This document shows, piece by piece, positions 1-64,000 of a DNA stretch of 64,000 nt. Each line of letters opens with the position of its first letter. The stretch's first letter is position 1. Location: contig NC_087391.1 in the NCBI RefSeq assembly GCF_963675165.1, forward strand, positions 3,646,646 through 3,710,645, given 5' to 3'. Below the pieces are notes generated by a model. The model did no database searches. It was not told the origin of the DNA and saw only the letters and a program-made list of their open reading frames with translations. This stretch comes from Halichondria panicea (taxonomy: Eukaryota > Porifera > Demospongiae > Suberitida > Halichondriidae). The translations under genes were made by a program, and so were the position numbers.

Positions 1-1405
1 ATTGAAAAGTCACTACAGTGAGTCACATAATTATACATGTAAAGATGGTCATTTCACTGATACTTCTTTACAGGCCTAGCACTAAACTGGCTGTGTTGGA
101 TCACATTCCAAGTAACCTTGCCTTCATTATGCCTATAAAGGTACTGTACATCAATACAGTCTGATTGTGCCCATGCTATAATTATGTGATTATCTTTTGG
201 CAGAAATTAGTTGATGTCTGCCATGAAAGGTACGTATCCATGCAGTATTGTGTGAAGGCCCTATGACTCCTTTCACAATACAGAGGTGTGCAGGTGCTTG
301 TTGATGGTGCTCACTGTCTGGGATCAATGAAGATTAGCATGAGGTTTGCGCTCTGTTTCTAATTCTGTCCTCAAATAGTCATAGTAAACTGATCGATGCA
401 TTTAGCCACCGTTTCATGCTTTTCTATCCAGAGAATTGGGTGCAGACTACTATGCTGCCAATGGTCACAAGTGGCTCTGCTCTCCAAAGGTGAAGTGCAT
501 AATCCCCTGAGTTCAAAAGTATCAAACACCTCTTCTTGCAGGGAACGGCTTTCTTGTATGTAGCTAGAAGCCATCAGCACATGATCCACCCTCCAGTAAT
601 CTCATGGGGTTTTGGACACGGCTTCACATCTGAGTTCTCTTGGATTGGTTAGTGTTAATACTAATGAAGAGTAATGGTATTGAATTGACTGTTTTATAAT
701 GAATACACAGCCTCAATGGACTACACCCCATACCTCTCCTTTCTCACTGGTGAGACAAAAATCTAGAACCTGATTGTAATCATTATTCTGTGTACATGGC
801 AGTGCTCGATTTTTGGGATCATTACGGACAGGACAAAATGATTAAGTACATGTATGACACATCAAAAGAAGCAGGTGAACATGGATTTATAGTATGTCTT
901 TGCAATGCCTATTAGTTTTATTATTTTGTATATGTATTTAGGATACTCATTCATTACTATTGCTGTGTAGGCCAACTACTGTGTGAGGCATGGCAGACAA
1001 GCTTGGTGGCAGATATCAGCATGTGTGGTCCAATGGCAGTGGTGAAGCTACCGGAGGGTGTGGTCCCACACTCGGCTAATCTGAGCCCCCCGTACAGTGA
1101 CCCAGCTGCACATGCTGTCATGAACATTCTCCACTTCCAGTACAAAATTGAGGTGAAGTACTATTAATACTGAGCATGAATTGTTGTCCTAATTTAAAAG
1201 TAGTAAGTGTAGCATGCGATGTAATTATAGAGAGCATACCTTAGTGGTAGTTATGTACTGCAACATTTTCCAGGTACCTGTGCGAGTGATAAATGGAGAG
1301 TTGTATGTACGGATTTCTGCTCATGTGTACAATGAACTCGGTGAGTTCAAGGTTCTTGCTGATGCAATCCTGGCTATCGTGAAGAATAACAGGACAACAC
1401 AGTGA
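1..1405 (+). CDS. PLP-dependent class V aminotransferase, isopenicillin N epimerase-like (5' partial, multi-exon)
   Basis: This is the 3' part of a gene cut by the window start. Spliced exons give LAVLDHIPSNLAFIMPIK (from about 75), LVDGAHCLGSMKIS (about 298-340; the Asp of VDGAH should contact the PLP pyridine nitrogen), LGADYYAANGHKWLCSPKG (about 437-490; the Lys of HKW is the expected Schiff-base lysine) and ISWGFGHGFTSEFSWIG (about 598-647). Further exons lie near 713-750, 803-873, 969-1152 and 1275-1405. This order is typical of the isopenicillin N epimerase / cysteine-desulfurase-like class V aminotransferases. The substrate cannot be read from sequence; these proteins include epimerases, C-S lyases and desulfurases. 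The reading frame ends at TGA 1403-1405, after VKNNRTTQ. Convergent neighbour 1667-2931 ends 260 bp away. The family call is firm; the function is open. Confidence 0.85.
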
Positions 1406-1666
1406 ACTTATAATTAATGGCTTGAACATCTTGAACAACATGCAGGTAGCGACATACGTACACATGTACGTCATAATGTGTTTATAATTATGTTTATATG
1501 CTGACAAACACTTTGATGAAGGCATCTTGAATCTGTGCATGCAGTTATTAATCTGTGCATGCAATACTGTTTCAAATTTGTGGCAATTGGTTATTATAAT
1601 TATAAGCCATAAAATAATCCTTAACTAGTATTAAAAAAGATAATAAATAATAATTATTAATGAAGT

Positions 1667-2931
1667 TCATAATTTTGGTCTAATGAGAGATTCCTGTTTA
1701 CATGTAGCGACCATACTTCCATCTTCAGCGTACACCCTGAAAGAGGGAGTATACACTATAATTGCAGCACTAAAACAGTCAATACCTAGCTTACCGGCAG
1801 GTGGTCAATGATCTTCCATCCATAGCTCGCTCCACTTCAGCAACATAGAGGTACCAGTGCTGGGCTGCCACAGGACAGTGGAACCATACACTGTGGTCCA
1901 GTGATGTGACGAGGTCTATCGGTAGACCAGGGTACATGTTCAACACCAGTCTGGCCAAGAGCATGTCAGATGCATACACAATTGCTATTCTGTGGTAGTT
2001 CTGTGGGTCACTCGAGTTGAAAGTGCCTTTCCCTCGTATCCATGCTGCTACCCTATTAGAGAAGGAACAATAAGCACATTGAGCAGCTCCATCATAACAT
2101 TCACTGCTTCAGAATTTTATAGAGTCTGTAATTATAGACTAATGCATGAAGTCTCAAAAAGCACAGTCTGTGAACTTAATTATAACCATGCAGGAGTTAA
2201 TTACAATTATAGGTGTAGATGCAGTTCTTCATCATAATAAGGCTATGCTAATAGAATCACAAGTAATAATACTTTAACGCACCGTGGAGGATGTTTATTC
2301 CCAGCAATAGCTTCCTTGGCGATATCTTCTCGAGCGCAAATTATGATGTCCATCAAAACATGAGTATATCGAATTGGGTACATCAGTGACAGGTCAAAAT
2401 GTGTGTACTGTGTTCCATGTGTAGGTTCTCCAGGTTTGGGTACTGATGGCATTTCATGCCCCTGATACTCAATGACGCTTGATATGGGCTTGTAAAAAGA
2501 GGCCATACAGTGAAAGTTGATTTTATCCCCTTGCATTGCTTTAACAGAGAGAGAGCAGAAATTTTTTCCATCCTTGGCATGGCCTACTTTGTAATTCACT
2601 GGCGGATCTGTTTGAGTTGGGCCTACAAAGTAACAGTGAACCGAGTGCAAGAGGAAGTCTTCGTGGAGAGTACTGACTGACTTGGTTGCAGCCATTAATG
2701 CCTGGCTCATCACTAATCCACCATACACTGATCGGTATCGATCAGGCTTTGAGAGCGATATACTTTGGTACAGCTTGTCCCCGATCACTGCAGAGTGTGA
2801 TCATAGATACTATGGTGTGATAATGCAGAGTGTATACATAAAACTATCACCTCACCCTTAACATCTACTGATTTCTTTAGCTGTCTATCCTCTAGTGTGA
2901 TATCAACTACTTCCTCTTTGGCTGTGGCCAT
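1667..2931 (-). CDS. ACOT8: Acyl-CoA thioesterase 8-like (peroxisomal, TesB family)
   Basis: Four exons on the minus strand: 2856-2931, about 2283-2790, about 1795-2055 and 1667-about 1741. The protein starts MATAKEEVVDITLEDRQL and carries the double hot-dog TesB-type thioesterase fold. YGGLVMSQALMAATKSV and LLHSVHCYFVGP match the first hot-dog. VTSLDHSVWFHCPVAAQHWY matches the second; the Asp of LDHS(V/M)WFH belongs to the TesB-type catalytic triad. Known family members hydrolyse acyl-CoA to free fatty acid and CoA in peroxisomes. The last three residues are PKL, which fits a non-canonical PTS1 peroxisomal signal where the human protein has SKL. Splice phases join cleanly (PPR|VAAWIRGKG and LTTCR|VYAEDGS). 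The promoter is close to the nested transposons: the outer element begins at 2981, only 50 bp upstream of the ATG. Confidence 0.93.
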
Positions 2932-3639
2932 ACTTGTTATAAGCAGGAACTGTGAGTGTTCAGCTAGCTCGGTACAGATCTAGTTGGGCGGAGTCCAACC
3001 AACGCTGCGCTCTGGGTTGGGTATCAGTACATGTAGCAGTTTTGTTCCACCGGTGTCATAGGAATGAATGACTCCCCTAAATAATGACTCCCGGTCACTC
3101 CTACCTAGGCACCAGTGACTCCCGGTCACTCACGCCTAGGAATAAATGACTCCCCCGGTCACTGACTCCTAGTCACGAATGACTCCCCCCTGGAAAAAAT
3201 GACTCCCCCGAAATTTATATATGAACACTGATCCATAGAGCTAAAGAGACTTCAGGGGCTATACTAAGTACATGCATCCTCAAAACCTGTCACAGTGTGA
3301 CTATACAATCAAGCTCAAGACTGTTATCAGGACTGCATGCATGCTATCTGTGAGAGACCTGTTTAATACATAGTATGACTATAATTACAGCTGTTCCTTA
3401 TATACTGTAAACTGGTTCAGTTTAGCTATTAGTACCTATAGTACTTATACTACATTGTACACTCTGTTCACATTTTCACACGTCTCACGGTCACTGTAAA
3501 GCAAAACTTATAATACAACAACATCCATCAAAATAACAAATAGATCTACAGTGCATGAAAAACAAACAAAACAACAGTGCAAATTAACAGTGTATAAACA
3601 AAAACAGCTAGTGGAAGATAACGAAATGCTAAAAAAATT

Positions 3640-6600
3640 CTATCTAGATCTACAAGTAGGACAAAACCAATCTCCAAGTGGAGATACTTTAATACGAACA
3701 CATTTATAATGATACCACACAGTACATGTGTCGCACTGGACCATTTCATCATAACAGTCAGGGCGGAGACAAGGGCAGTATATCGTAATTACTATGCTGG
3801 AAAATCTTTCTGGTCTCTTGCGGCTACTAACATCTTTTGACTTTGGAAATCTTCTGAGTTTCTCATTTTCAAAGCAACGCACAAGATGTGGCCTCATTTT
3901 GTCTTCATTTAGGGTGATGGTATCCAGATTGTCTCCTTGCAATGCGTGGTATGCAGCGGCAATTGCAAACAAACCACAGTTGTTACTGCCACTGCTCTGC
4001 TGTTGAATGGAGGCCACAGATAGTAACAGCCCATTGTGCGCTATTAAAGGCTTATACATCTGTGCGATTTGCAGCTCAGCACTTGGCTCCAGGTCTTTCC
4101 CATATTGGAAGCAGCTATCAAAGAGGAAAAGTTCCCCCTTGATGAGTGCTGTCGCAATCCAGTGATGCCTCTCTGTTACAAAGAATATCTGCACGGCTGT
4201 ATAGGATATATATGATATAATTATTATACGGTACGGCCAAGGATGAGGATGAGGTATAATTATACCAATACTATAATAATACTACTATTAATTTAAGTAG
4301 AAATTATACCTGTGGCTTCACTACTAGTGACTGCAGGAAAGGAGATCTTCTGAACCAGAAGAGTAGAATAACAGCCTTCAATATTTGGAAATTGCATTCG
4401 CATCAGTTTGTGCGCAGCATACATATGACGGTCAGAAAGCATCCCGCTCTCAGCAAGAACTACATCCTTGTCTCCCGTCCTCAGGTCCAAATCCTTCACC
4501 CAGTAACTTGAATTCTGTCGAATGTGCACACAATAATTATAATGAACGGTTTATAGTGTGCATGCACATAATTATTAATAATAATTGTAATTAACGATAG
4601 CTCCTGTTAACAAGTATATAACTATATACCTTTCTTGTTACAGATTGAGTAGTCCTTTGCTTCTTCAAAGGTGGCTCCATAGAGGATGCAGTCTTAACCT
4701 GAGAGAAGGGGGCGTCTCGCTTGCGAGAGGAGTGAGCATCTGGCTTGTGAGAGGAGGGGACGTCTGGCTTGTGAGAGGAGGGAGCGGCTGGCTTGTGAGA
4801 GGAGGGGACGTCTGGCTTGTGAGAGGAGGGAGCGGCTGGCTTGTGAGAGGAGGGGACGTCTGGCTTGTGAGAGGAGGGGACGTCTGGCTTGTGAGAGGAG
4901 GGAGCGGCTGGCTTGTGAGAGGAGGGGACGTCTGGCTTGTGAGAGGAGGGAGCGGCTGGCTTGTGAGAGGAGGGGACGTCTGGCTTGTGAGAGGAGGGAG
5001 CGGCTGGCTTGTGAGAGGAGGGGGCGTCTGGCTTGTGAGAAGAGGGAAAATCACAATTTTTTTCCCACAGCTTCTAAAAATGGAGTGTATAATTATAAAG
5101 AAACATGAAACATTAAATTAATATCGTAAAGAGAAATGTAATGTAATTATAATTAGCTTCAAAATCTAGAGACACATGCATTATACCTTGCTTGGGTCTT
5201 TCATAGGAGTACTCGTCAAAGAAGGGTTAAACTGATCGAGAGATTCATCGTGATGGTTGTCTGATAATTCGGAAGGATCCGAGAGAGAACTATGTTGATC
5301 AAAGATAGGTTTTTCGGAGTCTGAGCCATGGTAATGCTTTAACCGCTGTTGGTTAACAGCCTTTTTTAAGGTCTTTCCAGTCTTAGGGTTGGCAATCTTA
5401 AAGACTCCCTTGTCCAAGCACTCCACCACCGTGTATGGGCCTAACCACCGAGGCTTCAGCTTGTCTCCCTTCTTACATTCCCTGGCTGAATTCCTCAGCC
5501 AGACCAAAGTCCCAGTCTTAAACACCTATATAATTAGAAAAATGACATGGCTATGACATTAAACGAGTAATGAAAATAGCCATGCTACGCTCATACAATG
5601 ATATAGCCTGCTCACCCTCTTGTCTGCATGCTTCCGATCATAGTACATCTTGTCCTTTTCTTGGGCATTGTCAATGTTCTTCTTGGCTTTGCTGTGGATA
5701 TCATCCTTTAACTTTGTAACAGCTCGAGCATGGGTCATAATGGCACTAATGTCCCAGCTCTGCTCAAGTTCACCCTCGCTGCCTAACTCCAGTTGAATAG
5801 GGAGTACAGGTTTCCTGCATGTGGAATGTTATAACAATAATGCATGCATGCCAGATTATCATGTAATTATTATAATAATTATAATTATGAACAACTCACC
5901 GACAGAACATCAACTCGAAAGGTGAATACTTCGTTGCCTTTTGCTTACTCGTCCTATAAGCAAAGAGAATAGCGGGCAAGTGGTAGTCCCAGTCGGTCTG
6001 TGAGTCATTCACATATTTGAGTAGTGCTGTTTGAAGTGTTTGATTGAAACGTTCAGTTAGCCCGTTGGTTTGTGGGTGGTAAGCTGAAGTGACCCTGTGC
6101 TCTGTTCCAGTGAATCGAAAAAGCTCTGTGTTGACCTGATTAACAAACTCACGGCCTTGGTCCGATATCAGCACCTCACAAAACCCAAACCTGCGTGCAT
6201 GTATAACCATAATCATTAAATACGTGTTATTATAATTATGTGTAGAGATGCATGTGATTACAATTTCACACACATGCATAGCTTACCGACAAAACAAGTT
6301 GTACAGGAACATTGCCACTCCAAATGCAGTTTTGTCAGGGAGTGGGGCTGCTTCAGCCCATTTGCTAAAATAATCGACCAATGTTACCACATATTTGCTG
6401 CCATTGGGTGTAATCGGCAAAGGTCCTATCAAGTCTATGCCAACCTATAAAGTGAATTACATAATTATAATTAATATATGATTGTGCTCAAAACAAATAA
6501 TTATTATGCAATGCCATAAAAATTATAGTGTACATATACCTGATGCCAGACTTTGGGTTGTACAGATATCGGATGGAGTTTGGCATTTGTCTTTACAAAT

Positions 6601-7064
6601 GCTGGGTTCATTCTCTGGCACTGGCTGCAGTTCTTTACATACTCTCGAATCTCCTCCACCATCGACTTCCAGTAGAATCTAGAACATATCTTGTCTATAG
6701 TTCTATCTCTTCCAAAGTGGCCACCAGCTGTTCCTGCATGCATGCGTATAATAGATTACAAGCATACATAATTACATACATGCTCTATTACCTACTATTA
6801 TCATTTTACCAAAGCCATAATAATTATTATACCTGCATGGCAATCTTCGAGGATTCTTGATTTCTCCTCATTGCTGCGCACACATATCCTCCAGTCAGCT
6901 GCATCAGCAGCTTTGGTGTGCTTCTTGTAATATAGGCTACCATTTTCAAACTTAAAGTTCTGCCTGCATTTTCTTCTAAAGTTTGCCTTCTCTGTTTTGC
7001 TGTTAATAGTAGGAGGGTATTCTCCTTTTCGTAAATAGTTTTCAATCTCTTGTAAATTCTCCAT
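3640..7064 (-). CDS. Ginger1 transposase: H2C2 zinc finger, DDE integrase, GPY/F, tandem repeats, Ulp1-like protease, PHD finger
   Basis: Spliced minus-strand gene. Exon 1 (6835-7064) starts MENLQEIENYLRKGEYPP. The next exon (about 6539-6738) has the H2C2 zinc finger (His-x-His spacing in HAGTAGGHFGRDRT, then CSQC). The DDE core follows: VGIDLIGPLP (about 6430), SDQGREF (about 6155) and QTNGLTERFNQTL (about 6045), giving Asp, Asp and Glu. KPRWLGPYTV...GVFKI (about 5390-5445) is a GPY/F motif. Exon 4632-5073 encodes 8-residue repeats of SSHKPDVP/SSHKPAAP and a basic stretch PPLKKQRTTQ. The C-terminus has a C48-type protease core: His in ERHHWIATA, Asp in LFLFDS, Gln in SIQQQSSG and Cys in NNCGLFA. 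A PHD finger follows (CPCLRPDC, QCDTC, WYHYKC, WFCPTC), ending at TAG/TGA after CRSR. All catalytic residues are present and no frameshift was seen, so it could be active. Confidence 0.86.
4732..5056 (-). repeat. 24-bp coding minisatellite inside the Ginger1 transposase
   Basis: About 12 full copies of a 24-bp unit plus degenerate edges. Two variants differ at the last positions and partly alternate, one encoding SSHKPDVP and the other SSHKPAAP on the minus strand. The unit is a multiple of three, so copy-number change keeps the frame. The region is Ser/Pro/Lys/His-rich and probably a disordered linker between the GPY/F part and the Ulp1-like protease. The frame was chosen because the exon joins in phase upstream (DPSK|KLWEKNCDFPSSHKP) and continues downstream to a lysine-rich stretch. 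Confidence 0.85.
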
Positions 7065-7494
7065 TTCTTGCTGCCTTCTTCAAATGACATGACTGTGAAC
7101 GATCACTGGTTTTATACCATAGATCTAGCTGTCACTTGCTGTCAACTACAGGATAGAACAATTAACCTTGCAACTCTGCTCTTCACACATTTATAGGTCT
7201 ACATTCCAGCTGTCACTTGCTGTCTACTACAGGATGAACACTTGCTTCATTGCTACCTTGCATGCTACTACTAACCTTGCTCTTCATCCTGCATGGCTCT
7301 TCATTCTCTACTATATGTCTATGAGGAGTGCATGAATGTACTCTTGCTACTATATACTTACATTGATGGCAACATTGGCGGAACAAACATGCGCATAGGG
7401 GAGTCATTTATTCCTGGGGGAGTCACCCACACCTTAGGCAGGAATGACCGGGGAGTCACTCCCACCGGGGAGTCATTCATTCCTCTGACACCGG

Positions 7495-8416
7495 TACTTG
7501 AGACAGAGTATGAATATTGTTTAATCTTTAAGTGGCTGACAACCGCATGGCTCAGGGGTGCGATATAAAGAAATCAATTAACTATTTGGATGGCTATTCT
7601 AGCTGACTGGATCTAGCTATAGTTGTTTTGGAATTCAAGAAAGACCTCAGACTCTTAGAGAAAGTAGAAGAATACTGTAGCCTGTAATATAAGATTTAGT
7701 ACAGGCAGAAATAAACTTTTTCATAATAGTTAGACATCTAGCACAAGGAGAGGTACAGCCAGCTATAAGACTACCCCAAGGCTTCTGAGAAGCTTTTCGA
7801 AGACCAAAGAAGGCATACATAACACAGGTTTTGTCCAAACTAATGATCTAATCTTATTGGTAGCACAACAAAACTTAAAACAAAGACAAGTCCTTTTAAT
7901 TAATTAATACATACTGTTCAAGCTTCATTCATAGATGCTAAGATAGACTATGCTTCTTTTCTAGTAGCCTAGATATCCAGCAGGAGCTGTTTCTGCATTC
8001 TCCAGAGAAATACAGTGTCCCAGCTCGCCTTGTCAGCTAAATTGAGCTGTAAGGTTTCCCACTTGAACGCAGCAATCTGATTGGGCTGCAAATTTCTTGC
8101 AGTGGGAACAAAACTGCTACATGTACTGATACCCAACCATGAGCGAAGCGTTGGTTGGACTCCGCCCAACTAGTACAGATCAGGGATTGGAGTAGATCTC
8201 AGTTCTTAGGTAATGATCGACATGTTAGGACAAAAGGTCCATGTTCAGAGGTCATGTTGTTCAATAAGGCAGAGAAAGAAATATTGAAATTTAAGTCACA
8301 AGGTACACGGTACACAGCCAAAAATCCATGTGAAGGAGGACTCTTCTCTGTCTAGTTGTCTTAATTTGTCATCATCAACGTAGATCTACAGCCAGTAAAA
8401 AAACAAAAGAGCAAAC
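7495..8416. other. Right arm of the outer element and V-ATPase D upstream region
   Basis: No gene was recognised here. Bases 7495-8172 are the right part of the outer TIR element. Bases 8182-8416 are the proximal upstream region and 5' UTR of the V-ATPase D gene. Short reading frames on either strand show no family resemblance. Confidence 0.6.
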
Positions 8417-10721
8417 ATGTCTGGGAAGGACGACAGGATCAATGTGTTTCCATCTAGAATGTAAGCTGATATTAAAAATTCTTTGCAACCGTACTTCAGT
8501 AATTTAGAGTATAGGTCTGGGTACTTCATATGAATTTGTGTATGCTGAATCTACATGCATGACTATCTTATTACTATAATGCCTAGGGCCTTGACGCTGA
8601 TGAAAGCTCGACTGAAAGGAGCCCAAAAAGGCCACAGCTTATTGAAGAAGAAAGCCGATGCTCTCACACTTAGATTCAGAAACATTCTTGGGAAGATTAT
8701 TGAGGTATAAAGTTTATAAATGGTCAAGTGTGTAAACAGAGATAAAAGTGGAAGTATACAGTCATGATAATTATTATGAAGATTGCTGTCCTATAAAGAA
8801 CGGTTTTACTGATGCCCGTAGGCGCTCTTATGCTCTAATCGATTAGTATAGCATATACTAGCTGTGTCGTAGGGTGCTTTATGGGTATGCATAACTTCCT
8901 TTTGTTTATGCTTTTAGCTTAAAATTGAATGACAAGGTGTACAATAGACCCCTCAATTCTCAATAGACTAAAACACTCATGGGAGAGGTGATGAAGGAAG
9001 CTACATTTTCACTGGCTGAAGCAAAATTTGCCGCTGGTGACTTCAGGTGACGATTTTAACCGGCATGATTGTTTGGGAATATTATTTTTTCTCTCCTATG
9101 CAGTGAGATGATCTTACAGAATGTGGATAAGGCTAGGATAAGACTCAATACCAAGAAAGACAATGTAGCAGGTACAGTGTACTGTAAATTGGTAGAGGTG
9201 CCAAGTTAACTGTCACTGCCTCACTGGCCTCTGTTACATATAGGAGTGACCTTGCCTGTGTTTGAAGCGTTCACTGACGGATCTGACAGTAAGTTATTAT
9301 TCTGCATATCCACTGTTCACATTGTCCATGATATACAGCATATGAACTGGCTGGACTGGCCAGAGGAGGACAGCAAGTATCAAACTGCAAAGAAGTGTTT
9401 GGAAAAGCTGTACGCCTCCTGGTTGAACTAGCCTCCCTTCAGGTATTCATCATAATACTTAGTTCTTATTGTGTAAGTATATATTTTTTAATAGACGGCT
9501 TTTGTGACACTGGATGAAGTTATCAAGGTCACCAACAGAAGAGTTAACGCTATAGAGCATGGTATGTTCATAGATTGAAAAGGAAGGGGATTGGAAACGA
9601 ACATTTTTGCGTGAAACACTCCGCGTTATAGGGCGTGGCTAAAACTACAAAGGGATTATTTTATAGTCAGCATGCCCATTACCTGTCTTGGCTGCCATAC
9701 AATGTGCTGTACATAGAAATGGTGAAATTGATCACTTTTAATGTTGAATATTCTAGAGAATATAGCTCTAAAAGGTCGACTAAGCAACGCAACCACTATC
9801 ACTAAACAAATAAATGCTATAAAAGAAGGAATAGCCCTTACTATGAAATCGTGAGAGGTCAAGGCCCGTGGTGTGTCTAAAGCATACTAAAGCAGTTTGA
9901 AGGACTATACTGCAAACGTTTATGAACAGTAAAGCTTATCCATGGCATGAAACCATTCTATATAGCACTTAGATACATAATAACCAAGTCAAGTAATGTA
10001 TTTTGCTGTTTAGGCTTCGCAGCAGGGAAAGAGAAAAGTTGACATGGAGTAATTCAAGCAAAAACTAAAAATAGAGTAAAGACAGCGGACTTAGACAAGT
10101 TAGAGCTTGTCAGTGGTGTAAACTTACTTCTCTAGAGTAACCTCCCAGCCTCTGAGTGATCGCTAGTGGATAGGAGAGCTAGAAACAGTTGAAATACAAC
10201 CAGAGTACGGTCAAAACAAAAATAATCGCGAGCGCGAAATCATAACGCAGAGTGTTTCAACCATTTACACAGGGAGGCCTGGTCGTTTCCAATCCCCTTC
10301 CTTTTCAATCTACGGTATGTTGCATTGGGTGTGGTCATCTCTAACACATCTAATGAATGATTCATGCAGTGATTATCCCCAAAATTGCAAGAACATTGAG
10401 TTATATTTCAACAGAGCTAGATGAACGAGAAAGAGAGGAGTTTTATCGGTATAGGCATCAATTGCATGTGATCCCCACCTGTACTGATGTGTTGTTCCTT
10501 TTATGTAGTCTGAAGAAAATCCAAGAGAAGAAGAAAAAAATTAGGGCACTTAAAGAGATAGAAACAGTGGAAAGATTGGCTAAACTGAAAATTAAACGTA
10601 AGTGTATAAATGACCCCTCCGATTTAGCTGTAGAAATTTTAAATTTTGTAATTTTTTGATAGGTGAAACAGAAGCAAAAACTATTTTCGCAGCTGACAAG
10701 GATGAGGATATATTATTCTAG
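8417..10721 (+). CDS. ATP6V1D: V-type proton ATPase subunit D (V1 central stalk)
   Basis: The start ATG at 8417 opens [15 protein letters not shown], nearly the metazoan N-terminus. Exons then give [20 protein letters not shown] (about 8588-8703), [20 protein letters not shown] (about 8977-9046), [21 protein letters not shown] (to 9288), [13 protein letters not shown] and [14 protein letters not shown] (9339-9442), [21 protein letters not shown] (about 9496-9561), [15 protein letters not shown] (about 10369-10448) and a final lysine-rich coiled coil. It ends ADKDEDILF with TAG at 10719-10721. Subunit D is the rotor shaft of V1, coupling ATP hydrolysis to proton pumping into endomembrane compartments. 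Length and both long helices agree with the family. The intron after NAIEH holds a 745-bp TIR element (9569-10313). MRPS12 converges 160 bp downstream. Confidence 0.97.
9569..10313. mobile_element. Non-autonomous TIR element (MITE) in a V-ATPase D intron
   Basis: The left TIR TAGATTGAAAAGGAAGGGGA (from 9571) matches the reverse complement of the right end (to 10312) over about 30 bp, continuing to GATTGGAAACGA. A second block (CACTC(C/T)GCGTTAT) is shared further in. GGTATGTT occurs directly outside both ends (9561-9568 and 10314-10321), a probable 8-bp duplication, though the exact boundary is uncertain by 1-2 bp. The duplicated bases contain the intron's 5' splice donor. No coding capacity was recognised. 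Confidence 0.75.
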
Positions 10722-10882
10722 CAAGTGGCACTGCACTTATATTATAAATAGCTGTTATATATGTTTTAGAATTGTTTGTTGTTTGTCAATTCTGTACTTT
10801 TAGTGTGATTGATACATTAAGTTTAAAGTACCAAAGTACAGTGTGAATCAATATTATTCATCGGCAGGTACATAAACATGAA

Positions 10883-11320
10883 TTATTTGATTGGGTGTCC
10901 ACAGTCGTACTTTCCTCTGACAACTTTCACTCTCACGCCAGGTACGTCTTGAGTACGTCCACCCTCAATGAGGACAACATTGTGCTCTTGCAAAGTGTGC
11001 CCTTCTTTCGGAATAAATGCTGTTAACTCCTTCCCATTTGACAACCTCACTCGACAACACTTTCTTTGGGCAGAGTTTGGCTTCTTTGGCTTCCGAATAA
11101 TTGTTTGTAACACTATTCCCTTCATCTGTGGTCTGCCTGTCAGAGGACCACGGCGTGGCTTCTTCGGGCTGATGGGACCCTTGCGAATGATCTGGTTAAC
11201 AGTGCGACCAACTATCGAGCTTGTATGAACGGGTTGGCATTTCACCTTGACACAAGAAAATATATCTGAGAGGGGAAGATTGGAATAATTATGACAATAG
11301 GGTTTCAAATTGTAAAACAC
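10883..11320 (-). CDS. MRPS12: Mitochondrial small ribosomal subunit protein uS12m
   Basis: A single uninterrupted 145-residue frame. From about residue 40 it is the uS12 core: [70 protein letters not shown] and [20 protein letters not shown]. The KPNSAQRK and [10 protein letters not shown] loops are those that sit at the ribosomal decoding centre. The N-terminal ~38 residues are not ribosomal in character and probably serve as a mitochondrial presequence. A small upstream intron cannot be excluded because the N-terminus is less certain than the core. The protein ends GHPIK. It converges with V-ATPase D and is divergent from the MAGUK gene. Confidence 0.95.
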
Positions 11321-12557
11321 AGATCTATCATCTAGATATAGAGCCTACACAAACTGCCATGAATTAGACGATCGGTGAAAAGTCTTATATTTGAGAACAT
11401 ATCTCACAGAGCCACTGCATGAGACGAGATTCGGACTTGACTGTACTGTACTTAAATTATATAGGCTAAGGCCATGTGCAGAGCTAGCTAGCTAGGGCCT
11501 GGCAGAAGGTCAGAAGGTCATGCAAATAATGGGGGAGGGGCTCAAGTGCAAGTAGATCAAATTGCACAAAGTGCAGTATAGACTCCATTGTATATTAAAC
11601 TACTAGATCTAGTCAAAGTAAAGCAAGCTCTCTTTGAATATGTGCTATTCGTAAGCCAATGCAGTCTGTTTCTTCAGCTTTACCTGCAAGGTAAGCTAGA
11701 CTAGGTAAGCTGGTGTATTGAGTATTCAATGAATGAGCTAGGTCTATAAAATGTTCACTGAATTATTGCCTTTTGATGTTTGATGTAACCACAAGCCTAG
11801 AATATCACAACCTGTAGGTGTTGAGCTCATTATTAAGCCAAAATGTGGTGTCCCTATAGTTTTGAGTCATTTTGTTTCTGAGCTAAATCTACAATACCAA
11901 GACACCAAGACACCATTATTTTGCGGGTGAATAACCTTTGCAACGAGTTACATTTTCTGCTAATTTGACCCTTTGCAATCTAACTATTGCGTTCTCGCAA
12001 GTGTCATACCAGTACCAGTTTAGGTTTTTGCGATTTTTTAGCGATCAACCTTTGCAAAGTTCGTTTTGCTCGCACCCATTTGGTATGCTATTTTGCTTAG
12101 TATCTATTATACGCACCACATATTGTTGCTGCTGGAATCATAGATGCTGAAATATGATCATTGTTTTGAGTATAAAGTGTAACATGATGAAGGGTGTACA
12201 CGAGATTGTGCATCCATTGAGCATTCTTTGCTATGTAGGTTGGCTTTTCAGCAATATAAGCCTCATTACCTCTCCCTACATAGTACATTGGTCATCATAA
12301 CACAAGTCGTATATGTTTGATAAGTACCATGAGAAAGCTAGTGGCGTCAGTGGGGTGGGGAAAATGGGCCCGAATGTCAATAATAAACTAGAATGGTCGA
12401 ATGGACCTCGTCCAACTTACAAGTTGAGTAATATCCATTCTCCAGTGAAATTAGTCCACAATGGATGCCCTTGCCCAATAGAACAGAATCATTTTCCTAT
12501 TAGCTATAGAACATTTCTTTCAATAGCTTTTCTGAATTGTAGCCGTTCTCTTCTATC
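11321..12557. other. Divergent intergenic region between MRPS12 and the MAGUK gene
   Basis: This region should contain promoters for both flanking genes; no TATA box or other clear element was recognised. Bases about 11915-12095 hold a degenerate copy of a dispersed repeat shared with about 21475-21680 and 58699-58845 (see repeat entries). No gene was found. Confidence 0.55.
11915..12095. repeat. Copy of a dispersed 'TTTGCG' MITE family
   Basis: The segment has the phrases TTTGCGGGTGAATAACCTTTGC, then AATCTAACTATTGCGTTCTCGC, GTCATACCAGTACCAGTTTA and GGTTTTTGCGATTTTTTAGC, and ends in a reverse copy of the start (TTTGCAAAGTTCGTTTTGCTCGCACCC). The same phrase order recurs at about 21475-21680 and 58699-58845, so this is an interspersed inverted-repeat element, probably non-coding. 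Confidence 0.55.
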
Positions 12558-15500
12558 ATGGACAAGAATCCTTCCCAGTTAAGGCGACATTTGAGCTTTC
12601 TACGGCTCCAATTAGATCATGTACCAACACAGGAACTATTATTGGCTGTTCGACAATGGATTGAAGTAAGTCTATTATATCAACTGAGTCTTACATGAGA
12701 ATTTATGTTTGCTCTAGGGATGTACTGAAATTGTTTGTGAGGAAAAGACGCTTTGGGAATACTTGAAGGATGGTACAGTCCTCTGCAGGTGATTATTGTA
12801 GTCCTATTGTGGGGGATTTAATGATGGAGAGAATGTAATTGAGATTTTCCTTTATCAGAGCAATCCAAGCCATTCAACCTGGCCTTATTAAGCGAACCAA
12901 CAAAATCAAAAGTCCGTTTGCATACAGGGTGAGTCACTGTGCTGGTATGTAAAGTTAAACTTTACAGTCATGCTAAGCTATTGAAGACTGGGTGTAATAA
13001 TAATTATTATTGAGGGCGTCTCTTATTAGTATGATTGTTCATTTCCTGTATATAAGTGTATCTAGCATGTGTAGATAGTGATGTTTACCAGTAAGCTTTT
13101 TATGGCTGCAATATAAACTTAGTCTCTATTGTGCAAGTCAAGCTAACTCAAAACTGGAGTAGTAGATCTAGGCCTAAACCCTTCAATACAATCTGCTGGC
13201 CAGACTGTTGATTATCTACTAGACTACTACACTAAGTGAGTAAAGTTTTGTGATTATACTGACTAATCTAGCTAGCTAGCTATGATAAAAATGCAGCTTG
13301 AGTAGAGATCCAAACCTACTCTAGACCCCGATCTTGCCAGTGCATTCTTTATCTGCATTTGTGTATGCTGATAGTATATTATACTCTAATTTATTTATTA
13401 CTGCACACGACTTAATTAAATATACAGATCTATCTAGAGCTATGCATTCCTAATACAGTTGTGGCTGGTAGGTGTTTGTGTATATTGTTAGCAACCAAGT
13501 ACCCTGCCTCTGTGTTTGGGTATGCACTGCCAATTTTTCAATCCTGCAAATTGTTTGTATACGGTTACAAATTGTTTTCCTGTACTTGGTCTTGGCAAGT
13601 TTGCTGAATAGATTACACAAAATCGAAATGGGATTTTCTTTACTATTAGGAGAATATTTTGTTCTTTTTGGAAGCTTGTCACAAGCTAGGCTTAAAGGAC
13701 TGTCACCTGTTTACACCAGAAGATTTGTGTGAGGACTACCGGAAAACCTCCAGTAAATCAAAAAGGTATGTTGTGAGTATCATGCACACCCCCCCCCCCC
13801 CACTGCTAATTTGTTCATTTCGTTTATTGTTCATTTTTTTCTTTTGCAGTAACTCTCAGGAGGCAAGGTTAAGAAAGGTAAGTGCTCAACTGCATTGTTT
13901 ATTGTTCAGAAAGCATGCAGCCGCAGCCAGGTAGCATCCCAGACTATGAATAATTGTGTGTTGCGTTCATAGCTAGAATTATGCTTTAGGCTACAAAAGT
14001 GGTTACAAAGGCCCCACCTTGTTTGTATGTTGTCTACAACGTTTGTATACCACCCTCATATAGACAGTAGTGCTCTTCACTTGCTATGTCTTTACACAAT
14101 GTATCTAAGTGACACTTGTTTATGATCAGGTATGTGAGTCACTCTACTACCTTGGGCTCAAGACTAAAGAACTACCAGATTACACTGGACCAACGCTACT
14201 CCCCTTCCCTGGCCAGGTACATTGTGTACACAACCAACCTGATGCAGAGGATGTGTAGCACACTTGACACATACTGTTATCTTAGTGCATTCCCACTTGA
14301 GACGGAATTTATTACCTCATTCCCCATCCTTAATTAGACGATACTATGTACTCAGATGGCCTTTTGAGTAATCACTTGGTATTTAGCACTCAATATTCAC
14401 ATGCTCCATCATTTATTCCAGACTAAAGACAGACGTGTGTGTAAGGGATTCTCATCGACCCAGAGCATACCATCATCTGTGTCACAATCAAGTTACACAA
14501 GAAACAAAGCTCCAAGAGCTATTAGGAAAGTACAGAGTGTTGTTAACCTGATTACTGGGACGAACGGCTCGAATCAAGAGTCTTTTGCTGAGGTTTTTTC
14601 TTTCTTCAACGGAAGAAAGCAGGGTGACACATCAGTGTGCTCACAGCAGTCCCTTTCTTCCCTTGATGAGACAGACCAATCTACGGCTGCTGATACGTCT
14701 AGCTTTCTACTAAACAAAGCCACATCCTTACAACACCTACACACTCACACTTCAGGTGGTAATCCATCACCATTAGATTATAGATCATTTGACTTTCCAT
14801 CTTCGCCGAGCGAGGCCTCTACAGTTGTACACGGAGATCTGGAGCTGTCACAGTCTAGCGAAGGGAGAATGCCTTCCCATTCATTAAATTGTCATAGGTT
14901 TGAGTCGGTGAGCACAACCGCACACTCTCAGCCACATTCTACAGAAGATGATGTGTTTCTGAGCAACCCATTCTCACCAGTTCATCATCTCAGCAACGCA
15001 CCAACTCAACCACGAATTGACCACACCGGTATTATCAATAGTGCCACCAGCAGTCAGGACACTCTAGCTGCCTTCTACGGATCACCAGAAAGAAATGCAA
15101 CGTACGAATTCAGTCTGACACAAAAATCTGAAGATAGCTACCCAAGCTATAGCTTGGACCGCAGAAAGTACGCTCAACGACTGAAAACTGTGGAATCAGA
15201 GGAGTTCTTTACACAAGAAGTAAACAAAGATACATGTGATAGTGACGATACAGCCACCTTGGATACTGTAGCGGCACACATACCTGTAGTTAAAGACTCA
15301 AATCTTGCTGAAACAGAGCCAGTTGCCATACCTGTCACCACTCCCAGTGTTCCCCATCACAGTATACACATTGGGGGAGCAGAGTCACCCTCTTCATTTC
15401 AGGTGAAACATACACATACATTACATGCCACAGTTTGGTTTTAATCATGCATCCATCATTTAGCATAGATCTCTGAATAGACCTTTGCTATAATTATAAG

Positions 15501-18500
15501 CAACTTTCTTATTCAGCACTTACAAGCAAACGTACAAATAATCAGATGCTTGCTAGGTGCTGTAAATTGCACGTAAGAGTTGCATGCATGTCAGTAGTCC
15601 TGTATAGCTCTAGGTGGTGCACTTATTATAATGGTGGGGGGGTTAGCTGTATGTTGTGTATAATTACTGTTACTGTGAGTTAAAAATTATTTTTGTTGTG
15701 TATGTGCAGGATGCTCCTTCTAAAGATCCTGGTGTTCGAGAAGTGTCAGTTAGTCTTCTGCCTGGAGAGGAGCGTTTGGGACTAAATCTGGTCGAGGACT
15801 CGGATGGTACCCTCAGGGTCAAGGCCATTGGACCTGGTTAGTTATACACTACCTTGTGTGTTGAGTTTGCTTTGCATGAGTGACATATTCTACCTTGATA
15901 AATGAAAGGTAAATACTTTCCCAGCTCAATGATACTTCCGTCTTTTTTCAAGCTTTTCGTATAGCGTCCTAGGTCTGCTATTATGAGCAGGATGTGCATG
16001 TTCTGCGTAATGATTCAGAGGAATTGTACGTACATCAAACCCAGTACAAATACCAAATACACCCACAGCATATTTTGAAAATTCATTCAGGCACTGCTGC
16101 ATCACGTGTGGACTTGCAATGTGACGATGAGCTGCTATCGGTGAACAGTACACCGCTTACCCACACACCACTCAACACAGCACTTGTTATCTTGCAAGAG
16201 GTACATGTATGTACTGTACTGCATAATAATATTATTGTATTGAGCAATGCACATTCCAAAGTATGGTATGTGTTACGTGTAGCTGGTTGGCTTCTATTGT
16301 GCCAACAAAATAATGATGTATGAATATTCGATTGTTGCAGGCCATGTTGACCGGGAGATTAATGCTGTGTATTCATCGGAGTGATATGGTTGTGGTCAAA
16401 CAGCGACCCCAACACAAGTTATTGCGACCCCCTGACCTCTTGGATATGTCCAGAGTGACGTCTGATGCTCTACCCCACTCTCTTAACGCCACTACGATCC
16501 GTGTGGAGAGACAGGGAACACCTGATTTTATGAACAGTGTAGTACTAGAGGTGCTGAGCAGTCCTGATGAACCCAATGAAAGCAACCGAGAAATCCAAGT
16601 ACCTATTGAGGCCGAGCTCACTGAAACAAAACCTTCTAAACCCATAACACACAGCAACAAGAATGTCCGACCACTCAGTGCCCCTACAAAGGCTCTAGCC
16701 GCAAGTATCGGCGTCCCTGCCCACAAGTCCAACACCCTACCCAATAAGAGTAACTCTCTCTTCAAAGTAGCCAAAGAACGTCAGACAGTTGAGAGGGAAA
16801 AAAGAACAGCCAATATTCACAGTAATTCTCAGATTCTTCTCAAGTATGCTCAGAATCGGCAGTCCTCACATAGCAGCAGTTCATTGCAGAGAGGCGGTCA
16901 ATCCCCAATGCAACTAGACAAACTATTCGAATCAACTAATAGTCAACATAAGGTTGCTAGAGGAAGTGTGTCCCCCGAGCTCCTTTGTTCCCATCACTCT
17001 AGTTCCTCCATTACCAATGATGATTGCAGCTCCGCTTCAACCCCGCTCAACCTGCGTCACATCAGCATGGATGAGACACGTCTTGCTAGTGTCATACAGA
17101 TGGACAACATTTGGAGACAAGTAGAGAGCGGAGATGATTCCCCAGGTCTTATTGTTCGGCACTCAAACTCAATACATTTCGATGAAGAAGAGGATGAATT
17201 GTTATTGACTACTGTATCTGGGAAAACTGAGCTTTTGCAAGATTCTATGGATAGCAGTTTGTCTCATCCACAAGCCTCGTTATCGCAGCTAGCAATGTCA
17301 CCGACCTCTGCACCCATCACAACTCTCTCTACCCCCACATCCCTCACAATTTCCACACCCCTCACAATATCAACGTCTCTTATAACCTCTAGCCCCCTCA
17401 TCACTTCCAGCCCCCTCACGACTTCCACACCCATTGCTGCCGCTATACAACCCCTCAAAACCTCCACACCCCTCGCAGGCCTCTCACTTATCACCAAATC
17501 AGCACCACTGTTGGACGATATCTCAGTAACTGTGGACGAGATCAGGGAAGATAAGCAAAGGTCTGCTTCTTTCAACAACAACAAAGGTATTTTTTAGGCG
17601 GTGTTGTTGTGTACACATTGCATGAACCGCTTTTACATATTTGTGATGATTGTTCGTTGTTGGTCACTCACTCTCTGCTTGCAGACATTGATTCTCTCCT
17701 GCTTACACTGAAGTCTTTGGCTCCTCATGAAGAGAACACTGATGACCTGAGAGTCTTGGAGAGTATGTTGAAATCACACAACTTCAAGAGGGCTAAAAAG
17801 GTGATTGTCATTGCATGCTCTAGAGCTGCTGATTAATTAACCCTTGGCCACGCCGCGGTAACAGGTTATAGTAGTCAGTCAGTCTGTCTGTCTGTTCTGT
17901 GTATGCTGAGTCTGCTCACATGGTTGCCATAATGCTGTGTTCATACCATAGATAGCCTCAAAATAACAAGTTAAATCAACAAAACTTCGTTATCAAATAA
18001 AAAGCTAAGAAGCTTGAACCTGTGTAGCTAGCTTCAGGCGGCTTTGATTCGAGACCCTTAGACTTAGTGTCTAGTCATGTGCATACGTACTCTATATACC
18101 GTGGAGCCCATCCATGTGAAAATTGTGAAACACCGTCTCTGGTCCTGGCCCCACTAACGCCGAGGGTTCTGCACTTTAGTGCTCTAGTTTGAATAGTTAC
18201 ACCACTTACATGTACTGTGTGACATGTACTGTGTGACATGTACTGTGTAACACTGATACTCATTCCCATACAATGTACATGTACATGTAGGTACATGATG
18301 AGATGCACCAGTTGCTTTCTAAGAGTGGCAGCAAACCTGTTATTGGACGCATTGTACCCACTACACAGATGGTAAGGGTCTCTAAGAGATGTGTGACCTA
18401 TAAGTACTGCATGTATTATCATTTGTTTATGCTTTTTTACAGCTGAGGCAGTCACTACATGGCTCAGAGCATTGTGAAGGAGTGGAAGAACTGAGTACCC

Positions 18501-21500
18501 TTCTCAGAAATTCACACGTTCAAGTAAGTGTAGTTTATTGTGAGAAAGCCCGGAAGCAGCAGCTAATTTGATCACCTTCCCCTTTCAGGCCGTGCTGTTT
18601 TGTCATGACAAAGTGTCCACACGTGACCTCTATGTACCAGAAACAACCTTCCACAAAACTGCCCAAGATCCTGTAGACATTATTCTCAGTAGATCAGTGT
18701 GTCAATTTGACACTGCTCTCCAACCAAACAGCAGTCAGTTGCTGTTCCTGTCTAGAGACGTGCCCAGTGGACGCAAAGAGGGAGCCGTCATTGTTTTCCT
18801 GGAGAGAAGTAACAAGCCTTTGGTAAGGTTGGCCGTACATGGAGAAGCTTATGCAATATAGTAACCCGACAGATCTATATAACCTAGTTTTTTTACATCC
18901 CGAAGAAATAGTATGTGTATCTGTGGTGAAAGTTAGTACTTTCTCTCTAGGGTGTAACTATTTACAAGCAAGAGGACTCAGCTTTCATTGGCACGTTGAT
19001 GAGAGGATTTGATGCGGAAGCAAGCAGTGAGTGTAATTATAGTCACTGTGCAAGTTACTTAGCCAATAGAACGTTCATTTCTCTGTGGCAATGCCTCAAC
19101 TTTAGTGTTAACCACTCTGCTGCAGATGTGTTAAGGGAAGGAGATGAGTTGCTGGAAGTCAATGGAATGCCCATCTGGGACAAGACTACCGACCACATTG
19201 TTACTCTCATGGTGAGTCTTGCCAAAGTGTTTTTAAAACAATAATGATTATGTTGAGAGGAGAATTATCTTGTACACTTACACACTCTGCTTTGTATGAT
19301 CACCTTGCTCTCTAAGTATTGGAGACTGTACGTGTCCTTGTTATGATAGTTATGCACAATAATTAACTTCCATTTCTATAAAGTAATGTATACTTACTTA
19401 CGTGTCATTGTCAATTGTTCAGTCCCCAGGCAGAACAGAGGTAGGGGACATTCTCGTGCTCACCATCATACCCTTGCATGACGACAATGTGGACCTCGAG
19501 TATGAAACTGTAAGTTACACATAAGTACTCAAGAACAACTACGTATATATTTGCAATCGTATTCCAGAAATACATACGTGCCCACTTCAACTACAATGGG
19601 AGGTTGGATGAGGAGATTCCCTGCAAAGCTCTTGGTCTAGCATTCCAGAAAGGTGACATTCTAGAAATCAGCAATCAGGATGACCCCAGCTGGTGGCAGG
19701 TGAGTAGTGGCTATGATTATACAGTACAAACGTGCCTTGAGTAAGTAATGAAAGTGGCATCCCATATGTATTTGTTGATTGACACTAAACTAATTGTGCC
19801 GTTTCTCGTACATATTTGATTCTGATTATAGTTTAGTGTTATGTATATAATCATTGTTCCCATCTGCATTCACGGTTGCTGTAAGCTGTCTATAAAGGAG
19901 CAGTATGCTCCTCAGTCCTTATGTCTGTAGATGTCACTTTTTTAACTATTCTTGTTATTTCCCCAGGCTCGCAAGGTGTTTGATGACGGTGCTGAGTCCT
20001 TACCGGGACTACTTCCCTCTAGACACTTACAACAACAGTAAGTGACTGGTGGAGCAGAGGATTTAGTATGTTATCATGTATCTCTCATCATTTATAGACG
20101 TGAGGCTCTTGTTCGATCATATCCATTCAGTCATGCAGGGACTAAAACTAAGAGAGGTGAACTTGTATAGTACAGTGTGTGTATAGTATGTTTGTCACAA
20201 ACAGTGTTACAGTTACTATAATAATGTTGTTCCCTATTGGACACAGGGCTTGGATCGATCTTCTCCAAGAAGAAGAAAAAGAAAGTCTATTACCAAAACA
20301 CATCAACAAGCAGTAAGCACTATCATTATTCTTTTATACTCTCCTCCTCGTCACTCCTTCTGACTCCCTGTGAAGGCAGTGTTTTAGTATACCCACTATT
20401 TATCTATTCCAGTGATGTACCACTTCTAATTTTACTTTTTGTACAGATAGCGTTGGGGTAGGGGACGAGGTACCTACCTATGAAGAGGTGATCAGATTGG
20501 AGCCTGGTCAGAGCCCGTACAGACCAATAGTACTCATTGGCGCTCCACGAGTGGGCAGAAGAACTCTCATTCGAGAACTGATAAACTCTAATCCAGCCTC
20601 CTTCTCTACAGTTGTTTCCCGTGAGTATCCAACAACATTTATAGTAGTAGTGTGCCAGCTAGGTCAGTATTAATTTATTTGTTTTATACCAGGATTGTTC
20701 CCTTGTGATATGCTTAGGAGTATTTGTACTCTTGTAAACCCGCAAATTCGTGTAAGTAACCAACCCATCACAGATACAAGTCGCAACCCGAGATCTGGTG
20801 AGGCGGAGGGACAAGACTACTTCTTTGTCACGAGAGAGGAGTTTGAGAGTGACATGAATCGAGACAGATTCCTGGAGCATGGAGAGCTCAAGGGGGCATA
20901 CTATGGCACCAGCTTCATGACCATCAAGAGAATCATGGAGTCCTATCAAATACCAATTCTTGATGTGCACCCTCAAGTGAGAATCATGTTTTTTCTACAG
21001 TAGTTACCCCAGCATAATATTGAGGGCAATAGTTTCATTGCTTGGGGCAAGAACATTCACGTACATATAGCTAGGGATCGAGGGAGTGTTCAGTTACTGA
21101 AATTTTAATACCTTTGTTACCGAGTGAAACCTATTTTTGTTTCATTTCTTCAGGCATTAAAGAAACTTCGATACTCTGGACTGCAGCCGTATGTGATTTT
21201 CATCGCTTCACCCAGATTAGAACGTTTGCAGCTCACTCGTCAGATAGTATCAGAGAAAGTGAAGAAGAACATAAGTGGTTCATCGGGTAGACTTGTAGAT
21301 GAGGATTCACTCTACACAGTGAGTTATACATACAGGTATTTTGCTCTATATCATTATAGCTTGTATTAATAATTAGCGCTACGTGCTAGCTACTGTAAGT
21401 TCTTGAGATAGTATATACTCCACATATGCACTCAGACCCACACATTATTTACTAACTATCGTATTATTTACTAGAATGTTTTGTGCGTGAAAAACCTTTG

Positions 21501-22071
21501 CGACTGAGCAAAATCATGACACTATAATTATTATGCTATTTAACTTTGCGGTCTGGCAAAATTCGTAATGTCATACATGCGTGCAAATACATACTGGTAT
21601 AGGTTTTGGCGATTTTTGCTAAGCAATCAACACTCGCAAAACTGCATATATCGATGTTCCCAAAACATTCTATTAATGCAGTATACCGTATAACGGGTAC
21701 ATTTGGCGAATGAGCTCGAGGTAATTCCAACTATCATTAAATAATTAATGCAGCATGGTCGAGACCTCGTGCTGTATATGTACTGGGAGAGTATCAAGCT
21801 AAAACTTAATTTTGGTGACCATCATCTTGATTCCCGAAATATTAATCGCCAAAATTAATAATAATAATTTTTTTCCTTCATCCAGGAACATGAGTTGCGG
21901 CAGATGTTAGAAGAAAGCTTACTAATTGAGAATCAATATGGGCACTATTTTGACTGGGTGATTGTGAACGATGACTTCCAAGTTGCCAGTGACATGTTGA
22001 AGGAGGTAGTTCGGAGAGTGGGGGAAGAGCCTCAATGGATACCAGCACTCTGGAAATACGATAGATACTAG
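12558..22071 (+). CDS. MAGUK scaffold with N-terminal CH-PDZ module: CH-PDZ-L27-L27-PDZ-SH3-guanylate kinase-like
   Basis: About 25 exons. The N-terminus (MDKNPSQLRRHLSFLRLQLD) leads into a calponin-homology domain: LWEYLKDGTVLC, NILFFLEACHKLGLKD, LFTPEDL and ESLYYLGLKTKELPDYTGP, closest in style to LMO7/LIMCH1. After a Ser-rich linker comes PDZ1 (GEERLGLNLVEDSDGTLRV, about 15710-16400). Then a long disordered Ser/Thr/Pro exon (16341-17586). Two L27 motifs follow: DDLRVLESMLKSHNFKRAKKV (17685-18340) and VEELSTLLRNSHVQAVLFCH (about 18443-18620). PDZ2 is KPLGVTIYKQEDSAFIG...LREGDELLEVNG, SH3 is FQKGDILEISNQDDPSWWQA, and the guanylate kinase-like domain is VLIGAPRVGRRTLIREL to WIPALWKYDRY. The last four domains closely follow PALS1/MPP5 (Stardust), which organises the Crumbs polarity complex at the apical membrane. 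The GK P-loop is degenerate, as in MAGUKs, so it should bind partners rather than phosphorylate GMP. Exon phases are continuous across the CH-PDZ/L27 junction. Confidence 0.9.
18209..18250. repeat. Short tandem repeat, 14-bp unit
   Basis: ACATGTACTGTGTG is repeated three times, the last copy imperfect, just upstream of a MAGUK exon at 18291. It lies within the intron. The ACATGTAC motif is very common throughout this window. Confidence 0.7.
21475..21680. repeat. Copy of the dispersed 'TTTGCG' MITE family in a MAGUK intron
   Basis: This intronic segment has ACTAGAATGTTTTGTGCGTG, then TTTAACTTTGCGGTCTGGC, AATGTCATACATGCG, a GGTTTTGGCGATTTTTGC block and AACACTCGCAAAACTGC. The same order is found at 11915-12095 and 58699-58845. 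It is directly followed by TATACCGTATAACGGG (about 21680), which resembles the start of the separate TACCGTAT family. It is noncoding. Confidence 0.5.
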
Positions 22072-22428
22072 ACTTCATGTACATAACAATATAAATGGAC
22101 TGCCAAGAATAATTTTTATTACGAACATTTTTTATCCCATCTTATCATTACCAATTTTTTTATCACCTCATAGTTACTTAACTGTGTACAATCTTCTGTT
22201 GTATAACTATTATTTTCATAAGCACCCAGTCTTAATTATAATTATGATGGGCTGCATTGAATTGTGGCCTAAAATATTATAATTATCTACAGTCATGATA
22301 ATTATAACACAAAGCAAAATTGCCCGTAAATTTCAATTTTTGAAAGGCTTCATTGTAATATCCTCATGAGTGACTGCATGAATGAAATCAAGGTATAAAG
22401 ATCAATATATGGAGTATACTAAAGTTCC
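22072..22428. other. Convergent 3' intergenic region (MAGUK / SEL1L)
   Basis: About 357 bp of AT-rich DNA between two stop codons on opposite strands. It must hold both 3' UTRs and polyadenylation signals. No gene or clear repeat was seen. Confidence 0.6.
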
Positions 22429-25400
22429 CTAGTTGATATTATTTCTCCTCCAAATAAAAACCATTACTAACGTCCCTGTGAGCAAAGAGATGAGGTATAC
22501 ATCCCAGTTTGGGCCAAGCAACAAATTTAGATCACCGAGTGTAGATTGTAGATATAGTATCTGCAATGAATTGAAGAAAAGAATAAGTGCTTCACTTTGT
22601 TTTCAGTAATAATAGTGTACTTACATGTTTGTATGACTCCTGATAGTACATAAAGTTGAGCTTAAACAGTGCCAGTTTCACAGGGAAAATTGCTTCAGCA
22701 GAAGTTTCCGATGCCATGTCATAGAATCGCTTAGCAAGGTGGAAGTCCTAAAGAGCAAAAAACAGGCCATTTAATGCACAATTCATTTCCCTTTACAGCA
22801 TTAAGGCGGGTTAACATTTAGGATAGCAATCATAATGAGACTTTGCAAAATAATATTGTTGACAGCCACACACAATTTTTACACTTTGCATACCTTCTCT
22901 AGTCCAAGTCCTTCCTGGTACATGTAGCCCAAGTTGAACATGGCTTGAGCACAAGTTTGCTTGTCACTGGCCATTCTGTACTGATGAGCTGCCACCTCAT
23001 AGTTCACTGACGTTCCCTGACCGTAGTAGTAGTAATCTCCCAATTTCACTCTTGCTTCAGCATAACCTGAAGTGTGGAATCTCAAATAACTATAACAGTG
23101 CAGATTGAATGGATTGGGGACCATTTAATTATGTGTGTAAATGTTGAAATTTGAAATGGGTAGTCTATGGGTAGTCTGTACCTATTCTAAACCATCAGCC
23201 CTGTTACACTAAAAGCATATATCTCGATCCCAAAGGAATATGTTGTTAATTTGTGAATGTCCCTAGCACTAGGGTACATGTAGGCATGGTGACAACACTA
23301 GATAGTCACCTTGTGCTGCAGCTCTGTTCCAATACAGCAGTGCTCTCTTCAGCGTCTCGTTTTTCTCAACTAGTGCCTGTTCATCTGATAATACATATCA
23401 CAGTGTTTACAATAATAATATTGTGGGAGCATTGTACACACAAACCTTGCTCCAGAATGAATGCCACATTACTCTCAGCCTCTTCTACTCCCAGCTCAGC
23501 AGCAATGAAGAATATCATCAGTGCATCGTCAATGTCACCATTCGTATACAGTTTGTCAGCCTCTGTGAACATTCTTGTCCAATGGCCCCTCTCAGAAACA
23601 GACTTAAACAGCTATAGGGAGTACAAAATAATACATGACACATCAACCTAGAATACACCCCAATCAGTATCAATTTAAAACACTAGTCGCTACAATTACG
23701 AAGCTACCGTCTAATGTATGTACACGTAGCCCCATAGGTAATAGTTCATTTAGTGACTGCATAGTGTACACTACGCATATTCACCTCGACGGCATAATTG
23801 CAGTTTCTCTTAACACCGATCCCTTCAGCATTCATTTCTCCTAAGCTGTACATAGCTCTTAGGTGACCTACAATAATCGACGTTAACATACAGGGAAATA
23901 TTATATGCATGTTAAGAAGGTTAGCTATATAGTTATGTGTCTTTAATTAGCAATGGTGCAGTATACTTGCCGCCATGAGAAGCGAGCTGAAAGTATCTCA
24001 AAGCTTTCCCCTGATCTCTGGGCAATCCAAAACCATCTGCAAGTTCATACGTAGTACACACAGTTACATACACTTTCGAATCAGGGAAAACAAATTATAT
24101 ATTCATGACATTAATTTTGTCACCTGTAGAGTGGAAGACACACTCAAAATAACAATTATTGTGCAACTACATGATAGTACCATTCAATAGACACACAACA
24201 CTCCCACATACTGAAGTTCATGTATCCAATGTAGTACTGTCCTTCGGCCGAGCCTCGATCAAGTGCCTGCTGAAAGTAGTGCAGTGCCTTGGTGTAGCTC
24301 TAAAATGTATACAAGTGAAACACTCACGGCAATTCACAGCATTCAATACTCATACCATTTCAACTCCCATTCCATGCAAATACAGCATTCCCATTCCACT
24401 GAATCCATCTCCATTTCTCTGGAATGGACGTAACACCATACACAGTAACAGCAAGTGACTCGATAATTAGGAATGAAAATGTTACTGACATGATTCATAC
24501 ACACTCTACACATAACGAAGCATGCCTCGTTTTCATCATACACAGTCAAGCACCATACTTGTTTGCACAAACCATATCAATTGCTCTCTGAAAGTAAGTC
24601 TTGGCAGTGGAATAGTCCCTAGGTAGATCTTCACTCCCCTCAGCATACATCTAATGCAGAACTACATATCGTAACAGACTATAGCTGTGACACAATGGGA
24701 AGCCTGACCTTTCCTATCATGGTGAATGCAGCAGGGACTCCGTCTTTGGCAGCTTGTTGGAAAAACTTCAGAGCCATCTGCGTACGTACACAGAACCAAT
24801 ACACTACGTGTCAGAGTGCATTGTTGCAATTGTCATTCCCTCCTATGAACTAGCTACTGGGGTTCTTCTACTCATAGTTTTCCAAAGATACGATTTAGTC
24901 TCAAGGCTGGATATCCTAATAGCGGCTCTTATAGCTTAGACCTAGAAGGCAAAGGATATTTATATTAACCTGTAACAGTGTGTAAACAACCCATATGAGG
25001 TTCTAGCCCAGCTTGTCAATTCTTACGGTACTAACAACTTTTCCAGCATGCATCCGGCAACAAACCTGATAGCTTTTCTGCACACCTCCTGACCCGAGCA
25101 TGTAGAACATGCCAATCATCATCTGCAAGTGTGAATAAGGGAAGTAGTACCAATGGTGCTAACAGAGTAGATTCTGGACACTGTACCTGGGCACCAGCGT
25201 TTCCACTGTCAGCAAAGACTTGATGGTACTGGATCATCTCATCCTCACTCACTGCATAGACACTACCACTCTGCCGAGAAAAAGAATTGCTTTGTACCAC
25301 TTGCATAAGAGATCACTAGACTAGTTAACATTTACTACCAGTCAAAATATAAGCCATATATGTACTAGTATTTTGGCTACAAACGCTTTTAATCAGTTTG

Positions 25401-27070
25401 TGCTTGACCTGAAAGCTGTTAAATAGAATCCCCAAAAGAAAACAGGCACTGTTAAGCTCAATACAAGTGTACAACTCACCTCCTCTTCCGTCATAATTCT
25501 GATTTTGGACACCATCTGTCCACCGGTTATATGAGACGACTCACTCACAACTGCACAGCACATACAATCAGTAATTAATTGCATTATACAGTGCTTTGAA
25601 ACCAAATTCTACAGGATATAAAAATACTGCGCCTAAAGACTTCCTCTGAGCAATATTTCCAAGAGGTCTACAAACCTTTCTTAGCTGCCTTGTAATAATA
25701 CAACAGAGCACTCTCACAGCTCTGAACAACTCCAATGCCCATTAGAGAGCGGTAGCCCTGGGAAACCAAGCTAAGTACATGCAGCTCATAGAAACAATCA
25801 TACCACCATACCATTATCATCTGAGCAAAGTGATCACCCCCCAGAGCCGCAAACACATAATTTAAGACTGCCTGCATGTGACAGTATAAAGTTTCCCTTA
25901 AGAGCACTCTGACCTGTACGTACCTTAGCTTGATTAGAGTTTACACCAGTACCTAAAGAATACATTAGACCCAGTCCCTACAATAATAGAGAGAGTACGA
26001 GGTAAAATCATAATTATAATTATGTTGCATTATATTAACCTGTTGTCCACTGGCTGAACCTTTGTCTGCCAATTCAGTGAAAATCTCAAATGCTCGAGTG
26101 AAATTACGCTCCAAGCCACGGCCAAGCTACAAGTAACACAGCACAAAAACCAATCAAATGTATGTACCGTGCACACCTCCACTTACAATGTGACCGTAAG
26201 CTAATAATGTCTGTGCTTGTGGATCTTCATTGAGAGTTGCTTGTTTCAAGATATCGTACCCCCTATAAATGGTAGATGATCTAAACGACACAGCAAATAG
26301 AGGTCACACTTACTGGGTCTTGGACTTTAAACTAATCTGTGAGATCAACCTAGCGCCTTCTGCTAGTAGACCTGTGACGACAATAATTATTAGTTAGATG
26401 GCATCATTGAGACTCAAACTAAACGTGGTGTATCAGAAACTTGCCTTCTGAGTTTTCTTCACTATTTGATAAGTCAGTGTCATCCGCAAACACACCAACT
26501 ACACAGAGTAGTGAGATAGATAACACTCACACATGCACCAACATACATGTAGTGTAGTACTCTTAAGACACATAAATTATAGTGTACATGTATGTAGTAA
26601 TAATTTCGTGAGGATCAAATACTAGTGGTAACAGTGAAACTTGCTAATATTTTAGTGACTACGTACATGTACTTGCATTCAAGAACACATAAAAGCAATC
26701 ACTAAACTGGGCCACCTCTTTTATTGATACCACATTTTAACAAAGGCTTACAATACTGGTAATTTTCGTGGGGCAAAATATTCGTGGTTTTCGTGGTTGG
26801 AGGTCTGACCACGAATATTTTACCCACGAATGAAGCGACCTTGCCTACCTTTACCTACAATCCAAGCAGCAACCACGAAAATATTATCCACGAAATGTCT
26901 CAATATTGCTGAACCACGAATATTTTGTCCCCCGAAAATTACCCGCTATTATACGGTACAATCAACCAGGTTTCACTGTACGCAAATGTTGATATCTACA
27001 CGCTACAGTTCTGACCTTGCAGGTAACCGAGGACAATCACTGAGATTAGCAACAAAGAGGGTAACTTCAT
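22429..27070 (-). CDS. SEL1L: SEL1L, ER-associated degradation adaptor with Sel1 repeats
   Basis: Roughly 20 short minus-strand exons. The first (ATG at 27068-27070) encodes MKLPSLLLISVIVLGYL, a signal peptide. An acidic stretch follows (ADDTDLSNSEENSEG, about 26450-26500). Sel1-like repeats then run through the exons, for example LERNFTRAFEIFTELADKGS (about 26050-26130), YMNF-type exons near 24215-24300, LPRDQGKALRYFQLASHGG (about 23975) and YAEARVKLGDYYYYGQGTSV with AMFNLGYMYQEGLGLEK (about 22895-23065). The C-terminus LLGPNWDVYLISLLTGTLVM FIWRRNNIN has one transmembrane segment and stops at TAG 22429-22431. LGP(E/N)WD(L/V)YL is a signature of the SEL1L tail. The protein scaffolds the HRD1 ubiquitin ligase in the ER membrane and recruits misfolded luminal substrates. 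It is divergent from PAF1. The human fibronectin type II domain was not recognised here. Confidence 0.92.
26754..26958. mobile_element. TACCGTAT-family MITE in SEL1L intron 1
   Basis: The right end read in reverse begins TACCGTATAATAGCGGGTAA and continues into TTTTCG. The left end carries TACTGGTAATTTTCGTGG. The interior is made of repeated, inverted CCACGAATATTTT blocks, giving strong stem-loop potential. The same start (TACCGTATAGCGGGTAATTT) occurs at 57022. No coding sequence. Confidence 0.65.
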
Positions 27071-27711
27071 AATCTTTGCTTCAGCTGTCCACCTATAGTT
27101 AGAAACGACTAAAATTAATACAAACAATAGTGGGTGGAGACAAAAGCCTAAACAATATTAATATCAAATTCAATGATGCAAGCAGTTCGTATACCTATAT
27201 GAACATGATCAGGAATGCACTCCTAAACACGATCTACATGTATAATCGAATCCAGGCTCAACCATTAATTCTAAATAGATGTTTAATTAGAATAGGTTCT
27301 CATAAAAGGCACACAAATTGAAGTGCTTTGTAATGTACCCTGTTTCCATTCAGTTAGGATATGCCCATGGTATAACTGTGTAATTCTATAACTGTGTAAT
27401 TCTCTCTGATATTAATTTTGTGATGATTGAAATCACAATGGTGTCACCTTACAAGGAGTTAGATCCAGTTACTATCTCAGTGAACTTACCACTCAATAAA
27501 ATTACATTCATTTGACTTTCATAAGCCCTTTTAGCCAGTTGTTGACGTGGCAGAGCCGAAAGCAGAGGAGCTGGTGCTGGAACAGGCAATGGTTATCGGT
27601 TAGGTAAAGATCGTTACGAGAATAATTATTCTCGTAAGGATCTTTTTATGTAGTGATATTTACCAACACAGTACAGAACACTGAGGGGAGAAAATCAACA
27701 GAGAGTTGAAA
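27071..27711. promoter_or_regulatory. Divergent SEL1L / PAF1 promoter region
   Basis: This 641-bp non-coding region separates two divergent start codons, so it should contain both promoters. The clearest structure is a 40-bp near-perfect palindrome at 27606-27645, about 67 bp upstream of the PAF1 ATG. No TATA box or initiator was confidently identified. Confidence 0.55.
27606..27645. repeat. 40-bp near-perfect palindrome upstream of PAF1
   Basis: The arms AAAGATC and TTACGAGAATAA are mirrored by TTATTCTCGTAA and GATCTTT. The only mispair is G opposite G at 27613/27638. The inner 24 bp (27614-27637) form a perfect palindrome centred at 27625/27626. It could be a dimeric factor site, a cruciform-prone site or a relic of a tiny inverted-repeat element. 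Confidence 0.85.
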
Positions 27712-29660
27712 ATGCCTACCACAGTAGAAACTGCACAAAAAAAGAAGTGAGTAAAATAGAAACACTTCCATAAGAACATGTCCGTCCACCTATTAGATCT
27801 AGTCTTTTTCGTCTCGCACCACATTCCCACAATTTACAAACTAGTGTGCCCATGATCGATTGTTTTTGATTTTGCAGATCTCACAAACCGTCTGGTTCCA
27901 AGTACGTAAGAACCGTTCACATTTAATCTTTCGTAATTGTATGGGGCTGTACGATTTTTTTTAAATTGATCATGTCTGTAGAAATTTGGACCTCCTCTGC
28001 TCTGTCAAGTACAAGAACACTCTTCCAGACATTCCGTTTGATGCCAAGTTCCTCAGCTATCCCTTCGACTCACAAAGGTCCGCAAGGAAGTCACCCACAA
28101 AGATTAGGCTAATTATCTGATCAAGCCTTGAGGTTACACACCTGAGTGCACATAAGTGTCTTATTAAGTAGATTAGCTTGGAAGCCATTGTGCTAATGAT
28201 GGTTGTTTTTCTCAGGTTTATACAGTACAATCCTACCAGCTTGGAGCGTAGTCACAAGCACGACCTACTCACTGAGGTGGATCTAGGCGTCCCTATTGAC
28301 CTCATCTTACCCGACACTTACCCCAGCCACGGCCTCGATGGCAAGTGTAGTGGAACCTCCTAATATACAGTACAAATATACTTACAACCACTAGGGCATA
28401 CAGCAAAGGATGTTCTAGTAGCGCCTCAGGCTTTCTTTGGTATAAGTTGCTACAAAATAAGTCTGCTGGCCCTGTGTTAGTATTTTAATACCGTGGACTT
28501 CTTGACATGAGAGATATTGATTGTTTGTTTTGTAGAGTATCGATTGTAAAGAGGTTGAATTCTCTTGAGAATAGTATTGGCTATGTGATGACAGTGGTTG
28601 TGTGATGACAGTGTCTATTTGTTTGCAGCTGTGTTGGACCCTGCTGACGAGGCACTTCTTGAGGATGAGGTGGTCCAGCAACCAGAGTCAAAACGGTACG
28701 TCTATACAGTGCTAGTACATTCACCCTCAAGGTATGCTTGTGTTTGATTATGGTGTTTTGGGGTCAATCATTACTTTTGGTTGTACTTTTGGTTTAGTGG
28801 CTTGCGCGCCAAATGAAACGACCGGTATACCGTACTTCAAAAAGCCAGATTAGCAAGAGTCTACTGTATATGCACTCACCTGTCAGCGTTATTTAGCAAT
28901 GACATAATTATACTTAATGCCCCACCCCCACCCACCCACCAGTGCCAAGCAGCATGCCAAAAGTGTGTCTTGGCTGAGGAGGACAGAGTATATCTCCACT
29001 GAGTTTGCCAGGCCTCACTCAGCAGCTGATGGAGCGGAGACAAAGTGAGCCAGCACATAATAATATTATTAAACACTAAGATTTTGTGCACTAAGATTTT
29101 GTGCATGTATAGAATTAGCATGTACACGCATGCTGATACACAATATGTGTACATGCAGCTATACTTATTTATGGCTGTAATATATTTCAAAGTCAGTCCA
29201 TGTAGAAAGTCACCGTATTTTAGGGATTAATACTCATCATACAGAGTTGGATACAATGTCAAAAAGAAGCTCCAAGGAATGGATGTTTACAAGGTACTTG
29301 GAATTGAATATGATCAGCTCTTCAATTTATAACCTAACTCCAGGATAGAGCGAGTCAAATAGCAGCTATTGAGGCCACCTTTGAGGCTGCCAAGCAACCG
29401 GTGAGTCAGTGACGTGCAGCTGTTAGTCATTGTCCTCGCCCCCACACTCCTCTGATAGATCACGAAGCATTACAGCAAACGAGGAGTAGAAGCCAAAGAA
29501 GTGCTACCCCTATTCCCTGACTTTGAGGTTTGTACAATGTAGTAGTTGTGTTGAAATATTTTTCATTAATTATTATCTTCGTCTTCCTATCAGTAAACTA
29601 ATGCATCGTGGTACATGTACTGTAGTTTAACTATTCCTGCCTCTCCCACTCTCTCTCTCT

Positions 29661-29711
<51 letters not shown>

Positions 29712-31696
29712 CCTCACTCTTGCAGTTGTGGAAGTTACCATTTGCACAAGTGCTGTATGACACTGACCCTGCCAATTCTGGTAGGCCAGAGCAGAAACAA
29801 GTGGAAGAGATGTCACAAGCCATGATCAGGTAACAGTTTAGCAGGTTAATTGGTACACTCCCTCTAGTGAGCAATTGATATATGTCTGAAGAATCTGTAG
29901 AATTGACATCTGATATGATGGTCGCTTTGCCCTTAGGAACTAGCTGTAATATGATCTGCTTAACGCTATGCAAATCAGTGTGCTATTAGTGTATTAAGGC
30001 GCCCTTGGAAATCAAATTTTAGCCCATGGATATACATCATTGCACATAATTATGTAGCACCAATTGTATACATGTACATGTTTTTTTACGTATAGTCTAG
30101 CTTTCAAACGTAATTGTTGTTTAGTGGTGACTTATAATAGCAGTGACTAAGTTAACAGTTCCATTTAGTGACTGCGTGATCCACACCTTTTAGAAATAAA
30201 AGGTGGCTCACTTTTAGTAAGTTTTAAGAACCAGGATGCACAAAGCATGGTGGCCTGTGTTGGGTCAGGGGGGGGGAGGGTACCCCTGAAGATTGCTACT
30301 GGTGCCTTTTAGCCCCTATCAGCATACTGCAGTACTAGGTCGGATTGTGGTGATATGGTCATCCCCACTGGTCTAGATTAGACCCTGAATTTACAATCTG
30401 CACATTACAACTGTGTGTTCAAAATTCTACATTTGATATTAAGTGCACCCATGTGTGTGCAGAGGGATGATGGATGAGAACAATGAGCAGTTTGTGGCGT
30501 ACTTCCTGCCCACCCCTGATACCCTAGTCAAGAGGAGAGAGGACAATCAACTGGGACTAGACTATCAGGACGAGGCAGAGTGAGTGTGTGTGTCGGGTTT
30601 GGGCAGTGTATTACTGGGTTTGGTTGTTGCCACATTCTTTCTAAGCTGATGCTTTCGCAACATTTTACAGTCAATGTATACAGTACATTGTTGGTTTGAT
30701 TTTGACTTTGCTTGCAGAATTTTTGCTGATTGTATTGCCAGCTCAGTTGTTGTGGTGTTTGGTCAACAGTTTTGATGCTTATTCACTAGTACTGTTTATA
30801 ATCATGTGAATGGCACAAGTACTAACTATTGCTAATTGCATGCTAGCAATTCACGTACACTGGGTAGAGTCTCGCGTTTGAAACCCAGTGTACAGTAGTA
30901 CATGACATGTACATGGTAACTGCACCTATTGTTTATTGAGTGTTTGTGATCCGACAGGTTAGCCCCAGCTATACTATGTTACTTTCCTTCTCACCCATCA
31001 CTAGGTACGAGTATAAGCTTACTAAGGAATATAACTGGAATGTAAAGAATAAAGCTAGTAAAGGATATGAGGTGGGTGTTGCAGTGCTATCATTTAATTT
31101 TACGCAACAGTATGTTTAAAAACTCATGCTTTCTCTAGGAAACCTATTTCTTTGTCACTCGTCCTGAACAAGGGGTCTTTTACAATGAGATAGAAACAAG
31201 GTACATTGTTGTAACATAATCTGAATAGTTACAAAGTCAACGATCGGTGAGGTTTCAATGTCAGAATCAATGTCAGTAATGTGTTTACAAACTTATTGTA
31301 GGGTCAGATTGAGCAAGCGACGTGGTAAATCTGCCAAATCTGCCATGAATTCGAAGTTAGTCGTCAAACACAGAGAGCTTGTGGAGGATGAAGTAATGGC
31401 TCAGGTAAAATTTCTACAAAAATATTGTGGAAGCAATTAATTAACTGAAGTCTGCCTATACGTCAGAAATTGAACCCTAGAGTAGCTGCTTTTACACATT
31501 ACTATTTTCCCTGTGTCTCCAGGAGTCTCGACTGACCCAGCTGGAGGCAGCAGTACCAGAGGAGGACTGGGAGGAAGCTGCGTCGGAGGAGGAGACAGAA
31601 GGAGGTGACGATGATGGCAGTGAAGGTACTGAAGAGGAGGCAGAAAACCAGAATGACTTTGAGCAAGCTTTTGGGAGTGGGGAGGACGATGATTGA
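27712..31696 (+). CDS. PAF1: PAF1, RNA polymerase II-associated factor 1 homolog
   Basis: About 12 exons from ATG 27712 ([20 protein letters not shown]) to TGA 31694-31696. Recognisable segments are [20 protein letters not shown] and LSYPFD (about 27982-28078), [12 protein letters not shown] and [14 protein letters not shown] (28215-28325), [12 protein letters not shown] (about 28630), [15 protein letters not shown] (about 28960), [20 protein letters not shown] (about 29465-29528), [16 protein letters not shown] (about 30465) and [20 protein letters not shown] (about 31030-31150). The C-terminus is strongly acidic ([12 protein letters not shown] to SGEDDD), as in animal PAF1. The protein is the core of the PAF1 complex in the nucleus, which supports RNA polymerase II elongation and co-transcriptional histone modification. 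The SID1-family gene begins 241 bp downstream on the same strand. One intron holds a (CT)n tract that also forms the polypyrimidine tract of the following exon. Confidence 0.95.
29634..29712. repeat. (CT)n microsatellite
   Basis: A nearly pure CT tract with a few CCCA and CCCT interruptions. It lies immediately before the PAF1 exon encoding [12 protein letters not shown] and ends CTCTTGCAG, so it doubles as the polypyrimidine tract. Length variation could influence splicing of that exon. Confidence 0.9.
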
Positions 31697-31778
31697 TAAT
31701 TATTTGCAATCTTGTTATTGTGTCAACACAAACCATAGAAAAGGACATCAACGTCAACATCAACGTCATTTATAGATT

Positions 31779-31795
31779 GGGGGGGGGGGGGGGGG
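31779..31795. repeat. Poly-G run (17 G) between PAF1 and the SID1-family gene
   Basis: An uninterrupted run of 17 G on the plus strand, about 85 bp after the PAF1 stop and 140 bp before the SID1-family ATG. It is a candidate G-quadruplex or assembly-sensitive homopolymer. Confidence 0.85.
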
Positions 31796-31937
31796 TTCTT
31801 CATTAAACATATTCATATCGCTACTAGTGCCAGTCTTGCAAGGTGAATATCATATCCAGGGCTAGGTCTAGGTAAGATCTATACTTAGCATTCAGTTCCT
31901 AAAGAGAACACCAGCATAGATAGATATAGATCTAGCT

Positions 31938-34900
31938 ATGGAGGATATTAAAGTTGCTGTCCTAGTTTTCACACTGCTGTGCTGCACCAGTGGAATGTCA
32001 CTGGCTTGTACCAACAATACATCAGTAGGTATAGCTCACCAACTTGAAGTGAGCCTGTCTTCTCCTGTGTCTATCTGCATCCAGTTGAACAATTCTGAGG
32101 AATTGGAGGTGAGTAGCTAGATCTATAGGTGCAGCCCTAGCTATATTTTCTTGTGCTGCACTGTACGCATTAAAATTCTTAAAGAAAACATGGCCATGCA
32201 ATCCTGGTTTCAAAAACTGAACAACATTTTGCAGCCCATCCGTGTTTCAGTTACGAGTGAGAATGCTACGTCTCGCCATCCAGTTCTGGTCACGGTGAGA
32301 CAGCCCATGGGCATAAACTCCTGGACACTGCCTTATGTAGAGAGTGGGTGAGTGGACTTGTGCTGAATATTAAGTTTGTCAGTGAATGTACTGACAAATT
32401 CTGTATTTTCGTGATTGTCCTAGCTCTAGAATGGTTGATATAGTCAGTGTATACATAATTGCGTGTACATCTATTGTTACTATGTTCTAGTGACTGAGAC
32501 AGCCTACATCTTTGATATAGCTTTGATATCAATTCACTCGTGAATGATTCCAAAGTTGATGTTTGTAAGTATAATGTGAACTGCTATTCTATCAATCGAA
32601 CTAACATCATAGTTAAGTGTTCGGCTTTGTAACTCTGCCGAGACGGCCTTTTGGTGGCCGTGAGTTCAGACTAGAATAGATACCTAGGTAGCTTAGATGC
32701 TTTGAGTCGCTGTCCGCGTTTTAAACTAGTCTGTGTTCGATAATCGGTGACTTGTATTCTATTGCACTTCCTGTACTGTACTGTATAGCCACAAGTGTAT
32801 GGTTGCACATATCTCATATTCTCTCGTGCAGGTTTGCATTTAGCTCAGTGGAGCGTACCCTATGTCCTCTACTGAACAATGACAACTCTGGCAGTGCGAT
32901 CCTGTACATTGATCTCTCCACCACTCAGACTACACCCCTTTCCGTCGTACTGAATACTGCACTCATCACTCCATTCAAGCTGCAGTGAGCACACTAGTAC
33001 CCATAGGAAGCTGTATGCACAGGGTGTATTTTAAGACACAACAGAGTCCATAGTTTATGTGATTATAAAACTTCAGTGCATCCTTTGCCAAGTTGCGAAG
33101 AAGCATTCATAATAGAGATGCCGATTCACTAGTGATTGAACCTGTTTGCTGTTACTGTAGCTATACTTAAATTTATATCGAGAACTATAGTATCGGAATA
33201 AAGCCAAAAAAATAGACTCGGGCTAGAAAAACTATAACTCCACCCTACTACCTCCTATGAACTTTATTTTGGTCTTAAAATGCAGCTCTTTGAATAAGCT
33301 ATTTAAAGATATATTTACATCCGTCATGTAGGTACTGATAACTGAGCTATAGATTAGATCCCATTTGAGTGTATTTAGCAGGGAACTATGGTGCTATCCC
33401 AGATTTTACAACTACGCTAAGTGGTTGCTAAGTGGTTTGTGGCCTAGATGTTTACTTAGATGACCCTAATCTAAGGTTGATTCAGCAGTTTTAAGCACCT
33501 TTGCAACACACACACACAAATGGGTAAACCACAATGTAAACCCACAATGTAAACATGGACTACATGCAGGCTAGCCTTGAGTGGTTTCTTACCAAATAAA
33601 AATTGGCCAGTGTACTAACACAACGACTATAGATCTAGCTATACAGGGTTGCAGTAATAAGGCCTACTCCACAGATGTGAGATGGAGAATGATGTACCAG
33701 AGCTGAGGTGTGTACTTGGTCTATCTCATATCACACAGAAAAAATAACTAGCAATTTGAAATGTGAACATAATTATTGACAGCAGTGACAGCAGTGGTGT
33801 AGGAAGAGAGTTATCACTTAGAGAGCATGGAAAAAGTTTAGAAGGGGAGCTGATACGCATGTGCACACATATTAAAGTGCCTGCAAGGGGGTCTTAGGGT
33901 AGTCCCCTAAAAAAATTGCATGCTCTGGTATTGATTGGTGTATTTGGTACAATTAAAGCTTGATCTTTGATCTCGGGTAAAAAGCAAGCATGCAGTGTTA
34001 GGGGCCTGGTTCCTACTTTTAGTACACCACTGGACTGGACAGTACTGCAGATGGTCTCCCATTTGAGTAACCACAATTTACTACAATAGTACATTGTGGT
34101 TTTATGCTTGTGTTCATGTGTTGCAAAGGTGCTTAAAACTGCTGTAGTAATATTGAAAATAGATTACAGTAGGTTGGTGGGCAGAAAAAGGGCTTTCTAA
34201 TGGTACCGTATATCTTCTAATTTATCGGACACTTCTAATTACCCCAGACACTCTTTTGGGCAATTTTCGTTGTTCTAATACAACGGACACTCCAGTGCTT
34301 TAATATTACAAATATCCAGACAATTTTTTTCCCGGACAGTTACATTCATAGACGGCAAGTAAGACTTAGAGTGCTGCAGTTAGATAGCTTTGAGTAGCTA
34401 TAATTTATATAAAAATCTATTCCAATTATACCCGGACAATTTCCAAAATAATTATTTTTTGCTGTCCGATAAATTAGAAGATAATACGGTATATAAATTA
34501 TAATGACTTGGACAGAACAAATTAAAAACTAAACTGTCTATTAGAATCTTGTCTAGGCTTGGGTTCTTTTTCTCAATTTGCTGGATTTCTTGGCCTAGAT
34601 GGGTTTAAGAATTAGCTGTAGTTTCATAATGGAGCCTTCACTTTCAACTGAAACTTGAAATCTGAGTTGTCCTACTGTGTTTCATATTTTAGAGCCAAAA
34701 AGTTTTTTGAGATGAGTTTTTTAATTTTTGGCTTTATTCCCCCTTAATACATTAGGATGAACACACCGGTGTCCTTGGAGGCTTCACCCTCGGGACCCTC
34801 TGTAAGTCTACTTGTCTCAGTGTAATTTCACATGCTTATATATACACATTGACAGTACTTGCTCTACGAGTATGAAGATCCACCTACTGACAAATACGTG

Positions 34901-37900
34901 CGGATCAACTTCTTATCAACAGACAACTCCAGTGACATTTGCGCCATTGCTTCAATTCAAACTTCTTTTGTGAGTCTTACCTTACAACTATTTTTCAGCA
35001 TGCTAAAACGTTATGCATGTATAATGAATAATGAACAGCATGACAAGTTATGTTATGGCTTGATTTTTAAAACCTGTCCGGTATTAATGTCTGTCTGTTA
35101 CACATACTACCCAATGCAGTGTCCTATGGTGGAGCTTTTGGACAACCCTAACCACCGAGGGACATTTCAGACTATGCGTTCTGTTGCATCAATTACTGCT
35201 CGTGAAAATGACACTAACGCTGCCCCCCACTTCGGTTTCTTCTATGTTGTGCTGAGTGTGCTTCCCACTGATGGTGTGGATGGTTCCTGTGTATCCACTG
35301 CTAAGGGCACAGGAGACGAGCTCATTCTGTTGAGAAGTGCCATCAACAACTTCGACCCCACCCCCTATTCTGGCCTGGACAGGACCAAGACTGTCAACAT
35401 CACTGTTGAATTAGGTATGGCTATTTTGTGTGTTTATAGTACACATGAGATGTTTCGCTGCATGGTTGTCTGCCTGTGCATCTAAGTTTATTGAAGTGTT
35501 ACCCTATACAGTGTATCAGTCTGAGTGAAAGCACTATTGACACCGTATATTTCCTTTATTTGCAGTGAATCCTGACCTGCCAGCTGCCTTAGTACTTCCC
35601 ATAGGCATCTACATGTTGTTTGTAGTAATAGCCTTTGTGTGGATCTTTATCACAACATTTCGAAGGTACATGTATGTGTGTATGTTTCTTACTGTCAATC
35701 ATTGGCTCACTCCTATCGTATTATTAATTGTGCAGGGAGCAAAAGAAGCACGAGGAGAGTTGCTGCTCAATCCTATGGTGTAGTTTATGCAGGAAGTACA
35801 AGGGTACCTATGATACCAGTGTTGGCAATGGTAAACTCTCAGGGGACATAGACTTGCAAGAACATAATTCTGGAAATGTTAAGGAAGATACAGCCACCGA
35901 TAGCAATGGAGTATCTGAGAAGAACGGGCATAGTACAGCACAGGAGATGACCCAGCCTGGCACTTTTAAGGTGTGTGGCTTTTGAATATGAGAGGAACTT
36001 GAAAACAATAACAATACTAATAATAATTGTTGTATTTAGATCAACATTGCTATGTCCGAGTTGGGGAAGATTGATGATTCACCAGCTCGACAGAAAGTGT
36101 ACTATCACTATTTCTGGTATCTCCTGGTCGTGATAGTATTCTACAGCATACCAGCTTATCAACTCGTGACCACTTATCAGAAGGTAAGTTTTTTAGGTGT
36201 ATTTATTTCAATTTGAAGGTTCGTATCTCTTAGTTGTTGTTATCAAGTGGGAATGAGGACATATGCTACTACAACACACGGTGTGCCACACCATGGCTCA
36301 GTGTGAGCGCTTTCAACAACATATTTTCCAACATTGGTTACATTATTCTCGGATTGCTGTACATTGTAGTCACTTATTTAAGGTAAGTTCTATTTCAGTG
36401 ACCCTGTAATAAATAGTTTTGCTATAGGCGTAGACGTTATCGGAGATTGGAAGAAAACAACGCTACTTGTGATCATCATAAAAAACAAGGCATTCCTGAA
36501 ACATTTGGAATCTATTATGCAATCGGTAAGCTCAGGGGAATTTTAAGTTTATCACTAAAAAGGAATCGATCGATACACTACTTTGATCAGCTATCTCTAT
36601 GTACATGTAATAGCCGCTTAAGTATAATTACTGTTTATCTTCAGGGCTTGTGATGATTGCCCAGGCGTTTATGAGTGGGGCCTACCATCTCTGCCCCAGC
36701 ACTACCAACTACCAGCTTGATGTCACCTTCATGTACGTCATGATATCACTGGCCATGTTTAAAATACTCACCAATCGAGCTCCTGACTTGGCCCCAGCTC
36801 TGCACAGACAGGCCCTTTATCTTATGATACTCATACTGGTGGTGGTTCTAGGCGGGGTAAGTTTGCGAACTGCTACAGGTGTATAGGATTCACATAGCCA
36901 CTACAATTTCTTCTTAAATTCCGTATGTTAATTCTATCTTCTTTGATCCCTTTTCCTGCAGCTCTGGTTTGAATACTTGGCCTTCAAGATAGTATTCATT
37001 ATCGCTTATTTAGTGTTAGCAGTATATTTTTCATTTGAGATGTACTACCGGTTTAAAATTGGACTGAAGCCGAGCTCATACCGAGAACTCCACAAAATTC
37101 ACAAGGAGAAGTTTTTTCGACTTCAGCATCCTGTAAGTGTACAAAAAATATACATTATTGTTATTGTCATTGTAACCGCGATCATGCTGCTAATTTTGCT
37201 CACAGTGCAAGTTTCTTACACTTCTGATCTCCCTCTTGGTCAATACAGTCATGTAAGTTTGTACTTCATATTATCATATTCCATGACTCTCGATTCTTTG
37301 TCTCTCACTCTAGTGCTGGTGGGATATTTCTTGCTGATGCAAGCAATATTGATTTTGCAAGATACTTTTTACTAATCGTCTTGGTCAACTTCTTGATTTA
37401 TCTGCTCTACTATTTGTTTGCGAAGGCTATAAAAAAGGAATGCTTCACACTGAGAGTTTTTAAGCCTGTTTTGTACTGCATTCTCGCCGTCTTAATGTGG
37501 ATAGTGGCCATCTACTTTTTCACAAGAGTGAGTAATTATAAGGCCAGCATAATTATACCAGGCAGCTTTTTTAGGCAGTTCATTGCCTACAACTGTTGTA
37601 AGCAACTATTTGCCTGCAAATTTGCAACCCGCAAGCAACTCATTGCATACAATACTTGTATCCTGGCCTTGTATCCAAACAAAATGGTGGTTAAAAGTCT
37701 ATTAGTTTTGTTCTACTGGTACATGGTTACGACACTAAGGAAAAGGAGGGGAAATCATTGAATATGTAATCATAGAATGATGCTAATTTTTCCTTCTGTA
37801 GAATGTAACAGATACCAGTGTTTCACCAGCCCTGTCTCGAGATAGCAATCAAGAATGTCTGGCGTTCGGTTTCTATGACTCCCATGATTTGTGGCACTTC

Positions 37901-37996
37901 ATGTCAGCATTCGCCCTGTACTTCTCTTTCATACTACTCCTGACCCTGGACGAAGGCCAAGAAGGAGTTTATAGGACTGAAATTATGACATTTTAA
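31938..37996 (+). CDS. SID1 transmembrane family protein (SIDT-like)
   Basis: The ATG at 31938 starts a signal peptide ([20 protein letters not shown]). A large extracellular region with Asn-linked glycosylation sites follows (32233-35425; for example [20 protein letters not shown]). The first transmembrane segment is [20 protein letters not shown] (about 35585). A cytoplasmic loop leads to the multi-pass core: [78 protein letters not shown] and [20 protein letters not shown]. It ends [20 protein letters not shown] followed by TLDEGQEG. The conserved Ser/His/Asp residues in SGAYHLCP and HDLWHF place it in the CREST-like metal-binding superfamily described for SID1 proteins. Known relatives have been linked to double-stranded RNA uptake (nematode SID-1), and to cholesterol and lysosomal lipid/nucleic-acid transport in vertebrates. 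Which role applies is not decidable here. The stop is TAA 37994-37996. Confidence 0.93.
33195..34740. repeat. Nested inverted-repeat DNA in a large SID1-family intron
   Basis: The outer 16-bp inverted repeat is GGAATAAAGCCAAAAA at 33195-33210 and its complement at 34725-34740. Inside, a 28-bp perfect inverted repeat (starts CAGCAGTTTTAAGCACCTTT) lies at 33483-33510 and 34117-34144. A separate MITE (34204-34491) sits between the inner and outer right arms. No coding sequence was recognised. This suggests successive insertions of non-autonomous transposons. Confidence 0.6.
34204..34491. mobile_element. TACCGTAT-family MITE, 288 bp
   Basis: The left end reads TACCGTATATCTTCTAATTT and the right end in reverse reads TACCGTATTATCTTCTAATT. 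Both continue ATCGGACA, so the TIR is about 28 bp. A TA dinucleotide at each edge would fit a TA-targeting (mariner-type) element; this is inference. Confidence 0.8.
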
Positions 37997-38190
37997 CTTT
38001 TATATTTCCTTGCTGAGATACATAATTAGCTATAGCAGCTGCAATATTATAGACTTATAATTATTTTTTAACTTCTGCTATAAATTATTATACAGTTCAC
38101 ATGATCTCTTGTATGGTTTCAAAAGGGGTGGGGCTGGCCTTAGTTACACGTCGATCCGTACCCAGTACCCGTGTGATTTAGGCAGAGGAA

Positions 38191-41100
38191 ATGGAGACAG
38201 AGACTGGAGGCAAAGTTTATGCCAGCAATAAACAGGTAGTGTACAGCATATATAACACTGCTTTCGAATTCATCTATATTCGACAAACGTTTTAATTTGT
38301 CTACCTCTGCAGGCCCCCTCATTCCCTCCCCGCCCCCCACTACTGCAACCCAGTAGAATAAGAGCAAGTGGGGCGTACAAAACCACCCAGCTCAGGAGAG
38401 ACCGATTCAAGAAGTTTGGGAATTGTAAATCTGCACCCATTTCAGCAAAAGCACCTAGCACCACCTCCGATATCAAATCTCACTCATCAACCAACTTGAC
38501 TGTCGATAACCAAACTCTAAGCACTTCTGACCCTGTGCAGGAGTATATCGAGCACTCTAGGGAATCCCTGGGTCTTGAAACTGCACCTTTGCAGCACTCG
38601 ACTGATACATGCACGCCTGCAGGTTTGAGGGAATCTCTACTGGTCTCCTCTGGTCCTATTACTGGTGTGAGAGACCTTAAGGCCCTCTCTCGGCGGCTGT
38701 CAGAGATCAGCTCTCCTACCAAAAGTAGTAGTTCGTCAGTGGAGTTTATGTATGCTCTATCAAAAGAGAACAAGAAAGGATGTCCTGTGTACGACCTTTA
38801 CTTTACCTCTGCTGACAAAGCCAGGGCACAAGGGAGATACTACACTATCAGTGCCTTGAATGTGTCTGAGGTGTGATATACATTTTAGTAGTTGACTTGC
38901 ATTAAAAGTAAAATAATGCAATAGTGAATTTGATTGTATAATTATTGTGCCCAGGTTTACAGAGAAATTGGGATGGATTCAGTTTCTAGTTTGAGATGGC
39001 TCTGGGAAAAAGAAATCTTTTACAGAATTACTGCATTACCTTATTTCAAGCAATTCATGTGAGTTTTAATTTAGGCCTACGTACTACTTATGAATGAGTA
39101 TTCACTGCACCTGCTCAGGATTCGCAAAGCATTCAAAGTGTGGCACCACTGGATTTGTCAAAATAAAACGTCCAAACAGAAGTGAGTTAGCGCACTGTAC
39201 TATTAACTAAATCATATATACCTGTATGTGCTTCTACAGGGTGAAGCTGAGGTACAACTTATTCTCAGCAGATACTGTGCTGCAGAAGGCAATTTTAGAA
39301 GTTCAGAGTATTTGTGAGGCTGCTTCCAGCAGCTCATTCTCACACTACTTTGAGAATGAGATAGCCAAGACTGCAAGGTTTGGACATTATGCTGTTTATG
39401 TTACTATCTGTCTATAGAGTGGGTGTGTTTTACAACGTTCATCGCTTTGTTTTAGCTGGTTTGCAATGCACACTGTATTAATTGCAAAGAACCGTAGTGA
39501 TAGTTTGTGTACATACATGTACTCAGGGAAATAAAGCTGATATCATTAAGTGAGAGTACGTACACTCTGAGGCAGTTCACCCTCCTCCAAACTCAGACAG
39601 TGACTGAAGCACGTGAGCAGTTGTATGTCTTCAGGGAGGCAATAGTGGCAGTCATTGTCTCCGTCTGCCAGGTATGCTGTTTAGTGACAACTTTAATACC
39701 AATGAATATGTACTGAAAACCTCTTTATCAGAATGTTGTTGACAGAGAAGAAATAAGTGAGCTCAGTTCTCTATCAACAAAAGAAAGTAAGTGTATCTGC
39801 TACATGTATTCTTCAGCACCGTTAATCATGTAGTTAATAATACAGGAAGGTCAGAGTAAGCAAATTGCCCTAGCTATTACACATTGATAACAACTTATGC
39901 TGCAAAGGACACAAAATAGCGTAAAAAATAATACCCTTTATTTACAATTGCAATACACATACAACATGTATACACAACAGTAGTGCTGTACAATACAACA
40001 ATGTTAGGTTGGTGGTCTACAACAGTAAGTGATGTATGATTCTATTGACCTCTGTACTCACACAGTACCTCCCTCCCACGTCAACGTCCTGGAGTGGCGT
40101 AAGACTCTAGAGAGACTTAACCGACTGACCTGTCTCTGTGGTGGGTTGGTAGTGCAGCTTTTACAGCGACTGGTCCTCAAGGCAGTTAACACCCTCCTGT
40201 TCATCACAAGGAGACTAGTCAGAAAGGCACTGGCTCGTAGTGCAGACCAGGATGAAAGCTTTGCCCTGATGAGGGAGACGGTGACTAGTAATCCATTCAC
40301 TCAAGGCATTCTGGACCGACAAGATATCAGCCTGGATGATGAAGCACATGCGGGACTAGTCTCTATGCAGGCTTCATCATTCTCAACACTGCTGCCCTCA
40401 CTCGAAGCAGGTTCATTTATAACTTATCAGAATAGAACTTGCTACTATATGGTTACATGCATGTACAGATAATTATAGTGTTGTAGTTCTCAGGAAAACC
40501 TTGGCCGAGGGGGGGGGGTATTTATACCAAGACACCACCCATCTCACGTTAAGGAAAAAGTCCCATACATTTGAATACAGCCAGAGTCAATCTGTACATG
40601 TACATGTATGTAAAAGTGTATCGTGAACTGTCCATTATCCTCCACACACTTCAAGTACTATTCTAAACCTTTCCTGTCATATTTCATTGTGTGCAGGTGT
40701 GGGTTCTCTGAGTGAATTTGCAGAAGTGATGATCCCTGCTGAAGAAAATAAAGACACCACGAATCCAGACATTGCAGACATCAGTTACTTACTCAGGAAG
40801 CCCGAGCAAGTCATCCCGCCCCTATGGGAGGTACAGTTAACTCTAGATCCCGAAGAACAAGTCACTAGTACTGAGGTTACTTTCACACCAACTCTGGATG
40901 AATTCGATACTGCCCTAGCCAACACGCTTAGTAGCTTTGAGAAACTGATTAAGGACTTCAAATCACTTCTCTGTGATGAACGAATACAGCCATTTGTAGG
41001 TAGCTCCAAGTACGATCTGCTCAAGACACTCGAGGTAGCAGAGGCTAAAAAAAGTGCAACAAAGACCTTGGGATGGATTGACTGTGAGAATTTGCTGCAA

Positions 41101-44100
41101 AACTATGCACCATATCAGAACGTTGTTGATCAGCTCAACAAGTGTCTCACCCTCACCATGACTGAGGTGGACAGAAAGCTAGCGGTATGTTACATTGCTA
41201 CCATGAACTCTTGATGCTTGTTCTAAAAGTATTTTGTTCAGAGGCACAGAAGGTCTGACATGCATGCACGAATCACTACAAGTGCAGTGTATTAGCCTGG
41301 ACATTGTCACGTGACCGTAAATGACATTGATGCACTGAATTTGTAGTGATTTGTGCACGCATGTCGGACGTACCTCCTTGGATTCAGAGGTGTGTATTCA
41401 CTACTTATACTTAGGAAAGTCAATTTTGTCGACTGAATCACTCCACTGTAATACAGTACTAAGTTAACTTGATCCCCATATATACATGTATACGTACGTA
41501 TAATAATGCAACATATATGTACATGTACATGGTACGATATACGGGTGTCAGTGTAGGCTTATATAGATGGTATTTTCCTGAGTGTGCAATGGGTTTAGTT
41601 ATAATCAAGTCTCATGCTCTGTTCACAGCACTACAAGTGCTACAATAAGATGCTCAGTGTGTGCAGTGAAGCAGAGATCACATCCTCATCGTGTGAGAAC
41701 TGGTCTGTTCCCATGTTCCAGCGAAACTTTGCTCTGTATCACGATCAGGTACATCACTCAGTATGATCAATTGTTGCTTGGACTACATTTTTCATCCAAG
41801 CAATTGGAGCAAACTAAGCACTTAATATACCTTAGCCCTCTAGGCAGCCTTGTTTTGTTATGTATAATTATTATGATATTATCCTATGGATACTGAAGAT
41901 TATCACGAGTCTGTGCCAGTAACTGCACGAGTGCCTGCAAGGCACGAGTGACAGTTACTAGGCACGGACGAGTGATAATCATCAGTATCCATGGGATAAT
42001 GCATTTATTGCTTGGCAACCAAAATGCAGGTTGAATCTGCGCATGCGCAACATGCGGTTGCTTTATCAACCAGAAGAATGCGTAGCAACAAAATTGAGTT
42101 CTCCCAGTTGAAGACGAGTTTAAGAGAAAGAAAACAGCTAGAAAGACAAAGAAATAAGACTCTAGAACACCAAGAGAGCTTGCAGAAGGCTACTTAAAGA
42201 TTTTGTAGAGAACAGACAAGAAAAAAAGACAGAAAAACGTTGACAACCAGCAACCCGTTTTGAAAATGGATAGTTCTGAAGGATAAACAGCATGTGCTTG
42301 CTTTCTATCATGCTCCAGTGGCTCCAGTGTATCAGAAGAGGAAACATGCACCGCTATAACTGAAGAAAAGTGTGACAACCGTTTTTGAAGCCAAAACGAC
42401 TTTATACAAGCCTGAACAGGCTTATATGGTGGTGCAGTACACTTCTACATGTGCAATACTCCGCTCAAAGTACCCACTCCCAACACTGATGCCTGTTTGA
42501 TGCATTAAATATGAATACTGACAACCTCCTGACCCTCAGCTTCACTGCAAAAAGAGCACAGAAGTGATACAGAGCATCAGAAAACAAGAAAAGAGACTGA
42601 TAAACATTGCAATGCATGATTATAAGTGTGTAAACTATGTTTTTCTTGTTCTCTCACTGCTGAAAACGTTTTATTCCAAATAATAATCACTTCCTAGTGT
42701 GCAATAACAAGTGTGCAATAATACTTCCGGGTGTGCAATATGGAAAAATATCTGCACAGTCGGTGATGAGTCGCTTCCTGTGCAATTTGAATGTAAAACG
42801 CTGATGTCAGCACTTATTAAAAAGCAATAAATATATATATCCTTCACATGTGCCTTGCTTGTGGGTTTCTACTGTTTTTTTTGCTATAAGTCATTTTTAA
42901 GGTTTCAAGTTGCATGGCCACTTCTTTATTACATGTACACTACGTTAGTAGGTATTGACTATAATTACAGTAGTTATATTCGTTTCTCCCATGCAGGTGC
43001 ATGCTATGGAGGGGATGGTGCTGTCTTTTCAAGTGGGTATCGTGGAAGTGAAGGCAGTGGACTATCAGATGATGTGCCTCACTCAACCTCAGAGGATCAT
43101 TGCCGTGTTGGAAGAAAAGTTGCCTCAACTTGCCAGTGCCAAATGTGACCATTTGAGTACCGAGATTAAGGTACACATACATTGTATATAGCAGGGATTG
43201 CATGGGTGTGTTCATTCCTTAATTTACCACTGATAATTTAAAACACAAACCTGTTACCATGCTGGATCTCTAAGCCATAATCCCTAACCGAGTACGAATT
43301 GTGAGTAAATTTGGCTACTGAACTGCGTGTTTTTCATTTCCACCCAGGACTACACGCATAAACTGTTGGATATTCCATCAGACGTTGTTGCCTTTGTATG
43401 CTATGTGGAGAATGTGGAGAATGTCATCTCAGCAGTCCCACTCATTGAGAAGAGGATGATAGTTGCTACCAACATGTACAATGTGGCCCAGCAGTTTGAG
43501 GTTAAAGTTGCCGATGAGGAGATGGCCCTTTACAAGTCACTCTTCCCTCAGTTCAGGCACCTCAAGGTACACGTATGCAAATGATTTAGACCTTGACTTA
43601 ATTGTCTGCAGAGTTTTCCCTGTGTTCGGTTGCTTGTCATCGATCTTTGTGCATTGAATATTTAATTTTGATCACAGAATGTCCTTATGCAAGCTCAAGC
43701 CACTAAGTCAGAAACCGTGTACCAATTCTCCTCAGACCTCAAGAAAATGGTAATATTGTTATTACTAGTCGTGTTTGATCTGTTGGTAGTCTTTACCGTG
43801 ATACATGTATTATGTTTGACTAGTTGATTTCTATAGAGAACTGTTTTTATTTCAGCAATGTTCAAGTAATTAAAATGATTCTGCCCCTTTGAGGTTGTGG
43901 AAGTTCTGAAGGCAGCTAATGAGTTGAAGGCAGCTATTGAGTCTTCAGCCCTAGCAGAAAATTGTGACCAGCCACTGGATGTATTGGGCCGCTATGAGCT
44001 GACGCTAAATACTTTACTCTCGCAAGCCAGGGACTACGTCGACTACCATCACACATTTGGATCTATCCCAAGCTCCAAAAGACGATTCCAGTATGAGTAA

Positions 44101-47100
44101 CAAACAGTATACTGCATGCAGTCTCACTTTTACATGCACGATAAATTTAGCTCTTATATGTATGTCTATGTGTTACTGCTTGCTCTTAATTGTCCCATTT
44201 ATGGTAGACTAGGATAGGAGAAAGAGAGTACTAGGAGATACACTTTTGTTGTAGTTATTGCTGACTCTATTATAAACTACAGTGCAGTGGATTCGTCAGT
44301 GCCTTCTTGGACACCAGAAGAGGTGCTTGAAGAAGTGTCTAATGTGGCCCAGTCTCTCAAGGCTAGGCAGTCATTGTTCAGAGTGATTGCTGACTGGGAC
44401 AACAAGATGAAGCAATGGAGAACAGCAGCCATTGTCTCTTTGGGTGTGGCTGAGATACAGAGGGATGTGAAAGGGTTTATCAATCAAGTCAACTATCTGG
44501 AGAAAGGTCTGTATCTGAATAACTTTGACTAAATAACTTAATAATTATGTGGCACATACATAGCTATAGGAAGTCGTTGGATTTATTCTGTCGCTTGCCG
44601 TTTAGGTATTACGTTGTGTATGGAAATGTACATGTAAAGTACAAGCAACTATCAGATGTTTTTTACGTCCCATACACGTAGAGACTCTAGACATGTATGA
44701 CTGTACAATCCTCCCATATCCACAACTGTGCACTTACATGCACATGTACGTGACCTGGTTATCACTGTCCTTTTATACCCCTGACAGAGTTGTCTCCATC
44801 AAACAAGATGATATCACAGCTCCACTCAAAAGTGATAGAGTTCCGGTCATGGCTACCCACTCTCTCTTGCTTACTTAATCCTGCCCTCAAACTTCGACAC
44901 TGGGAGCTCATCCACAGAGCCACAGGGGAGGTATCCTCGCTCAGCAAGGGCCACACTCTCACCATAGACTACCTCCAAAAAGTCAAGGTGATCTTGATTA
45001 GTATAATGGCCTATACATTGTAATCTGTTTTCTGTTGTGGTACCAAAGCTCCTTAATAGTCCGCACATTCCATGCACCCTTATATAATTATGAGTGAAAA
45101 TAACGCAGTACGTCATACAATAGAAGATGTACCACATGCACAGGTATTTGATCATCATGCGATCATTGTGAGTGTCTCAAACGAGGCCAACCATGAAGCT
45201 GCCTTGGAGAGCATGCTAAAAAAGGTTTGTACCGTGACTCTACATTAGATAATTAATGCACTTTGAAACACACAATCCTATACGTATGACCAAAAGTCTA
45301 TTGCTTATTTTTCTCAGACATGTAAATGTTTAGTGTTTACATGACTTGCAAGCATTATTTGACTAAAAATAATTTAACTGCCATATAACGGGGAAATTTG
45401 ACCATTTTGAACAAATTAGCATTTTTTACTACAGCGTCTCGGTTGTGGCTACATAATAATAATGATGTCAATGACCTGGTGTCCAGAGCTTAGCTTTAAT
45501 TTGGCGATCTTCGGTAAATTTCGCCAAATCGCCAAATTTCCCCATTATATGGTACTCTTTAACATAATTATTGCAGACATGTTATTAGTGATTTTAGCTA
45601 GATACAATGTGTAATTATGATTATGAGTACTTTACTATTTGAATAGTCCATGTTCTAACCATACCAGGTGTCTAGTGAGTGGATGAACAGGGAGTTGGTT
45701 CTAGTGGGACACAGTGGGTTGACTGAGAGACCCACTCACATTCTGTCGGGGGTGGAGGACCTTTTGGCTTCCATCGAGGATAGCCTACTCACCATCAACA
45801 CTATAAAGAGCTCAAAATATGTCAAGCCCATCAAGGTTCTTATTATGTATAAAGGATTATTGTTAAACTCAGAACTTGTAGATGAGTACTGTGTTTTTAA
45901 AGGTTTTATTGCCCTGCTTTTAGTTTAAGCAAAGAAATGGAAAGGCTTGCAGTAGAACAACAAGGATGTACAGTATTCATACACTGTAGTTTTACCAGTA
46001 CAAACCTGCTCTGAGGCTGCATGTGCATGTACTGTCGCTTTCTTGGTATTTTCGGCAGTTTTATGGTTCAAGCGTTACTTACTTCTGTTACATGTTACAT
46101 CGAATCTTTAGCTCACCTTTTGCACTAACAATCATACTCTAATTCACAAGATTTTCAAAATATTCAGCTGTTAACTAGTGTATCTTTTCATTTTGTCTAT
46201 TGTTATACATGTACATGTACCGAGTTGTAATTTTCTATGTAAGTGAATTTCCAACTAATTGTGTGGTAGTCCCTTAGATTGCTCGTAACAGAACTCCAAT
46301 TATTTTGTTTGTTGAACATGCCATTAATATGCATGTTTTACTGATAATTGAAAGCTCGTGTAGACATTCGTACTGATGCTCTTTATTCAGTTGTTCGGTT
46401 GTTTCTAGTCAACCGATTAACTCTCGAAGAATTTTATTCAAATCGTGAATCATCTTCTTAGTGAGAGCTTCATTTTTTTCTTTTTTAATGGGCTCACCAA
46501 ATCTTCTATCGTACTCTTTTGGATGCCACTGAATATTTACAGCTTTTTTTCTCGCACAATAAGGAATACAAATAATTATATCTACAGCACATGCAGTTCC
46601 ATTACGGCATTAACTACTTGCAAATCTGCTGAACTATATAGCATTCAAGAGGCAGACTATTTTCGCTGTGGCTCGTTTTTTGATCAATTGCTATAAAAAA
46701 AACCGGTGCTTTAAATGGTGCTTTTATAGTTATAAGCATCGACTGAAGTACATGTACGTATTAATTGACTAACTCTCCACACTATCGGTGTCAACACATT
46801 ATTGTACGATACTCATGTGGTAGATTTACTGTATGTATAGAGATGGTTTTTCTCTTGCAGCACTCGGTACTAGACTGGCAGAGCAGGCTGGTGCTAATGT
46901 TGGAGACAGTAGAGTGCTGGATCCATTGTCAGAAGAACTGGCTGTATCTAGAGAGTATATTCACAACTGTAGACATCCAGAGGTTGGGTTTCCATCCTAT
47001 GTAGTTTCAAATGCAGAGATTCAAACTTTGTGCACACATGTACACTGTAAATTCACCTATCTATCATACCAACAGCTAGCCCTGCAGTATCGACGGCTTG

Positions 47101-50100
47101 TTATTGCTGTCTAATTATCACAGACAGCTCTCCTGGGAGGCCAAGTTGTTCTTACAAGCTGACAAGTCACTAAGAGAAGTCGTTAGGATAATTGCTGAAA
47201 AACCAACAGCTTTAAAAGCTACAACCACTCCAGGTATAGTCAGGGGATGGTTATTCAAGTAGCAATTATATGACTGTTGTACATGTATGTATACATGTAG
47301 GTGCTCTAGAATTACTTCAAAGCTGCAATGTTCTGTTGGAGCAGGTTTTTAAGAGCTTGGAGGTGAGTTTTCCATGCATGCATACACTACAAAACTTCAT
47401 GCATAATCATATGATAATTATCTTATGATGTAGGATTTTCTGGAGGCTAAGCGAATAGGTTTCCCCCGATTGTATTTTATCAGCAACGAGGAACTGCTAG
47501 ACATACTGGCCCACACAAAGCAGCCTCTCACTGTTCAGGTACATGTATAATTATATTGAGTGCCTATCAATTATTGATTTTGCTATTTAGGCTTATTTGG
47601 GAAAACTATTTGCAAATGTCAAGTTGTTGGATGCTGAAGTTGTCAGTCCAGTGGCTGCTAATGTACTGGCTCTGGTTTCTAGTGAGGGAGAGAAAATTAA
47701 ACTTTGCAAGTAAGTTTATATAGGTTAATGGTTTCACGATGATGATTCTCTGAATCAAATTTTCCCGAGCCACTGCCTTCCCTGTTTTAACCATTTGCTT
47801 GTATAGCCGCAACAAATGTTGGCCCTCTCTTTAAGTAAATAAACTTAATGCTCATGAGTATGATCTGTATTACATGTATAAGTGATGTACTATACGTATA
47901 ACATGTTTTATGTTCTTGGTCCCATTCGGAAGTTTAACATGTGAAATTGACATTCACTCTGCTTTCCCTGTGAATCTCTTTCACTGACCACAATAATTAT
48001 GTGTTTGTGTGTAGGAGTGTGAATGCAAGAGGAGCTCCTGAGAAGTGGCTGAGCTCTCTGAACAACACCAGTTGTGAGACTGTCCGGAAATGTCTCAAGG
48101 AGGGAGCTGTCTGTTATAATCAGGCCAGTAGAGTCTCATGGGCTATCAATCAGCCAACTCAAATAGCATTGACAGTGGTAAGTTTGGAGCTTGTCCCTAT
48201 CATATATTCCCTCCAATAAAGCTCAGAAGCTTCTATTGAGCACACATATACCGTATTTATAACGGGAAAACTTGGCGAGTAGTATATTATGTAGCGAATA
48301 AGCCAATTGATTTGGCGTCTCAGGCGTGGCTACTATCTCAATGACGTGTGTCCTCCGCTTATTTTAAGATTAGCGGTTTTAAATTTGGGGCGATCTTCGG
48401 TAGATCTAAAACGCTTGCCATATACGATAGTACATTGACTAGAACGTCTAGAAGTACAGTTAGGCAGGGGTGCGTACATGCACCTCGTTTCAATGCATGC
48501 ATATAATATACATACATGTATATAGTACTATTTTCCACATTAGTGTCTTTGTACATGTACTTCAGATATTTGAATCCCTCTAGGCCTTAGTGAAGTGGAC
48601 AGAGGAAGTGGAGAGATGTTTTGAGACGGTGTCACCAACTGAATCATTGCTGACATTATTTCAGTCCTGGAATTACTATATCGCTGACTTGGCTAAGCTG
48701 TGTCAGACTGATGAACCTTCTGTCCTGAAGAGAGGGCTGCTAGTGTCCCTGCTCATTCAGGATGTGCATTGCAGAGATGTGATCCATCACCTTATAAAAG
48801 ACATTATCACTTCGTCTGACAGCTTTCAGTGGATCAGGTAAGCACGGGTAGCACGTATTTAATACTTCCAACAGTTATAGGGTATGACGTAATGTATATG
48901 TACAGTATATTTGTGTTCAGTGTTTGCTCTTGCTCTAATTCGCTGGTATATAGCTATAGGTCCATGCAAGCACTCATTTAAACACATACAACTATCTGTT
49001 TTTTTAGGCACCTTCGTCACTACTGGGATGAGGAAAACCAGGCTTGTCAGCTGAAGCAGCTATGCGCTGTGTTTCCCTACGGCAACGAGTTCCTTGGTTG
49101 TCCCTCTCGACTGGTAGTCACTCCTCTCACTGAGCGCTGCTACCTCACACTCACCACCGCCCTACACCTACACCTGGGGGCCTCTCTACTTGGGCCGGCA
49201 GGAACTGGAAAATCAGAATCTGTCAAAGACCTTGCAAAGGTGAACATTTCTCTAGCAATGTGATGTAATCCTTTATAGCCCTGGACACTTTGGGTTCATA
49301 TCTGTTTCAAGTGTCGTGATTCTAGATCAAGTGATCAATGGCTTTGCCTATATAGTCTGTGTATAAGTATAACTGTACATGACTTTTTGATGCATAATAG
49401 AACAAGTCACCACCCTTTGTCAGGCATCAACAGTTGAAAGTGCATAATGCACAAACAAAACTAGATTGAAAAGTGCACACACCAACAGGTGGCTATAATT
49501 TATGAGACTACTAACCAGTGAAAACGTTTTTGCCAGAACTACGTAGCTACGTAGATCTAACAGACACATGCCGGCTATTGCACTCCTGATATACATGTAC
49601 AATGTAGAGTACAGTACATGGTGGAGCAATTGCTTGAAACTTGCAAAGCGGTGCTAGAGTCGTTTGTGCATAACGATTCTAAAATGCTGAGCCAGCAATG
49701 AGCCTTACCTACCCTTTTGCAATAAGCCCCACCCACACGCACTTCATTGCTAAGGCGGGTGGGGCATAAAGTGGGAGAGAGCCTTCCGTCAATCCCAGTT
49801 CTGGGTAATCGTTCACGCACAAAACATAGCACATGTGAAAAATTCAATATGCCAAAACAGCTGTTTCTTACATTTTACAGATAATGGGGAGATTCTGTCT
49901 CCTTATCAATTGTTCTGAATCACTTGAGTACAAGGTAAGCAGTTAGAAACAATCCTTATAATTATATTCAATAATGTGTACTGTTCCTACAGGCCATGGG
50001 TCAGATATTTTCTGGGCTGTGCCAGTCAGGGTCTTGGTGTTGTTTTGATGAGTTCAATAGGATTAAAGCTGATGTACTCGCTGTGCTTGCACAGCAGCTC

Positions 50101-53100
50101 AAGTGCATCAAGGAGGCCAAGGAGAGAAGGATTGGCCGGTGAGAAAATCCCATTTCAGAAATATTATTTATTAAAACTCCATAGTTTCGTCTTTGAGGGT
50201 AGAGAGATAAAGATGGATGCTTCCTGTGGAATTTTTATTACTACAAATCCGCGGTAAGAAAATGCATTCCTAAAGTAGCAAATAATAATGATTACATGTA
50301 AGTCACGTGTGTGATTGTATGCAGGTATATAGGACGCGTTGAGTTACCTAACAACGTGAATGTGTTCTTCCGTCCCATTGCCATGATGAAACCAGACACT
50401 ACTACAATATCTGAAGTGTTACTCCTATCTAATGGTTTTGTAAATGCACCAAGTCTTGCTACCAAACTGACCAAATTCTTCGAATTCATGGAAACTCAAG
50501 TCTCTAAACAAGTACATTGTAGTTGTAATAGCTATCGCATGACGTACATGTACATGTAGCCTTACTATAATACTTTTGTTATACAGGTACATTATGATTT
50601 TGGACTGAGAGCTATAAAGGCTGTCATATCAGTTGGTAGAGCCAACCTTCTACAAATAAAGAAGTGCGTCTTACTATTGTATTTGTAACACTTGCATTTT
50701 ATTATTATTATTTCAGGTCTAAAGGTGACTCCGATAAGCAAGAAGTTCTCTCTTTGGTTTCGGCAATCAAGGATGTCAACTTATCGAAATTACTTTCTAA
50801 AGACACCACAGTAATGTTCACATTGCTCCAACAGTTCTTTGGAACTGAACTGGTGAATAAAGTAGATGAACTTCAAAGAAATAGCCTTCTACAGGTGAGC
50901 TATCTTCTGGCAAATAATTATGTTCCACCTAAAATACGTTATGAGTGTGTACATGTACATGTATGTGTAATTGCAAGAGTCAATAAGACTACTCTTGGTA
51001 ATTGTCTATAAGCAATCATCTGACCACAAGAAGGCTGCATGGTGGTGTGAGTGAGGTGAGGCAATGTATTGGTACCGTCCGAATAACAACAACTACATGC
51101 ATGTACATGTACCAAGGAATCCCTTGTAATCAGGGTGCATGCACTCGACCTTGCATCTTGTGCATGTATATTCATCAGTCGAAGTATTTTTTACCTGTTT
51201 ATTACTTCTCATAGGAGTACATACAGCGTGCAGCAGTGGAGTGTTCTCTTCAAACGAGTGATGTTCAGACTCTTCAGTGTGTCCAACTCTACAAAACTAT
51301 TGGGGTTCGTCATGGAGTAGTTGTAATGGGAACAACAGGTTCGGGGAAGAGCACAGTCATTCAGTTACTGAGAGGAGCGCTCAACCTAGCCGGAAGAATG
51401 ATTCATTCAAACCACCTCAGCTCACAGTCAATCTCTAGCAAGAAAGAGGTAAATGTTGTTTGTAATTTTGCCCCTCAATATTTAAAAAAGGACCGCGGGT
51501 GCTCATGATGCCTCCGTGTATGGATGCGCCAAATCTACAGTACATGAAGCTACTACATGCATGTATAGCTATTATAATGATGTGCACATTTTTTACATTT
51601 GCTGCATGGCAGGCCAGGAAGAATGGTGCAAAAGACTGGGAAATTATATCGACTACAGTTGTTGCTAAAAAAAGACGCCAAAAGTTCTAAGTTCATAATT
51701 AATGGCTGCTACTACTCATGAAACAACAACAGTGCAGCTTAGTCTCATGAATCAGCCGCCGTTCTTTTGGAACCACCGTCTGAGCACTCTTGTCATGAAG
51801 TCATTTCAAAATGGAATGTTGATTGCTCACAAAACCAATGGAATGTAATTAAATCGTGATCTTAGGCCCACACATATTTCCTAATTGTTATACAAATCGC
51901 CAAGCGAAGGCATCTCTCTCTACTTGTGTTTTGCTGTGGTGCTAAATCTGTGCCCAAGGACCCCTGCTTGCCTTGCTTATGCTTCGTAGCAGCTTCTATG
52001 TATGAAGTGTTTACCATGCGTAATGCATGCGTAATGATTATCCAAATGCGTTGAGCAAAGTGCAGTTCTTTGCTGCCTCCAAGTTCATCACCTGACTGGA
52101 CTTCTGCAATTTGATTGGTCAAGACGGAATTCCGTCTTGGCACATAAAACGATGACAAGAGTGCTCAGACGGTGGTTCCAAAAGAACGGCGGCTGATTCA
52201 TGAGACTAAGTGCAGCTTTGCAGCTCTTTTCTCACCCCTTGCAACAATATAGCTACATGTATAGCATTCTAGTGCAGAACTATCTAATAGCAACACCCAA
52301 GGACAAGTTTTGCTACGCACTACTGAAACGGCATTCCAAGTAAGGCATAATTTGAGCATTATTTTGCCAATCCAGAAATTGAAATCCAAGAAAACGTGAC
52401 TATATACAATTACGTACTTGCACTTCATTGATCCTTGAGCTGCTATAGCAGTCTACAAAGACAGACAACAGACACACACAAACACACTACCTTATACCTC
52501 GTTGCGCATGCCCACACTGATAACAACAACACCTACAGCATCACCACCACATTATTCCTTTCACTTGCAAAGCCTGTGCAGCCAACGGTTATATAATAAT
52601 TGTACAAAATGTACCCATAAGGATTGCTTGTACTGATGCCTTCTGAATGTTTTAACATTTATCACACAATTATACAGACAGTGTTACGTGCTATTACTCA
52701 TACACAAATGGATGTGTACAGCTCGAAGACATGACATAATGACCTATACTAAATTACATTGTATATAGCCATCGTTGCAAATTATAGTTGCGCTGTCACA
52801 AGAATGAGTTTTACTAGCAAAGCCTGCAGCTTCTACGCTGTAGTAGTACAATGTATAGTGTGCTACGTAAATCCTCTCAATATGATCTGCTATTATAACC
52901 TCTATAATTGTTATAAGTCAAGGGATCTGTGATATTTGTGAATTGTATGTTAGGCTTCTGTATTGTCCTTCTATAATTATCTTTCTATCAGCATCGCCGC
53001 AAGCATCTATTATTGTGTTCCAGCCATCAAAGTAGGCTATATTAATTACTGTTATCATGCAGGCTAGAGGCGAATCAACTGTTTGTGAATTAGAAACGAT

Positions 53101-56100
53101 CAACCCCAAAAGTGTCTCATTCCAGGAGCTTTATGGATATGTGGACAAAAACACTCTCGAATGGAAAAATGGTTTACTTCCGAAAATTCTCAAGAAACTT
53201 TGTAATGAACTTACGGCTAAACAATCAGGGAATGAACATATTCCAGTTCAGTCGTCTTCGTTACTATCTTCCTCAGATTATCAGGAGGAAAACTCTGAAA
53301 GCACCGAAAGCAATGATAAGAGAGAGAGAGACAATAATTTTGCTGTATGCTATCCCCCCTCAGCACCAGCTGGCTGGAGGTGGATAGTTTTGGATGGACC
53401 CATTGACCCCATGTGGATCGAGAACCTAAACACTGCTCTTGATGACTCAAAACTGCTTTGCCTCTCGAATAATGAGCGTATCTCTCTTCAACCTGGATTA
53501 AGGCTCCTGTTTGAGACAGACAGCTTGGAGAATGCTTCACCTGCCACTGTTAGTCGATGTGGAATAGTACTAATGGTAAGGAAGCTTTATTTGTTCTTAT
53601 TATAATTATCCAATTATTCAGGATACCCAGTTACTCTGTTGGAAGCAATACACTGCTTCATGGATCAACCAGCTACCTGCAGAGGTATAATTTCAAAGTC
53701 ATCCACTTGATTGTAGTCATATAGATTGTATTTATTCCATGTAGTTTCCTGAAGAGGGTAAATCACTTCTGCATGCTTTGTTCGATCAGAGTATAGACGA
53801 TGGAAACAAGTTTCTAACTATAAACAGGTCGCAACTGTCCTGTAAACTACCCATTATGGGCGCCATTAGGACCCTGTGCATAATTCTGAGAAGCTTAATC
53901 GATTTCTCTTTAAAGGAATTCCCTGGGCTCTATCAAAACTTTAGCACAAAAATAGGCTCAAACTGTCTTAAATCTCAAGACAGCTCCAGCAGTGTAGGTG
54001 TTCAGACACTAGCCGGTATATACATACCTAAAAAGGCAGCCAAACAAGAAATAAGTGATGGAGAACACATTGAACAGCAGTCTGAGCTCTTTCAACTAAT
54101 TGGGAAACTGTACGTCTTTTCTTTTACATGGGCATATGGCGGCTGCTTTGAGTCTGCTTTGGAGGAAGACGATGCAATGGAAGGGCTAGGGGACATTAAA
54201 GTCACTCGAGGTGGTAATACTGTGCTTTCTCAGTTTGATGCTTTAGTACATAAGATGTTCTCATCCAGTGACTCTGTGGTCCACGTTAAACTCCCAACAA
54301 CCACCGACTTGATCTTCTCCTATTACATTGACATCCATTCTTCATCTTTTCTACAGTGGAAAACTCTCGTTCCTTCACCCAAGCAAATCGCTACAAAAAT
54401 GTCACTGCTGAGAAAAGGTCTTGGTAATATTAGCTCAAAGTTTTCGTCTCCATTTTTCAAAGAATTTTCCACGGAAGATTTAAATGCCACAAGTGTGCCA
54501 TTGATACCAACAGTTTCCACAGTGCAGCTTACATATCTTGCATCTCTACTTGGCAACAATGTGATGTTGGTTGGAAAGACAAGCGTCGGAAAGACCCAGT
54601 TTCTCAAATACCTTTCAGACATACTTTTGTTTCCTGATATGCAATCTGCAGTTGTATATTCTGTTCAAAGAGCAAATAGGAATGCTTCGAAGCCATCTAA
54701 TTTCGACCTGTCCGTTCCTGATAACACTAAGAATGAAGTATCAGGTTTTGAGTACCAACTTTCAACGAGAACTACATCACTCGAGCTACAGTCTGCCATT
54801 GGAAACTACTGCATACGTACTGGGAAGTCCGTTTTGAAGCCTGCAATGGGTGAAAAGGTTAGTCGTGCATGAAGGAGGTTGGTGTTGATGAATGTTTTCT
54901 CTCATTCCAGGTAATTGCATTTTTGGATGATCTACACATGCCAGGATCAGACGTGTTTGGAACTCAACAGTGCTCTGAGTTCTTAAGGCAGCTACTGAAC
55001 AATGGTGGATGGTACGACAGGCGCAACTTGACCTGGAAGGTACAACATCCATATATACATGTAACGCATGCGTAGCCATAAACTGTATGTAGGATGTTAG
55101 TGGCGTGCAAGTAGTCGCTACTTCCGGGAGGAAAGGTTGGGGTCATGCAGTTGTCAGTGAGCGTTGTCTGAGCAAATTCAGGTTTGAAACCAATGACTTC
55201 TTGTCTCTATTTGAAGTAAAATGTTGGTATAATTTTTTGACACAGCGTCTTTTGCCTCCCTGAGCCATCCTTAGACTCACTCCAAGCTGTGTACACATCT
55301 CACCTCTCCACTGCTTTTTCTGACAATTTTGCTGATGATTTGCTGAGGAACATTCCCAACATTGTATCTTGCGTGCTGTTCATGTTCCAGAAAGTGGCCA
55401 GTCTGCTAAAACCATCACCACATAAACCACTGTGTACATTCTCCATCAGAGATTTGTCAAAGGTAATTTATTTACCGCATAATTATGTTCGGTTATGTTG
55501 GTTCACTATTCTTGCATATACATGTACATCGCACATGCAGGTGTTTTTAAGACTTTTGCACGCAAGTCACAGAAGTGTAAAAGAAGCTCAAGATATTATT
55601 CAGCTCCTATCTCATGAATTCCAAAGAGTGTTCAAAGACAGGTGCTTCCCAGAGGATAGAGACCACATCTATAGCATCTTGTCTGAGGGCCTCAGAATCC
55701 ACTTTAAGGTAAACCACAACACTCTCGTCAGTGAGTATGATGCATTTCATCTCATCCCTGGCTTTAATTAACGTACCCTCTTGACCTTTACGTATATAGA
55801 TGGTAGTTCCAGTGGTGAACCTCAAGGAGCAGCTTCTTTTGTATGAAGACTTCACGAACTCCTTTGGAAGATATTTGCCGGTCAAGAGCCCTAATAAACT
55901 AGTGAAAAACTTGGAAAGAATTCAAAGTCAATACAACCTGACCGAGGATAAGGTAACAATCTGAGTTTTATTGTGCAAATATGTAGTACAGGAAGTACAT
56001 GAGGTATATCACTATAATAATTATAATAATATAGCGTGTAACTGAAGTTGTGATGATAAATTTCAGGTGTAAGTTAGACGTGGTGCCACACATTCTATAC

Positions 56101-57648
56101 TATACATGATTATACATGATTACATGTACGTTGCTTATGCAGAGTTTCCAGTTGTCTTTCTTTCCACAAATGTGTGGGCACATAATACGAGTCACCCGTG
56201 TTCTTCAACAACTTAGAGGAAATATGATATTGGTAAGTAAGTCTTCATTACACAAACAAGCTGATAATAAAATCGTGAGAAAGGTACTTTGTACATGCAC
56301 ATGTATATCTATAATGTTCGCATGCTTTGTGTGATGAGCTCCATGCAAACTTTCTGTGACACTTTCTTTTCTCAGGTTGGAGAAGGTGGTATTGGTAGGA
56401 GGAGTTGTGCCCAACTAGCCTGTCACATTGCCAATTGCAGCTATCATTGTTTGACAGTTTGTGAGAAGTCGCCTGGTGAAGCACTGGAGGAGGTCAAGAG
56501 TGTGGTAATACAGTGCGGTGTGACAGAGAAGGTCACCTGTCTGCTGGCTACGGAGAGTCTAGGCTCAGAGCAGGTACACGTCACGTATGATGCTGTAGTC
56601 GTGTTGTAGTTATAATTCAATTACATATGTAACAATTACGTAGTACATTATAATTATGAGAATGAGTAGAAATACGTAGGGCAGTACATGTATGTATGCT
56701 TTCTCTATAACACATCTTCGTAGTTTGTATGACAGTTTGATCCTGTAGCCAAAGCTGCCAAGTTTGCATTTACTGACTTGTGTATTAAAACTCAGTAATT
56801 TAATTATCATGCAGGATGATGTATTGCACATTTTGCATGAGCTGATGAGAGGTGGAAATGTGAGATGTCTGTTTAGTATTGAGGAGGTTGAAAGTATTCT
56901 AAGCCAGCTGTCCGAAGTGCTCGCTGTAAAGGAAAGATCCGAGTGCCTGTTGTCATCAAGAGAGTTATGGAGATTGTTTGTTAAGGTACATGTACAAGAC
57001 AACAGTTTTTCAGGCAACGGGTACCGTATAGCGGGTAATTTTCGTGGGGTAAAAAATTCTTTCAACTCGAAAACGGCGATTTTTGTGAGTTAACTTTACT
57101 TCATTGCCTGCACTGCATTGCTTGCGTTCCGGTAAGCTTTGCCTACGTTTTCATGGGGACAATTTCGTGGAGGTCAGCTTGCCCACAAAAATAACAAATA
57201 TTTTACCCCTACATGTGTAGTGATGATCAAAGTTTAACTGCAGGATATACATGTACAAATTAATGTATAGTTCAATGTATTGACTGCTCTATATACATGC
57301 ACTTATTCTGCAGAGGGTTCTTGGTCATCTGCACATTGTTCTTTGTATGACACCCTCGAGTCCCGTTCTGGCAGTAATCTATAAGAGTTATCAGAGTGTA
57401 TTAACCCACTCTACTATTGATGTGTTTGATGAATGGGATCCAAAGGCTCTGTTTGGGTTAGCAGGGAGAGAAATCTTGGAGTGTGATGCAGCCAACAGTG
57501 ATTTGAAATTAAAAGTACGTACGTACATGTAATTCTACTAATTTACACAATTTAATATAGTGTACATTCACATCCCTTCACGGAGAAAAGTTTTGTGAAT
57601 GTATTATGCCTCAAGGCGTAGCCGTACGAGGAATACGTTAAAGCTGAC

Positions 57649-57685
<37 letters not shown>

Positions 57686-60600
57686 TCCAACTGTAACTGC
57701 TCAGCGGTTGCAATGCGACCCCCTTTTAGTTAGTCATTGACAGGACATGCAAAGTACCCTTCTTCTTCATAGACCTCTGTTGCCCATTAGCTCCTCTCAA
57801 ATTTATGTATGGAATTAAATTCGTTCATTGTGCAAATGCCAACATTATTTCGTAACATAAAATGATACTAATTACCTTTTCTATAACACTTTAATACTTT
57901 TGAGCGAAGCAAAGCATGCTGAGAGGCATTAGCACAGCGAAGCTTTTGCAACATTCATTAGTAAATGGGTCGCGTGGGCATTATACGAATCCTTTTTACC
58001 ATTATTGAAATTACCTTTTTGCTCCTTGTACTTTGGCATTCAGGAGCTGAGCAATCAGCTGGCCACTACTGCAGTGAAGATGCACGAGATGGTACTCTCA
58101 GCTCAGAGCAAGTCACGTGATCACAGCCCTCTCTCCTTCACAGTCACACCTACCACCTTCATCCAGTTTGTGCAAAAATTATGTGCTCACCTCTCCACAA
58201 AAAATAGCAACATCAGAGTACAAAGGTATTTACTGTTGGTGTCAAAGTATACATGTATTTGCTGCTTAATGTTTTTCAAACTGTGTTGGGTGCTGAATAT
58301 TAACTTGTGAGAAATTTATGGTACTTTACCGTATTTTCCCAGGTCACATCTTGAAGAAGGTCTGTCACAATTGCGAAAGACAAATAGGGACGTTGATATA
58401 ATGAGAGGAGAACTAAATGAATTGCACCCTGGAGTGACTTTAAAGACAAAGGTTTGCTACAAAGCCCTTAGTATACACTTTAACAATAGTTTCAGGAAGT
58501 GGAAATCCTTCTATGCCAGCTGACTGTGGAACAACAGCAGCTCGACACTTTGAGAGCTACAGTTGCCGAGGAGAGAGCAGCCATTGCTCTGGAAACTGAA
58601 CAAGTTCTCATTCTGAAAGAGGTACTGGTTTGAAATGCTAATATTAGGTGGAGCTCCCAATGTGTAGCAACACGCTGCATGTAGTATATGTACATGTACC
58701 GTATTACTAGAATGTTTTGCGAATGAGCGAAATTGCACACTTTGCTATCTAACTTTGCGTTCCTTGCCTCGTGATGTCATACAAACAACAATATTGGTTT
58801 TTCAATTTAATTTTTTATGCTCGCAAAACATTACTAGTTGAAGGTACATGTGTATTATAAAGATAATTTATGTTGAAATCGCCTCTCTTCGTCACTCAAT
58901 TACCTATCAACCAGTTTGTCAAAAAGGAGCAAGCGATTTTTGCTGCCTTATATATATACTCCAGTTTACTTCGGTTAATTGTTTGTATGTATTTAAACCA
59001 GGAAGCGGAAGAAGATCTACAGGCTGTACTCCCTGACCTGGATCGTGCTGAGCATGGGCTCAGAAACTTGGATAAAAAACATTTTGACGAGATTAGGTAC
59101 AATGCGTACTATTTTATGGCTTATACATTTTAGCATTCAGCTATTGTGGTAAATTATACATGTATAGACTCAGTCTCGTGATCATGGTATTAACATCCTT
59201 GTCAATAATGTTGTTGACATTCTGTAGATCATATGGAAGACCACCGGCTATGGTGGTGCATGTAATGAATGCTGTGTGTCTCCTCTTGGGCCAACCCACT
59301 GACTGGAAGACAGCAAAGCAGTTGACACGAGATGGAACCGCTTTTCTTAAACTGCTATATTCGTACGACAAAGAAAATGTCCCTGACAAGGTCAGTGTGC
59401 ATGGTAAAGAGTGTATGGATATACTTTTTGGTACATGTAGCTAAGTGTTGACTTCTTAGTGTGATAAATACATGTAGTTCTAGGATGGTCTGTTTCAAAG
59501 TTCAATCCGATTTACCATGTCTAAAGTGAGTTAATTACCCTGTGCGTGCGCAAGCGGGGTAAGCAAGGGTAGAGTGATTTCTGTGTGGATACAAAATGAT
59601 CTGTTTGAGCGAACTAGACACTTTCATAGACTGCTTTAACTGCTAATGAGACAGTGGTTGAAAAATAATAGGCTACTGATAGTTGAAACTTTTAGGCGAT
59701 CTTCGAAGGCGACAAAAATACTGTTTTCTAATCAATCCAATCATTGCTTTCTAGATTCACGATCATTCCCCATAATGTTAAGGGGTCATTTTACGATAAA
59801 AATTTATAATCTGTTTGCCGCTGTGCGATAAAGCTTAATGCACGGGTGAATGCTCTATGAGCATCTTGGAAAATACATGTAAAATGTTGTTATAGTTTTC
59901 ACTAATTTACACCACAGGTTCTGGCCAAGCTCAGGAAGTTCACTCGGGATGAGGGCTTCACTCCTAAGAATGTAGCCCTTCACTCTGTAGCCTGTCAGTC
60001 CTTCTGTGAGTGGGTGTTAGCTGTCGAGCGTTATGCTGAGGTATTCCGGGTTGTTCAGCCTAAACGATCTGTATACCAAGATGTAAGGGACAAGCTAGAG
60101 TTAGTGATGGAGAAACTAAGCAAGAAAGAGAGACATCTCAACGAGGTTTGTACGTGCACATGTATATACTCTTAAGAGTATATTCTAGTACTGTAATACA
60201 TAGTGTATAGATACAGTTCTAACTAAAAGGTGTACCATTTAGTCAGATTGCAAGTTGTTAACTTTGGAGCTTCATCTTCATGAATTGTTTGCATAGACTT
60301 GTTTTATAATAAAAGAGTATGCAGGAAGCAGCAATATGACGATTGTAATTTCCCTGTGTGTATACATGTATACGTATAAATATACATACTGTATATATAT
60401 CATTCAGCTTGAGCAGCGACTGTCTGAGCTAGAAGATAAGTACAGAGTCAAAATGGAAGAGAGGGGAGAACTCCAGAGCAAATGTGATGAAATATCTCTC
60501 AAGTTGAATCGTGCAGAAACTATCACCCAGTCTCTAACAGATGAGCAGGTACATGTACATGTGCATGTACATTAAAACTTCACTGCCACATAATTATGTA

Positions 60601-63600
60601 GTGATTAGTAATTTGAGACATTTATATAGATTAACAGCATCGATTACGTATCACACGCTATAGTATATACGTACATGCATGTACCGTATTCTACCGAGAT
60701 TGCTAATTGCATGCTACAAAGCAGCTACAGGTGGGATGGGCTTAATTTCGAAAACAGCCGAATTTAAGCCCATCTAGGTGTTTGCCTCGAAATTACGCCC
60801 ACTCATCAAGTATTTTCTGTCTGCGTTTGAGGCCTGCCAACTCTTAAAATACCGTAGAAACTGGATTATTAGCGCTTACTCGACTATATGCGTATCTTTA
60901 GTTTAAGCGCATGCTCAACTGCAGGCTTTTTATACTCGAATTGAAGCGCTTTTCCAATTATGCGAAGGTTAAAAGTGAAATTTTTATGTCATTGTTTATC
61001 TATGAGCTAGTTTAATCATAGGTTTAATAGCTTGTATATACAGTGCATGATAGCTATATATAGCTGGTGATATACATCTGGAAGGACTCTCTGGGCATGC
61101 TGTTACCCTGTCTGATCATGCATGCTGAGAGAATGTGAGACATGGATGAGGTCCTTTTATTCTAAGTTCCTGATCAATGTGATAATATGAATTTAAATGT
61201 TGTAAATGAACTGTAACATAGTAGTATGATATAGATCCAGTTAGAGTTGCCTGCTTGCCTTGTTTGCTCACTTTCTAGCCAGCTTGCGAGCCAGCTCTCA
61301 TCACAGAGACATCCAATTGCTGGGTGGGGCTCGAAATGACTGCATTATAGGCGCATTCTCGAATATAAGTGTATAGAGCTCTGCTATTGACCCCAAAAGC
61401 GCATGCGCTAATAATCCAGTTTCTACAGTACAATGAATACATCAATATACAACAATGGATAAAGTAACTCGGTATAAAGAAAAGTATACAAGTCAAAATT
61501 CTGCATCAGAAGGTTGTTTGACTTGTCACTGTCAGAGTCTTCAACAAAGATCTCTTATATATACTTGCAATAGGAGCAATTATTTGATCTAGCTATACTC
61601 AGAGCTAACCAGTTTACACAAGAAACTGCTTGACAACTGCTCACTGACAAATGTATCACTTTCTAATGGGGGTATTCTCGAGGTAAATTAGCCTATGCCA
61701 ATGTGTGCCTCCTTGGCTCAGTCGGCAGAGCGTCAGTCTCATAATCTGAAGGTCGTGAGTTCGAGCCTCACAGGGGGCACTTTCTTTTTGTCTCAAATCG
61801 AGGTCTATATACACTCTTGTATCCTGTTATTTTTATACCTTGTTTTGATTTCAAAAGCTGTTTGTGACCTAATTTCAGGAACTTTCACTCTAAAGTGGGG
61901 GTGGGCGTGGGCGTAATCTCGGTAGAGTACGGTATAAATATAGTACTATACATAATTATGTGCGCATATACATGTACATATAGCCGCACGCTTAGGAAAT
62001 GATCATGTATACTGACAGTATACTTTCCTCTAGGATCGCTGGACAGTCACACTTTCATTCTTGGATCGCCAGGAAAGCACTCAGATTGGAGACAGCCTGC
62101 TTTCGGCAGCGTGTTTAACATACCTGGGTCCTTTCACTGTTGTTCTCAGACAAGCACTAATCAACGAGTGGAAACAACTGTGTAGTGAGAATAAGTTGCC
62201 AGCCAGTAAACATTTTAAGTTGAAAGACAACATTGGAGAAGTAGAAGAGGTGCAGTAATTGATGTATTGACGATACATGTAGTACATGCATGTATATACT
62301 TCTCATTTTGAGGGCCAGGCTTGAGATTGCCAATTCAATCAATATTGAATTTTGCATATTGCTATGTCTGAGACGGTTGCCCTAGCTGCCAGTTAGGCTA
62401 TGGCTACCTAATGGCAGAAGGGAATTAGGCAAATTGATCTCATGCAATAATTTATTGTGCGTGTATAAGTAAAGACTATAATTTATACTGTACATGTATA
62501 TACATGTACTTTTCCAGTATTAAAAAACCATGGCAATTATCTTTCTCTGTAGATCCAGCAGTGGCATGTCCATGGCCTCCCAGAGGATCCTCACTCAGTA
62601 GAGAGTGCTCTAATCGCTACCCAGTCCACCTCCACCCCTTTTATCATTGACCCCCAGGGACAAGCATCAAGGTGTGTATATTGGTACAATGGACCCCTGA
62701 ATATCAGAACTATGCCATTAAATGTACGTATACATGTATATATAGAGAAGCCCTGCCTTGCTTTTGAGTGTCGTTGGAAGTAGGCCGCTGGGAGCGCGAT
62801 ATGCATACAGTATAATTATATACAATATAGCCAGTTGTCAATGTCCACAACAAATTACAAACACGATAACACATCCTAGTTAACAGATTTCTTACATCTA
62901 GCACGGATTGCTTTGTTGTGTGGTCGACAGTCTACAATGTACTTTACCATATCTGGTGTAAGCTCATCCATGGGAACATCTGTCTGCTTTGAGTATGGAA
63001 CTATGATAAATCCATTAAATGACCGCAAAGTGTCAAAGTATTTGGCCCAGTCTTCTATAGGCATCAACCTTTCCTGGTTCCTATTCAACCATGTGAGGCT
63101 CAAATGGAATACCTACTGCTTCACAAAATAGGTTCATTATTTCTGAAAGATTACTCTGCAGGTCCGAAGCATCAATTACTGTCGGATGTTCATCAAAGTT
63201 TTCTTGTACATAGTAATAGAGCTCATACAATTCCATTTAACCCTGCATCGGTTTCATTATATGTCTCATATCCAGTGGGCTTCTTTTTATTGACCTTATA
63301 TCGTGCTTTTACCGTGAGTATACAACCTGAGCTGAATCTCTGATGAGAAACACATGGTGAGTATGTGCTAACTCTTTCAGTATTGTCGTGTATTCCAGTG
63401 AGTCTTTGGCTGATAGACACTTGGCCATTTCTTTGGTGAACACCACATCGATGTCTTTATAGCCTTGAAGAAGAGCTGTGTTGACAGCAGTGTATGTTGG
63501 CTCTACTGGGAGGCCTGCCGTGGACGTGGGGCATTGGCTTGACTGGCTTCCGAAACAGTATGGGTACATGTAGAGCTCAAAGAAACATTTTATTCTTGTA

Positions 63601-64000
63601 CACCTGAGAGTTGTCATTGACTGGTAAATGGCGGAAGACAAGCTCCTAGGGGCCGTCCAAAGAACCAATAGCTTACCCATTGTGAAAGGTCACAGTGTAG
63701 TTCACACTGTGGTAAAATAGGAAATGCTATTCTCTAAATCCACCACAATGGAATTTTATCATAATTATTATCTATTAATTGTGTGTTCTTACGACTGCTG
63801 TAGGTGGTTGAAAAGTTTCTACTCTACGGATGGTTTAAGGGTTCTTCAATTCGACAGTGAAGATTTAGTGAAGAATATAAAAGAGAGTATTACAGAAGGA
63901 ACCACTGTAATTATTGAGGTACAGTTAAAAATAATTTTTATTGCCATTAGGCATTAACCCATGCAAGCAGTAGCTATAATGTGATTTGTATTGCACATAC
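38191..64000 (+). CDS. Dynein heavy chain, axonemal type (3' end beyond window)
   Basis: About 50 exons, ATG at 38191 ([15 protein letters not shown], then [16 protein letters not shown] at 38313). The N-terminal part resembles axonemal chains of the DNAH6/DNAH1/DNAH14 type: [20 protein letters not shown] (about 39035-39165) and [20 protein letters not shown] (about 39560). The linker has [10 protein letters not shown] (about 44890) and [18 protein letters not shown] (about 47455-47510). The motor follows. AAA1 has YGNEFLG, P-loop [10 protein letters not shown] (about 49195) and Walker B CFDEFNRI (about 50055). AAA2 has [10 protein letters not shown] (about 51330) and [13 protein letters not shown] (about 53395). 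AAA3 has [12 protein letters not shown] (about 54565). AAA4 has [14 protein letters not shown] (about 56376), with Arg for the Walker lysine as usual there. The stalk and microtubule-binding region span about 58040-60550. AAA5 begins [16 protein letters not shown] (about 62628-62670) and continues at 63805-63919. The remainder lies off the window. It drives ciliary or flagellar beating; the exact paralogue is uncertain. Confidence 0.93.
41877..41999. repeat. Long imperfect hairpin in a dynein intron
   Basis: ATTATCCTATGGATACTGA at 41877 pairs with TCAGTATCCATGGGATAAT ending at 41999. The pairing continues inward through GATTATCACGAGT, TGTGCC, AGTAACTG and CACGAGTGCC, giving a stem of roughly 55 bp with a short loop near 41937. 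It could be an inverted terminal structure or a foldback element. No coding sequence was recognised. Confidence 0.8.
45381..45552. mobile_element. 172-bp MITE in a dynein intron
   Basis: The left end CCATATAACGGGGAAATTTG mirrors the right end, whose reverse complement reads CCATATAATGGGGAAATTTG. A second inverted block, GGCGATCTTCGGTAAATTTC, lies inside. A related, more degenerate copy is at 48249-48432 (same GCGATCTTCGGTA core). It is noncoding. Confidence 0.75.
48249..48432. mobile_element. Degenerate MITE related to 45381-45552
   Basis: It starts TACCGTATTTATAACGGGAA and ends with a poorly matching mirror (GCCATATACGATAGTA). It shares the TGGCG, GGCTACTATCTCAATGACGTG-like and GCGATCTTCGGTAGA segments with 45381-45552. 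It lies in a dynein intron and has no coding capacity. Confidence 0.55.
51740..52208. mobile_element. 469-bp TIR element with 9-bp target duplication in a dynein AAA2 intron
   Basis: The left TIR begins TAGTCTCATGAATCAGCCGC. The right end is its reverse complement, and the match extends about 60 bp through GTTCTTTTGGAACCACCGTC and GAGCACTCTTGTCAT. AGTGCAGCT flanks both sides directly (51731-51739 and 52209-52217). Termini beginning TAG with a 9-bp duplication match the outer element at 2981-8172, so both may be mobilised by the same enzyme class (Mutator-like is a guess). The two TIR sequences themselves differ. The interior (51800-52140) shows no protein similarity. Confidence 0.87.
57022..57220. 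mobile_element. Truncated TACCGTAT-family MITE
   Basis: It starts TACCGTATAGCGGGTAATTT followed by TCGTGGGG, the same start as the reverse of the copy at 26754-26958. Inverted TTCGTGG / CCCACAAAAAT blocks follow. A matching right terminus was not found, so the right boundary is approximate and the copy seems incomplete. Confidence 0.5.
57652..57683. repeat. (GT)n microsatellite
   Basis: A pure GT/TG dinucleotide tract of about 32 bp within a dynein intron. Confidence 0.92.
58699..58845. repeat. Copy of the dispersed 'TTTGCG' MITE family, with TIRs
   Basis: The best-preserved copy of the three. The left end ACTAGAATGTTTTGCGAATG is mirrored by the right end (reverse CAACTAGTAATGTTTTGCG). The interior phrases TAACTTTGCGTTCCTTGC, GTGATGTCATACAAAC and TTGGTTTTTCAATTT are in the same order as at 11915-12095 and 21475-21680. 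It lies within a dynein intron. Confidence 0.65.
60850..61430. mobile_element. Nested 581-bp MITE
   Basis: The left end TACCGTAGAAACTGGATTAT and the right end in reverse TACTGTAGAAACTGGATTAT continue as TAGCGC. Inner blocks with CTCGAATATAAGTG-like and CTCGACTATATGCG-like sequence are partly mirrored. It is noncoding and inserted within 60682-61934. Confidence 0.78.
61707..61779 (+). tRNA. tRNA-Met (CAT), elongator type
   Basis: The 73-nt sequence folds as a cloverleaf. Acceptor GCCTCCT pairs with AGGGGGC, with one T-G wobble, and the discriminator base is A. The D-arm is GGCTCAGTCGGCAGAGC, the anticodon loop CTCATAA has anticodon CAT, and the T-loop GTTCGAGCC is canonical. Box A (TGGCTCAGTCGG) and box B (GTTCGAGCC) are intact. 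A T-rich Pol III terminator (TTTCTTTTT) begins about 4 nt downstream. The overall sequence closely matches animal elongator tRNA-Met rather than initiator, which has a distinct T-loop and stem. It lies inside a dynein intron on the same strand. No CCA is encoded, as expected in eukaryotes. Confidence 0.95.
62876..63680 (-). pseudogene. Sulfotransferase-like gene, antisense in a dynein intron, apparently frameshifted
   Basis: The first frame (63312-63680) starts [20 protein letters not shown], whose TAPRSLSS loop resembles the PAPS 5'-phosphosulfate loop of the sulfotransferase-like P-loop proteins. [14 protein letters not shown] and [17 protein letters not shown] follow in the usual order. 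Homology then continues in other frames: [20 protein letters not shown] (about 63240-63300), [20 protein letters not shown] (about 63170-63225) with [17 protein letters not shown], then [20 protein letters not shown] down to a stop at about 62876. Each segment abuts the next without room for normal introns, so about three small frameshifts are implied. An intron-poor coding remnant placed inside another gene's intron suggests a processed or decaying copy. Sequencing or assembly errors could also break a working single-exon gene. Confidence 0.65.

Follow-up and report, generated by a model that had tools for sequence, protein, structure and literature searches.

According to the available text of Koch (2012; PMC3305314), the LMO7 class is marked by a CH domain of the LMO7/LIMCH1 type, a PDZ domain after the CH and a C-terminal LIM domain. 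MAGUK architectures, as described in the accessible part of PMC2859873, are strongly conserved inside a given class, although exceptions occur. LMO7 and PALS1 are both named, in separate statements, in the portion of PMC8423818 that could be consulted, and no report of a functional link between them was found in the literature searched. The locus described here, from the sponge Halichondria panicea, brings features of both classes together. The window is the whole 64,000-nucleotide stretch of contig NC_087391.1 that was analysed, and the gene of interest occupies positions 12558 to 22071 of it, on the forward strand.

Gene model and domain architecture

The gene was modelled as 25 exons encoding 1586 amino acids (an estimated mass of about 175 kDa) plus a stop codon, with GT-AG boundaries at all 24 introns. 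Its start ATG, at 12558, is preceded in the same frame by a TAG that begins 18 bp before it, and its stop codon ends at 22071. The spliced frame is open throughout and reads CH - PDZ - linker - L27 - L27 - PDZ - SH3 - GK, the order that the initial annotation had proposed. It had also called for HMM searches, and these, run with Pfam on the protein as two halves, found the CH domain (E=3e-12), the first and second PDZ domains (6.4e-6 and 5.9e-8), SH3_2 (2e-6), the guanylate kinase domain (Guanylate_kin, 5.5e-47) and the L27 pair. The L27 pair exceeds the Pfam cut-off of 22 bits if its 126-aa stretch is scanned on its own (30.9 bits), but not in a scan of the entire MAGUK half (20.4 bits), and the first L27 alone, as a 58-aa piece, also falls below the cut-off at 16.1 bits. 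The best solved structure for this stretch is the PALS1 L27 tandem 3uit (E 5.6e-8). A search of the genome with the L27 family gave two weak matches, both on C6; since the present gene was not among them, this search evidently misses real L27 domains.

With L27 domains preceding a PDZ-SH3-GK core, the C-terminal half has the defining arrangement of the MPP superclass, and it follows the L27-L27-PDZ-SH3-GK order of PALS1/MPP5/Stardust, which is also that of the MPP7/MPP3 class. It differs from PALS1 in having CH-PDZ and two linkers in front. The N-terminal half has an LMO7-type CH followed by a PDZ, as in LMO7; unlike LMO7 (CH-PDZ-LIM), the protein ends in a MAGUK half, and no LIM domain was among the Pfam matches to either half. 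The locus is most probably one protein-coding gene that arose when a duplicate of the LMO7 front half, carrying CH-PDZ but no LIM, came to lie immediately upstream of a PALS1/MPP5-type MPP gene, and it is presumably transcribed as a single mRNA. The initial annotation had regarded this architecture as undescribed in animals, and no description of it was found in the literature searched, a body that leaves out most subscription papers. In the prokaryotic and viral contig collections the orthologue search found none, matching two bacterial MAG contigs and no viral contig. A COX1 search aimed at the identity of the organism gave one fragment, which contains two TGA.

The LMO7-type front half

The CH domain (aa 1-160) is encoded by exons 1-6 (12558-12665, 12718-12788, 12859-12928, 13650-13765, 13850-13877 and 14130-14216) and ends in the tail LYYLGLKTKELPDYTGP. 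In alignment, this tail is the same as in L010, a separate LMO7-like gene of the same genome with CH, PDZ and LIM, and as in hand-entered sequences of human LMO7 and LIMCH1. Exon 7 (14422-15402, aa 161-487) encodes a first linker, Ser/Thr-rich and called from composition only, and has phase 0 at both ends, as does exon 7 of L010. The first PDZ is formed by exons 8 and 9 (15710-15836 and 16091-16200) together with the 5' part of exon 10, from 16341 to about 16430; exon 10 as a whole (16341-17586) carries the last strands of this PDZ and a second linker, and ends in phase 1.

The first ten exons of the gene correspond to the first ten of L010, with equal intron phases in ten of ten cases, the L010 exon ends having been set by hand with the present gene in view. 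The L010 model covers exons 1-10 and the LIM exon, and the stretch between them lies outside it. Among the seven introns that fall in alignable parts of the two genes, five occupy the same column and two lie within 3 columns of each other. Introns 8 and 9, in the PDZ, agree in both column and phase, and introns 6 and 7 fall at the same landmarks in both genes. This exon structure, together with the alignment of the tail, supports the LMO7/LIMCH1-like character of the CH domain suggested in the initial annotation. Sequence identity to L010 is 54/146 aligned residues in the CH and 22/106 in the PDZ, so that the copy would be either old or fast-evolving.

Structure matches have to be read against the same matches for L010. 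In the PDB the CH domain matches calponin best, which is no argument against LMO7 kinship because the CH of L010 does so too. Conversely, the first PDZ matches the human LMO7 PDZ weakly (E 0.004); this was dropped as proof of kinship and on its own proves little, because LMO7 is absent among the best 60 of 69 matches to the PDZ of L010. A genome search with the present CH domain returned no second LMO7-like CH among its 13 matches; such a domain was missed and not absent, since queries with a hand-entered LIMCH1 CH and with a LIM domain pointed to C16, which holds an LMO7-like gene. The best match of the LIMCH1 CH query was L011 on C2 (E 6.7e-12), where the CH lies in an uninterrupted frame; that frame also has a calponin-type repeat, seen by eye, and L011 was set aside as a presumed relative of calponin/transgelin.

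The junction between the two halves

The two halves meet at intron 10 (17587-17684), which is 98 bp long and the ninth shortest of the 24 introns of the gene. Exon 10 ends at 17586 (AAAG|gtattt, phase 1) and exon 11 starts at 17685 (gcttgcag|ACATTG), and the spliced model joins them in frame as FNNNK-DIDSLLLTLK, as had been predicted. In position and in phase (1), the acceptor agrees with the intron that precedes the first L27 of two other MPP genes in this genome, L002 and L001, the match to L001 having been read by eye; introns 13 and 14 likewise correspond to introns of L002, with equal phases. An LMO7-type exon 10 ending in phase 1 and an L27 exon starting in phase 1 would keep the frame, and from the structure of L010 and the MPP-type acceptor it appears that an LMO7 copy and an MPP gene met in frame at phase-matched introns.

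That the locus consists instead of two neighbouring genes, the first a truncated duplicate of LMO7 that stops at the TAG at 17595-17597 and the second a downstream MPP gene with its own promoter or in an operon with trans-splicing at 17685, is highly unlikely. This reading can draw on the in-frame stop that begins at the ninth base of intron 10 if the intron is retained, on the acceptor, which is good (score 8.6) and could serve trans-splicing, and on the donor, which is weak: it has the second lowest score of the 24 in the gene and lies within the range of the 36 training donors, above only 1 of them. Three donors in exon 10 score at least as high as the junction donor, itself included, and all are in phase 1; the other two would end the exon at 16821 and 16965. 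Against two genes stand the mere 98 bp of free space and the lack of any of nine types of polyadenylation hexamer in 17301-17800, which agree with the earlier remark that little room is left for a promoter or polyadenylation site. No ATG in frame with the L27 was found in the gap or in the frame leading into exon 11, whose single Met (aa 1009) lies inside the first L27, so that a separate MPP protein would have either a broken L27 or a borrowed exon 10.

Exon 10 itself scores as coding up to its end: in each of its quarters the coding frame has a positive score, higher than that of the other frames, and intron 10 scores as non-coding. The exon sits in an open frame of 426 codons, whereas the longest frame was 255 codons in 200 first-order Markov sequences modelled on exon 10 and 180 codons in 200 modelled on the gene region (9514 bp each, six frames read). 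Taken with the open frame and the lack of an L27-frame ATG in the gap, this supports the single gene of the initial annotation.

A single gene could also yield short products alongside the full-length one, with a promoter inside exon 10 giving a PALS1-like isoform, retention of intron 10 giving a CH-PDZ protein, and the fusion itself being minor. Exon 10 contributes ten Met codons to the frame (aa 567-981), retention of intron 10 would end translation after three codons, and the N-terminus of Stardust/PALS1 is known to vary among isoforms. An internal start in exon 10 is hypothetical, and an arrangement of this kind seems unlikely.

Class of the MAGUK half and possible function

The first L27 is encoded by exons 11 and 12 (17685-17800 and 18291-18371), the second L27 and the start of the second PDZ by exons 13 and 14 (18443-18523 and 18589-18822), and the remainder of this PDZ by exons 15-17 (18951-19026, 19126-19211 and 19423-19509). 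Exons 18-21 (19568-19699, 19967-20037, 20098-20156 and 20247-20312) encode the SH3 and hook, identified from Pfam, MPP5 structures and hand-entered human MPP sequences, and exons 22-25 (20447-20620, 20774-20976, 21154-21318 and 21886-22071) the guanylate kinase-like domain and stop. An alternative acceptor for exon 23 at 20693 is open, yet inserts 27 aa into the GK, and was dropped; that at 20774 removes these residues and restores the GK motif 'VSHTSRNPRSGE'.

PALS1/MPP5 is the likely, though not proven, class for this half, judging from sequence comparison. Its best PDB match is MPP5 by far (245 bits, the next MAGUK scoring 120), and its SH3/hook region carries the MPP5-like stretches LGL.FQKGDIL and QQQREA in alignment. 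The description as a complete PALS1/Stardust MAGUK in the initial annotation thus stands as far as an MPP MAGUK with two L27 domains; its identity as PALS1 itself, against another member of the MPP3/5/7 group, is unproven, and a second MPP gene on C6, L002, competes for the assignment.

It is possible, if somewhat unlikely, that the fusion is real and its MAGUK half is of MPP3/4/7 type or a lineage-specific MPP, with L002 as the true PALS1/Stardust; in that case the partners of the fusion would be DLG/LIN7 and not Crumbs. For PDZ-SH3-GK alone, the present gene scores 285.0 bits to MPP5 and 284.0 to MPP7, a tie, while the score of L002 to MPP5 is higher (302.6 bits); single PDZ structures matched to the second PDZ score alike (MPP7 40.6 bits, PALS1 40.0 bits). 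A long insertion in the C-terminal part of the GK distinguishes it from MPP5 and resembles the long segment of MPP7. In trees with hand-entered human MPP sequences, L002 joins MPP5 at 85/89 when the present gene is left out; in the AU test L002 with MPP5 is not rejected (p 0.135), and the present gene with MPP3+MPP7 just escapes rejection (p 0.054). Against this, the tree that includes the L27 domains places the present gene with human MPP5 at 89/88, or 95/96 without L002, and its L27 tandem is closer to MPP5 (38.8 bits) than to MPP7 (27.7 bits), whereas that of L002 is closer to MPP7. In its L27 domains and SH3 the gene lies nearer to MPP5 than to the MPP7/MPP3 class. In human PALS1 the L27 domains are preceded by an N-terminal region of residues 1-125; this region went undetected in both linkers, where no BLASTP match was better than E 0.27, and it may be too divergent.

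With the MAGUK half taken as PALS1-type, it may assemble a polarity or junction complex in which the L27 domains would pair with LIN7 and PATJ-type partners and PDZ-SH3-GK would bind a tail of Crumbs type; the CH-PDZ half might bring LMO7-type junction partners to this scaffold by way of the long flexible linker. The direct link to actin put forward in the initial annotation is not supported. In the available text of PMC6408450, LMO7 lacking the CH domain retains its F-actin-condensing activity and LMO7 lacking the LIM domain loses it, and the present protein has no LIM. As LMO7 without residues 1-353 also loses this activity, according to the same text, another part of the N-terminal third may hold an actin site; the linker after the present CH could not be matched to that of LMO7.

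If correct, the covalent attachment of an LMO7 front half to a MAGUK of the PALS1 group would amount to a new architecture and a natural experiment. It would also illustrate cleanly how genes can fuse through introns of matching phase: the genome retains an unfused LMO7-like gene along with further MPP genes, and the fusion point is readable to one intron. A shared site of action at the cell cortex for LMO7 and PALS1-type scaffolds would follow as a prediction, testable in ordinary epithelial cells. The wider reading, in which the fusion has been conserved in its lineage as a scaffold that joins an LMO7 apical-junction module to the Crumbs/PALS1 scaffold and, in Rosetta-stone fashion, marks LMO7 and PALS1 as partners in animals generally, is doubtful. 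A Crumbs-tail query, which had no positive control, gave no match in the genome; LIN7-like exons are present at C13:1151469-1152182.

A probable single gene across the junction

The gene studied here, at 12558-22071 on the plus strand, is modelled with 25 exons encoding 1586 amino acids and a stop; the model is open and 24/24 introns are GT-AG. The coordinates and junction of the initial annotation are correct. Exon 23 starts at 20774, and an in-frame TAG begins 18 bp 5' of the ATG. The initial annotation had also read both halves of the protein as one gene across the 98-bp gap of intron 10 (17587-17684), and this reading is supported. None of nine kinds of polyadenylation hexamer scanned for occurs in 17301-17800; past the stop, the same scan picks up weaker variants starting at 22088 and an AATAAA at 22453. 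A separate MPP gene would need its own start; the ATG triplets present in the gap are all out of frame with the L27 exon, whose open frame is 17555-17836, and the sole Met in exon 11 is residue 1009, within the first L27. In each of its quarters exon 10, which holds the last strands of the first PDZ and the linker spliced to L27, has a positive coding score with the coding frame highest; intron 10 scores negative in all three forward frames.

Intron 10 is not unusual in size, ranking 9th shortest among the gene's 24 introns (52-721 bp), and its acceptor scores well. The donor, however, counts against a single gene, being the second lowest of the gene's 24 and outscoring only one of 36 training donors. 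Three exon 10 donors, including the junction donor itself, reach at least its score (after 16821, 16965 and 17586), and because all three are phase 1 the fusion frame is independent of the donor chosen. As judged from sequence, the predicted fusion gene has good structural support and arranges known modules in a new domain order.

A Pfam scan of the protein, split into two halves, recovered the claimed order of CH (3e-12), PDZ (6.4e-6), L27, PDZ (5.9e-8), SH3_2 (2e-6) and GK (5.5e-47), with L27 as the weak point. Against a cut-off of 22 bits, the L27 pair reached 30.9 when a 126-residue piece was scanned by itself, 20.4 inside the whole MAGUK half, and 16.1 for the first L27 by itself. The best solved structure for this stretch is the PALS1 L27 tandem 3uit (E 5.6e-8), compared with 9.6e-5 for the MPP7 tandem 3lra. 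Both linkers are Ser/Thr-rich and are probably disordered, given their content of S, P, T, Q, E, K, G and N (55-56%, versus 46% in the MAGUK part).

LMO7 has been defined as CH-PDZ-LIM, and LMO7 proteins with PDZ and CH have been reported from Amphimedon and Mnemiopsis (PMC3305314). The MPP architecture is given as L27-L27-PDZ-SH3-GUK, with one choanoflagellate member carrying an extra C-terminal zinc finger, in PMC2859873, the main text of which does not contain the terms calponin or CH domain. Our searches of a library of open-access papers found no description of a CH-PDZ-MAGUK. An orthologue search of prokaryote and virus contig collections returned two bacterial contigs and nothing viral.

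The window corresponds to G000:C15:3646646-3710645 in a genome assembly of 131 Mb and 39 contigs. By eye, no second gene was seen among the open frames within 12558-22071, and both flanking neighbours are on the minus strand: an open frame resembling mitochondrial ribosomal protein S12 (10883-11344), divergent and about 1.2 kb off, and frames of SEL1-like repeat character from about 22600 (22592-24094), convergent with the fusion gene. A tRNA-Met gene lies at 61707-61780 (plus strand).

Relation to LMO7 and proposed origin of the fusion

A LIMCH1 CH query and an LMO7 LIM query matched the same place on contig C16, the former with 53% identity across one exon (E 8e-4) and the latter as a single match (33%, E 0.005). 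This separate gene, L010 (G000:C16:1253000-1261500), has the canonical LMO7 order of CH (1.5e-16), PDZ (2.6e-15) and LIM (4.6e-5), the LIM lying in a later long exon near the end of a 744-codon open frame. Its model covers exons 1-10 plus the LIM exon, and its exon ends were placed by hand with the window gene known; as placed, they are GT-AG throughout and give a spliced frame free of stops. Exons 1-10 of the two genes correspond, with the same exon-end phase in 10/10. Among seven introns in alignable parts, introns 2, 3, 5, 8 and 9 share a column and introns 1 and 4 lie at most three columns apart, beside gaps; introns 6 and 7 bracket the linker at the same landmarks. Another CH gene, L011, has one open frame through the stretch of introns 1-3 and lacks them.

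On the MAGUK side, the junction acceptor has the same place and phase in the MPP gene L002, two bases before the first L27-helix codon, and also, by eye, in a second MPP gene, L001. Introns 11, 13 and 14 have same-phase counterparts in L002; intron 12 has none. With these matched phases, a phase-1 LMO7-type exit meets a phase-1 MPP L27 entry. The gene structure on both sides suggests that duplication put a copy of the LMO7 5' half beside an MPP, into which it was then spliced; it would have taken the place of the first MPP exon(s), with loss of the LIM.

L001 (MPP2-like, minus strand) and L002 (MPP5/7 group, plus strand) adjoin at G000:C6:7131500-7147000, a few kb apart and diverging. At G000:C16:4699373-4762332, three CH-domain matches of near-equal score, about 30.7 to 30.8 kb apart, suggest that a segment carrying a CH gene has been duplicated in tandem.

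Identity of the MAGUK half

The published status of sponge PALS1 varies between papers: one copy of MPP5/Stardust in canonical order is reported from all four sponge classes in PMC5968619 (calponin, CH domain and LMO7 being absent as terms from its main text), Amphimedon lacks MPP5 according to PMC2859873, and the review PMC9729800 calls the status unclear and mentions an Amphimedon 'MPP5/7'.

The initial assignment to a PALS1/Stardust-type MAGUK stands in part. In the PDB, MPP5 scored 245 bits versus 120 for the next MAGUK, but it was also the only MPP represented by a whole PDZ-SH3-GK among the 60 of 73 matches listed. In trees including the L27s the window gene joined MPP5 (89/88), rising to 95/96 when L002 was removed. 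However, against human MPP sequences, PDZ-SH3-GK scores tied at 285.0 for MPP5 and 284.0 for MPP7, and a tree on this part with DLG4 and without the L27s gave the gene no resolved position. L002 is a rival for the same identity, scoring 302.6 with MPP5 and 262.9 with MPP7, and joined MPP5 at 85/89 when the window gene was left out; both genes have long branches. AU tests gave p=0.054 for the window gene with MPP3+MPP7, p=0.115 for it with L002, p=0.135 for L002 with MPP5 and p=0.454 for L002 with MPP3+MPP7. Two motifs, LGL.FQKGDIL in the SH3 and QQQREA, are common to the window gene and MPP5, and a long C-terminal GK segment is shared with MPP7. On sequence grounds the MAGUK half is probably MPP5. 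Elsewhere in the assembly, L001 scored highest with MPP2 and fell in the MPP1/2/6/CASK group, L003 scored highest with DLG4, and L004-L009 were weak matches.

Possible function

PATJ and LIN7 are the L27 partners of PALS1 and the Crumbs tail is its PDZ partner; LIN7-like exons were found in the assembly. Binding of the L27 pair to PATJ and LIN7, and of the PDZ to the Crumbs tail, is described in PMC5968619. LMO7 has been reported at adherens junctions (PMC6408450) and as an afadin interactor (PMC11810119), and by analogy the fusion may bring LMO7 partners and PALS1 partners together on a single chain. The initial suggestion of direct actin anchoring is unsupported, because the F-actin-condensing activity reported for LMO7 survives loss of the CH or of the PDZ and is gone without the LIM or without residues 1-353 (PMC6408450), and the window protein has no LIM; it might still have an N-terminal actin site separate from the CH.

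As a separate observation, a COX1 fragment with two in-frame TGA codons at G000:C1:5280527-5280718 may be mitochondrial DNA copied into the nuclear genome.
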